From positions 15,950,854-16,014,853 of the forward strand of contig JACGWO010000001.1 of assembly GCA_034509735.1 (NCBI GenBank): a DNA stretch of 64,000 bases, in the 5' to 3' direction. Source of the DNA: Sesamum alatum (taxonomy: Eukaryota > Streptophyta > Magnoliopsida > Lamiales > Pedaliaceae). Below are positions 1 through 64,000 of this stretch, in pieces. Positions within the stretch are counted from its first letter, which is position 1. Each line of letters opens with the position of its first letter. The position numbers and the translations under genes are program-made. The notes beneath the pieces were generated by a model. The model had not been told where the DNA came from. It saw only the letters and a list, made by a program, of their open reading frames with translations, and did not search any database.

Positions 1-1984
1 GTTTCGATTCCCTCTTCGACCTCTTCCAATGACGATCACGGTTGCTACTCCCGCTTACTTCCAAGGAAATGGGAGCACTTTGCTTCTTATCTACTTCAAA
101 GAGTTCAACCACTTGAGAATTTCACTTGGGATGGGAAGTAGCCGGCTCACGAGGTTGGGCTTGGGCGACTCTTTCACCACACTTCTTACCTTTTGGAGAA
201 GCTTGACTTAGGCTTGAGGCGAGTAACTTCGTCAAGTTTTCTTCAAAGTAGCCACCGTGAACTCCAAGCCTCTACCTTTTGTATGCCTCAGAGGAGAACT
301 TCTTCATATTTGGGGGCATGGGAGGGAACAACACTTTTTCCATGATCTTGGACAGAATGCACATACATCAATAACGGATTCCACCCTCTAAAGAAGCTTC
401 GCGAACGTCTTGCGAAAGAATCCCCGACACGTCTTGGAAGAAACCAAATTAACGACTAAATCAATGAGGGCTATAGGGCTCAACAACAAAATGATCGCCT
501 TGCCGCAGAGGAAGGTAGTTCGAACGAACGGCCATAAAATAGATTTCTTCAGACTCTGTGGTGTGCCCGTCGTCTGTGAATGAAAAATCCTTGTCCCTCA
601 CAATCATGTTGCAAGTCCAAGAGATAAAGTCGCCTCTGTGTAGCCTTTTTCTCGCTTCTTGCGGATCGTAGTATTTTGCGGCTCCTTCGCCTGAAAAGAG
701 CGTCATCTTGGGCCCACGAACGCTTTGCACAAGTTGATAGTGAGTCTTGAAATAATAAGCTATCCAACTATAAACAAAGTGAATCAGAAATGGAGAGTGT
801 ACGCAAGTTGGCCTTGGGGAGTTGGAGATCTTATTCAAACCTCTGTAAATACTAGCCAAGATAGGAACTACAAGACCAATCCTTCGACTGGCTACCATAG
901 CACTCGCCACCTTGAAAACACTCGGGCGTATTGAACCAACATCTTGAGTGGGAAGGACAAAAGTACAAAGCCAACACGCCAAATACGCCGCCAAGAATGT
1001 CTCTTCCTTTGAACTCCCTTCGATACCAAGCCTCGAGAACAATGCCTCGTCCGCCATGGACCACTTGCCATGTACCCCAAAAGTCCCGGAGGGGTTATGG
1101 GTTGACTTAGGACGAACGGCCTTCTTTTCTTTACGCGGAGGGGGCTCGCGGTATTTCGTCGCCCTTCTAAGCCAAAACTTGACCCATTTATCGACAGGAA
1201 CTTGAGAGGATTGACCATCGTTATTACTCTTTCAAAGCAAATGGTAGGCGTGAAATAGGAACTTGCAAGAACGAGGCACAAGTCCCCGTCCTGTCTTGTC
1301 AATCCCGTTAAGCTCCTTTGCACTTGGAACAACCTCGTCATAAAGGAGTCCCGCCATAGGAAGTCCGGAAAGGGTATGCACGTCCCACAATGAAATAGAC
1401 AATTCTCCAAAGGACGTCAGAAAAGTGTTGGTAGATGGGCACCACGCTTCGCAAAATGCCTTGATGATATCGGAATTGCGGTCATAGGTAAATAGTGAGG
1501 CATATACGGCATCATATATTTGAGCCGCGACTAGCTTGTCTTTGCACCGGCTAAGTACGTCTTCCGTCCACTCCCAAAACCCTTTGATGAAGCGGAACTT
1601 GCTGGCAAAGTGAATGTTGTCGCCCCACTTGGCTTTTCCTTCAATAATGCGTCGGCCTAACGTCGGTAGAAAGCTTGGTTCATCAGAACAACGGTGATGG
1701 GTCGCTTGCAAAGACCACACCTTGGAAGTCTTGCTCAATGAAACTTCTCGAGACCATTGTTCCGTGTGAAGTGGAGTCGTCAACCTTGGCCATTGCTTCG
1801 CATATCGACCGATGAGAGGTGTGTGAGTCGTCAAAATCGTCCCTTTCTCTGTGAGTTGACTTTCATCGTCAAGAATTACTAAGTTTTGTGGACCGGAGGA
1901 AAGAGACTCATCTTCGAAGTAAACCATGTTGCAAGCTGTCGAAACAAAAAGGGAGAATGTAATTGAGCAAAAAAAAAAAATCAC
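1..1984 (-). pseudogene. Plant mobile domain (PMD) protein relic, antisense ORF of a gypsy-type element
   Basis: One minus-strand frame can be followed from 1984 to the window edge. Residues 1-250 (1984 to 1235) carry PMD-like features including SLWDVHTLSGLP and LVPRSCKFLFHAYHLL. A single TGA at 1232-1234 interrupts the frame, which then continues as VPVDKWVKFWLRRATKYR and on to the TGA at 461-463. Beyond that the same frame still reads FGFFQDVSG and VHGGYFEENLTKLL between further stops. PMD domains occur in host MAIN/MAIL proteins and in transposable elements; here the polypurine tract and LTR downstream on the opposite strand favour an antisense extra ORF of a Tat-type Ty3/gypsy element. 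The relic is cut by the window start. Family call fairly sure; element assignment is inference. Confidence 0.72.
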
Positions 1985-3210
1985 AAGGATTCACACTCAA
2001 TTAAAGAATAGCATGTGTCAAATTGCGACCTCTACTAGATTGTCGTCAAAGAATTGAGTTGACTTCAAAAAAAAAATTGACAAAGTGCTTCAAAGAAAAA
2101 GCCATGGATATTTCAACAGCAAAGCCAACGAGTTAAAGATGTCTAAAGTAATTTAATGCTCACATCCAAAAAATACTGACCATACTCAAATCAAATCAAA
2201 TCAAAGAATTACATGCAACAACATGAAAGCCCACATATTAAGCATTTGCAAGGAAAAAGGGTGCATATATTATTCTTTGATGTAAATAATCTGTCTCCAT
2301 TTGCATGGTCGGATGTCCTTGAGGAAATACTATGAAGGATCATGATGCATCACCCAAAAGCAAGTGTTTAAGAAAATAACCCATTATTGATTCTTCAAGA
2401 ATATAGGAACATAATGCTACCTTCAAAGACTATCAAATTGGGCCTAAACTATCCCATATGAATTAAGCAAGAAGTTACATGCACAGAAAGCATTCAAGAG
2501 ATGGAGAGAGGGTCTAATTATATTTGAGAACCAAAGCACACGGAGAACGCAAGTACGCCAAGAAGATTGCATATAGCCAACAAGTCAAATTCCGATGATA
2601 CGAAGTAATTGCTATGTATACCTTAGAAATTGCTTCGGAGATTGTTTCAAAAAAAGGAAGAAGAAGAACATTACCTAAAAAAAAATCGTCTCAGAAATTG
2701 TTGCAAACTAAGACGAGTTGCGGTAGACGTGGAGATCAAATTCCGAGAACTCGACGAGTCAAATCAATGTGTATGCCTCGTTGTTATGCTTCGTGTGTAC
2801 TCAATACAAAGAAGAAATCGCAAAGGGACGGCACGTAACCTGCGAAAGAAAAGAGACGATGACAATAATTCATTCAGGAATAAATATGAACAACTTCTAG
2901 GCTCGAAAAAGCACATAAATTAAATCACCATGGAACGCTGGATATTCATGTTTGCAGCGGTATAACTAAGCACTTTATATAGCACACTTCCACGTTTTGA
3001 TCAAAGTCGACAACGTCCAGAAGTTCTGTTAAATTAGAAGACCAAAGCAAGCAAATATTGTTCCCATTTTATTAATGCCAATTCTATCAAAGTCCGATTA
3101 AGGAAAGAAAAAAAAATGAGAAAAGGAAAGAGAAAGAAGTTGAGCTAAAGCCAATCTCATGGATGAAACTTCGAAATTGGTTTGGACTCTGTGAAGACAA
3201 ATTTAATTCA
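1985..3210. other. Non-coding tail between PMD ORF and LTR
   Basis: AT-rich DNA with only short lysine- and arginine-rich ORFs (for example 2630-2923 +), in which I recognise no protein. By position it would be the untranslated stretch between an extra antisense ORF and the 3' LTR of a gypsy element. Confidence 0.4.
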
Positions 3211-3219
3211 GAGGGGGGC
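3211..3219 (+). other. Polypurine tract-like site
   Basis: A GAGGGGGG run directly followed by TGAATC. This is the arrangement expected where plus-strand DNA synthesis of an LTR retrotransposon is primed, immediately before the TG that opens the 3' LTR. Confidence 0.5.
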
Positions 3220-4390
3220 TGAATCTTTCAATTTTGAAGGCCATTATACCCCGAACTCAGCAATGGTTCAATCCGTACTGATTGAAATGAATTCACCAAA
3301 ATTGTGAGGTCCAAAAAAAAACTAAATTCATATTTTCGCGACTCATTCACTTCGAAAATTATACTTTTAAGTATATGTTCGTGAACGAGTCTCGAGGGAG
3401 CATTTTTAGACAAATAAATTTTGCACCCAATCAAATGACGACAAGTGAAAAATATATATTATTTATCAATTATATTCTATTTTTCTATTTATATTTTGGA
3501 ATTTACTAAATTAATTTTAAATATAAATAGTTAAATTAATTTGTTATTTTAATATATATTTTGTCATCAAATCAACGATCGACACGTGTCAAATTGAGGT
3601 GTTCCGGCCAATCAAATCAAGACAAATATTTTTCATATTATCTCTTTAAAAAAAAATACAAAAATCAAAGAGATAATATTAAAATTGACCAATCATGTCT
3701 TCCCAAATATTTAATGTATTTATATCTTTAAATTAAAATAAAGAAATAATACAAAATAAGTGTTCAAGTTCACCACAACTCTACCTGTTTGACATCTATA
3801 TAAAGGGGTCCTGACAACTTATTCAAAACACACACACAGACACACACAAGCAAGAGAGCATTCAAGAAGTCTTGAAATCCTCTCAAGCACAAATCAAGGA
3901 CGATCCACGGCGTTCTAGGCAAGATTCAGAGCGTTTGTCGCGGAAATCGTCCAAAATCAGCGTTTAATTCGACAAGAAGTTAGAAGACCGGCGAATTAAT
4001 GTTATCAAGACAGAAGTCCACCTTGACGGAAGATCAAAGTCTCAAATCCACCAAGAAATATCTCAAATTCAAGTCGAATATCTTCAAGTTCATAGAGTTT
4101 GATCGGGGAACAAGTCAATGACCCCCGAATTAACGTTATTTAAAGTCAAAGTCAACATCAAAGGAGATCAAACATTGAGTTTCACCTCCGAAGTTGCCGA
4201 AGTCAAAGATTACGTTTTTGAAGACAAGAATCAGAGGTATTCAAGTAGAGATTTCGCACCCACAAAATACTCAATTCAATTCAAGAATTTATTTGTAATA
4301 TTTTCGTATTTCGTTAAATTCAAGAACACGAAAATTTATTTACAGTGTTATTTAAAATATAGCTCATATTTTCATTTAATTAATTTGTTC
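3220..4390 (+). repeat. Probable 3' LTR of a gypsy-type retrotransposon
   Basis: The segment starts with TG right after the polypurine tract. It contains a TATA box (TATATAAAGG at 3797-3806) followed by CA-rich and GA-rich transcribed-looking sequence (3820-4130), as in long plant gypsy LTRs. The right boundary is not resolved; the end given is where the T-rich termination-like sequence stops. No second LTR is visible because the element runs off the left edge. Confidence 0.45.
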
Positions 4391-5589
4391 TAACGGCGTT
4401 AACTTTTTGGATTTAACTACCCGTTTTGTTCTTACGTTTTTACTTTTTAGTTGAAACATAGAGGAAGAGAGAGAAGGTTTTCATACCAGAAACCAACCCA
4501 TTGCATCCTCACAGATTTTCTGCATTCTTTCATCTCTAGCCACTCTAATCACCACCCACCACCACCCTACCACCTCTTGCCTCCACCCCTCAGCCACCCC
4601 TCACTGTCGGCGCCACCGGTTCCTTTGCGGGTAGTACCGCCCCACCGCCACCGGTTGCAGTCGGAATTTTTTTCAACGGCTTTTCTGAGAATGCGCCTTA
4701 CCACTATAATTGCCTCATCCCGAACTATGCAACCCTCTCGTGTGTGACCCTTGGTCCTGCCGACATCGTGATATTTTCCTTAATCAAAAGACACAAAAAC
4801 CCTAAATTTTTTGCCACCCTCTTTTGGGATTGCTCCATCGCCGGCTGTCATCTTCTCAATGGTATCTTTCCACCATCTGACTCCCCTTCACCTAGCGATC
4901 TTCTCTACGGTTCATTTCCGAGCAACTCTCCATTCTTGGTCAGGTGGTTTTTGTCTCTTTTCAATATTGATAGCCAAGACTGATTGTAATTTCAATTAAT
5001 AAAATTTAAAAAAAAATCCTAGAATAGACATAAATGTGTTATTTTTTGTATGAGCAAATTAAATTGCAAAAAAGGAAATATGCCCACTGTAAGAAATTGA
5101 CAAAAAAGAAATAATTGTCCACTGTAAGAACACTTTCACCTTATTTTTATTTCAGAAACACACAACTATAAGATTCTATCAGTGTCCAAACATTAAATAT
5201 CAATGCAATTAAGATCTTACTAGCCATTTGTTAGTAGTAATTTTCCTAAATTATTACCCTTCAGCTTTATTAATAAAAATTTTAGTGCCAAGAATATGAA
5301 GATTGTTATTACCGCAACATAAATATTATAGTCACGTAATATTTGCTATCAACAATAAAGTTAAAATTGGCATTTGAATTGCATAACCAATTTTAATTTA
5401 CATAGCATATTTTGATTTTCTAGACCTATTCAAGTGATTTGCAAAATGAGAATGAGAGCAATAAATCAATTCATTTAACTTTAAAAAAAAAAAAAAGATT
5501 TGCTTTGTTATTTAGCAACCCTCAACCTACTGAAAATTCCACGCTTTGCACAATGAGAGCGAGAAAACATTGTATTTCTTTATATGTCA
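4391..5589. other. Intergenic, no gene recognised
   Basis: AT-rich, with one C-rich stretch (about 4540-4660, CCACC repeats) that opens proline-rich ORFs such as 4451-4747 + and 4744-4983 +. Composition explains these frames; I see no conserved domain. Confidence 0.5.
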
Positions 5590-5821
5590 AATAAAAAGGG
5601 CAAAATAGTTTTTTACACATTTAAAGTGAGGCCAAAAACAGTAAAAAACTAAACCCACTTGCACAACAAGCGCGTATCAAGCACACCCCGTTAGTTTCTA
5701 ATAGTGAGGGAAGTTTTTGTTGTATTTTAAATAACACGGGTGTTCTTTTCCTATAAAATTATTGTGGGAGATTTTAGCTATTAAATGAAAACAAAAGGGG
5801 TGTTATGCAATTTTCCCTTAA
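5590..5821. repeat. Possible small inverted-repeat element
   Basis: The left edge AAGGGCAAAATAG and right edge CAATTTTCCCTT are imperfect inverted repeats enclosing a unique core. This resembles the many GGG(T/C)AAAAT-ended elements of this window. No clear target duplication. Confidence 0.25.
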
Positions 5822-7825
5822 TTAAAAGCAATGGCTGTTGGCAATTATTTATCCCACCTACACCACCACCACGCCTTACTTTTCCCCTCTCCTTCTTTCA
5901 TCTTTCCCAAAGTCAAAAGATAAATTAATCACAGCCGTCCGAGGCACAAACTCCGACAACATCCTATTCTTTCCTATTTTTTTCCTTTCTTTTTCTTTTT
6001 CTTTTTTTATACTTTTTATAAACAAAAATAATAATAATTTGGTTAACACTTCATAAAAGTTAAAATATTTTTTAGTTTTTTCACGTAATAGCTTACTAAT
6101 GTTATTTGCGCAATGAATGAAAACAGACTTCAATTTTTCTTGAAAATTAATTGACAATTATATCCTTATTTATTCGAGTATTACAATAATTTTGTAATTA
6201 ATTTTCTTAATAAGTTTGCAGCGCATGATAATATTTTATACTCAATCATGCATAGTTATTATTTATTAATACAAGATATACTGATTATTTAACTGATCAA
6301 AACTATTGTCATATTTAAAAACAGACACGCAAATTGAATTTTTAATTTCTATATATAAAAATTTATATTATTTTAGTTATCTAAATAAAAATAAAAATAT
6401 ATCGAACAATTTGAAATAAAAAATATTCAATCATATCAAAATGAAGCAAAGTGAGACAAACCATCTGAATTTCCACACAAATTATTGGTAGTTATTTGTA
6501 CATGAACGAAATTATTACTTTTTAAAAAAAAATACAACGATGTTATTAAAGCAACCAACAGACTATTACAATATTTAATGCACAGTATTATAACAATATT
6601 TTTAAAGTTATCAACAACAACTTCAAAGTAAATAAAGAATCAATATACACATATTATTATAAAAATAGACTCCACACCTATATTATAGGTTCAGAGTCAC
6701 AATCTTTTGATTATGAGACCTCAACCCCACCATTCAAACAAAGGATAATTGGTGAAATTATTACTCAACTTGCTCTCTTGTTTTATTTTCGATGGGAAGT
6801 TTCGTTGGGCCAAGGATGCTATAAGCTATAACCTTGTCAAAGTCAAAGAGCAACGTTGTGGAGCAGGTAGTTAAACTCTCAACTCCTTTAATTTTAATTT
6901 TAATTTTATTTTTATTTTTTCTTAAGTATATTGATAATTTTAAATCAATTAATATACTATTCTTACAATATTTAATATATAATACAACAATATTTTTAAA
7001 TCAACCAACAAACTCAAAATAAATAAAAAATAATAATATACTATCTCCGTATAACCCGAACTCAGGTCCTTTTAATTATTAGACATCAACCTCACTCACT
7101 CAAACAAGGGATCATTTATAAAACTTCTTTAAAATTAAATGCACCCAAAACCCAACATAAAAAATCTAAATTCTATTAGGTTGTGTTTGGATGAATGAAT
7201 TTGAATTTAATGAAAGAATTTCATCCACTTCATATTAAGAGAAATTCAACGATAATTTTCTAACTTTTGAATGAGAGTGGGAAGATGTGAAAATTCCTAA
7301 CTCCAAATCTATCAATCCAAATTTAGCAATATAGAAACTACTGACAATATGATATATCTATCATTTTCTGTATTATTACTATTATTTTTCTCTCATCAAA
7401 TACCAATTTACATCTAAAAAGGCACAAAGCAACAAAATTCAAATATGGGTTGTTAAGGCGTCGACATCTATCTCTTTCTCTCATATTATTTTTGAACTTT
7501 GGCTCACGGGACTTTGTCAATTTGTCAAATTTTTAATGATCCCTTTTGGAATTTTATTATTATGATGAGTATATAAAAATGGAAAATTGACACTTAAAAG
7601 AGAAGGATGCAAGAGAATCCAAGGAATAAAGTAAGCAATTGGATATGCTTAATTAGTCCTAAATTCAACTACCCCCTATTTGGTTACATTATGTGTGATG
7701 ACAATATTTCATGTACAACTATTTGATTAATGAGACCTTTTTATTACCCTAGTCGACTTTTGCTTGCAGTTGACTTGGGTAAAGTTCTTACAACTTACAC
7801 TCGTTACTTTGTTGTCGGAGAATCT
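5822..7825. other. Intergenic AT-rich DNA with a decayed direct duplication
   Basis: No gene recognised. Two related stretches about 360 bp apart (around 6545-6760 and 6905-7110) share landmarks such as TTACAATATTTAAT, an AACAATATTTTTAAA core, and a closing CAAACAA-GGAT segment. They look like an old tandem duplication. Confidence 0.35.
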
Positions 7826-8192
7826 ATAAAATTTCATTTTTAGTCCTATAGATTAGGGGATTTAAATAATTTTAGTCTTATATTTTATGAAATTTTAAAA
7901 TGGTGTCAAATTGAGAAAACTCAATATATTTGGACCTATGCTTTATGCGATTTTTAAAATGGTCCCAAAATTGAGAAAAATCAACATATTTAGTCTTTTA
8001 CTTTACGGGATTTTTGGGACTAAATGTGTTGAACTTTTTCAATTTTGAGATCATTTTGAAAATTTCGTAAAGCATAAGACTAAATGTGTTGAGTTTTCCA
8101 AATTTTAGGACTATTCTGAAAATTTCATAAAGCAGATGACTAAAAGTGTTGAACTCCTTATCTTATGGAACTAAAAGTGTCATTTTGCCCGG
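7826..8192. repeat. Foldback (inverted-repeat) element
   Basis: The left end (TTTCATTTTTAGTCC) and right end (GGAACTAAAAGTGTCATTTT) are inverted copies. Inside, a block of about 60 bp containing GACTAAATGTGTTGA occurs repeatedly in both orientations, so most of the element can fold on itself. It looks like a non-autonomous Mutator-like or foldback element; no exact target duplication was found. Confidence 0.5.
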
Positions 8193-9746
8193 ACAAAACG
8201 TAGCAATGCAAGGTACAAAAGTTGAAGAAGGAAAGAAGCACTCTTTATAGAAATTTCAAAATAGTTGGGATACAATTTGCACTAAGTTCTATATTTGGTA
8301 TAATTACAAATATTTTTTTTGTTATTTGAAAATTATTAATATCTCTATGATATTTGACATAATTATGTACCCTTGGACGATAAGGTGGAAATATCGACTT
8401 TACCGTTTTAAAATTTCTTTTTCTTAATTTAGAAAATGTTAAATTTTTTTATGTTGTGCAATGTGCCATTGGCGTATCGTTGTTTATGCTTTGTGTATTT
8501 TAAAAAAGACATTTTTAGTCCATAAAAATATTTTAACAAATATTTAGAACTATAATTCAAGATTTAAAAGAGTATTTTGGGTAGTTCAACACAAAATTGT
8601 AACATAACTGTAAGTTTAGTGTAAATAACTTTAAATAAAATAAAGAAAACTTACTACTAATATAAATTAGTTTATGAACAGACCACTTTTAAATTCCTAG
8701 GTGGTGTGGTAAGAATTATTTTCCTGTTTAAGGAAATATCATAATTGAAAAAACCGTTATTCAAATATAATTTTGGAATTTTAATTAAAAGAATCCCTCA
8801 AATGCCCAAAAAAGACGTGGCTCCAATAGTTCCACGTAAGAGGAAGGATAAAACAGAAATAAATCTACACTTAACATTAATAATCTATACTAAGATAAAA
8901 ATAAAATCTTGATTTTACATCAAAGAATGATTACTTACACTGTAAAATTAAATTTTCGTTGTGCCAATAATACTCATAAGTTGGTTTATTTTATTTATTT
9001 ATTTATTATTATTTTTGTTAAATTTGACGTGTCTCTTTATATATTTTTCTTATTTATAGTATAATATATTTTAAAACGTAAAATATTATTTATTATATGC
9101 CAGTAGGACGGCATGCCACGTCAACTAATAATATATAATAAATGCTCCATTATTTTTCGGTTCAGAACTATATTTTTTCTTTCATTAAATTCTTTGAAAT
9201 GATGAATTTAAATTTGAAATAAGAATTTGAAGAAATGATTTCAAATACATACATATAAAAAAAATGACATCCAGCAATATCTAACAAAATATTTTAGATT
9301 TAAATTTAGCCAGATAAGTCTCAAAGATTTGTTTTTAGGAATTTAAAATCCATAATTTATCAATCCAAATGCGACCTCAATCAGATTGACTTAAATATCG
9401 AATGTTATCATTTAAACCAACCCAATATCTCTTAATAATACAAACTAATTCATCGGCAAAATTACTTTCTTGAATCATCATATTCACACTTGATTTTAAA
9501 GAAAAAAACAATAATAATGAGTTCAAAGTGGTAATTGTAAGATACTTATAGAGAAATACATATTGAATCAATAAATTCACCTTAAGTGAGATAAACACTT
9601 ATTATAATGAACCCACATCAAACAAGATAAATATTCGCATGTGTGATGGGACTCAAGTCCATGAGTATTTCGAACTTATTAATGGAACTTCAATTTTAAT
9701 CACTTAATTAAGACATCATTATTGTAATCATAAGATACTTATCAAC
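8193..9746. other. Intergenic DNA with a dispersed repeat
   Basis: No gene recognised. About 8925-9120 is related to 26262-26450: both start near TTACACTG, pass through TTTAAAACGTA-TAATATTATTT and end near a CAGGA/CAGTAGGA segment. They are two diverged copies of an unnamed dispersed repeat. Confidence 0.35.
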
Positions 9747-9749
9747 CTT

Positions 9750-10460
9750 CATTACAAAAAAATACGGGAATTGAAACGATAATATGAACGATTTTTTTAA
9801 TTTTTGGAACGGTAAATAGTTCACTGTATCCTTTGGGACTGCAATTAGGAACGGTTGAGGAACGGGAGGCAATCTGCCGCAATAAGAGGCGATCCTAACA
9901 ATTAGGAACGGTAACGAAGCCACCGTTCCTATTTGGGAACGGTTTTTGGCCTATTTTCGGGGTACCGTTCGTAATTACCTTTGTACGTATGAATTTATAT
10001 TTTTTACATTTGGAACACCTTATAAACTTTAGGAACGGTAGCATCGAAATTAAATCGCGCAATTAGGAACGGTAGTTAGAACACATTTTGGAATTGTCAC
10101 CTTATGTTGTGGATACGATTTAGCATGGTATCTGGAATACATGTAGGAACGGTAAGTTGTATAGATTAGGATCGGTAACTGGAATATATTTTGTCGCATC
10201 CCTTAGCAACGGTTTTAGCACTCCAACTTTGGAATACCACTTTGGACCGGTTTTTGGTATTTTTTTTAGAACAAAAGCCTAACCACGAAAGAATTAATTT
10301 TGGAATACATGTAAGCACGGTACGTCCCATCTTTGGGAACGGTTGTCTTCTATTTATGGAATGGTTATTTCATCGGTATTGGGAACGGCAAGTTTTTTAT
10401 AACAGTCAAATTTTGGAACGGTATTTGGCGCTGAAACGCCGTCTAAAGTACCGTTCCTAA
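9750..10460. repeat. CACTA subterminal repeat array (left)
   Basis: Multiple GGAACGGT motifs and variants, in both orientations, spaced irregularly through about 700 bp inside the left terminus. In En/Spm elements such motifs are the binding sites of the TNPA protein. Short ORFs across this array have no coding support. Confidence 0.85.
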
Positions 10461-10702
10461 CAAATGAATTATTAATTTTTTTTATAGTAATAATTATTAT
10501 CATTTAAATATAAATTAAATTATTAATAATATTTTGATTTTATATTTAATATTTAAATATGAAAATAATTTAAAAATAAAAATTATATTAAATATGAATA
10601 TTATCCCATTTAATTACAAAAAAATAAAAAAAAAAATACATAATCTACTCCTCGTCCCCCTCGGCCTCGTCCATCTCGTCAATGTCTGGAAGGGTGGGGT
10701 CT

Positions 10703-12181
10703 TTAGGAGGCCGTGACGGGCCGGCGCCGGAGTGACTGGTCTGCATGGTTCATCATGCCCATCATCATCTCCTCGAGGCGGACCATCCGACCCTCCATGT
10801 TTGACGAAGGCGCGGGCATTGGTGGTGGCGGTGGTGATGGTGAGGTAACGGTCTGGCTGAGACCTAGGGCCTCAGAACCAAGACCAAATACTCGACCCTT
10901 GTTCTTGCCCCCAACGCAAGCCAGCCACATCTGCTGCTCGGTCTGCGCCACCGAGCCCTCTGATTCGGAAGCAGGATCCCCAGGATTGCACGGGGGCCTG
11001 AGACTGATGATCCTCCATCATCTTCTGGAACATCTCCTGCAAAAATAATTAAAATAAATTAGAAAATTTTCAAACATTTAAAAAAATAAACTAGAATGTA
11101 CTAAGTACAACTTACCTCTAACTCCGCTGCCCTCGGCCCGCTCCAGCCGCCGTCGGCCTTCTTCTTGTAGCATCTGGAGATAACTCCATCTGCTTCACTG
11201 GCCGGCCGAGCTGCTCCTCCTATAAAAAGAAATGGGAAACAATTATTATCATTTTAATTTAATAGTAATAAATAATTGAAATAACATTAAATATATTACC
11301 AATTTCCGCTTGTGCATACCGACGGAGACAGATCCCCCGCGGTACACAGTAGCGGATGCGACTGGGTTGGCGTTCCGGTTCACCTTGTTCTTCTTGCACT
11401 CCTACTTGAACTCCGGGGACTCCCAGTACAGGAGGAGCTGCCGCCAGACCTCGTTCGCCAACCATAGAGGCTTCTGCAGGGACTGCCTGGCGAGGACGAA
11501 CTTCTTCCTGAGGAACTTCCCCACCCAAACATAGAAGATCTTGAACATCGACTCATCGTCCCACCAGTACGTTTCTGTATTTAAATATATATATATATAT
11601 ATACATATATCATAACTTAGATTGTTAAAATATTTAAAAATAAAAATTAATTGCCGTTACCTTCAAACTCTCAAATTAGAAATGCTGGTGCTCTGGCGGC
11701 ACCTTGCGCAAACTGCCCCAAGGATGGGGATAGTGTCCTCGCACGACCGCGTACATGTGCTCGTGGATCTTCCGATCAGAACTGAAATTATAAAATAATT
11801 AGTATGACATAAACATATTAATTTAAATTACAAAAAATAATTTCAAAATGTATATATACCTCGCATCGGCGAGTGTGATGTACTGGCGCGTGGATGGTGG
11901 TGGGAGTGGTGGGGCAGGTGGGGTGGTGGTGGTGGGGCAGGACGGGCCGGATCGACCGCCGGTACGGTAGTGGATGGTCCGCCACCCTCCTCGACAGGTG
12001 CAGCCGTAGACGTACCGGGCTGCTGATCCGGCGCAAGTGGTGTGGGTACCTGCTCTGCCGGTGGTGGTGGTGGTGGTCGGAACGCTGCTTCCCTATCTTG
12101 GGAAGCAACACCGGCCGGCGGTATAGCTGGTGAGCCGCGGCCACGTCCATCTCCTCGAGGTGGACAATCCCGACCAGACAT
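10703..12181 (-). pseudogene. TNPA-like CACTA protein (Transposase_24 type), degraded
   Basis: Five exon-like blocks with GT-AG borders can be traced: 12181-11860, 11781-11661, 11574-11300, 11219-11116 and 11036-10703. Block 1 opens MSGRDCPPRGDGRGRG, is proline-rich and ends RQYITLADAR. Block 2 has HPWGSLRKVPPEHQHF. Block 3 has KPLWLANEVWRQLLLYW and ESPEFK followed by TAG. Block 4 has KKADGGWSGPRAAELE. Block 5 has WLACVGGKNKGRVFGLGSEA. These are typical of the plant En/Spm Transposase_24 family. In-frame stops (after EHQHF and ESPEFK) and frame changes inside blocks 1, 4 and 5 show decay. It is the second gene of the element, downstream of TNPD. Confidence 0.75.
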
Positions 12182-13530
12182 GATCTATAATTTTTTTAAA
12201 AAATATTAGTCGTATGAATTTAAAAAATACATGTGAAGTATCAATTTATTTTAATAATTATAATTTTTGTAATTTTTTAAAATAATTATGCAAACTAAAT
12301 CCTAAAATTGTATACTAAGTCCCAAAATTAATCTAATAAATGGATAATTAATCCCAATTTTGTTATTGAAATTTTTCCTACAATATTTACTAAATCCTAA
12401 AATTATTTCCTAAAATATATACTAACACACAAAATTGAGGCTTAATTACACTAAATCCTTCTATTTTCCCTATATATCTATACTAAATCCCAAATTTTGA
12501 CCCTAAAATTTCACTAAATCCTTCTATTTTTCTATATATTTATACTAAATTCTAAAATTTGACCCTAAAATTGCACTAAATCCTTGTATTTTTCTATATA
12601 TTTATACTAAATAATAATATTTGCCTATATCCTTATAGAATATTATAGAAAATTACCAAAAATTTCTAAAATTTCAGAAAATTAACAAATTTCATATATT
12701 ATGAGTAAAATTTGATTTAAATTTTTGTTAAAAATACATAATTTTAAAAAATTACATAAAATTTTGAAAATATTTTAAATTTATAGAAAATGACATAAAA
12801 AAATTTAAAAATTCAGAAAATTATCAGAAAAATCACCAAAAATTTAAAATTTACAGAATATTTTCTGAAAATTTTCGAATTTTCATAATTTCAGAAATTT
12901 ACATTAAAATTCTACAATTTATTTAAATTTACAGAAATTTACATTAAATTATAAGAAAATTTCCGAATTTTCATATTTTTAAAATATACAAATTTCCAGT
13001 TTTTTAATAGAAAATCACACTAATTACAATAATTCACACTGATTGCAGAAAATCACACTAATTACAATAATTCACACTAATTGACAGAAAAATCACCAAA
13101 AATTACAGAAAATACACACTAATTACAGAAAAATCACCAAAAATTCACACTAATTACAGAAAATCACAAAAAATAACAGAAAATTCAAACTAATTACAAA
13201 AAATTTACACTAATTACAAAAAAATCACAAAAAATTCACACTAATTAAAATCACCAAAAATTACAGAAAATTCACACTAATTACAGAAAATCACCAAAAA
13301 TAACAGAAAATTCAAACTAATTACAGAAAATTCACACTAATTTCATACAGTAATTAGAAAAAAATATTTACAGAAATTACATACCATCGACAATTACATA
13401 CTATTACAAAAATTTACAGAAAATCAATGCAAAATACAGAAATGAAACAATTTACACAAACAGATTGAAAATTCAGATTCTGCATTTTCAGAAAAATGCA
13501 AAACAAAAAAAAAGGGTTTATAACAACCCT
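12182..13530. other. AT-rich intron or leader of the CACTA TNPA gene
   Basis: Extremely AT-rich DNA built of short variants of TTACAGAAAATCACACTAA. The second CACTA element has the complementary kind of sequence (59340-60400, GTAATTTCTGAAATTATTG-like) at the same place, between a C-rich leader and the TNPA coding exon. I read it as a 5' intron. Confidence 0.5.
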
Positions 13531-13690
13531 ACTTGGTAGTGGTGCTGGCGGCGGTGGCTGAGGACGGCGTCTGAAACAGCGGCGGTGGCTGAGGGTCAAT
13601 CGAACAGGCGGTGGCGGTGGATGGAGCAAGCGAGGGCGGGGGGGGGGGATCTCCACGTACGGTGGATGGAGGCGGCAAGTAAGGTGAATA

Positions 13691-13692
13691 GA

Positions 13693-13750
<58 letters not shown>
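13691..13750. repeat. (GT)n(GA)n microsatellite
   Basis: A run of GT dinucleotides followed by about 20 GA dinucleotides, in the leader of the CACTA TNPA gene. It generates the serine/leucine-rich minus-strand ORFs here, which are not genes. Confidence 0.95.
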
Positions 13751-13753
<3 letters not shown>

Positions 13754-13799
13754 CTTTTGGGCAAAAGTGAGAAAAAAGATTAGCCAAGGGGCGAATTTA

Positions 13800-15270
13800 T
13801 ATAAATTGGTTGGAACGGTCATCATTTTATAGGACAGTTCCCACAACCGGTCCAAATAACGAATACGACGTCATTTTTGCATTAATACAATATCGTTTTA
13901 ATAACTTGTACTCATGTTGACCTAAATAGGAACGGTCTGTTAATTGTATTACCGTTCCCATTACCGTGCCCACCTAAGGCCGTTCCTAAATTACAGTTGA
14001 TCGTTCCTATATCAATTCCATATACTTATTTTAAGCAATTGCACTAATAGGAACGGTTACTCAGTACGAAAATTGTTCCCATTACCGTTCCTAATTAAAT
14101 ACACGGTGTCATTTCCTGACACCCACATAGTAACCGTTCCTACATTCAAGTGGAACCGTTCCTATATGTATTCCAATATTTCTTTTATCTAGTAAAATAA
14201 TAACTATAGATTAAGAAAAACGCATTCCGATCACTCATCTGATTGAATAAAGATATACAACTGGATAATTAATGAATTTGACTGTATATAGTAATTTTTA
14301 GAAAATACACACACGTTCAGAATATGAAGTTGTTTTTGTATATTTATTTTTGTTAGTATTTCACAGATGTAACTAGGATCCTATGTTGTTGTACTGTACG
14401 GCATAATCAGACCGTCAAAATTCTAATCAAACAATTAGATATGATGTACCATACAAAATAACACATTATATGTAGTTTTGCGGAATTTCGGTGTGCGATT
14501 CTCGAGATATCGTATCCGGTCAATATTCATCGTAAGAAAAACAGATGCATCCTTAAATCCGGGTTGCTGATTGAAAATCAGACCGTTGGACCTTAATTCA
14601 TATCCATAAGCTTGTATGTGTTAAAACATAGTGTCGATCCGGCTGACGGATGTTGAGATATCAGACCAACTGGTTGGAATTGTAATACTAGGAACGGTCA
14701 CCTAATAGACAAGGTGTTCCCAATACCGTTCCTAATGGAAAGGACGATGTCGTTTTAATGCACACACGTATCTACCGTTCCTATTGACAATTGGAACGGT
14801 CGTATATAAACTGACCGGTCCAATAGTTGAATTTCCCACCAATTTTTCATTGGGCGCCAAAACGAAATATTGGACTTCACTTTGGAACGGTCGTAGGTTT
14901 TCACCTACCGTTCCTATTTCAAATTTCCTTCATTTTTTTTTATTAGCCACCATATTTGAAATATTGTACCTCAAATAGGAATGGTCCTGATAAATATGGA
15001 CCGTTCCTATTTTAAATTTCCCTCATTTTTTTTTATTAGCGGCCATATTTGAAATATTGTACCTCAAATAGGAACGGTCCTCAGAAATATGGATTGTTCC
15101 TAATTCAAATTTTTCTCATTTTTTTTAATTAGCCGCCATATTTGAAAATTTGTACCTTAAATAGGAACGGTCCTGATAAATTTGGACCGTTCCTAATTCA
15201 AATTTCTCTCATTTTTTTTGTTTGGCACCTATTCAAATTGTTGTACCTATATTAGGAACAGTGGTTAGAA
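13800..15270. repeat. Internal CCGTTCC repeat arrays between the two CACTA genes
   Basis: ACCGTTCC/GGAACGGT motifs recur in two clusters (about 13810-14170 and 14690-15270) lying between the TNPD and TNPA relics rather than at a terminus. The second cluster is a near-tandem series of about 120-bp units, each with a GGAACGGTCC ... GGACCGTTCCTA pair, a CATTTTTTT tract and a GCCATATTTGAAA segment. Confidence 0.75.
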
Positions 15271-15561
15271 TAAAATATCCGTTTCTATTTTTAAAATTTA
15301 TTCTGATTTCTTAGAATAATCAAAATACATCTATCGAATACAATTTTTACAATAACTGTAATAAAAAAATTACAGAAATTTTTTGGAAAATTCAATAAGT
15401 CTCTTCATTGGTTGGTCCGCAGCATGAACTACATCAAAAACATGGTCTGACAAGCCAGACACATAATCATAGGGCCCCGAATCGTAATATGAACTAGGAC
15501 CCACATCAGATGGACAATACCGAGTACCATCATCAGTCGGTCCCTCCTGGTTGTACGAAAA

Positions 15562-15972
15562 CTAGAATGACGGCCCGGCGGCATTGAATACCATCCCCTG
15601 CGCCCAATCCATCTGAGCCGCATCACCCCAATGCAAACTACCCTCCTCCTCCTCGGGTGGCGTTTGTTGCTGCTGCTGCACAGGGGGCGCTGTCAATGCT
15701 TTAAAGTATTCCTGCACCCTCTCCTCACCATGCGAAGTCCAATTGTAATACTCTGGCATAAACCCTTTCATACACAAATCAAAATTTACCTCGTCTGGTG
15801 TTTTGAACCGTTCGTTTTTGCACTTCCGGCAGGGACACTTAATCTTGTCCCCGTCTATATATGCACGCTGAGACTGGGCCCATTCTAAAAATATTGTAAC
15901 ACCATCCTCAAACTCCGGCGTCACACCCAGGACGTATCGATCATACATCCATTTTCCCAACTGTCTTAACAT
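15562..15972 (-). pseudogene. CACTA TNPD transposase, N-terminal fragment (transposase-associated domain)
   Basis: From the ATG at 15972 the frame opens MLRQLGKWMYDRYVLG and carries the transposase-associated domain: FEDGVTIFLEWAQSQ, then CPCRKCKNERF, then YYNWTSHGEERVQEYF. A polyglutamine stretch follows (near residues 96-100). The frame stops at a TAG (15562-15564) but remains recognisable to about 15410 (YVSGLSDHVFDVVHAADQP), where it jumps out of homology. The Transposase_21 catalytic part, seen in the sister element at 57155-57850, is absent, so this element cannot make its own transposase. An upstream intron is suggested by the splice-like sequence before the ATG. Confidence 0.85.
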
Positions 15973-16229
15973 GATTGGTCCTACGTATAATTCACAACAG
16001 TATGCAATTAAATAACGAGAGTTATATATATATACACAAAAATAACAGAATTTTGCATACTTACCTGAGCAAAACACCTATTAATATAAATGCAAAATTC
16101 GCGCTCGGTAATTGATATGTTCGATTTTCCGTATAAAGAATCAAGGGAGGGGGGGAGTTACAACAATATGAGTTGGAGAGTAATTATAAGAACAATGACA
16201 AAGAAGGGGGACATATATATAGAAAATAT

Positions 16230-16883
16230 TGGAACGGGCATTGGAATATTATTTGGAACACAAAACTAGCCGTTTAAATATAGCCGTTGTTCCAGCTTTA
16301 GGAACGGCCTCAGGAGGGGTAATAGGAACGCTAAAATTACCGTTGTAATATAGCCGTTAGTGCATATTAGGAACGGTATGAGGCACACTAAAAAGGACCA
16401 TTCCTAATTGGAGTACAGTTGGGAACGATCATTGTAACAATATTGCACTTACTATATACCCACAATTTAGAACGATAATTGCATTATTTTTTGCCCATGG
16501 CGTAAAAGGGTCTTCTGTAGGACTACATGTTGGAACGGTCAGTCCACCGGTCCAAATAGACCCGGCCATTGGAACCCATATAGCAACGGTAAGTGTTCCC
16601 GATCGACTAACCGTTCCAAATTTCACACATGTGTTCCAAATTGAAGTTCAATATATATCAGGTCCCTTTTAGGAACGGTTATAGGTGTACAAATTGGCTC
16701 ACATTTGTTGGCACTCTAATAGGAACGGTCGAGCCATTCCTATTAATTTGTATTACAATTATCACGACAGTGACGTTATCAACGGTTTACCGTTCCACAA
16801 CTGTTCCTTGAACCGTTCCTATTAGGAATGGTAACTGGAACAGTCGTCTCTATCTGTTCCTATTCCCGTATTTTTTTGTAGTG
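16230..16883. repeat. CACTA subterminal repeat array (right)
   Basis: Dense GGAACGGT and CCGTTCC motifs up to the right terminal inverted repeat. This is the TNPD-side end of the element. Confidence 0.85.
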
Positions 16884-17051
16884 CTTGATTAGTTGCCAAT
16901 TTATCATTCTCTATGAATTATTAGTTAAATTGGATACTATTCAAGAAGAATGTCTTTGGCTAAGTACTTAGTAATTTTCAATATTTTTTGTTTCTGGTAC
17001 AATTTTCAAACAAGTGAAAACCTCCTCAATCCCCTCACTTATCTATGTATA

Positions 17052-17407
17052 TCTATATTATTTATTAAGTAAGAGACCTCTAAATTAACCACCACATTTA
17101 ATAAAATCTATACCTTATTATTAAGGGAGAACACCAAGTTGGTATCTCCCAATTTTTGATATGTTTTTTTTTTTTAAATATTTATTTTTTTCTTTATTAT
17201 CTACCTTTCCACTCTCCCATTATTCTTTTATAGTTATTTCTTTTTTTCTATTTTATTTTCATACATATTTTTTCTCACTATTTTCTTATAAATTAAATAT
17301 TAACTTATTATTTTATATATATAATTTATTAAATAATTTTTATAAATATTTTGTTTATATAATATTACAGAATTTGCACACATATCGTGTGTGCCATAAA
17401 TTACTAG
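17052..17407 (+). mobile_element. Short non-autonomous Helitron
   Basis: It starts TCTATATTATTTATTAAG just after an A and ends CTAG just before a T, the A|TC...CTRR|T insertion signature. A short hairpin (CACACATATCGTGTGTG) lies 11 bp before the CTAG. No coding capacity; the interior is very AT-rich. Confidence 0.7.
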
Positions 17408-18501
17408 TATGAATTACCTGAGATGCCACTAATTTTATTTTATTTCTTCAATAAATAACACTTTGTATTGATAGTTTTCTACACATACACATTTAAAGTT
17501 AATTCATTTCATCTGTTTTGATCAATTATCTGCCTGAGGCCCTTCGACAGATATCGAGGATACTTCAGCACAGGATGCATCAAGAGCGGTCGCTTAGTAT
17601 ATTGCGGAGTACGCTGCACTGCCAAGATCCCCTCGCTACCCTCATAGAGGTCCTGGAATAGGCCTAATCCCTGTGAATAACGACTAGAGGGCAGTAAGTC
17701 AATATCGAAGCGAACACCTCGAGGAGGAGGTGGAGAGCAGGCCTTCCTATCGGAAGAGGAGCTGTCCTCACCACCACCAAGAGACGCACCACCGAAAGGG
17801 CGTGTGTTTAGTTAGTAAATATAATAAAAAAAATCTAAGGGATAGTTTACACCGTCCTCCCTTAAGGTTTGGTGTAATTATACGTAGATCCCGTCTGGCT
17901 TGAAAAATACACCTAGTAATCATGATGTTTGTTTTCGTCCAACGAAAAAATTCCTGCATTAGTCAAAATTAAAAAAAAAAATTGTCAATATTAGCTAAAA
18001 AGTAGTATCAAAGAAAATCAATGTTTATTCAAAATTGATTTAATACTGTTGGGGGCACAACAAATCTATTATAATTAAACTACCTTTATACGTCTTTTAC
18101 ACATGCTAGTACATGTGATGATGTATATTCCATCCTTACAAGGATAGTTTGGTCAAAAAAAAAATTTATTTGGCATGTAATAAATCAGTAATAAGTTAGT
18201 CAGGGGTAAATATGAATCTTTTTTTTATTGTTTTACTAATATTAGCAAAGTATGTGACTTTTGACTAATGAAAAGATCTATTTATTGGATAAAAATAAAA
18301 ACCAGTAAATTCTAAATGTATTTTGTCCAAATAATAGAGAATTTATGTATAATATACCAAATTTTATGGAAGAATAATATATATCTTTAATTATTGATAC
18401 GCATTGAGTATGATTTCACTCGCTATTTTTTACAAATTAAGAGACATAAGGGTCTAACACTCATCTTTACAAAGCACTGTAAAATAATTCATCAATTGTT
18501 C
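17408..18501. other. Intergenic DNA with an unidentified open frame
   Basis: Most is AT-rich with no gene. About 17530-17805 has clearly higher GC and an open minus-strand frame of roughly 90 codons without an ATG, including RGVRFDIDLLPSSRY, GLGLFQDLYEG and RPLLMHPVLKYPRYLSKGL. I do not recognise the family; it may be an exon fragment of an old transposon or captured gene. The stretch 17826-17920 resembles a terminal inverted repeat of the Mutator-like families described here. Confidence 0.35.
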
Positions 18502-19686
18502 TAAAAACTTGGGTAAACAACACTTTTGGTCCTTAAACTCTGCCACTTATTCACTTTTGGTCCCTCATGTGTCCCACTCATCAGATTTGGTCCCCCAAAT
18601 TTAAAAATTCCATCATTTTTTGGTCATTTCGTTAAATTTTCTGTGAAACTTAATGGAATTCTTAAAAATAAAAAGAAAGACGCACTTGTGCTCAAGGGAA
18701 CACAAACCTGAATCATAAGTGTAACAAAACAAGCTCCATACCACTGGACCGACTCTGCTACTTGAGTTTTTACTCACCTAAAATCTACTTATCTCTGAAG
18801 TATGGTGTAGTAGCCCCAAATTCGTTTTCTGGTTTATTAATCTCCCAAATTTTACAAAACGTCTCTAAAGTGTTGTATTAGCCCCAAACAACAAATTAAA
18901 TACATAAGTCATAAAATTCCACAAGAATAATTCTAAAAAACTCAACAAGAACACATAAGTCATAAAAATTCCACAAGAATACATAAGTCATAAAAGTCAT
19001 AAAAATACCAAATAATGTCATAAAAGTCTAAACAATACATAAGTCATGTCATCAAATACATAAAAAATAATCTTGAAAATATTTTAAACATCAATTAAAC
19101 ATAATTCAAATATTGGTCCATTACAACAAGAATATTTATTGCTTGTCCTTTTTTTTCCTCCTTATTTCTACTTCCACTTGGCCTTTCATGTGGATTTATC
19201 TTTGATTGACTTCCAAGTGCAGGTTTAAATTTTGGTAGAATGATGAAATTCATGCCTCCCTTCACATAACTGGAGTTGAAACTTTTGATGATTGAGTGAC
19301 CTGCATAAAACACCAAAAGCCTAAATACTTTCATTTTAAATTAGAATTACAAATTAAAAAATTGAATCGTCATTGCACTCGTCAAGTTTACATTAATTGT
19401 TGAAATAGTATTTGATGTCCCTCCCACGTTCACTTCAACATTCCTTTGAATTATCTCTTCTTTTCACTTGAAAAACACCAAATATATAAGTTAGGGATAA
19501 TTGCACTTTTGGTACCCCGGGTATGACTTTATTTCACCTTTGGTACCCCCTGTTTTCATGTCATCATTTTGGCGGGAAAATTGGCAGTTTTTTGCCTAAT
19601 TAAGCACATGTTTAACTACCATTTATTACACCACAAAAACTAGAGTTGAAAAAGTAAAATTGAGAATATTTTGGGAAAAAAAAGAG

Positions 19687-19990
19687 GTATGAGGAGAAAT
19701 CAGTTTCAATCTTACTCAAATACGAGCGTGGGTTCGTCTAATGAGAACATTTATGTGGAAAAAATGTATTGTGAGTGTGGAATTGAGCTACTATTGAAGA
19801 CTTCTTAGACCAAAATAAATCCGGGAAGAAGGTGTTGAAATTACGGGTAAATTTATATTTTATTCTTATTTAGTTTGTGTTTTTTATTATATACCATTAA
19901 TTCTTGTTTTTATTTTTTCGGTCACAGAAAAGGGAATATTGTGGAGTTTTTAGATGGTTTGATCCGGAAATGTGCACAAGATCGAAGCAA
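19687..19990 (+). pseudogene. Captured GRF zinc-finger gene fragment, left copy with two exons
   Basis: The ATG at 19690-19692 opens MRRNQFQSYSN, followed by YCECGIELLLKTS, a TAG, then TKINPGRRC and a second stop. After an intron-like GTAAAT...TCACAG, a second exon reads YCGVFRWFDPEMCTRSK. The C-x-CG ... NPGRR ... FRWFDPEM order is that of GRF-type zinc fingers (a small zinc-binding domain in nucleic-acid-related proteins). Stop codons show it is not translated. Exon 2 lies in the hairpin spacer and is present only once. Confidence 0.7.
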
Positions 19991-20040
19991 ACAAAAATAC
20001 AAAAAATAAATAAGAATATTTTTTCCCGTAAAAACAAGAA

Positions 20041-20272
20041 TTAATGGTATATAATCAAAAACATAAAATAAGTAAGAATAAAATATAAATTTACCCCGTA
20101 ACTAGAACATGCCCAAAACCTTCTTCCCGAATTTATTTTGGTCCAAGAAGTCTTCAATGGTAGCTTAATTCCACACTCACAATACATTTTTTCCACATAA
20201 ATGTTCTCATTAGACGAACCCACACTCATATTTGAGTAAGATTGAAACTGATTTCTCCTTATACCTCTCGTT
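20041..20272 (-). pseudogene. Captured GRF zinc-finger exon, right inverted copy
   Basis: The inverted partner of 19687-19860. It keeps an open zinc-finger exon, YCECGIKLPLKTSWTKINSG then RRFWACSSYG, with no internal stop. Its initiator, however, is ATA where the left arm has ATG. The two copies therefore carry complementary damage: start intact on the left, domain intact on the right. Confidence 0.75.
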
Positions 20273-20619
20273 TTTTTTCCAAAATATTCTCAATATTACT
20301 GTTTCAACTCTAGTTTTTGTGGTGTAGTAAATGGTAGTCAAACATGTGCTTAAATAGGCAAAAAACTGCCAATTTTCCCGCCAAAATGACTTTGACCGTT
20401 AACTCTGACGGTCAACTAACGACAGGTATTCAACTCGATGAAAAAAGAAAATTTTGGGTATCAACATTGATGACATGGAAACAGGGGGTACCAAAAGTGA
20501 AATAAGGCTATACCTGGGGTACCAAAAGTGAAATTATCCCTACAAGTTACAAAATCATGATATCATAAAATATAAATAAAGAAAACATCTTTCAGATAAC
20601 ACAATTATTTTAAAGACTT

Positions 20620-20930
20620 ACTGGTAGTTTTTTGGGCCTCGATTGTGTGTTGTTGCTCCTTGTAGTAGGTTGAGAGGCTGGACTTGTCATCTCTACCACA
20701 TTATCTACAGGTGCTGAAGGAGGTGAACTATACGACGTCTTCTCCATATTCTTGCAAGTTCTTGAATTATGGCCTGTCCCTCTACAGGTACCACATTTCT
20801 TTGATTTTTCTTATTTTTGTGGGATTGATGGCAACAGGCGGCTCATCCGACTCCCTCCTCCTTAGTTTTTTGGGCCTCCCAGGCTTGTTTTCACCATAGT
20901 TCTCCTCTTTGTCGTCACCACTGCTCCTTC
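20620..20930 (-). pseudogene. MULE transposase C-terminal remnant with zinc knuckle
   Basis: Minus-strand reading NKPGRPKKLRRRESDEPP then NPTKIRKIK; after a frame change it reads KCGTCRGTGHNSRTC, a CX2CX4HX4C zinc knuckle, then a serine/proline-rich tail. The GRPKK basic stretch followed by such a knuckle is the usual C-terminus of MuDR-type transposases. The catalytic region is gone, so only the tail survives beside the right inverted repeat. Confidence 0.7.
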
Positions 20931-21078
20931 GTCGAGCCGCTGCTCGTAGCACATCAATGCTAGGGTTTTAGAAGTAAAAAATTTCGATTTGATGTGGCTG
21001 ATTTGGGGCTATTACTACATAGTTCAGAGAATTTTTAAAATAAATAGATTTTGGGTGAGTAAAAATTCAAGTGGTAGA

Positions 21079-21145
21079 CTTGGTTTATTGGTATAGAGCT
21101 TGTTTTGTTACATTTAATATTTAGGTTCGATTCTCTTGAGCACAA
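21079..21145 (+). other. tRNA-like sequence inside the terminal inverted repeat
   Basis: A-box-like TTTATTGGTATAGAGC and B-box-like GGTTCGATTC are spaced roughly as in a tRNA, with a partly matching inverted partner at 18700-18770. No acceptor or anticodon stem closes well, so it is not called as a tRNA gene. Confidence 0.25.
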
Positions 21146-21321
21146 TTTTCTTTTTTTTTAAAAAAAAAATTGTTACTTTTAACAGAAAATTTAACGGAAT
21201 AACAAAAGATAATGAAATCTTTAAATTTGAGGAATCAAATTTAATGAGTAGTATACATAAGGGATCAAAAATAGATAAGTGGCATAGTTTAGGTATCAAT
21301 TGATGTTTACCCTAAAAACTT

Positions 21322-21720
21322 CAACTACGGAAACGAAGAATTTTCAAATAAATCAATTAAGCAAGCCTACCTCTAATTAAACTTGAATGATAATTCCTAA
21401 GTCAAAATGATCCCAATTTTGTGCCAAAAATTGAAGAAAACTAAAAAAAAAGAATAAATTAATACTTCCAATAAAAAATATTTAAGTAAAAAGAAAAAGT
21501 CAAGAAGTGGTATGTGGGATGGTTGGAGGTTGCTTGCTGGCCTGCATTGTTTATGGTCACAATCACATAGTGGCCAAATATAATTAAATCCCATTGGTCT
21601 GCCAGTAACCAAACCATTTCACAAATAATTAAATTATTCATTCCTATATACTTTTTTTATTTGTAAATTTCTTCTTTAATATAGTTTATTCCACAATAGA
21701 ATAATATTTTCTTTCTCCAT
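21322..21720. other. Upstream intergenic region of the Tubby-like gene
   Basis: AT-rich, no gene recognised; short minus-strand frames here have no recognisable domain. It borders the promoter region of the F-box gene. Confidence 0.4.
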
Positions 21721-21892
21721 TACAACCCCCCGGCCCCCACCCCACCCCACCCCCACCTTTCTCCCTCCTTCCCTCTGTGTCTGGTTCTTTGTACTAGATT
21801 TAATCCATTTTAGAGTCCGGATGAGACACCCTTTTTCTCTCTCTGTATGTAGCTGTGACCTGTGACTGAGAGAAGGTGAGTTTATGTGAGTG

Positions 21893-21923
<31 letters not shown>

Positions 21924-23294
21924 TTCTTAGGTCTGACCCACCTTTTCTTTTTCTTGATCTGCTTCTTCTCTGTTTTAAAAAAAATTGTCTGAGATTTTGG
22001 ACTGGATATATACTTACACATACTTAGATGGGGTTTTGAAGATATATTTTTCCTTTTTTGGGTTTTTGGTCCTCTAAGGTATAGATCTCTGATCTCATTT
22101 CCTTCAGCTTGAATTTTTCTTGGTAAAGGTGGATGCTTTTGTGCTTCAAGTCAATGCTTCCTTCATTCACATTTGATGAATCTTTTCTACAACTTTCTAG
22201 TTAGATTTGCTGAGGAAATTTAGAATCTTGTGATTCAGTTCAGATTTCTGCTACTGGTTCAATTTTTGTTCTGGGGTTTTTCGTTTTCTTTTTCTCAATT
22301 CTTTTGTGTAATTTGTTTAATCATACTGTTTGAGAAAAAGGGTTGTGGGTTTATGTTCAAGACTTGATGCTGGTGATTGTGGAAGGGATGAATTCTCCAA
22401 AAATGTGTGTTTTTTTGCATATATTTAAGCTTGACTTTTTATACTTAAGTAATATTTTTGGTTTTTTGCAGATCTCTGAAGAAATAATAGAACTTTGTTC
22501 TTTCTTGCAGTCCTTCGAGCAGGTTTTACTACTTCTTGCATTCAGATTTGTATTGTGATTGTGGTTCTTTATGGTTTGTTTTAAGTTGTCTTGTACTTTG
22601 CATATACTGCTTAGAAAATACAGGTCCAGGGTATCATTCTAAGCTCCAAATACTATGTTGATGTTTCTTAAAGTTAGCTCAGATTTCAGGGCAACTATTA
22701 CGCTCAATTAAATATCGATTCTGCGGTTTGGAGTTTCCTTTTGTTGCAGTTTGAACTTTATGGGGTGGTTTAGTTTCTATACAGGGCAGTAGCCAGATAG
22801 AATTCTTTTACAGGGCTCGTTTGCGGTAACGGTTAATCTCATCGTAGTGCAAGCTTGCAAATTATGCAAATTTTTGGGCTTTCCTGAAAATATTATTGGC
22901 TTTTGTGTTTAAAGATGTATTCTAAGTGGGAAATTTTAAGGTTTATTGGCTAAAAGTGGATCTTTCTTAGCTGGTTTATTCTTTGCTTCTCAGCAAGTTG
23001 AAGTATTGAAGTTAAACTCACTTCTAGAACCTGGAAGAGCTGTATCTTGTAGAAGTATTTGGTTTCACTCTACTATAGGTCTATATGAAACTGCCCTATG
23101 GAACTTACTGTTTTGTTTTGTTTTTCTTCTTCGCCCGTTGAATGTCTTTTCTCCTTTTTCTTCTTTGCAAGTTACTTATTATTCTGAAAATTGTTCCTCT
23201 GTTGGTAATTTGCAGCTGATTTCACGTTTCGACTGGCTTAGAAATTACTGGGGTACTTCTCACGTTGGTTCCTATTTAGCATTTCGGAGGTTCA
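21721..23294 (+). promoter_or_regulatory. Promoter-proximal and 5' UTR region of the Tubby-like gene
   Basis: A C-rich tract (21725-21775) and CT-rich leader-like sequence, then a (TA)n(TG)n microsatellite (21895-21922), then about 1.3 kb of T-rich DNA without coding potential. A consensus splice acceptor TTTGCAG ends at 23215, 79 bp before the start codon, so the leader probably contains at least one intron. Exact transcription start not determinable. Confidence 0.5.
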
Positions 23295-25370
23295 ATGTCA
23301 TTCCGAAGTATAGCACGGGACATAAGAGATAGTTTTGGGAGCTTATCACGTCGGAGTTTTGATGTGCGGCTTCCCGGTCATCATAGGGGAAAATCACATG
23401 GTTCTTTCCATGATTTGAGTGACCAACCTATGGTAATTCAGAACAGCCGTTGGGCTAATCTTCCTCCAGAGCTACTTTTCGATGTAATTAGAAGGTTGGA
23501 AGAGAGTGAGAGCGCATGGCCTGCTCGAAAACATGTGGTTGCATGCGCTGCTGTTTGTCGATCATGGAGGAGCATGTGCAAGGAAATTGTTAAAAGTCCT
23601 GAATTCTGTGGGAAGCTTACTTTTCCGGTCTCATTGAAGCAGGTAACTTCACATCCTCTTCCTGCTTGTGCCTCAAACAAGAACGGCAAAAGGATGTGTG
23701 TTCTTTTTCGACCATTTCATGGTGCTTAATGCTTTTCGACGGATTTCTTTTCTTCCAAAGAATTAAGAATTGCAGCATTGACATTATCCAATAGCTCTTG
23801 CAACACCTCTATGATTTGCAAATACTAAATTTATGTTTCTTCCTTTTTACAGCCAGGGTCTCGTGATGGAACTATCCAATGCTTCATAAAGAGGAACAAA
23901 TCTAACTTGACGTACCATCTTTTTTTGTGTCTCAGCCCCGGTGAGTATCTTGTCAAACCCTTGAAAGTCCAGTTTGCTATTCATGTTCTAAGTTTTTGGT
24001 ATTATTAAGGTACCACACATCTAATAGAATTATGGAGATTCTATCCACTCATATTTCTTCCCCATTCACGACCGAGATCTGCTCTATTCATGCGTTTTAA
24101 TTTTCCCGAGTATTCCTACTGTTGCAATTGTTCTCATGAGATGTGATACGCAACTTTTGTAGCTTTGCTGGTTGAAAATGGGAAGTTCCTTCTCTCTGCA
24201 AAAAGAACTCGTAGAACGACTTGTACAGAGTATGTTATCTCAATGGACGCAGACAACATTTCCAGATCGAGCAGCACATATATCGGAAAACTAAGGTAGA
24301 ATTAGCATTTGCCGTTCTGTCTGTTTTCACTTTTATTCTTCTATGTATGTTGGTTATTTGCATATTATGTCTTGAGAACCTTCTAGATTGTTCCTCATGT
24401 CAGATGAATGCATTTTCAGTCGTTTTAGTACGTCTTAATAACTGGATATTATTCTGCTTTGGAATCGATTAACTTTGTAATCGTATAATTTGAAAATGAA
24501 AATTATGAACTTTTCTGTCGCCTTTAGATATCGTCTACCTGTATGTTATCTCAAAGAACTCGTAGAACTACTTGTACGTCTATGTTATCTCGTAGGCTAC
24601 GTGTACGGAAAATTGTCGTCTATGTTATTAATAGCAGAAAGCTTTCTGGTTTTCGCAGATCAAATTTTCTGGGCACCAAGTTTATAATATACGACACGCA
24701 GCCTCCACATACTTGTTCACACATCCCACCACCCGGGAGAACAAGCCGTCGGTTCTATTCCAAGAAAGTATCCCCAAAAGTACCGACTGGGAGCTACAAC
24801 ATAGCCCAGATTACATACGAGCTGAACGTACTCGGGACACGTGGCCCGCGTAGAATGCACTGCATTATGCACTCAATACCGGCCTCATCCGTTGAACCTG
24901 GTGGAGTGGTGCCCGGACAACCGGAACTTCTTCCAAGATCGCTCGAGGACTCATTCCGGAGCATCTCCTTCTCAAAGTCCCTCGATCACTCAACTGAATT
25001 CAGTAGCTCCCGATTCTCCGACATCGCGGGTCTGTCAAACGAAGACGGCGACAGTAAAACGAGGCCCTTGGTTCTCAAGAACAAGGCCCCTCGTTGGCAC
25101 GAACAATTGCAATGCTGGTGCCTAAATTTCCGAGGACGGGTCACCGTTGCATCCGTCAAGAACTTTCAATTGATCGCCGCCACACAACCGGCCCCTGCTG
25201 CACCACCGGCTTCTCAGCCAGCAGCGCAGTCCGACCACGACAAAATCATTCTCCAATTCGGTAAGGTGGGCAAAGACATGTTCACGATGGATTACCGGTA
25301 TCCCCTATCTGCCTTTCAGGCATTTGCCATCTGCTTGAGCAGCTTTGACACCAAACTGGCTTGTGAATAG
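23295..25370 (+). CDS. Tubby-like F-box protein
   Basis: Four coding exons with GT-AG borders: 23295-23642, 23853-23940, 24163-24295 and 24659-25370, giving 1281 nt and 426 aa. An N-terminal F-box lies at about residues 50-105 ([18 protein letters not shown] ... [13 protein letters not shown]). A Tub domain runs from about residue 115 ([12 protein letters not shown]) to the C-terminal family signature [16 protein letters not shown]. The basic patch [11 protein letters not shown] is where Tub domains bind phosphoinositides at the plasma membrane. In plants the F-box links such proteins to SCF ubiquitin ligases, with roles in ABA, stress and microbe responses. The sequence is closest in my recollection to Arabidopsis TLP10-type members. 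Start chosen at the MSFRSI context shared by the family. No defect seen; intron 3 contains a partial copy of exon 3. Confidence 0.95.
24525..24640 (+). repeat. Partial exon 3 duplication inside intron 3 of the Tubby-like gene
   Basis: AAGAACTCGTAGAACTACTT and the following TGTACGTCTATGTTATCTC nearly match exon 3 at about 24204-24242. Related shorter units (GTCTATGTTATC-like) follow. They create a spurious ATG-led frame from 24543 that runs into exon 4 and would skip exons 1-3. Confidence 0.75.
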
Positions 25371-25769
25371 AGACAAGACAAGATTGTCCAGTTAACTGAG
25401 ATTCATGAAAAAAAACAACAAAAAAAGCCATTCATGCCTGTAGTTCTTACACTGTATATTTCTTCCTTTTCTTGATTAGAAAAGGAGATTGTTGTATTTT
25501 TCGTTTCCTTTCTTTAGTGCTGCTGTAGAAGAACTCATTCGTAATTCTGGCTCTATACAGAAGAAAAGGGCCACAACCTTCGTTAAAAACAGACCTAACT
25601 GATCGATGTTTCCTGCATTTTTGGTCGTTCTTGTTACAGGGTTTGCAGATATTCATGTTCTGATATTAATTTCAATGTCTTGTTCGTAGATTTTGTCATG
25701 ATCAAAATCATGCATGGTTTCACCAACTAAGGTCTTGAGTCAACAAATAACAGTTTTGAATTTTTTATA
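25371..25769 (+). other. 3' UTR and downstream flank of the Tubby-like gene
   Basis: Non-coding. T-rich sequence follows the stop codon; no single clear polyadenylation signal can be chosen. A minus-strand frame at 25447-25656 is a chance ORF. Confidence 0.5.
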
Positions 25770-26160
25770 GGGTAAATTATAGCCCTCGTTGTTGTTTGAA
25801 AAAAATATAAATATCCCATATTTGTAATTTTTAACCAAAGGTCTAAAATTGATCAATTTGTCTTTGAATTTTTTTATTAAAATTGTAGAAAAATCAGTCA
25901 GTGCAAATTGTATTATTGTTCATTTGTGTAAAAAATTTAAAAAACCACTCCTTGCATATTGTAGCCCAAAAAAATTTTAAGAATTAAATAAAAAATAATT
26001 TAGTGCATAAGGGCATTTTGGTTCGTTCACCCATAATTATAGATGTAAATGCGCTATTTGTTAGACGGTTACAAACTTGAGGGGTATTTATAATTTCTCA
26101 AACAGCGATGAGTTATTTGTAATTATATCAAACCTTAGGGGAGGTAGTTGTAATTTACCC
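25770..26160. mobile_element. MITE-like element with 9-bp target duplication
   Basis: Ends GGGTAAATTATAG and GTTGTAATTTACCC are inverted repeats. TTTTTTATA flanks both sides exactly (25761-25769 and 26161-26169). 391 bp, no coding capacity. The 9-bp duplication points to a Mutator-derived MITE. A decayed relative of its right end is at about 61270-61352. Confidence 0.8.
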
Positions 26161-27199
26161 TTTTTTATATTCTATTTTTGTACATAAGATTATCTATATA
26201 TCACCTATAATTCTATATTATTATATAAAGCAAACCCATTTTTACTAATAAACGATGGTTATTTACACTGCAACACCAATTTTTTAGTTATACTGATAAT
26301 ACCCCTAAGTTAGTCTTCATTTCTTTTCTTTCTTTCTTTTTTACATGCAATGTGTTGATTAATATGTATAATTGTTTATTTACCATAACTTTAAAACGTA
26401 TAATATTATTTTATATGCATACAGGAACATCGTGACACAACTGTTAATAATTAATTGAAAGGAGCAGAACATGCAATACTGTAGGCTGCAGTGTTTACTG
26501 GGTGGCAATCAATAAAACGTTGACTGAGAAATTAATGCCTACAACATGACTTTTCTCAAGTAATATGGTTGTCTGCATCACTACCACCTACCTGCTGGAC
26601 CAGTTGTTTGCTCTGATATTATCTGAATGTAATGCTCATAATTTTGGTATAAAATTATAATAAAATTAAAGTACTCAGCAGGTAAAGAAATATTGAAGAA
26701 AGAAAAAGGAAAAAAGAAGTAGTTGTTTGATAAAGATGTGAATGGGTGATGTGTATTTTTAGTTAATAAATTAATTATTAATAAGATAATATTTTCTTGG
26801 CTGTGAATCCAAGAAAGCTGTGTGCAAGTATAACAATAAATGCTGTAGAGATGTTGGTAGGTGATGGTACAAGCAGTTTCATTAGATGACAAAGCAGGTT
26901 TAATTGAATAAACAAGTACATAATCTAGTACACGACACATATGTCAAATCATTCTGTTCAAACAGATGATAATCCTTTCAAAAAAAAAAAAAATGATAAT
27001 GTTAGGAATTTGGAATTGTTTGGTTATGTTTTTATTTTTAATTTTTGAAATAATAATTATATAAAATATATATTTAATTATACGTATCTAGTTGAAAATA
27101 TATTAATTTAACGTAACAATTCTATATTGAGTTTAAGAAGAGATTAGATTAAATGTTCTGTAATGCGAAAACTTAGAGGTGATTGTTTTTTTGAGTCAT
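26161..27199. other. Intergenic between convergent Tubby-like and bZIP genes
   Basis: AT-rich; 26262-26450 is the second copy of the dispersed repeat at 8925-9120. No gene recognised. Confidence 0.5.
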
Positions 27200-27560
27200 T
27201 GGATTAGCACGTGATTGTGGTATCATATGTAATTCAACAGTACAAAAATATATGAGTGGAATCGCGAGGCCCACTATGAAAATACGATGTCATTCATGTT
27301 AATTTGTAAAATTCATTAAATTAACACATGATGATGTCATTATATGTAATCCAACAAGAGATAATCCTTACGGATACAAACAAACATAGGTGGCATCATC
27401 AAGCCCACTACGAAAAGTTTGATACTGCCCATGTAAATTTATACTTACATGAATTATAGATTGTTGTATCAACACATAATGATGTTATCATATACGTGAT
27501 CCAACAACTAATATCAATTGTGGATACAATCATACAAACACACGTGGACGGCATTTGCAA
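27200..27560. repeat. Three diverged tandem repeats of about 130-160 bp
   Basis: A module containing (T/A)TAACACATGATGATGTCATTATA-like sequence, then TGTAATCCAACAA, then CAAGCCCACTACGAAAA recurs three times at about 27205, 27320 and 27465, with roughly 70-80% similarity by eye. Non-coding, downstream of the bZIP gene. Confidence 0.6.
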
Positions 27561-28032
27561 CAGAAATACTAATTCTGCCCCCAAGCTTATATGGACCAAT
27601 GGCGAAAAGACCGACAACAGCGCCAATTTGCTCCCATGCAAAATACTAACTGAAGTTCAGAAAATTGTCAGACAGGTAAAAGTTCAAAGGTTAGCACTAG
27701 TTTCATCAATATGTCATCGTCTAAGATCAGGATGACCTGCTAACTGCGCTACAATCTCACATGAGAAATTTACAATGATTGCATTATTGTATAATTATCA
27801 ACTGCGCATAAACTATATCCATCCATGTTCTGGTTCGAGTTACACTTCCAAACAGCTACATCAGCTTCTCTTTACAGCTAAACAAGTGAACTACTTCTTG
27901 TAGATTAACTATAAGGTGTGTATTGGATCGGTCCATGTTAGAATGTCCTCTAACAACGTTACTAGAAAGCCTCACGGCTGGCCCAGAACTATTTTCCTCC
28001 ACCTTTATCAACAAGGTATAGCTAAAGATCAC

Positions 28033-30182
28033 CTACCATTCCATGGAATGTATTCTCCGCAAAGTTCTTGGAGGTGTTCGTTTCTCTACTACCGGAATTA
28101 GGTTCTCCATGAGCTGCAAACGAATAAAAATGAAAATTTGAATACCACAGCGAAGCCACAGGTAAACTTCTGAATGCATGGTATCGCAGTAGTACGAAAT
28201 GGATTTTCAGGCTACAGATTCACATGTCAAGACCAGATACTATATCCAAGTAGAGCCATATATGTGAGCCACAGAGCTCAACTCCACAGTTTTCATAGTT
28301 GGCCGAACTACCTTTTCTATAGACGACTTACTGTCGCTTGAAAATTCGTCATAAATCAGATTTGGAGCTGCACTGTATATAAGGCACACCAGAGGAGAAA
28401 AGAAGAGATAGCCCCTCACAGGGGAGATGACCTCTATTATAGGCGTGTTCCTTAAAAGCCCAAGTATACATACTGAAAACGTGGAGACAGCAAACATTAT
28501 ACACCTAATTAGAAAGGTAAAGCAAGAAAAAAACTTGTTATTACATCCTGAAACACATAAGCTGAAGACATTTCCCAGAACTCTGTATATTCTTTCAGTA
28601 AAATAATGAAATTAGTCGCATTTGAAGTGCATTATCACATCGGCATAGCATGTCCAACCAACCAAATTAGCATCCAGGTTACTTGTAAAGCTTTAAGAGA
28701 AACAGATAAACTGGCATTGCTCATGTGCAAAACGAACTAAGACAGATATGAGAAAACCCAGAATCGGCGCGAGGTTCTTTTGCCAACCAAGCATTTTGTT
28801 GTCTATGTTCCTTATCCATGTAATTATTATGGTCCACTTAAAGCAAGGACCAATAATGCCGATCTAGTTTACGGAAATTGCTTACTCTATGAAGAAGGAT
28901 AAATCATTTGCAATTAATTTTCAGTAAAATGATACCTGCTTATGTCTCTTCTTATTCAATTCAGCCTGCAAATGAAGAGTTTATTTAGAACCTTCATGAA
29001 TATGATACACAATTCAAGACAGATGTATGATCTTCAGGTAATAAATATACTGCAAGAGAATGAATACAAGTATCCCTAACACATAATCCATCTAAACTAC
29101 AGATTAACATCATACAAATGTTCTATCTTCATCAGCAGGAATGCCAGAATTCGTCAACCCATCGTGTAACAATTTTATGTACAGAAAAACCAAGAACGAA
29201 TCAAAATACACAGAATTTCATTGTAATACGCCCGTTGAAATTTCACCCTATCAACAACTAAATGCTCAATCTGCTCTGTAGAAATGGCTAAAGTTGATCC
29301 TAAAATTATAAAGTTCCACAAAATCCTCAATCATCAACTTGCCACTCCCCTCTTTATATTTGCATGAGTATGATCATAAAAATGGCAGACTCTATAGTCT
29401 ATAGCAGAATTTTCTGAAATTATGTAACAATTGTCTTCGAGAGATTCAAAGGCCAAATAAAAGCTCAATTTTCCAAATTTATATAAAAATGAAAAACAAT
29501 ACCTCTTCTTCCAAAAGCCTGGCATTCTCCTCCTCTAATTGTGTCACCAGCGACTCCAATTCCAGAGTATAAGCCTGGAGGGGACATGAAAAACCAACAA
29601 GAAAAAAAGAAGATGATGAAATTACCGTCACAAAATAAGAATTGATGCGACAAATTGGAGGAGAAAGAAAAACGAAAAAGAAACCTGCTTTCGTTCCCTG
29701 GACCTAGCAGCCGACTCTCTGTTTTTAATCATTCTTCTCTGCTTTTGCTGTGTGGCCTTGTCGAGCGGCACCTCCTCTACAGCCGCCCTCCTCTTCCCTC
29801 TCCCAGAGCCGCCAGCTACCGGCACCACGCCATTCACCCCAAACTCGCCAGTGGCCACCCCATTCTGCACCGGAACCCCAGTAGCAGCAGTCAACAGCGC
29901 GGTCCCCACTCCAAAACCACCCGTCGGCGGCGGAAGCCGAACATCCTCCTCAGTCACCGCCCCCGCCTTAGCCAGGAAATCCTCGAGAGTCATGGCCGGC
30001 GGCTCCGGCGCCATGAAGCCGTTGTCAAGCGCGAATGAGTCGGGAACGGAATAGATGTTCCTGAGCATATCATCAATGTTGATGGAACCGCCGAGGGCCC
30101 CGGTGTGGAGAATCGGGGAGGGCTGACGTGGATGATCCGGATTGGGCTGTGACCTTGAAGCCATCACCTTCGACGACGCCAT
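28033..30182 (-). CDS. Group A bZIP transcription factor, GBF4-like
   Basis: Four exons on the minus strand: 30182-29685, 29574-29503, 28965-28936 and 28113-28033; 678 coding nt plus stop, 226 aa. N-terminal NIDDMLRNIY and MTLEDFLAKAG are the conserved phosphoregulated motifs of group A (ABI5/ABF-related) bZIPs. The basic region NRESAARSRERKQ closes exon 1. The leucine zipper runs through LELESLVTQLEEENARLLEEE in exons 2-3. The C-terminus is RRIHSMEW, matching the SLEW-type ending of GBF4 rather than the ABI5/ABF ending. Group A members bind ABRE/G-box promoters as dimers in the nucleus in ABA and stress responses. Start: first ATG of the frame; an in-frame ATG six codons later is possible. 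No defect seen. Convergent with the Tubby-like gene. Confidence 0.93.
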
Positions 30183-30340
30183 CCGTCATAAAAATGAGCT
30201 GCCCGCCAATTTTCTCGGGTTCTTTTGCCCTCACACTAAAAACTGCAAATTCTTTTAAATATTCTTTTTGCTGCTTGTGTTTGCTAATCTGACAGCGTGG
30301 GTGTCCGGGAGAGTTTGCAGTGACAATAGATACACAAATA

Positions 30341-30341
30341 C

Positions 30342-30400
<59 letters not shown>
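30341..30400. repeat. (TA)n(GA)n microsatellite upstream of the bZIP gene
   Basis: An uninterrupted TA run followed by GA run, 160 bp upstream of the bZIP start codon. On the coding strand it reads (CT)n(AT)n, a common plant leader/promoter composition that may vary between individuals. Confidence 0.95.
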
Positions 30401-30403
<3 letters not shown>

Positions 30404-30539
30404 GAGAGAAAGTGGAAAAAGCGAAGAGAGATGGGTCCAGAATAGGACAAACGGGGTAGGAATATTCATATCAGCAGGCTTGCTTGCTTGTATGAGCAGA
30501 TGAAATGATATACAAGCTTGCTTGTATGGCACTCCCACA

Positions 30540-32841
30540 GGGTAAAATTAAGGCTAAATTTCAATTTACCCCTGTATCTTTGCAAAATAGTTAAAAATTC
30601 CCCTATATTTTGAAAATAGGCTAAACACCCCCTTTTGTTTTAGTAAATTCAGCACAAAATCCCCCTTCCGTTAGAAACTAGTGGAAGGTGGCGTGCACGC
30701 GCCTGAAGTGAGTTTGGGCATAATTTTTTTCGTGTTTTGACTTTTTTTTGATCCGTAATTGACTAAAATACTCCTGTGTTGTATATAAAATTACAATGGT
30801 TCAAATAGATTATTTTTGAAGGATTATTTTTGTATTTTTTTATATCCTAAAAGTAGAAATAATTTGTTTTTAATATATTTATATTAAATATTAAAATACA
30901 TAAAAATAGAAAAAATGCATTATCAAGTTTAATATACTAAATTTTAATTTTCAAATTTTAGTATCTACATGAATATAAATATTAAATAATTACAATAATT
31001 CAATTTATAAAGGAATTTAAATATTTTTATTAATTATACCAAATATATATTGTACACCACATTTAAGTAAATATTTAATAATTATTATATTTATTTAAAA
31101 TTAATTTAGTTAATTGAAATATATATTAATAAATATAATTAAGTTAATAAAAATGAATTAAAAAAAAAATATCGCCGTCGCCCTTTTTCTTCTGCGCGCA
31201 GGATGGCAACGGTGCCGTCGTCGCCCTCCTTTCTTTTTTGTGCATAGGAGGGCGACGGCGCCGTTGTCCTCCTTTCTTTTACCTGGGCAACGACAACGTC
31301 GCCAGATTTGTTGGCAGGGGTGGGGGTGGCGGGGGGTGGGAGGGGCGGTCGGGGGTGGGGAAGAGGGGTGGCGGGGGAGGAGGTCGGGTGTGGTGGGGGC
31401 GGTTGGTCTTTTGTTAAGTTATATATATAAATAATAATTTATTTTTTATAATTCTAATTATTTGTATATAATATAAATTAAATAATTTGTTGAATCCAAC
31501 CCTTCATTTTTCTTAGTTCTCACGGTTGAGATTTATTGATCAGATCAACAGTTATTATATAAACAAAAAGGATCCAACGGTTAATAAAGTAAAGAATAAT
31601 ATATAATAAAAAGGGTATAATGGTCATATAATTAAAAAATTAACGCCGTCAGGTCAATTTAACGGAGTGGGGCGATTGAGCTACATTTAATAAAACAGAA
31701 GGGAGTTTTTAGCCTATTTTTAAAATACGGAGGGATTTTTAGCTGAATTTTTAAAACATAGGGGGTTTTATGCAATTAAGCCTAAAATTTATTTTAGTCC
31801 CCGACTTTTGATTTTAACTTTAAAATAGTCCTTGTCTATTTAACTCACTTCAAATTGATTCTTCCAATAAGTGACTTTTTTATATTACCCTTATAAAACT
31901 CTTCTTTTTGTTATATAAAATTATTTGTCATTCACTTTTTATTTTTATTATAATTTGGTCTTTCTATTTTCAAACTTAGAAATATATCCATTTAAATTGG
32001 AAAAAAATATCGTTAATCAATTATTCAGATAATAACTTGATTAATGATATAGAAACATAATTTTTGTGAATTAAATGAACTTATTGAATTTTTCAAATAA
32101 AAAAATATTTGAACAAATAACTTGGAGAAGAAAAGTTTGGTTAAAAAAATGGAGCAAAGATTTTTAAACAAAAAACTTCTAAAATTAGATCATAAATAAA
32201 AATAAATAAATATATCAGCTAAAATGTGAAGAATAGGGTATATAAAACCCCTTATTCATTCAAGCGTTCTGTTTTTTGAAAAATTCAAGAAGTTCAATAA
32301 ATTCATGATAATTGTGTTGATATGTCATTAATCAAATTATTATCTATACTTTTATATAATTGAAAATCACCATTTTTTTGCCATTTTTTTATCTTTTAAA
32401 TTATTCTTTTAATTTGTAATTTATTTTCTTCTCAACTTCTATTTTTCTTTTTCTTCTCTTGCTGTTTTTTTTTTTAATTATTCCTCATAACTTTCCTCTA
32501 CTTCTTTAATAATTTTTAATTAACCAAATAACATGTATATTTTTTAAAACAATAATTAGTTTCAAAATTTAAAATTAAATGTGTACAAACATATGAATAA
32601 TTGTCCAATGATAAATTCTTGCACTTAAAAAAATTATAATCTCCTAGTTTATATATGAGGGATCAAATTGCAATAAAAATGAAAAGTGAAGCACTAAAAT
32701 AATTTTCTCTAAAAAAAATCTTTTTATAAGGGTAATATGGGAAGATTACCCATTGGAGGGACTAATTTAAAGTGAATTGAAAAGACATGAACTATTTTGA
32801 AGTTGAAATCAAATGTTGGGGACTAAAATGAATTTTACCCC
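30540..32841. mobile_element. Mutator-like element A with perfect 9-bp target duplication, interrupted
   Basis: ACTCCCACA lies directly outside both ends (30531-30539 and 32842-32850). The right end reads AATTTTACCCC; the left end GGGTAAAATT is separated from the rest of its inverted repeat by the inserted element B (30551-31782) and resumes as TTTATTTTAGTCCCC at 31788. The inverted repeat then extends about 120 bp. A short relative is at 36135-36425. The interior is AT-rich with no coding capacity. Confidence 0.88.
30551..31782. mobile_element. Mutator-like element B nested in element A, GC-rich core
   Basis: Ends AGGCTAAATTTCA / inverted TTGCAATTAAGCC begin imperfect inverted repeats of about 140 bp (CCCCTATATTTTGAAAATAGG-like on the left, its counterpart on the right). 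Target duplication TAAAATTTA: one base is missing in the left copy (30543-30550), the right copy is 31783-31791. AT-rich arms surround a GC-rich core (31170-31400) of GGGCGACGG-type motifs in both orientations and G-tracts. No recognised protein. Confidence 0.75.
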
Positions 32842-32850
32842 ACTCCCACA

Positions 32851-33258
32851 CCATAATATTTTCCTATTTATTTATAAATTAGTACATTTGATTCATAATA
32901 ATAATAACAAAAGTGGGAAATTAATTTTTGTTTATTATGAATTTGTATAGTATTGTAAATTATCTTTTACATCTAGGTTAATATACAAATTTATATAATT
33001 ATTAAATATTTTGTATACATAATTCATGTACATGGAGTTACAATAAAATATTCAAACTATAATTGTGAACATGTACATTATTCAAGTAAATTTTTTTAAC
33101 GTGATGCGATAAACTATTGTTTTTATACACCTACTATTCAGTAGAACAATATTTTTTATGATCTTAAGAGTCATGTGGACCTTAACTTCGCCAATTGAAT
33201 TGGGCATGATTAACTATTCAAGTAACTGAATATGATAAAAGAAAAACTGATGTAATTA
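32851..33258. other. Intergenic AT-rich DNA
   Basis: No gene, repeat or site recognised. Confidence 0.5.
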
Positions 33259-34899
33259 TCTATACTAATTATAAAAAGAAACCTTCTTTTGTGTCTAATT
33301 TGGAAGTTATTTATGAATTTTTACAACAATTGCCCTTTGTTTCTTTTAAAATACATTGGCTAATTTCTTTCTACAATATCAATTAATTATTTGTAGAGGA
33401 CAAAAAAGAAAATTCACCATTTTATTGGTAGTTCTCATACCAAATTTACAAACTACCAAATATACCCTCTTTCCATAACCACCCATGTTCTCCACCAACC
33501 TTTTGTTTTCTTTTCTTTTTTTTCTCTACAAAACCCAATTAAAAATATAAAACCTTTCTCACAAACTAATATGTTAATATATTTTCAATAATTTTGTCTT
33601 AATAAGAAACATGTTATTAATATGATCTTTATTTTTTTCCTTTTATCCAATTATATATATACATATATATTTTTCATAGGGCATTGATTTTCGTTTTTAT
33701 ACGTAAAGATCAAAGACGCAAAGCACAAAAGCTAAAATATTTAATGTTACCACATATATGTTTCATATATAATTGAATTTTCCTACATATTGCAGACTTG
33801 GTTTTTTTTAATTGTCAACATTTCTATCAAATAGTAAGTGAATTTACTAATTTAAATTTGTATCTATTTTATCCAATTTATGAAACATGAACTCTCATTT
33901 TGAAATAAATTAGGAATTTAGGTATGAGATCAATGCACTCGGTTGATGATAACTAATTTCTGTAAACACATTTTATTTTAAGTCAAACATATGTGGAATA
34001 TTAATTTTTTTTCAAATCAAAATTATCATATAATCATGTGTTTATAACACGTTAAAATAAATATTAATAATCTCAAGAGGCATCTAATGATATATATATA
34101 TATATACATATATATTTATATATATATACTATTATAAAAGGAAAATTTATTTTTTTTTCTAATAAATGGTGGTTATCTCATACTTTTACCATTTCTTTCA
34201 AATTTTGCCGTCCAAAACAAATTTGAATTTTAAATTCAAAGGATTTTCAAAGATAAAAATTAAAATAACCAAAAAATAATTTAGTTCTCATACTAAAATA
34301 ATGTTGATTCAATTTTGCCCCACTACATGTTACAAAATTATGTGTAGATCTGTAACTAAATAAAAATTGCACACACATGTAGTACATTAATAAAATACCA
34401 TAAGAACAAGGAAAAAAAAAAGAAAAGAAAACCAAGTCGTGGTTGTACTTTTTTTATTTTAATTAAATCTGTTAAAAAAAGAAAATTAAAATTCCATCAT
34501 TTTTTATCCTTGAAAATCCTAATAAATATAATTATTCAATTTAAAATTCAGTTTTATTTTTGAGGGAAAAATTTTGAAAAAAAATGTGATAGAAATATGA
34601 GATAACCACCATTTATTAAAGAAAAACAACTTTTTATTCTATAATAGTATAGATAGATTACCCTCATTCATTAAGTGTTTTTATAAATTAATTTTATAAA
34701 GTACTTATTTAATTATTTTGCATAATATTATTTTAGATCACAAAATTAACAAATGTGTGGTTAATGATCTACTAAACTTTGATCTAAAATAGACCAATAT
34801 ACAAAAAATGACCAAAATATATAATTTAAACACACTGAATATATATGAAAATTTTTATTTTTTTATTTATTCACGCATCGCGTGTGCGTGAACTGCTAG
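33259..34899 (+). mobile_element. Helitron-like element, non-autonomous
   Basis: It starts TCTATACTAATTATAAAAAG after an A and ends CTAG before a T. A strong hairpin (TCACGCATCGCGTGTGCGTGA) sits 6 bp before the CTAG. About 1.64 kb, AT-rich, without a Rep/helicase gene. The 5' end may belong to a different, nested copy because another Helitron-like 5' end occurs at about 34118. Confidence 0.65.
34118..34660. repeat. Foldback formed by two inverted Helitron-like 5' ends
   Basis: TATACTATTATAAAAGG and downstream AATAAATGGTGGTTATCTCA at the left are repeated in reverse orientation at the right, ending at the complement of CTATCTATACTATTATAG. The arms are roughly 190 bp with about 170 bp between. 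Confidence 0.65.
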
Positions 34900-35155
34900 T
34901 TATATGATAACAGAAGAGGAAGTGGATAAGTTTGCATGATTGAAGTAGAGATAGAGATAGAGATGATTGAGTTTAGTTTTTGAAAAGAATAAAATTAAAT
35001 AGTAAAAGAGAAATTCAGAAGATGGGAGATGCAAGTGAGTTATACAAGAAGAGTGTTGTGTAGTGTAGGGCAAGGGGAAAGGATGGACGGCTTTTGGCTT
35101 TTGGCTTTCAGCTTTGTGATAAGAAGAGTTGACTAACATTACTGATTAAAAGCAA

Positions 35156-36071
35156 GGGTTAAATACACTTTGCATCCTTAACTATGCATGTAGTTGTATT
35201 TAGATCCCTAAAGTATGAAAGATAACAAAAAGGCCCTTCATGATATGGATTAATTTTTTTATGACAAAAATATCTTTATTGTTTGCACCCCTAAAATATG
35301 TTTATTTCAATCATTCCCCTAAAACATAATTTAAATTGTTATAAAAATTATATTTAACATAAATACTATCCAAATTTTATTATTTATATAATTAGTATAG
35401 AATCTATATAAACGCTATAAATTTACAGTCCATATATTTTTTTACATAATTGTTTAAAAATTTATATAATTTTTGCTTGTGTTGTTATATATATGTTGAA
35501 CTTTTTAAAAAAAAATAAAATTATTGATACAATTTAAAAATATTACATCAAACATAATGCACTATAAAATATGCAAATCTATAATATAATTAATCTATAA
35601 TATTCTATAATGTTTTGATTAATGATATGATATAATTTAATTATGCGTACATATACCTGAACAAAATTTATAGGTTATATAACATACTTTTTTATAAAAT
35701 TATATACATTATGTATTTACACATGTTTACATATATTTTTAACATAAATAATTTACTTTGTAAAACATATATGCATATAGAGCAATTGTAAATATTTTTT
35801 GTATTACATAATTAATAAAAAAGTTATAAATATTAAATACTATTTTGTAAATAAAATTTGAGTAAAATTTAAATCATTAAAAGTAGTTTCGGCGAAACAA
35901 TAAAACATACCTTTAGGGAATAAAATGAAATGTATCGAGATAAGTGGGAAGGGCATTTTTGTTCTTTTAATGTCAAATTATTTTATCATGAGCCTTTTTG
36001 TTACCTTTTATACTTTAGGGGTCTAAACGTGACTATATGTATAGTTCAGGGGTGCAAATTGTATTTAACCC
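35156..36071. mobile_element. Mutator-like element with 10-bp identical flanks
   Basis: Termini GGGTTAAATACACTTTGCA and TGCAAATTGTATTTAACCC are inverted repeats extending about 120 bp. TTAAAAGCAA occurs just outside both ends (35146-35155 and 36072-36081), a 9-10-bp target duplication. Non-coding AT-rich interior. Confidence 0.88.
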
Positions 36072-36134
36072 TTAAAAGCAATTGATAGATAAATAGATAG
36101 ATACGTTGGTATTTAATGACAGCAACACAACACA

Positions 36135-36425
36135 GGTAAAATTCATTTTAGTACTCGATATTTAATTTCAACTTTAAAATAATTTCTATCTTTTCAATTC
36201 ATTATTAATTCCTCCAGTGAATAATTTTTTCATATTATCCCTATAATTTTTTTTTATTTGAAAAATTCAATAAATTCATAAGGGTAAAAGAAAGAAGAGT
36301 TTCATAAAGGTAATATGGAAAGACAAGACACTCATTTAAGAGATTAGCTTGAAGTGAGTTGAAAAGATAACAACTATTTTGAAATTATAATCAAAAGTCA
36401 CGACAACTATAATGAATTTTACCCC
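36135..36425. mobile_element. MITE-like derivative of element A
   Basis: Ends GGTAAAATTCATTTTAGTAC / inverted TATAATGAATTTTACC are clearly related to the ends of 30540-32841, with the same adjoining sequence (ACTTTAAAATA ... TTCAATTCA). About 290 bp, deleted interior. No exact flanking duplication identified. Confidence 0.65.
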
Positions 36426-36548
36426 AACAGCACAAAAGATGAGGGAATAGTGAGTGATCCAAACAACTTCAGACGCAAAAGAAATAGATAGATAGATAGT
36501 CATTTGAATTAACAAGGCAAAATACACAATTATTTTAGACTAAAATAT

Positions 36549-36821
36549 TTATACTATTATAAAAGAAAACCTTTTGGCGTACCAACTTTTGAATGTCCAA
36601 ATCTACCCTTCAATTATTTTCTTTCCTTAAAAAAATTATTTATTAGAAAAGTAAATTTATTATTTTTTCCTCTCACCCACTACTCTACATTTCTCTCACC
36701 TCACTCTATATTTTTTTCTTCTTACAAACCTTTGTTTTTATCATTCCTTCACAATTTTTTTTTCTTTTTATTTCACAATTTTATTTATATACTCACGAAG
36801 ATCGCGTGCAACAACAAATAG
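36549..36821 (+). mobile_element. Degenerate short Helitron-like element
   Basis: Begins TTTATACTATTATAAAAG and ends with a CACG...CGTG hairpin-like stretch followed 14-15 bp later by ATAG before a T. This matches the other Helitrons here except that both terminal dinucleotides have decayed. Confidence 0.45.
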
Positions 36822-37083
36822 TATAATAAAAATCAATCCCAAATTTCACAAGTTAAAAACAAAATAGGGGATTAGATGATTTTTTTAAAAAAATTATTAG
36901 GGTGCCGTGTAGTCGAGAATTCAGCAGTTGCACGTTTTATCAAAAAGCTATTTCCCCTTTCTTTCTGCAATTTTCATAGCCTAACATTTGTTCTCGGCAG
37001 AAAAAGCAAATTTTCATGCAAAGAATGGAATCTGGCATGGAAAAGAAGAGCACGGGATCTAGGAAAAGTGGAATATTTTTTAA

Positions 37084-37574
37084 GGTTAATTATACTTAGA
37101 CCCTTTTTAAAAATATAAAATTATACTTTTTCTAAAATTTTAAAATTATATTTATACTCGCTCTCAAAATTCTCCATTTACACCTGACCCCCTTCTGTTA
37201 GGATTTAGACGAAAAATACTGACATAAACAAAAAGAATTACATAAATTTAATTTTATCCCTCATTTAACATTTTTATATATATTTTATATTTATAGGGGA
37301 TAAATATGATATATACGTATAGAGTAAGGTTAACATTATTACAATTTTTTCTTTGTAAGTACAAAATTATTACATGAAAGTATTAAATAAAAAGTAAAAT
37401 TAAAAATTTACATAATTTTTTTGCTCACGTCAGTATTTTTTTTTATCCAAATTCTAATGAAATGTTGTCAAGTGTAAATGCAGAATTTTTGGAGAAAGTG
37501 TAAATGTAATATCAAAACTTTTTAGGGAAAAATGTATTTCGCATTTCTAGAGGTAGTCTAAATATAATTAACCC
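37084..37574. mobile_element. Small inverted-repeat element
   Basis: Left end GGTTAATTATACTTAGACC and right end GGTAGTCTAAATATAATTAACC are inverted. Further in, the two sides also pair (CTCTCAAAATTCTCCATTTACAC against GTGTAAATGCAGAATTTTTGGAG). Target duplication unclear. No genes. Confidence 0.65.
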
Positions 37575-37916
37575 CTTTTTTTTTTACCTGCAACTTTCCT
37601 TTTTCCCCACTTTCCAGTTAGAAGCAACAAAATTACACATACAATGTTCCCAAATTTCAAATGATGATATGGAAACCAAAATCTTAAATCAATCAAGAAA
37701 AACTCAAGTTTGTGGCTTAACTTGTTTTAAACATTAAAGTATAAACAAACAAGGGAAAATACCATTAACAACCATTACCATACATATTATCATTGTTCTT
37801 CTACATATACTTTAATGTAATAAGAGAAGCCATTTTTTTTTCAGATGACAATAAACTATAATCATGGAGATCTTCAAATCATTGGAAATAATTCGACCGA
37901 AAGAATTTGTTAGGTC
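37575..37916. other. 3' flank of the helicase gene
   Basis: Non-coding; includes the probable 3' UTR of the minus-strand helicase (just below 37917). Confidence 0.5.
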
Positions 37917-40900
37917 TTAGTCCTCACCGAAGTCCGCTTCGTAAGCCTCACCTTCTCCGGCTTCTCCCCAGTCATTATCTTCAGGTTGTGCTTGATCAGC
38001 ACCACCGGCGTTAGCATCAATAGGCACGTCGATATCCATTTCCTCCAGAGGGCCCTCAGGTTTCTCTGGCATGGATTCCTTCGCTTCCATTAACTTAAGG
38101 TTGGCATCACTGAAATAGTCGTTGTACGGCTTGGAAACCTGGGATTTGAGCTTAGTTAATGGCCGGGGATATTGTAAAGGGACGTTTAGAATATAGCAAG
38201 GACTTCATTGGAGTGATGATACTTTTCTGCAAAATTTTCAAATAGGAGAAAAAACAACAAATTCCAGAGCAGCAAATGTCTTGGGACACAAACCTTGTGT
38301 TTGGTTTTATTTTTGGAACGTTTTGTTTTATTTTTTGGAGATAGAGAGAGAAAAACAAAGATAAATAAGTGTGTGTTAGAGATATGAGCTTCTATAGTTA
38401 CCTTGAATAATACATTTCTCTGCTCCGCGCTTTCAACTAGGTTCTTCCAGTGCTCATCTCTTTTCAGTGTTGATGCAGAACCCACAACCTAGAATCATAA
38501 GGAAAAACTCCTTGAGTAAAGTAGACGATTGCGCAAGTCCCAGCCAAATTATTTGGAATTTATTTATACAAACAAAGCCATACCAGAACAGAAGCCCTTG
38601 CTCGAGTAATACCAACATTCATTCGTCTAAAATCAGCGACGAACCCAATGCCTTTATCTTTGCTCGCCCGAACACATGAAAAGATGGCAACATCCTTTTC
38701 TCGTCCCTAAAGAGATTTTTACTCAACTCATTAACACACTGTTAAATTTTGAAAAATTATGATGATAGGAAACAAGCTTCATCAACGCTCTGCACCATAC
38801 AAATTCTGCAGCCAAATGCACATAGACCAAGAAGGGTAAACCGGTAAAGCTATGCAGATGACTTGACAATTAGAAAAATTACCTGAAAGCCATCAACGGT
38901 GTTGATATCCACAACTTTATCAGACTCCACGCCAAAAGTGCTACGGAACCTTTCTCTGAAGAGCTTGACTTGATGTCTGTATGGTGATATAATTGCAAGT
39001 CGGGAACTCACCTTAAGCTCTGGATATCTACTCACCAATTTACTATACATGGCAAGGACAAATTCAACCTCATCAATATTTACCCAAGAACCACTTCCCG
39101 ATGGTTGGGACTCCTTTCCTTCATGTATATCAAAGAAGCAAAATGGCCCGAAGCAGCGGAATTTATGCCATGAGCGCTTGGTTTGCTCTTCAACATCAGG
39201 TCCATCTTCCAGTGCTTCATTATAAAATTCCCTAGAAGGGAAGCTTCGGATCTGCATGAGCAAAATTCAACTACAACTGAGCAAGTACATTATATTTTCC
39301 TCAAAGAGTGACAAATCCATACAAATGAGTCAGAGAATAAGGGCACACTCCCTTCCCATCTACAGAACTTCGAGTTGGAACTCGTGTTCAGTATTGTGCA
39401 TTAGACCCAAGTGCTTGTTCAAAAATTTTGGATGAGTTGGACTAAAATGAATGTAGAAGGTTCAGATTATAATTTTGTGGTTTTGTGTTTCTGAATTCAG
39501 CACACAATTTTCTGAAACTGCATACATGCAGTTTCTATACTTCTAGTCTATAACATGTATATTAGCACCCAAGAAAAGAGACAAGGGAATGAAAGAAAGA
39601 CGGGACCTCAGGGTTCATGCGATATTGGGTCTTCAGCATTTGTACTGGATAGCCCGCCATCTGGAGTCTTTTAAATAAGCTTATTCCATATCTACAGAAT
39701 TTCCAGAATAAAGTAGAGTTCCCACAAATAACCAGTAAAATCAGAAATCATAATGTTTGAAGATAAAGTAAGGTTGTTGGAGTAGGTGCTGCTCTTACCC
39801 AAATTTTGTTGCAACAGGAGAAATTACTGTGGCAGGCAACTGAACTGGATCCCCCACCTAGAACATAAGGATAAATCAACAATTTAACATAATGGTTATC
39901 AATATAATCCAACAGACACCATAGTCCATACATCCACGCCATAATGTAAAATGCCCATGCATATGCATCCATACCATAGTCCATACATCCAAAAGTTCTA
40001 TTAAATTATTATAAATTAACCAATCAGCAATTTTTTAATATGGATGTCATAGTCATAAAGCATGGTAATATGAAAAGAAAATGAAACATGTGTTATCATG
40101 GTCATAGATGCTCAGCATCTGGACTTTTTATAAACTACTGGAAGGTAAGTCAGAACTTTAGTGACCAAAGAGCAGCAAAATAACTCATAAAAGCTTTGAA
40201 TATTTATGTTTTTATCGTACATTGCATATTTTAAAGGAAAAATGCTTGTCTAACATGATAACACGCTTAAAAATTACACAGATACGGAATAAGAGAGACC
40301 TCACAAAGCATTCCTCTTGAAAGAAATTCCCAATGGTATTACCCTTGTTGCGACATGTGCATGTTGGCTTGAAATGCAACTTGCATAACTATGAAGACCA
40401 TTATATTCAAAACCGAGATAGTAATAAGTTTCTCCAAGAAAACATTACTCATCAATGGTGACAATAGTATCTACTTTTCAAGAAAACAAAATGCCGCTTC
40501 TGTTGACTGGTCATAAAAACACAGTCTTTGGCATGGTACTTTACGGAGTTTGCCTATTATTGTTAAATCCAAGATATGATACTTGGCTGCATTTTTTTAT
40601 AATTAACTATCATTCAAGTACCTGAAATCAAATCTCTTGGAGTAAAAATTAAAGTTCGACCTTTTCAAGATGTAATCAAATGAAACCAAAGGGAAATTAG
40701 CAATAAGATATTCTTTCTCCCTATGAATTAAATAAAGCACGGTATCAAGGAATTGAGAATTATAATTGGGATTAGAAGCACTTCCAGTCAGAATCATCAT
40801 ATTAAAATAGATTTGTCATTATTTCCACATTAGTGACTTCAAGCTAAAGAGCACCATACCAAGAATACTTGTTTACATCCATTGGCCAGCGGAACGAGGG

Positions 40901-43900
40901 TTGCTGGCTCCACCTGTTGCATACAAAATTCGAAGACTTGTGACAATCTGAATATTAATGTAACACACAGGAATCAAGAAAATTAGAAGGTCAAGCAGTT
41001 AGAAACCGTTCTTATTAGCCTGACAACTTCAGCTCATTAGGACTGGTTCTCATTCTTTAACAAAATAACATAGTAAATAAAGAAGAAATAGAATAACACC
41101 AAACTCCATTGCTCAGAGTGACCGACTTTATGAAAGCGTCGTGTCATATCCAGTCTCGAAGTTAACGAAAGACAATAAGAAGTGGCTGGGGGAGGGGGAG
41201 GCATTCTGAACATGCTACAATGGAAACATAAACATAAAATAGTTACCATTTTCTAGAAAGTAATATCAACTCGCATATGCTCAACCCACATTAACCATAT
41301 TTTTAAGATTTGTGATATGCAGTAACTTACAGCTTGAGCGGCTTCATCAATTACGACAACATCAAAGCCACGGTTTAATTTGCTGAAAAGAGTTGATCCA
41401 CTGAAGCTCAGAGTGGAGAAGACCTGGCAACAATCAGGTAATCAATAAATATATTTTGGTTATATGTATGCTGGTTGAGTGAATATATTTACATTAATAA
41501 CTTGAAAAAGAGAAACCACGTACAATAACAGCTTCATCCAGTATAGAAGCACGGATACTGTCTTTATCCTTTGCTACACCACCTTGCTTTTGCTTGTCAC
41601 CACTTTGAGAGTCCACACCTGCAAGTTTTTGCTCTACCTAGAACAATTTTTCACTTCTGTAAATCTTTAATTTTCTAAAAGTCATATCAACTAACAGCTA
41701 GGCAGTTACAAATATTATCAATAGCCATGTACATACCAAATAATCCATTGAAACTGCCTGGACTGAGTGGTGTGGTTTAAGACCTATTCGCACAATTTTA
41801 GGGTTGTATGCATGGTCATTTTCATCACGAATACCTATTATGTAACCACAAAAGCATCAGCATTTAGGAAACAAAGAAAACTTTATTAGATGTACGCTAA
41901 TATATCAAAAACAAATTACTATTCTCTACCAGAGTCACAAGCAGTTGAGAGATGTCAGTTTATGCCATTCACCTCTTAAAATATCACCTAATATTTATAA
42001 TATGTTGAAAATTTGGCCCAATGGGAAAGAAAAAGCTCCAAAACATAAGGCATCAAAATTCTGAAAGGAAAAGGAGAATTGAAGAGCAATTTAGCAGAGT
42101 TTTCACTGTTCTCATATATACTCTTTATTGTATGAAAGTATGTGATTAAGAATGCCTGTCCTCTCATCTCCCTCCCCTTTCTACCAAACAGTCCACAAGA
42201 AAGGACTTCTCTAATCTGAAGAATCAAAGTTTTTATACTCTTTCCCCAACATCTACTCAGAACTGTCCTACTTTAGTACAGCCCCAAGAAATGTTCAGAT
42301 TATTTTTGCAAAAAATTATCAATGCAAAGGGAGTGAAATTGAGGCAATTATGCATCTCAATCAAATACCAAGGCACTAAACAGCAGATGAAACTAAATAA
42401 AAAAATGTCATGGACAAGATAGACAACTAACCAGTATTTAAGAGACGCAGGACAATCTCATCGAGGGCAGAATTTGATGGAGCACATACTAGTACTCGGA
42501 CACGATATTTTCGGCTGGAATTAACCATTTCTGGTTTCTAGATGGAGTTGAAAAGTTTTAAGAACCTAGAGTTGCAGAAAATTTAAGATCAATGTAGCTG
42601 GAAAGAAAATTATTCTCACCAACTCGTTGCCAGATGTGGGGAAAAATCCATCATCACCATTTATAGGCATGATTTTATCTCGAGGATTAATGCCAGATAA
42701 CCATGGAGATGCTTTTTCCCAGTGATTGTACCTGTAAATATCAAAACATAATGAATGATTAACATGAAAAATCTAGAACAAAATTATGTTCCAATGACAT
42801 TATTCAAGTTTGAATTGTTACCGCTGCATCTAAAAGCAGAATTAAACAGAGAGTGAGGAAGGGGTATTTAGTGAAAACCTAAGCCTCATATATTGCTTTA
42901 ACTTGAATTACAACAAAATAATATAACAAGAAGAAGAAATCTATATGTTTCTACAAATAACTGAAATCCATTGCATTTTTAGACTTTGTATATTTCACTA
43001 ATATCTACTTTCATATTCAATTCATCCATTTATTTAGATCATATTGTAGGTTTTAGGATATAAACTTATTAACCTCTTTTATTCCCGCAACAAAATTTAA
43101 GTTTGGAAAATTAATTTGTAGAATACTATATTAAACCAATAATAATTTATCATATTTTAGTCCAAAATTTTACTATTTCATTCTTAATGAACAAGCTGCA
43201 AATCGAGATTGAAACTCAAATAGAGTTCGTGACTGAAGCTCAAAAGAATCAAGCTCCAGTTCAAACTTAAGAAATGGGCTAGGTGATCTCAAGCTTGTAA
43301 TATTATACTTGAGCTCAAACTCAAACCTTGAAATTTGTCTGAACTGAATGAGAGCTCAAGTTGTTTATACACTTGATTATAAGTACCCCAGTGAAGCACG
43401 ACCACAAAGATACGTACACAAACATAAAAAGAAATACATGTGTGTTTGTTTTACGTGGACAAAGAACAAACTTATGGAAAGCTTGCAGCACATGAGTAAC
43501 TAAAAATATCAAACATACTTTTCTTCAATAGGCAATTCTGGCCCGCGTTTTACTCCGACCAATTTTCCCCTGCATGTAGTAAATAGATCGGGTTATTGAA
43601 ACTAAGATTATATATGATATTCGGCCATTCTTCTAATTACTGACTCAAAGCAATATGGGAAATTGAGAGAAAGAATGGATGGAGAGATGATTACTTGGAG
43701 TGTACCCTAGCTGGAGTAGCATGCAAAATGGCACTGAGGAGCCCCAGAATAGTCTGCGTTTTTCCAGTCCCTGGGGGGCCCTAAAAGCAAGTGTTCTGTT
43801 ACATGGACATATTTCAAGCTGTTTTGCATTGTTTGGGCAGTTGAAGCAAAGTCTAAAAGCAAACAGAGACAGCATCATGATTGTTTTTAAGTTACAATCA

Positions 43901-45942
43901 ATATAATATTGGCGATGTTGAAGTTGTTGCATGTAGTTTTAGTATTAAAGATAAATTAAATTCGAAAACCATTAGAACTAAAATTAGGAGAAGCTGCTAA
44001 AGATGACAGGTTTTCCCGTTTAGGAGCATAAAGGTACAAGTCAAACCTGTATCAAAACAAAGGTTTGCCGTGAAAGACCTGCCTGCAAAAAATTCAGAGG
44101 GAGCTCAATTACTAATTTTGCAACCGAATAGAAGATAACTATAAAAGGCATGAAATTTTAAAGAATACAAGATTCCTGAGAGTCCCGCAAATGAGGGTAA
44201 AGTTGCTTAAGAGCTCACATATATAGCCTCCAGCTGTGATTTATTGTGATTGTTTTGAATAAACTCTGCCAGAGGTCTAGATAGTTTCCAGGCACGATCT
44301 TCGGCAGGAGAAGAGTCAGATGCGGTTAATATCAAATCCTTGAACGGGAGAGAACTAATGGACCGCATAGCAGCATATTCACGGACTATAGTTGATAAGC
44401 TGCAAATCTGGAACAGAACATGATGACAAAAGTAAAAGAATTAGAAAACAATTTGACATGTATATGTAAGTAATAGGATGTACCAGATGATATTATATAT
44501 AACCAATAATATTCAATAGCTAAAAAATCATCACCAGAATAAATAAGAGTATAGACATCCCAATTTCTTAATTGACTGTAGGGATTTCTAGTAACATTTG
44601 CATCCTACAATTTGGCAATAAAAATAACATAAAAAGAATACAATTTGCCTAAATCAGGAAATTACCTTCATAACATAGAAATACTTCTGCACTTCAGTAA
44701 CAATAGGAAGCATATTTAATAGCCTTGGGCAGGTCTGTATATCATCTGTGTTAGATCTTTTGACTTCTCCACCCAAATATAGGCGAAGTCTTATCTTATC
44801 TTGCTGACGATGCTCAACTAATGCAAAGGCATATGTAGTTGGTAATTGTTTGCCCTCACCAAACTGCAGAGCGGTGAACCCATTTTCAAGATTAGCAATC
44901 ACAATTCACAGCAGAGAATTTTACATATGAACAAAACCACAAGTTTACAACAAGAACAATGTAATGGCACTCAGCCATATCAAGTTGGTACCACAAAAAG
45001 TTATCTTAAATTAGTAACATCTACCTTCTTAGTTGAAAGCAACAGGAGATCATTCTGAGATATCGACTCTGCATCAGAGCATATGACCATAGGTAAATGA
45101 AATCCATTGACTTCACTGCATTCGGCTACAATTGCTTGCTGCCATTCAGTTTCTGTACATTCAAAAGCATATTTTATATGTACATGCCCATTCAATTTAC
45201 AAACTAATGTAAAATAAATTAGGTCAAAACTAGAACCAAGACTTATCCAAACAGTGAAAAAGTGTCTAAACTACCTAAAATATGGAGAGAAACACAAAGA
45301 CTAGTACGCATGAAAAAAGGTTTCTTCTAATGCCAAGCCTTGAACTCAAATTGCCGAAACTAAATAGCACGCTTCAAAGTAAGAAATTTCTATCTGAAGC
45401 ACATACAAACCCAAACAAACAAAAATCTTATAAACGAAAAAAGAAGTTAGGAAAAATAAAGAACAATACCTTCTTCCTCATCTTTACGTTGAACAATCTG
45501 GGCTTTAACTTCTTCAAAAAGCAATGGCTCAAACGTATCAAGATATTCATCAACATCTTTATATGTGTTCTTCACCTCCTTCAACTCCATAGCACTTCCA
45601 TCCCCGGACTTTTTATCATGATTTCGCTTCTAAACAATTACCAAATTAAACTCAATTAACTCAACAGCAAAACATTAGAGTAGATAATCTGCCCATAACT
45701 AGCCTAAAAGCAGCAGGTTAAGCATTTAAGATTAACAGTACTTGAATTTGATATGCATTGCCAAATATAGCCCTATAACATAACTGTATACAGAATGAAG
45801 GAGGAACCCAAAAAAAAAAAAAGGGACGTGAAATGAATACATCTGATTCTTTGAGGATGCGAAGGTAATCCCAACTCAGGACTATTTTATAAAATCGAAG
45901 AACACAGCTTTCCTCTTCAAGCTTGTTCTTTTCGACCGCCAT
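37917..45942 (-). CDS. MAA3: SEN1/UPF1-like helicase, MAGATAMA 3 (MAA3) type
   Basis: Twenty exons, all GT-AG, closing in frame: 45942-45841, 45629-45470, 45152-45025, 44863-44666, 44407-44219, 44082-44047, 43780-43695, 43569-43519, 42731-42620, 42537-42432, 41834-41737, 41637-41524, 41423-41331, 40913-40860, 39857-39799, 39691-39607, 39251-38883, 38706-38584, 38488-38402, 38138-37917; 2472 nt, 823 aa. Superfamily 1 motifs in order: GPPGTGKTQTI (Walker A, from residue 272), VLVCAPSNSALDEIV, VVVIDEAAQA (Walker B), GDPVQLPATV, LKTQYRMNPE, SPYRHQVKLF, NTVDGFQGREKDVAIFSC, RRMNVGITRARAS. The C-terminus is acidic. Arabidopsis MAA3 is a nuclear Sen1-related helicase needed for female gametophyte development; this length fits. 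Start: first ATG, MAVEKNKLEEES. No defects seen. Confidence 0.93.
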
Positions 45943-46300
45943 ATCCCCCTCCCCGAATTCAATCTGCCAATGAGAGAGTTAACGGGTACAGGGGTTTTAT
46001 CATTCGTGTTTTACTTGGACTAAACAGGGTTTAAAGCCAAATATTATGGACTATGGAAAGTAAGAAAAATCTTGTTCTCTCGGCAACGGGGCGGTAAAGG
46101 AAGTGACGTAAGTCGCCGGTAACGACCGGCGAGCCTCGAATGCCGGAAGGCAGGCTGGACTCTGGTGGACGGCGGCGAGAGAGGAGTTGGAGTGCGGTGG
46201 AGACTTGCTGCAAAGAAGAGTAAAAAAACAGAACAGAGTGGGCGAGTTGCAGAGCATAAAAGAGGGAACGGCTCGAAAGGGTTTGGCATCATCATTTTAC
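45943..46300 (-). promoter_or_regulatory. Leader and promoter region of the helicase gene
   Basis: GC-richer than its surroundings (46080-46250). A possible splice acceptor (CAG, ending about 45965 on the minus strand) suggests a leader intron with a non-coding first exon around 46050-46260. The minus-strand ORFs here lack a domain and are most likely leader sequence. Confidence 0.4.
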
Positions 46301-47329
46301 TTAATTGTAACTAATGTTTTAAATAAATTATAATTTAGGTCAAATTAAAATGGACAAAAATTAGATTTGGGATTGAACCCATGCTCAAATTTGGAACCAA
46401 CCATTAATTTTCTATATTTATTTTATAACCCTTAAAAATATTAAAAGTATGTATATTTATAAAAAAAAAGTTTATTATTAATTAATATGTGCATGTTTTC
46501 GTTTTTAGAAATAAAATAAAACATACATTTTTAATTATATTAATGTGTAAACATTAAATTTATGTGCTATAATTGCATTTATTTATTAAAAGTAGATTTT
46601 TTTTAACAAATACAAAACTTATCAGAAAGTATTCCTTCATAAATATTTTTGTGAATTTAGTTGAATTCATTATATAAAAAAGATTAGCAAGAAAAAGAAA
46701 AACTATAATAATTAAAAAGATAAAGTATGCAAAATTTTAAAATACGAAATAGATTGAAATGTAGTAAGCAATAACTACTAATTTTAATAAATAAAAAAAA
46801 AGGGTCGGATAATATATATACCATGCTTGTAGCAACTTACAAATCATACTGCTCTTTGTGATTAATTTTTCTTGCTAATCTTCATAAATATTTGTTATCT
46901 TAATTGTGATTTATTTTTGTTCAATTCATTCTTTTATTCCATCACATTAATTTTTCATCTTTTAAGATTTCTTTGCATCGATGAAAGTGTTTTTGTTCTA
47001 ATTTCATTGCCAGTGGTAATATTGTTATATTTATCATTTAATTGAACTTAGTCATTTTATGTTTATTTGTACTTATTTTATTTAGTCATTCTTGATATTT
47101 AATTTACTCCTACTCTTTTTATTCAAATGGATGAAATGATATTGAGATTTTAAAAAATTATTTTAATTTTTTCTTATCGTCCATCTTTGTTTCTTCTTCT
47201 TTTTTTTAACCATTTCAATTGTATTTCTTATAACTCATTAAAACTAAGTGTCTTTTTTGCTTTATATTTTATTTTTTTAATAAGTAAAATCATATTAGAT
47301 TTATGTACTTTAATGTAGTTTTTGATGGA
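46301..47329. other. Intergenic AT-rich DNA
   Basis: No gene recognised. Probably transposon-derived in part, since it leads into the Helitron-like 3' segment that follows. Confidence 0.45.
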
Positions 47330-47691
47330 AGATAAATTATATAATACAAACAATACATTTGACTAATTCTTTATTTTTGTATATTTTTATATAGGGCTGA
47401 ATATATGTACAAAGTGATTATCTATATATTTAATAGAATGTCATAATTGTTTAAAAGTAATCCTCATATAATACAAATTTTAGTAAGTAGAAATATATTG
47501 TATATATAGGAAAATATGTTTGCCAATAATAATCAAAATAGATTAAAAATTCCAAACTACTATGTTTTACCTATTAAAAATAAAAATTTTATTTTACGTA
47601 AAAGATTCTTTTATAGCACAATATATTTTTTAAAAAAATATTTAATGTTTTTAAAATATATATAATTGTGCAGAGCACGGATCAACACTAA
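47330..47691 (+). mobile_element. Helitron-like 3' segment, copy 1
   Basis: Over about 350 bp it matches 49740-50115 (shared landmarks: TTTTGATGGAAGATAAATTA, TTTAATAGAATGTCATAATT, CTATGTTTTACCTATTAAAA). It ends GTGCAGAGCAC hairpin, then CTAA before a T, a CTRR-type Helitron terminus. The 5' end is not located. Confidence 0.55.
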
Positions 47692-47991
47692 TATATATAT
47701 ATATATACTAATAAGTGTGACGTATTCTATGTATGTGCATAATATTTAAAAAATATTTAATATAGAATATTTTTATAAATTATATTATTTACTTTTTGTA
47801 AAGTTCAAAATTACCTAAAATAAGATAAAATGTATGAGGAAAAAAAATCCACCAAAGGTAGTTATGAAAGATCATGGGGAAGTTAAAAATAATTAATTAA
47901 TTAATTTTTTAAAAAAAATAACAGACCAAATTAATTTGGACACAAAAAAAGCACTCTCCAGTAATAATATAGTATAGATATATATCATATA

Positions 47992-48107
47992 GGTGGGACA
48001 CTGGTGCTTGGTCATGAGTTAATTAATTTCTATGAGGTGATTGAATCCTGTAGGATTAAACCAGCAGTGGATCAGAAGTAAAGGGAAAAAATTGTTGTAA
48101 AGCAGTT
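47992..48107 (+). repeat. 116-bp direct repeat, copy 1 (downstream of CEP-like gene)
   Basis: Near-identical to 61372-61487 (GGGACACTGGTGCTTGGTCA, then GATTGAATCCTGTAGGATTA, then CAGTGGATCAGAAGTA). This copy leads directly into the 3' flank of the CEP-like gene; the other runs into a copia LTR. Confidence 0.85.
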
Positions 48108-48261
48108 AACTTGGTTTCAAATTTTTAGGGTTTCATGTACGGATTATTAAAGCCCTCATTAATTCTTCTTCACTTTTTGCTCTATTTTAAATCCATTTGG
48201 GGAATTAAAAGTTGCTGCAGGGGACGAACAAAGCAGTAAAGGCATTCAGTTAAAGCTTCAC

Positions 48262-48267
48262 TTTATT
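48262..48267 (-). terminator. Polyadenylation signal of the CEP-like gene
   Basis: AATAAA on the minus strand about 40 nt after the stop codon at 48306, at the expected distance. It supports minus-strand transcription of the array. Confidence 0.5.
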
Positions 48268-48305
48268 TATAGAATATATGCGGATGCATGTACAACAGTA
48301 CAAGG

Positions 48306-49222
48306 CTACCAAATCAGAGTTTTCCTCATCAGTTCTGCGTTCATGGAAGTTGTGCGATGTGGAGGAGCGCCGGGTGGACGACCGTGACCCATACCTGGGC
48401 TATGACTTTCTGTGTTCATGGACGTTGTGCGAAGTGGAGGAGCCCCGGGAGGACTACCGTGACCCATACCTGGGCTATGACCTTCTGTGTTCATGGACAT
48501 TGTGCAAAGTGGAAGAGCACCGGGAGGACTACCGTGACCCATACCTGGGCTATGACCTTCTGTGTTCATGGACGTTGTGCGAAGTGGAGGAGCCTCGGGA
48601 GGACTACCGTGATCCATACCTGGGCTATGACCTTCTGTGTTCATGGACATTGTGCGAAGTGGAGGAGCATCGGGAGGACTACCGTGACCCATACCTGGGC
48701 TATGACCTTCTGTGTTCATGGACATTGTGCGAAGTGGAGGAGCGTCGGGGGACTACCGTGACCCATACCTGGGCTATGGCCTTCTGTGTTCATGGACGTT
48801 GTGCGAAGTGGAGGAGCCCCGGGAGGACTACCGTGACCCATACCTGGGTCATCTGTGTTCATGGACGTTGTGCAAAGTGGAGGAGCGCCGGGAGGACTAC
48901 CGTGACCCATACCTGGGCTATGACCTTTTGTGTTCATGGACGTTGTGCGAAGTGAAGGAGCGCCGGGAGGACTACCGTGACCCATACCTGGGCTATGACC
49001 TTTTGGGTTCATGGACGTTGTGTGAAGTGGAGGAGCCCCGGGAGGACTACCGTGACCTATACCTGGGCTATGACCTTCTGTGTTCATGGAAGTTGTGCGA
49101 GGTGGAGGAGCGCCGGGAGGACTATCGTGACCCATACATGGGCTATGACCTTCTTTTGTCGGGCGTAAAGCCTTGCTCTCCAAATTCTTATACCTGTTCA
49201 ACTTGAAACTTACATCATTCAT
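48306..49222 (-). pseudogene. CEP-like secreted peptide precursor with eleven tandem units (one frameshift)
   Basis: Eleven tandem units fill 48330-49172; the usual unit is 75 bp, 25 residues: SMNTEGHSPGMGH followed by GSPPGAPPLRTT. The first unit is LRPTKEGHSPCMGH. CEP (C-terminally encoded peptide) hormones are matured from secreted precursors and share an FRPTxPGxSPGxGH-type motif; the first unit retains the RPT part, later units keep GHSPGMGH. Unit 5 is two residues short. In unit 6 one T is missing (near 48748), shifting the frame. The ATG at 49222 gives MNDVSFKLNRYKNLESKA, not a signal peptide, and a stop lies upstream; a 5' exon may be missing or unrecognised. The last residues are RKTLIW. 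Because 75 is divisible by three, plus-strand frames are open too, but show no family motif. Peptide class probable; activity unknown. Confidence 0.7.
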
Positions 49223-49289
49223 CGGAATCCTACCAACATTTCAACAAGTTCAGATTTAGGTACTAACACACACAGACATATATATATAT

Positions 49290-50115
49290 ATATAGACAAT
49301 GGTTGACCGTAATTAAGTTAATTTTGACCAAATAGGCAAATACTAGTTTCTGATAATTTTGAATTTTTTAATTGTCAAGAAAAAAATGTCATTGTTTAGA
49401 ACATCATTTTAATTTAAAATCCAATTTTATTTATCTAAAAAGTCCCATTTTTAAGATTAATGTTTATCTATTCTAAATTCTACCTTCAAAATTATGATTA
49501 ATGTTTTATCATAAAAAATATATATTTGTCTTATCACTAATTATCTATTTTCATTTTAATCATATACTCATATCCCTATAGTTAAACTGATGTTTTGCCT
49601 TTATCATGATATCATTTTACTTTTTATATATTATTTTTCATGATACTTGAAACTTATTAAAAGTAAGTTTCTATTCTTGCTTTATATTTTATGTTATTTT
49701 TTTCACAAAGTAAGATCATTTCAAATTTATGTACTTTAATATAGATTTTGATGGAAGATAAATTATAACAAAGAATACATTTAACTAATTCTTTATTTTT
49801 TATATTTTCTATAGAGTTTTATATTTGAAAAAAAAAGGTAATCTATATATTTAATAGAATGTCATAATTGCTTGAAAGTAATCCTTATAAAATACAAATT
49901 TGATTAGTAGAATGTATTGTGTGTGTACAAAAATATCATTTTCAATAATAATCAAAATAAATTCAAAATTCAAAAATACTATGTTTTACCTATTAAAAAT
50001 GAAAAGTTTTATTTTACAAAAAAGATTCCTTTATTAAGCAATATATTATAAAAAATAAATATTTTTTTTAAAAGAAAAAATTATATAACCACGCGTAGCA
50101 TGGATTCTAAGCTAG
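49290..50115 (+). mobile_element. Helitron-like element, copy 2
   Basis: Ends with the hairpin CCACGCGTAGCATGG and then CTAG before a T at 50116. Its 3' part is homologous to 47330-47691. Left boundary uncertain. It lies immediately upstream of the CEP-like gene start and may have removed or displaced its 5' exon. Non-coding. Confidence 0.6.
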
Positions 50116-50168
50116 TATATATATATATATTCAGAAAGAAAGAGAGAAACAAAGAAAAATAGATATTT

Positions 50169-50519
50169 TTACGCATCACAGTTGACGTTGAGTTGCACGG
50201 GAACGGGGACACCAATCTTGCAAAGCTGGGGAAGTTGCTTTGCGTTATCTTGATTAACTTGAACCGACAATGCAACTTGCTTGAGGCACTGACAAACAAT
50301 TTTTCGATCTGCCGACAAAATAGTGGCTCGATCCAATGATTGAGCACCTACGCAACAAGTGGAGCTAATTTCTCCCACTCCGAGCAGAAAGGACTAGCAC
50401 GACATCAGAAACTCCAATGCTTGTGTGCATGAAATGGCTTCTGCCGGGGCCGGAGGGCTGAAGGTTATCATGGCTAAAACCACCACCGCTACCAACCACC
50501 TCGAATTACTATTACCCAT
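50169..50519 (-). pseudogene. Non-specific lipid transfer protein with one in-frame stop
   Basis: From the ATG at 50519 the frame gives a signal peptide (MGNSNSRWLVAVVVLAMITF ... APAEA), then the eight-cysteine pattern of nsLTPs: ISC, LMSC, STCC, VCQC, LCKI and NCDA, ending at TAA 50169-50171. All eight cysteines are present in a 116-codon frame. A TAG at 50394-50396, right after the second cysteine, interrupts it; everything downstream remains in frame (SFLLGVGEISSTCC). nsLTPs are secreted, bind lipids in a hydrophobic cavity stabilised by four disulphides, and act in cuticle formation and defence. A TATA box is preserved upstream, so loss may be recent, or the stop may be a sequencing error. 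Confidence 0.85.
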
Positions 50520-50574
50520 TTGTTCTGGAAAGTGAACAATGTTTCTTGGGGTGAAGTAGAGGAGCAGTGCGCGG

Positions 50575-50583
50575 TATTTATAG
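50575..50583 (-). promoter_or_regulatory. TATA box of the LTP gene
   Basis: CTATAAATA on the minus strand, 56 bp upstream of the ATG at 50519, leaving room for a short leader of the kind usual for such genes. Confidence 0.6.
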
Positions 50584-50599
50584 AGCAAGAGAGACCTAA

Positions 50600-51956
50600 A
50601 AGTATGTGTTTCTCTCATAATTTCTCCCCTTAGAGTGGGACCGTAAGCTATACCTATAAGTTGGTAAGTGCAATGAGTGCATATTCTCAAAAACCCATAT
50701 TAAAGAAGTGCTTTTTGATGAGTTCAAAGGAAGGTTGTTTGATATGCTTCCAAAAAAGTCTTGGTTGGATCTTAAATGCACAACTCTTTTAGCAATTTCT
50801 AAGTTTTTTATTTTAAAAATGATGGTACATTTTCATAATGCATTTTTAATATATAACTTTATTAAGATTAATGATATTTATATTTTTTTAAGAAATATTT
50901 ATATTTATCTATATATATATAACAGAACATATTTTGACTGCAATTGAGTTAGTTTTGACTCCATACTAATTTATGGTGATTTTAAAATTTTTTTGTATAA
51001 AGGAAAATTCTTGGTAACTTTGACTACAATTGAGGTAATCTTGACTCAATAGTAATTGATAATTTTTAAATTTTTTAATTACTACGAAAAAAATTTCTGG
51101 TTAGAAAATCTCATTTATTTTAAATTAAAAATTTAGTTTCTATTTATATACAAAATTATCTACACAATATTTTATTTTCAAAATTAGTATTTATTCATAC
51201 AAAATTCTATCATCAATGTCATGATACTAATTCAATTTGTATTTATCTTAAACAAATTCAGTTTTGAAAGGATTTTGTCTTATGTTCAGAAATATTATTT
51301 AGCTTATCACTGCCATTTATTTTTAATTTTAACCATATACTTATCAATCCATCATTCATTATTCCAAACTTACATCACTCTTAGAATTTTGAATTATTTA
51401 ATTATCATGAAAAATCTAATTGATTGGCTTAATTTTAGCAGGAATTTAATTTCTTTATTTAAAAGAAAATCAATTAACAAGCTAAATCTTTAAAATTTGT
51501 CAAGAAAAAATACAATTGGCTGACTTAATTTTATCAGGAACTTTAATTTATTTTTTTTAAAAATAAATTAGTTCACAAACTAAATCCATAAAAATTTGCA
51601 TGAAAATATAGAAACCTGAATAAATATATTTTAAGAACATCAAAGACAAGCAATAAGTAACAAAAACTGTTTAAAATTTCATAATGAGAGCAAACGCCAA
51701 CCCACGGTGCAGTATTATACCGCTCATTCTTTTTTGTTTAGTCAAACTTAGCCATTTTAATGCATGGGTGATGGTTTTCTTTTGAGATGCAAATTACTAA
51801 GCTACATTATTAGTGATATATTCATATATATTTTTGTAATATAATAGCAATTGATTGTACATATAGGATATCACGTTCTTTTATTATTAGGATTTTCATT
51901 TTTATACGTTATTTTTTCTCCTTTTTGATTTCATGTTGTTGTGTTCAAAGATTTGG
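50600..51956. other. Intergenic AT-rich DNA with Helitron-related fragments
   Basis: No gene recognised. Segments around 50930-51075 (GACTGCAATTGAGTTAGTTTTGACT and a second similar copy) resemble 49300-49370 in the Helitron copy, so this looks like older debris of the same family. Confidence 0.4.
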
Positions 51957-54417
51957 GGATTAAATGCAAAATTCATCATGTAACTTGATCCAATTGGCAT
52001 TTTAATTCTTTATGTATTTAAGGTAGCAATATGGTCCTCCAACTTTTTCAAAGTCGCAATTTAAGGACCTCCTATATCGAAAATTTTAAAACTCCCTAGA
52101 AGATGGCACATGTGCTGCACGTGCTGATGTAAAATTGGGGCCTAGCTTATGATTGGTTGCTATGGCGCTGATGTGGTGTGGGCCACTGCTGAATTAAAAA
52201 AAAAAAAAACGATGTGGCAAGAAACTGCCACGTCGCCTTTGTTGACTTGGTGAGTTGGTGGTGAGTCGGGCATGACGGACTTACCAACCACCATCCCGCC
52301 GCCACAAATCAGCTCCACTTCACCATTGACTGCCGGCCACCACCATCATCGCCACCACGGCTCGCTGCCAAAAACTTTTTCCAGCACGGGTATCTGGCCA
52401 CACGCACCACCATCGGCAACGCGTGCCCCGTCAGAGCTGTAATGTGCCCTCACTTACACCAAACATCAGGTTTGCAAGGCCTAGATCCCCTTTCCTCCTC
52501 GCCGTCGATTCGTCACTATTCAACCACCTTTTTCTGCCGCACAACCACCAGAAGATTCCCCTGCTCACGGTGAATTTTTTGAGCCCACACCCATCAATTT
52601 TGCTCACCTCTCCGGCCCGATCTCTCTCCCTCTTTGTGCGCGAATTCCCCCTCAATTTTTTTGTCGTTTCTCTGTCCGACGGTCATTTTGTCGGGGAATT
52701 CGGCGAACAACCGCGCCTGGATTTGCCTCCTCACGGTGGGTAAAATGCAAAAAAAACCCTTGTGTTTTCGCGAAAAAGCAAAAAAATTCCTGTGATAAGA
52801 AAATAAACGAAACAGTCCCTCACGTTTCCTAAAATATTGCACACTCGCCCCTGTCCGTTAAATGACACTAACACCGTAATTTTTTGACAATTTGATTATT
52901 ATGCCCTTACTTCTCATAACCGTTTGAACTGTGCTAGACCAATCACAACCGTTGGATGTAGTCATCTATTTACAACTATTAGATTTTAAATTGTAAGAAT
53001 CAACAGTCCAAATTTAAGTTTTTTAAATTTAAATATTATATTTAAATAATATAAAATAGATAAATGATGAATAATGATAACCATTGAATAATAAATTCTT
53101 TAAGATCAACGGTTTATATTAAAAGGTTTGAATTTATATTTTTATACTATAAAAATTTATAAAAACAAATAATATATTTAAACCATTCTATATAGAAATA
53201 AATAATAGTAAATATCTAAATATAATATATATATGTCTAGATATGGGCGTCGCATCTTAACAGCAGCGACGACGATGCCGCCCAAAGATCTGGGCAACGT
53301 CTTCGTCGCCCAGAAGAAGGAAGAAGGGGCCGTGCGCCTCTTCTCATGCCGTCGCCCACAGATCTGGGCGACGGCAGGAGAAGAGGCGTCCCCCTTCTCT
53401 AAACAATGGGTGACGACGGTCGCCGTTGTCTAGATGCGGCGGCGGTGACTACCGTCGCCTATATATATTGTATTTATTTAATTTTTTATTTAAAATTAAA
53501 TCATATTTATAATTTAAAAATTAATTTGTATTTATATAAAAGTCTAGTTTTTTGTAATTTTTATTTATAAATAAATTATCTACTGATTTACTAAAATAAT
53601 AGTGTAAAAACTATTTACTAATTTACTAAGATAATAATGTATTACAATATTTGTGAAACTAAATAATAATATTGATTAATAATATTAATAATATATAATT
53701 ATTATAAATAAATAGTCATAAAACTTATTTTATTTTTTAAGAAATTATAATAAAGATTAAAAATTATAATTTATTGTTATTTATTTTAAGTCAAATTGGA
53801 GTTACTGAAGTTAAATACCATTTGTGTTATTTATATTATAAATAAGGGCAAATTGGATATTTTCGCCTACCAAAAGTGAGTGAAAAGCTGAAAGAAGCTC
53901 TTCCACTCTCACATCCGCGAGTGAATCCCACTCTTCATTAAAAATTGACGAAATGAGGTTTTTTTGCTAAATTATACATATCACGGGGGGTTTAGACTAT
54001 TTCTTTAATATAGGGGGTTTTTTCGCAACTTTGCGAAAACACAGGGGGAATTTTTGCATTTTACCCCCTCAAGGTGGACCTATCCTGCCGATCCATTTCC
54101 GTCATCACACCAGTTTCATCTGACTCACCACCAACTCATGTATTCCTAAACCAACGTCCCTTTTTTCTTTAAGTCAACACACACTCCACCTCCCTTATCC
54201 ATGTCATCAATTAATCAACCAATGGAAGAAGAACCCCCAATTTTTCTGCATCACGTGCAGCCCATGTGTGATTTTTCGATGACTTAAAATTTTTCCTGCA
54301 ACGGAGTCCTAAAATTGCGAGACATGAAAAATAACGGGACCACTTTGCTACCCTAAATATATAAAGGACTAAAATGCCAATAGGTTCAAGTTACATGACT
54401 AATTTTACATTTAATCC
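51957..54417. mobile_element. Mutator-like element with non-AT cargo (Pack-MULE-like)
   Basis: Inverted ends: GGATTAAATGCAAAATTCAT, then TGTAACTTGATCCAATTGGC on the left, with the inverse at 54360-54417. The repeats extend about 150 bp (including TGCTGCACGTG / CACGTGCAGCCCA at about 52110 and 54255). Flanks AAGATTTGG and AAGTTTGGA are similar but offset by one base. Between the arms lies C-rich sequence (52250-52737 and 54067-54240) unlike the surroundings, possibly a captured gene leader; I recognise no protein. It is split by a second element at 52738-54066. Confidence 0.75.
52738..54066. mobile_element. Nested Mutator-like element with GC-rich core
   Basis: Ends GGGTAAAATGCAAAAA and TTTTTGCATTTTACCC. 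The 9-bp target duplication is CCTCACGGT (52729-52737) and CCTCAAGGT (54067-54075), one mismatch. Inverted repeats continue about 120 bp (TTTTCGCGAAAAAGC against CGCAACTTTGCGAAAACACA). AT-rich arms flank a GC-rich core at 53233-53460 with GATCTGGGCAACG and GATCTGGGCGACGG units in both orientations. It shares this architecture with element B (30551-31782). Confidence 0.85.
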
Positions 54418-55396
54418 AAGTTTGGAGTAGTTTATTCTTATGATGTATAATTATTTTAGTTGACGATTTATTTTTTAATTCACACAAACTATTTGTTTCT
54501 CCAAGTTGTTCCTCTTCGATAATAAGTTTTTTATATTATTCACTGATATGTTATCACGTGTTTTAATTTTCTCTTTAATACTTAGTTCGATTATTTTTTA
54601 TTATTTTTTAAAGTGTATTTTTTTTCAATTGTTTCTCTAATTTGATTGTGCTCAATCATCTTATTGTTATATCCGTAGTTTCATCTGTTTTTTATTTGCA
54701 TAGATTTTTTTTCTTTTTTATTTTTTCCCAATAGAAAGACATGTATAATGAGTTTCCCATATAAATTTATTTATTTTATTTTATTTTATTTTATTCTTTC
54801 TCTTAAAGCTATCTAATTTATGTAATAATTTTGTTTTTCTTCTTCTTTTTGTTATTTTTAGATTTTTTACAGTAGGGGGTGAGAAATTTATTTTAGTTTT
54901 TGCCTAAATAAAACAAAATTTTGAGAATTACATATCTCTCTTCAATATGTGTTCACTTTCTCAAATTTTTATTGATTTAAATATTAAGGAGACTAATTAA
55001 TATCACCAAAATAGACTTATTTTTGTTGTAAATTCATTCTTTGTTCATTGACACGTTATCTATTAAAATACTTATGTTACATTATATATTTAATATTTTC
55101 AAATATAATGAAAAATAAATTTTGTTAGAATTTTGATAGGTTGATATTTTACTATTTTTTTCAATGTATGTTTTTTCTTTTTCTTATTTGGTTTCCACTT
55201 AACATGGCTTTTGGTGCTAAAATAAAATTTTGAGATAGTAGTATTTTGTTGAACTCAATCGAGCCCTAATAGTTAATTTATTCAATTAATTCTATTTTTT
55301 TCACTGTTTTGTGGACGTTAGATTTTGAGTGTGTACAAATTAAAAATTAACACAGTATTTCTTAAATAAGAAAAGCAATATAGCAAAGTCTAAAAG
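54418..55396. other. Intergenic T-rich DNA
   Basis: Long T-rich tracts; no gene, repeat family or site recognised. Confidence 0.5.
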
Positions 55397-55419
55397 CATG
55401 ATAAAAAAAATCGGGATTT

Positions 55420-55980
55420 GGAACGGTTCTTTTCGTAACGGTCACGAAGCCGTTACAATTTAAACGGCCATTGTAATATTTTTGGAATGGAGGTACTAAT
55501 ATAGAGGATTAATCTTGGATAAGAGGAAATTTTGTAGCGACCATAAGAAAAACCGAATAAAAAGCCGTTACAAAAACATGACGTATGTATAGCCGTTACA
55601 AAAAGTGAAGCCGTTAAAAATTGTAACGGCCTTTGAAATTCAATCGTGAACTTGTAACGACAAGCCGACATTTCAAAGAACTTTGTTACAACAACCGTAA
55701 CAAATATTGTAACGGCTCTTTAAACGGTGTTACAATTTTGTAGCCGTTTTGTATTAAATGTGATTCTCCGTTACAAGAACTGTAGCACAAAACCGATACA
55801 AAACGTAAGTAGAAGGGACTGATGCAAAGACAGTTACAATTAAAACGACTTTTTTTTTATAAAAAAATTCAACCGTTCCAAAAACCATACCAAAATTATT
55901 GTATCTAACGACTATATTCCAACGGTAATATATCAACGGTTATGTTGTTGCTACTATAGCCGTTACAAAATCCGGTACAT
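55420..55980. repeat. CACTA subterminal repeats, GCCGTTAC type
   Basis: Many copies of GCCGTTAC(AA) and its complement GTAACGGC in both orientations. The CCGTT core is shared with the ACCGTTCC motif of the first element. Confidence 0.8.
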
Positions 55981-56226
55981 ATGGTTTTATATATTATGTT
56001 GCATAATGTATTCAATTTATTTCATTTGTTCTACTCTTGATTAACCACACACACTCTCAATCTCTCCCGACCACAATTAGTGCACATACACTTGTTCGGT
56101 TATCATTAATTTATTGAGTTGCTCTGACCAGGTAACAACTTCAACCCTTTTTTTTTTTTTTTTAAAGTAAACGCCGTTTAATTATTTTTATTCTAAATGT
56201 ATGTTTGCGCATATGTAGTTCTGATC

Positions 56227-57982
56227 ATGTTAAGGCAATTGAGAAGATGGATATATGAGAAGAACCTCCCGAATAGGGGGGGGGGGGGGTCTTACACCGC
56301 AGTTTGAGGATGGTGTTAAAACTTTCATAGAGTGGGCACAATCCCAGCGTCAATATATGGACGGAGATAAGATTAGGTGCCCATCTGTGAAGTGCAAAAA
56401 TGGAAGGTTCAAAAACATCTGACGAGGTCAATTTTGACTTATATAGGCGCGGGTTTGTTCTGGAATATTATAATTGGACTTGTTACGGCGAGGAGAGGGT
56501 GCAGGAGTACTTTGATGCTGTGACCGCCCTCCAGCGCAGGAGGAGCAAACCCCATCTACTTAGGAGGTGGGTAGTTCGCATTGGGGTGATCAACAATAGA
56601 TGGATTGGGCGTAGAGGATGGTTTATGATGCAGCCGGGCCGGGTTATTTTTCTTCTTACGACGAGGGTGTGCCTGACGATGGTACGAGATCATGTCCTAC
56701 ATGGTATGGGGTGGGCGATATGATAATGTGTCAGGGTTATCAGACCGTTTTTTTGATGTAGCGCGCGCTGCCGACCAGCCATTGTGGAGCGGTTGTACCC
56801 AATCTCAGTTGGGGGCGGTTGCTAGTTTGGTGAATATCAAGGCTGAGGGCAATGAATCCGAGCGCACATATGATTGAATGTGCCAGTGGGCTGATCATAT
56901 ATCTCCCTGCGACACACTTTCCCTACTGATTACTACAGTACGAAGAAATTGATTAGAGATTTGGGATTACCTGTTGAGAAGATTGATGCATGTAAAAATG
57001 ATTGCATGTTGTACTGGAAGGACGACATTGATTTAGCGTACTGCAAGTTTTGTGGATAGGCTAGGTACAAGCCGACCCAACAGCGAGACCCCCCCGAAAG
57101 AAGTCCTCGTATGCCGTTCTTAGGTACCTGCCTCTTACTCCCCGACTGTAAAGGTTGTATGCTTCAACAGCGACTGCTGAGCACATGACGTGGCATGCTA
57201 CACATCAGACGGAGGAGGGCTCCATGTATCATTCGTCCGATATAGAGGCTTGGAGGCATTTCAACCAGACATATCCCGACTTTGCATTGGAGCCCCGTAA
57301 TGTTAGGCTAGGGTTATGCACAGACGGGTTTGTGCCGCACGGGCAGTATGGTAAAGCTTACTCATGTTGGCCCGTTATACTCATACCATACAATCTCCCA
57401 CCGGAAATGTGCATGAAGTCCGAGTACATGTTGCTCACGTTGGTGATCCCCGGCCCGTCACATCCGAAGCGTCTGATTGATGTTTATCTGGAGTCGTTGA
57501 TCGAGGAGCTTTTGCAATTGTGGCATGTGGGCGTACGGACGCACAACAGTGCTATGAACCAAGCATTCATGATGTGCGCGGCATTGATGTGGACTGTGAA
57601 CGACCTACCTGCTTATGGGATGGCTTCTGGACGGAATACCGCTGGTATTATGGGGTGTCCAGTTTGTATGGATGACACACAGACATTCTGTCTGCAGCAT
57701 GGTAGGAAGGCGTGCTACTTTGACTGCCACAGACAGTTTTTACCACTGGACCATCATTACCGCAAGAATAAGAAAGCCTTCACTAGAAATCGAGTGGAAA
57801 GGAAGGTTACACACCCGCGGTTAACTGGAGAGCAGATCTGCGACTGGTAAAAGAATTCAGTAGCACGCCAACAAGGAGCAGGAACTTCTCGGATTGCCCA
57901 AGATGATGATGAAGAAGACGAGGATGATGAAGATAGTTTCGAGGATTATGAGACTGATGAAAACGAGTCATTTGGTTTCTAG
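56227..57982 (+). pseudogene. CACTA TNPD transposase relic (transposase-associated plus Transposase_21 parts)
   Basis: Opens MLRQLRRWIYEKNLPNR; a run of 14 G (56276-56289) then breaks the frame. Recognisable in order: FEDGVKTFIEWAQSQ, YYNWTCYGEERVQEYF, VSGLSDRFFDVARAADQP, DLGLPVEKIDACKNDCMLYW, then a long open frame (57155-57850) with EHMTWHA, FALEPRNVRLGLCTDGF, YSCWPVILIPYNLPP, CMKSEYMLLTLVIPGP and RKACYFDCHRQFLPLDHHYR, all typical of Transposase_21. After a stop at 57848-57850 an acidic C-terminal tail follows (57900-57982). Several frameshifts and stops, and the C-terminal half is deleted between EQICDW and the tail. It retains the middle part that the first CACTA element lacks. Confidence 0.85.
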
Positions 57983-58059
57983 TGTTTTGTAACGAACTAG
58001 TTAATATTGCTGTATTTATTGAATATATTATATTTTTTTTAAAAAATATTTTAAAATTT

Positions 58060-58970
58060 AGAATGGCCATTTAATAATAGAGCTGCAACAAAAGCCGTTC
58101 CTAGTAGTGTAAAAAAAAGGCGAAAGTTAGAGGGAAATATTTAATTTTGTAACGGCCTTTGCGTAGCCGCTACTAAAACCGTTTAAAATTGAATTTGTCA
58201 GCGGAAAAGCCAAAAATTTGGAGGGATATTGAAAATTTTATTAGTGTTATTATATATATTACAAAAGCCGTTACAATGTTAAGAAATCAAAGTGAATTCC
58301 TAGGCTTATTACAAATAGTGTGTGTATATCAAAAAATTTCGTTCCCGGCGCGATATCTTTAAATCTGTGTGCTCGATTCCAATCAAACTTGATTATATTT
58401 AAGAATTTGGTATTTTCATCACATCTGACGGCTATTTCAAATCAGACGGCTGGTTTGAATGATGCATTGGATTCACTCGGTTATATTATGTACCGGATAC
58501 CATATCTCGACATTCGTAAATGATATTAGTACAAAACTTCATCAAGTGTATTCTTATACCAGTTTGATCACATCTAACGGTTGGATCTTTAATCTGATGG
58601 TCTGATTATTGGGTACAGTACAACAATATATAATCAAAGTTGCATCAGTGAATTACTAACAGTTATGCATATACAAATTTATTTCATTATGTGACCATAC
58701 ATCAATCCGCATTCAAAATGTATTATGATTTATAATGTGTTTTTTACACATAATATAACTTTATATAACATTAATAATTTCGAAAATGGTTTATTATGAA
58801 TTTTTAGTGAATTTTTTTTTTTAACTTTGTGATATTTTGTTGAACCGGCTTTTATAACGACCTCTTCCAAAACGACATCGTATTGTTGGAGTATCAAATT
58901 TTTTATCGGCTTTATAAACGGATACAATGACCGTTCCTAAATTAGTTTTGTAATGACCATTTATTAGTAG
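58060..58970. repeat. Internal CCGTT repeat spacer between the two CACTA genes
   Basis: GCCGTTCC and GCCGTTAC motifs cluster at 58080-58290 and 58840-58970, on either side of a unique stretch. The same organisation occurs at 13800-15270 in the first element. Confidence 0.65.
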
Positions 58971-59039
58971 TCTATTACAAAGGCTGCTCCAAAAAGTCTT
59001 ACTATAAATAGAACACTTAGCCATTTTCTTCTCCCACCT

Positions 59040-60803
59040 GAACACCCCCTTCCCCAAACGTTTCAGAAATCCCCCCCACCCCACCCCCTTGGTTCCACCG
59101 CTCGTCGCCGCCGACCACCACCACCGCTCGTCGCCAGCCACCACCACCACTATCCTCCTCCACCGTCGCTCACCACCACCGGTTCCGCTGCCCACTCCCA
59201 CTATCCTCGCCACCACCACCGTCAATCGCCGCTGCCCACCACGACCACCACTCACCGCCACCACCACCAACACTATCACCACTCTCCTCTCTCACTCTCC
59301 TCTGTCACTCTCTCTCTGAAAGGTATGTTTTTTTGTTTTTTTTTTCTCTGAAATTATTTATGTAATTCTTGAAATTTATATTGGGTAGTTTCTGCAAATT
59401 GGGTAGATTATGTAATTTGTGAAATTATTGTAATTTCTGTCAATTTGTGAAATTATTATAATTATTGTAAATTATATTGGGTAATTATTGAAATTTGTAA
59501 ATTATATTGGGTAATTATTGTTCATTTTGTGTAATTATTGTGTAATTTATGAAGTTAGTGCAATTTCTAAAATACATGTGGGCTTTTGAATAATTTTTTA
59601 AATTATTGGGTATATTGAGTAATTTCTGAAATTATTGTGAATTTTTGGTAATTTTTAAAGTTAAATTTTGTATTTTCTGCAATTTCTAAAATTATTTGGG
59701 TATTTTCTGTAATTTCTGAAATTATTGTGTGCTTTTTGGGTAGTCTCTGCAATTTCTGTAATTTTAGGAATTAGTATAATTTTAGGAAATATATGTAATT
59801 TTAGGAATTTTTGTAATTTTAGGAAATCTATGTAATTTCATGTAATTTTAGAAATTTTTGTAATTTTAGGAAATCTATGTAATTTCATGTAATTTTATGA
59901 ACTTTTGTAATTTTTCTAGGAAATCTATGTAATTTCATGTAATTTTACAAATTTTATGAAATTTTAGAAATATACAGAATTTTTTTCTTTAATATTATTT
60001 ATGTAATGTTTGTTATTTATTAGAAAATATTGGTTAATATTGACATTTTTTGGTGTTTTTGAAATTTGGTATTTATTGGTGAATATTGGTATTTATTGGT
60101 TAATATATTTGCAGAAAATTTTCAGAAATTTTCAAATTTTCAGAAATTTACATTGATTTATGTGTAAATTTCTGAAAATTTTCAGAAATTACATTTAAAA
60201 TTTTGTGTAAATTTCTGAAAATTTTCAGAAGTTACATTGAAAATTTATGTGCATTTTGTGTAATTTGTCTAATTTCTGTGCATTTTGTGTAATTTGTGTG
60301 CAAATAGTGTAATTTTTGTGCTTTTTCTGTAATTATTGTGCTCTTTTGTGTAATTATTGCAATTTCTGAAACAATTGTATTATTTTTGTAATTTTGTCGG
60401 ATATGATGACAGACGGTGCTCCGCCCCTCCCGGATGTGGTCGTGGCTGCGGCCGTGGCCAAACGACTCCGGCTGCACCAACACAGTCGCTAGTGCCACAA
60501 GCCCTGCCCGTTGACCCGGCCACTCCAGTGTCATCGACGGCGGAGGTCGGCAGTGGATAGGCCCAGGTGGCCTCGAGTTCTTAGGCCCTCGGGGCCTCGG
60601 CCATGGGATTTACTACCACCACCACCACCACCACCACCACCACTACCACCCGTGCCTGAGTTGCCACCTCCGTCTGCACGTCACTACATCAGCCTCCGCG
60701 ATGCGAGGTAATCTAAAACATATTTATTTAATTATTTTCAGTTGATTTGTTCTTATGTTTTTTTAATTTGAAATTATTTTTTCAGGTCTGACCGAGAATT
60801 TCA
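59040..60803 (+). pseudogene. CACTA TNPA-like gene, 5' part
   Basis: A C-rich leader (59040-59325, CCACCACC repeats) ends near a splice donor AGGTATG. About 1.07 kb of T-rich intron-like sequence follows (variants of GTAATTTCTGAAATTATTG). The coding exon, about 60403-60707, contains GCGRGCGRGQTTPAAPTQ in one frame and ends SARHYISLRDAR in another, so a frameshift separates them; a GT donor follows. Exon 2 begins at 60786 (SDREFH) and is cut off near 60803. It aligns with block 1 and the start of block 2 of the relic at 10703-12181. Confidence 0.65.
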
Positions 60804-61371
60804 TAGTTTCATAGTTTTAGAATTAACGATTTAACGTTAAATAATAGACGGAATTATAGACGTGAACCAAAAGTGTTAATTTTTGCAACTTACGGGACTA
60901 AAAATGCTACTCCCGTAATGAATGGTAACAAAAGTGAAACAGGCCTAAATTACGGGACAAAAAGTGCTATTTCCCCTACAACTGTACATAGCAATAACCA
61001 ATTTTTACAGGCCTAACCGTTTAACAAATAACCAATTTTCATCCATTTTTATGGATGAAATGACCAAAATGCCCTTGTCCAAATTGAATTATTTTTTAAA
61101 ATTTTCTGAATTTTTTGGATAAAAATACGCAGGGACAAGTTTCTTACGTTTTTTTATACAGAGTAACAATAATGTAATTTACCTCGGCTGATTTTTTTAC
61201 AATTTTAAAGAAAAAAAATCAAGGGCGAAATGGACCATTCCAGGCCCTTGGCTAAAATAACAAATCTCAGGAGAGTATTTATAATTTTTCAAACAACTAG
61301 GAGGTATCAATAATTATGCCAAATATTAAGAGAGGTCATTATAATTCACCCAATATATTTATATATATATA
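60804..61371. other. Decayed ends of small inverted-repeat elements
   Basis: About 60840-60985 ends in GGGACAAAAAGTGCTATTTC, a Mutator/MITE-type terminus without a visible partner. About 61270-61352 resembles the right end of the MITE at 25770-26160 (GTATTTATAATTTTTCAAACA ... ATAATTCACCC). No genes. Confidence 0.45.
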
Positions 61372-61487
61372 TGTGGGACATTGGTGCTTGTTCATGAGTT
61401 AATTCATTTTTACGAGGTGATTGAATCCCGTAGGATTAAACCAGCCGTGGATCAGAAGTACATGAAAAAAATTGTTGTAAGGTAGTT
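61372..61487 (+). repeat. 116-bp direct repeat, copy 2
   Basis: Same orientation as 47992-48107. It is broken exactly where the copia LTR starts (TGTTAG at 61488). Confidence 0.85.
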
Positions 61488-62370
61488 TGTTAGAAATACA
61501 ACACTAGGATTCAGACCTCCAAAATTTTTAAACCTAATCAACTATTACAGAGAATAGGTGGGTAGGAGAACCCTTAATACAAAACAGAAAATCAGAACCA
61601 GGAGATTACAAAGTTAAAAGAACAAAACAAGAATATATATATATATATATATAATATTATAAGCCCTGAGAACAAAAATTAGAATCTCAGGGAACCAAAG
61701 GCTAAGGTAGCCTGTTCCGGATTCGCACAGCCCAAGACCTACAGGGGCCAAAGGCCAGCAACCCAGTCTCACGGTTGCAAGGCTGAAAAACTCAGAGCCA
61801 AAAAGGCAAGGCCACATAGGTTCTATTCTCAAGACCACAAAGGTAAGATCACAAAGGTAGGAATCCACAAAGCATTTAGGGTTTACCACAAAGGTAGGGT
61901 TCACGAAGAACTTTCAGAAGAAGAAAGGAGAAGAAGAGATGTTTTAAAGTTATGCTCTGAAGTTGAGAAGAGGGAGCATATATATAGTAGACAACCATTA
62001 ATGGAGGCGAGGGGAAACGAGGAGACTTTTCAGGCGAAGGGGTGAGAACCAAGACCAGAGTGAAGAGGCGTCAGTGGAGATGTGAAGGGTCACGAGATGA
62101 AATAGGGATAGAGTCGGGTTAGGGTTAGACAGAAACGGGTTTGGGCCATAGTAGATTTGGTCAACAGAATGGACCAACCTGTATAGTGGGCTCGGAGAGT
62201 TGGCCTGCCATCTAGTGAGACATAGGCTTGAGCCGAGTGGATTTGGGCCACACAATTTTACATTTTCCAGCTTGGACTGAATCCAAGAGGTTGGAAACTG
62301 GGTGTCATCATCGCCATACCCACTGGGGCCCTTTAGAGTACCTTGAAGAACAGAGAGCATAGCAAAGTTT
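61488..62370 (-). repeat. 3' LTR of the copia element
   Basis: Non-coding sequence between the TG-starting outer edge and the end of pol. An AT microsatellite lies at 61634-61652. The inner boundary is an estimate. Confidence 0.5.
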
Positions 62371-62389
62371 GCAAAGACAGTTATTAAAT

Positions 62390-64000
62390 TTAGTTCAAGA
62401 TGCTGAGACAGTTTTTAAATTTTTCTAAGGAAAGACTTTTAGTGCCCATATCTGCAGGATTATCTTATGAAGAAATTTTATCAAGGTTGATGATCTCTTT
62501 TCCGACAATATCTCTAATAAAATGGTATCTTACATCAATATATTTTGTACGACCATAAAATACTGGGTTTTTGCACAACTGAATACTAGATTGACTATCA
62601 GAAAATACAGTTACCTTTTTGTTTAAGAAACCAATTTCAGTTAACAGTCCCTTAAGCCAAATGGCTTCTTTAAGAGCTTCTGTGGTGGCAATATATTCTG
62701 CCTCAATAGTAGACAATGTAACAATGTTTTGAAGTAGAGCTTTCCAGCTAATGCATGCACAATATAGTGTAAAGATATAAGAAGTAGTAGATCTCCTACT
62801 GTCCCTATCATTAGCATACTTTGAATCTACATAGCCAACTAGGTTCACTCCATCAGGACACTTAGAAAATTTTATGCCAGTATTCATAGAGTTATTCAAA
62901 TATCTTAGTATCCATTTAAGTGCTTCCCAATGCGTAGAACCAACATTTGACATATATCTACTCAGACAGCTAACAAAATAAGCAATATCAGGTCGAGTAC
63001 TTACGATTAAATACATAACATTTCCAATAGCATCCGAATAAGGAACCTTTTTCATGCTTTCTTTTTCAGATATAGTTTTGGGATTTTGTTCCTTACTAAG
63101 TTGAAAATGAGCAGCCAAAGGAACACTAGTAAGTTTAGCATTCAACATTGAAAACTTTTCTAACACAGTTTTCACATAAGATTTTTGATTCAGAAGTATG
63201 GTAGAAGAATTTTTGTTTCTTTCAATAGACATCCCAAGGATTCTTTTAGCATCACCAAGATCTTTCATTTCAAAATTCTTACACATATTATTTTGCAGTT
63301 CTTTAATTAAGGACATGTTGGGACTGCCAATTGGCATATCATCGACATAAAGAACTAGAAACACTGGATCATGGGATTCATATTTGAAATACAAGCATGG
63401 ATCATATGCACTTCTAAGAAATTTCAAAAACTTCATAAATAGATCAAATTTCTTATTCCATTGTCTAGGTGATTGCTTTAGACGATATAAATATTTGTTA
63501 AGCAAACAGACATGATCAGAAAATTTCTTATCAACATAACCGGTAGGTTGATTCATGTAAATTTTCTTGTCCAGTTGACCATGCAGAAAAGCAGTTTTAA
63601 CATCCATTTGTTTTAGTTCCCAGTTAAATGAGCAGTGAGTGCAAGCAGAATTCTTACTGTAGTATACTTTACAACAACAGAAAAGATTTTAGTGTAATCT
63701 ATGCCTTCTTTGAGTGAAACCTTTAGCTACTAGTCTAGCTTTGTAGCGAGTTGAATTATTTTCCTATTTTATTAAAAAATCCACTTGCAGTCCATAACAG
63801 AACTAGCAGATTCTAAAGCTTCTTCATAAGAGGATGGTTCAAAGCCTTCAACATTTAGAGCTAAGTGAAAGTATTTATATTTTGAAGGAATCCTAGGTTC
63901 ACGTCTTTCTCTATCTTTAGCTAATTCATAGTTATTAGTACTAAAGTTATTAGAGATTTCATTAGGATGCTCTTTCTCTATGTTTTGATGTTCATCTATG
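62390..64000 (-). pseudogene. Copia pol relic (reverse transcriptase and RNase H)
   Basis: The main open frame 63607-62465 contains MDVKTAFLHGQLDKKIYMNQ, the catalytic LYVDD (in VLYVDDMPIG), RPDIAYFVSCLSRYM, and the RNase H part with EAEYIATTEALKEAIWLKGL and DSQSSIQLCKNPVFYGRTKY. A TAA at 62465-62467 interrupts it, after which DNPADMGTKSLSLEKF continues in frame to a stop at 62390. Upstream of 63607 the reading (YKARLVAKGFTQ, MDCKWIF, RIPSKYKYFHLALN) continues only with frameshifts and a small deletion near 63770. The copy cannot encode an intact polyprotein. Confidence 0.9.

What the first reader, a model, noticed from the sequence alone, without database searches (positions are those of the whole stretch)
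48306..49222. Plant peptide-hormone-like precursor with eleven tandem CEP-like units
Seen: eleven units, mostly 75 bp, on the minus strand encode SMNTEGHSPGMGH plus a proline-rich linker; the first unit reads LRPTKEGHSPCMGH. Known: CEP hormones derive from secreted precursors, usually with one to several copies of an FRPTxPGxSPGxGH-type motif. Inferred: this is a CEP-family precursor whose domain was amplified by unequal exchange. The units have replaced the FRP part with SMNTE while keeping GHSPGMGH, so they may define a divergent peptide class. Eleven copies would be high for one precursor.
Basis: partly seen in the sequence, partly recalled or inferred. Interest (0 to 1): 0.9.

Follow-up and report, generated by a model that had tools for sequence, protein, structure and literature searches.

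The report
Lipid-transfer gene with hormone-repeat tail
An array of eleven CEP-hormone-like units in a plant genome is the predicted second exon of a lipid-transfer-protein gene, an architecture that annotated Sesamum and Paulownia proteins share; this copy carries a stop codon and a frameshift and is likely dead, but intact relatives would deliver the peptides as tails on a secreted carrier.

Summary
The array is real: eleven units (eight of 75 bp, others 78, 74 and 69) on the minus strand, 49168-48348; seven of eleven keep an exact GHSPG[MI]GH core. A profile of stand-alone Lamiales CEP precursors gives unit 1 43.9 bits (best in 20 random windows: 8.8). But it is not an ordinary CEP gene. 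The best signal-peptide start upstream opens a type-I non-specific lipid transfer protein (nsLTP) exon (50519-50173, same strand). A GT-AG, phase-2 intron would join it to the array as NCDA|IPMNDV. Seven of 15 annotated relatives (Sesamum, Paulownia) show that protein junction; four carry CEP cores, and the Paulownia protein ends exactly in AFRPTTPGHSPGMGH. So a CEP domain was likely captured as last exon of an nsLTP and multiplied in Sesamum (1, 4, 5 and, here, 11 units, degenerate ones counted). This copy has an in-frame TAG in exon 1 and a 1-bp frameshift in unit 6: likely a pseudogene. Ten of eleven units lack Pro4 and all lack Pro7. No transcript or peptide data were available. My paper searches (listings, few papers opened) showed no nsLTP-CEP chimera; the survey methods that I read would tend to miss it.

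The parts
50575..50582 (-). TATA-box-like TATAAATA, about 55 bp upstream of the nsLTP start codon
   Evidence: read by eye in the sequence; no expression data
50173..50519 (-). Exon 1: signal peptide plus type-I nsLTP eight-cysteine domain (spacing 9-13-0-19-1-21-13), ending NCD plus GC of a split codon
   Evidence: 85% identical over 116 aa to S. alatum P0002; PF00234 E=1e-5 on the piece after the stop; cysteine spacing; frame and coordinates
50394..50396 (-). In-frame TAG in exon 1, where all 14 aligned relatives have Gln
50169..50171 (-). TAA that would end the nsLTP reading frame if the intron is kept (GCG TAA overlaps the GT donor)
49230..50172 (-). Predicted 943-bp GT-AG intron, phase 2
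   Evidence: the joined residues match seven annotated relatives at protein level
48306..49229 (-). Predicted exon 2: NRYKNLE leader and CEP-like array, to TAG
49127..49171 (-). Unit 1, CEP-like 15-mer ALRPTKEGHSPCMGH (keeps R3, P4, T5; E at 7, C at 12)
48348..49090 (-). Units 2-11, SMNTEGHSPGMGH type with proline-rich linker
48797..48865 (-). Unit 5, 6-bp in-frame loss that removes part of the core
48723..48796 (-). Unit 6, 74 bp: 1-bp frameshift
48262..48267 (-). AATAAA, a possible polyadenylation signal about 40 bp after the stop
   Evidence: read by eye in the sequence

Best explanation
The array is the predicted second exon of a gene whose first exon encodes a type-I non-specific lipid transfer protein; intact relatives would secrete the lipid-transfer protein with CEP-like peptides as a C-terminal tail, while this copy, with a stop codon in exon 1 and a frameshift in the array, is likely a pseudogene. 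Shown by sequence: the array, the nsLTP exon, the lesions, the GT and AG at phase-compatible places, and annotated relatives with the same protein junction and CEP cores. Inferred: the intron is spliced; an nsLTP lineage captured the C-terminal part of a CEP precursor (NRYK leader, 15-mer, GSPPG tail) as its last exon before Sesamum and Paulownia separated; in Sesamum the domain was then multiplied by unequal exchange. The peptides would be cut from the tail in the apoplast and hydroxylated like CEPs. Because the donor GT overlaps a stop codon (GC|G TAA), intron retention would yield a plain nsLTP and splicing the nsLTP-CEP form.
For: The two best of three protein matches to the array piece are S. 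alatum Salat_0158500 and Salat_0158900, both nsLTP plus CEP-like tail. tblastn places their nsLTP halves at 50519-50172 and their tails at the array, same strand. Junction NCDA|IPMNDV is in phase and fits P0002; a split codon GxG would explain A, V and E at that residue in P0002, P0001 and P0008. Of the 15 proteins, 7 have the exon-2 head and 4 of these a CEP core. Paulownia P0009 is 102 of 150 identical to S. alatum P0002 through both domains and ends in AFRPTTPGHSPGMGH. A profile of five stand-alone CEP precursors scores 43.9 bits on unit 1 and 9.9-19.7 on the ten others; best of 20 random windows 8.8. In the 2.3 kb scanned upstream the nsLTP Met has the strongest signal-peptide-like start (3.44; the only other candidate 2.04). 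In S. calycinum P0008 four diverged units agree in 30 of 48 core cells against 8 and 10 of 48 in the flanks. Type-I nsLTP genes in rice and Arabidopsis have, with one exception, a single intron 2-73 bp before the stop (PMC2277411, passages), a natural place to gain a new last exon.
Against: No transcript data: the relatives are gene models, seen only as proteins, so their introns were not seen; P0008, P0010, P0012 and P0013 are labelled UNVERIFIED_CONTAM by the source. In three Sesamum relatives with the exon-2 head (P0010, P0011, P0013) the CEP core is absent or decayed, and the P0001 model lacks 25 residues of the nsLTP domain. Changes among eight of the eleven units are 7 silent to 17 replacement, as expected without selection. 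Six of the 15 proteins have no tail or at most a few residues and two have unrelated tails. The tree does not resolve the fusion's origin: the rows with the exon-2 head alone are rejected as a clade (p-AU 4e-5), because tail-less models sit among them; Sesamum plus Paulownia, a group that I named after seeing the tree, is not rejected (p-AU 0.14). Internal CEP domains of plants are enriched for a following basic residue (PMC5103176, passages); here GSPPG or similar follows.
Confidence: 0.78

Rival explanations
1. An ordinary multi-domain CEP precursor gene with its own signal peptide, next to an unrelated nsLTP gene; the annotated fusions are gene-prediction errors.
For: Clear CEP homology; multi-domain CEP precursors exist, five to seven domains in apple (PMC6387203, passages). 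A second, weaker signal-peptide-like frame starts at 50176 (31 codons, score 2.04); without transcripts it cannot be excluded as a first exon.
Against: The array's frame is open for only about four codons before the predicted exon start, and its first Met (MNDVSFKLNRYKNLESK) is followed by no hydrophobic stretch (read by eye; this Met lay outside the scan). The same protein junction recurs in seven annotated proteins of Sesamum and Paulownia, and the IPxND head is not in the five stand-alone CEP precursors.
Confidence: 0.1
2. A real nsLTP-CEP fusion whose tail is a proline/histidine/glycine-rich cell-wall extension and not a hormone source; the repeats serve as a wall anchor or are drifting.
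For: Proline-rich linkers; no basic residue directly after the cores; within-array changes look neutral; decayed tails in three Sesamum relatives.
Against: Paulownia keeps a textbook CEP 15-mer right at the stop; the core is what stays alike among the diverged S. calycinum units and, weakly, in the array (3 of 24 changes in 24 of 75 positions, one-sided p 0.027).
Confidence: 0.25
3. The lesions in the window are assembly errors and the gene is intact.
For: A 1-bp indel in a tandem array is a typical assembly fault; units 7-11 remain open in their frame.
Against: The exon-1 TAG is a substitution, not an indel, and unit 5 also lost part of its core.
Confidence: 0.12

Closest known systems
Canonical (group I) CEP peptide-hormone precursors
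   Same: 15-residue domain with an SPGxGH end (exact in 8 of 11 units here), NRYK leader and GSPPG-like trailer as in the stand-alone precursors P0003-P0007; tandem multiplication
   Different: carried by an nsLTP exon across a predicted intron; ten of eleven units here lack R3, P4 and T5, and all lack P7
Type-I non-specific lipid transfer proteins
   Same: signal peptide, eight cysteines at 9-13-0-19-1-21-13; Paulownia P0009 matches solved nsLTPs by sequence and its model by fold, 5tvi and peach Pru p 3 among them; intron beside the usual stop codon
   Different: long CEP-repeat tail; the window copy carries a stop codon
Group II CEPs (CEP13-15)
   Same: conserved C-terminal half with a divergent N-terminal half (PMC12494267, passages)
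   Different: His in place of Pro9; different precursor
Mixed CEP/PIP precursors of pea and Medicago (PsCEP20/22/23, MtPIP8)
   Same: CEP domain joined to another secreted-peptide module (PMC9739355, passages)
   Different: partner is another small peptide, not a folded carrier protein

Membership tests
CEP gene family | canonical 15-residue CEP domain | tested here: inconclusive
   unit 1 43.9 bits, ten others 9.9-19.7, against 8.8 at most in 20 random windows; Pro4 missing in units 2-11, Pro7 in all, Cys at position 12 in unit 1
CEP gene family | N-terminal secretion signal followed by a variable region | tested here: not met
   the array exon shows no signal peptide of its own; the strongest one upstream begins a folded nsLTP domain; a weaker candidate frame at 50176 exists
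CEP gene family | single-exon gene (PMC4197245, PMC5103176; but cotton models with 2-5 exons in PMC11050269) | tested here: not met
   predicted 943-bp phase-2 intron between signal peptide and CEP domains; splicing itself not shown
CEP gene family | secreted, hydroxylated 15-mer perceived by CEPR1/CEPR2 | not testable with these tools
   no peptidomics or assays
Type-I nsLTP | eight-cysteine motif and signal peptide | tested here: met
   interrupted by TAG in the window copy
Type-I nsLTP | one intron 2-73 bp before the stop (PMC2277411) | tested here: inconclusive
   a GT lies at the normal terminus (GC|G TAA), but the predicted exon 2 is 924 bp long
Type-I nsLTP | small mature protein, about 6.5-10.5 kDa (PMC2277411) | tested here: not met
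   the four relatives with a CEP core are 149-268 residues long, signal peptide included; masses not computed

The most novel reading that the evidence does not exclude
A lineage of Lamiales plants turned a lipid transfer protein into a hormone carrier: splicing versus retention of one intron, whose donor overlaps the nsLTP stop codon, switches between a plain lipid transfer protein and one that releases up to eleven CEP-like peptides, and the SMNTEGHSPGMGH units are a new CEP subclass.
Probability: 0.2. Interest if true: 0.88.

Novelty: new variant of a known kind. Interest (0 to 1): 0.64.

Why it matters
It would be a CEP hormone domain made from a folded, lipid-binding carrier instead of a small dedicated precursor, gained by exon capture and then multiplied in one genus. 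The sesame nsLTP survey dropped mature proteins over 120 residues (PMC8157352, passages), and the large CEP survey scanned reading frames with a secretion signal and a canonical domain (PMC4197245, passages), so both filters would tend to miss such genes. Related genes with 0, 1, 4 and 5 cores form a natural series for asking which half of the peptide is needed.

Tried and rejected
Pfam on the two array pieces gave nothing but one chance match; Pfam gave no match for the three stand-alone CEP precursors that I gave it, of five. PDB sequence search with the first array piece gave 0 matches. A test for selection within the array was neutral: 7 silent to 17 replacement in 8 of 11 units; units 1, 5 and 6 were left out. 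AlphaFold of P0009 gave nsLTP helices at modest confidence and a tail mostly under pLDDT 50, so nothing can be said about the tail's shape. The tree does not settle whether the fusion arose once; P0020 was left out of it, so 14 of 15 relatives plus the window were used. The script failed and was mended. One search used intron bounds 2-4 bases off (50170-49226); one search gives the right ones (50172-49230). A search for one terminal-repeat motif in the window found nothing; the kind of element behind the dispersed repeat was not determined. The species of the window was not determined; its closest proteins are of Sesamum alatum.

Full report
Observation. The minus strand between 49168 and 48348 holds eleven tandem units; TRF reports period 75, 11.1 copies, 92% matches, the highest score of its 69 rows. 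Unit 1 reads LRPTKEGHSPCMGH; units 2-11 read SMNTEGHSPGMGH-like followed by GSPPGAPPLRTT-like linkers. A degenerate codon pattern for the core occurs 7 times, all in the array, and was not found in 100 shuffles. So the description is right and not chance. Two facts were missed: unit 6 is 74 bp, so the reading frame shifts and units 7-11 lie in another frame (frames 48716-49240 and 48306-48752), and unit 5 lost 6 bp inside the core. Seven of eleven units have an exact GHSPG[MI]GH and eight an exact SPGxGH (counted).

Homology. A search of about 5.8 billion proteins with the 174-aa piece found three proteins with E up to 1: S. alatum Salat_0158500 (P0001, 4e-63), S. alatum Salat_0158900 (P0002, 8e-21) and an unnamed 102-aa protein (P0003, 2.5e-3). 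P0001 and P0002 are an nsLTP followed by CEP-like units. P0003 and its relatives in Perilla, Paulownia and Erythranthe (P0004-P0006), and another unnamed one (P0007), look like stand-alone CEP precursors: a hydrophobic N-terminus and one domain, such as AFRPTTPGNSPGMGH. A profile built only from C-terminal pieces of 33 residues of these five finds unit 1 at 43.9 bits and the other ten units at 9.9 to 19.7; the best score in 20 first-order random windows was 8.8, so the weakest unit (unit 5) barely exceeds chance on its own. For unit 1 the match covers 30 residues, from the NRYK leader through the SPPG trailer, so it is homology and not only a shared short motif. One caution: P0003 was itself found through the window.

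The missing first exon. tblastn with P0001 and P0002 places their nsLTP halves at 50519-50172 on the same strand and their tails at the array. The window exon has the eight cysteines at 9-13-0-19-1-21-13, the same as P0002, P0008 and P0009. It ends ...NCD, then GC, then GTAAAA. Read on, this is GCG TAA, a stop; spliced to the AG at 49231-49230 it gives NCDA|IPMNDVSFK, as in P0002 (NCDAIPMNEVSFK). The intron would be 943 bp and phase 2. That the residue at the split codon is A, V or E in P0002, P0001 and P0008 fits a GxG codon with its last base from exon 2; the DNA of these relatives was not seen. In a scan of Met-led frames of at least 22 codons in 51500-49230 two passed my hydrophobicity threshold of 1.9: the nsLTP Met (3.44) and a 31-codon frame at 50176 inside the predicted intron (2.04). 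A TATAAATA lies about 55 bp before the ATG and an AATAAA about 40 bp after the final stop (read by eye).

How far the architecture extends. A search with P0002 gave 15 proteins. By my count on all 15, 7 have the exon-2 head (I[PM]xN[DE]V): P0001, P0002, P0008, P0009, P0010, P0011, P0013. Four of these have SPGxGH-like cores: P0001 five, P0002 one, P0008 (S. calycinum) four, of which three pass the stricter pattern, and P0009 (Paulownia fortunei) one. In P0010, P0011 and P0013 the core is decayed or absent. Two others have unrelated tails (P0017, P0018) and six have none or at most a few residues; P0012 and P0014 end at NCDA and P0016 at DCDA, as the unspliced reading would. P0008, P0010, P0012 and P0013 bear the source label UNVERIFIED_CONTAM. 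P0009 and P0002 align through both domains, 102 of 150 identical, and P0009 ends with AFRPTTPGHSPGMGH. Because the IPxND head is shared by Paulownia and Sesamum but not by the stand-alone CEPs, one capture before the two lineages parted is the simplest account. The nsLTP tree is too weak to prove it: Sesamum plus Paulownia as a clade, named after I had seen the tree, is not rejected (p-AU 0.14); the rows with the exon-2 head, without or with S. angolense, are rejected (p-AU 4e-5; 3e-4), since tail-less models nest among them.

Amplification. The units differ between relatives: in P0001 the repeated piece is about 34 residues (QLNRYKNLESKALRPTKEGHSPGMGHGSPPGAPP), in the window 25, in P0008 25-26. 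So multiplication happened at least twice; I infer unequal exchange. In P0008 the four units are diverged: 30 of 48 core cells agree against 8 of 48 before and 10 of 48 after it, which suggests that the C-terminal half of the peptide is what is kept. In the window 3 of 24 changes fall in the core (24 of 75 positions; one-sided p 0.027, two-sided 0.047), but the silent/replacement ratio is neutral; these counts use 8 of 11 units, and the left-out units 1 and 5 have core changes too.

State of this copy. The TAG at 50396-50394 stands where all 14 aligned relatives have Gln, and unit 6 has a frameshift. Either would stop production of the full array. I take this copy to be a pseudogene, recent because units 7-11 are still open in their frame; an assembly error could explain the indel, less easily the TAG.

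Likely mechanism in intact relatives (inferred). The nsLTP signal peptide brings the protein to the apoplast; the nsLTP domain folds (P0009 and its model match known nsLTPs); the tail, modelled without confidence, would be open to proteases that release CEP peptides. Retention of the intron would leave a plain nsLTP.

Comparison. Plant CEP genes are described as single-exon genes (PMC4197245 and PMC5103176, passages), although a cotton survey lists models with 2-5 exons (PMC11050269, passages). Canonical group I CEPs have Pro4, Pro7 and Pro11, group II Pro9 and Pro11 (PMC12494267, passages); the window's units 2-11 mostly keep only Pro11 and fit neither. A tomato study found SPGXGH/N in all CEP proteins that it analysed (PMC10515272, passages). 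The highest domain count per gene that I read was five to seven in apple (PMC6387203, passages); I did not survey this further. On print: one search listed 20 of 260 papers with three of four terms; one search listed 6 papers with both 'CEP domain' and 'lipid transfer protein', of which I read passages of two; one search listed 2 papers with CEP and Sesamum, not opened; one search listed 5 of 414. None of the titles or abstract starts reports such a chimera. Most subscription journals are not in that library.

Verdict. A real and unusual architecture, seen here in a damaged copy, with splicing and function untested.

Noticed in passing
window 47232-47706 and 49651-50130: A segment of about 490 bp in the predicted intron is 80% identical to one downstream of the array, same orientation: an AT-rich repeat flanking exon 2.
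   Followed up: partly
window 50081-50176, minus strand: A 31-codon frame MRKNIYFSLFLSFFL... inside the predicted intron, weakly signal-peptide-like.
   Followed up: no
window 14907-15219: 3.4 copies of a 93-bp unit, 89% matches.
   Followed up: no
window 59407-60365: Dense overlapping short-period AT-rich tandem repeats.
   Followed up: no
window 23280-25367: F-box and Tub domain pieces on the + strand, as of a Tubby-like F-box protein gene.
   Followed up: no
window 29631-30185: bZIP transcription-factor piece on the - strand, just below Pfam's cut-off.
   Followed up: no
window 57152-57847, 15565-16077, 62468-63688, 464-1990: Mobile-element pieces: tnp2 transposase, transposase-associated domain, RVT_2 (copia-type) reverse transcriptase and plant mobile domain.
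   Followed up: no
P0001 (S. alatum Salat_0158500): The annotated model skips 25 residues of the nsLTP domain, including the CxC, so it is probably mis-annotated.
   Followed up: no
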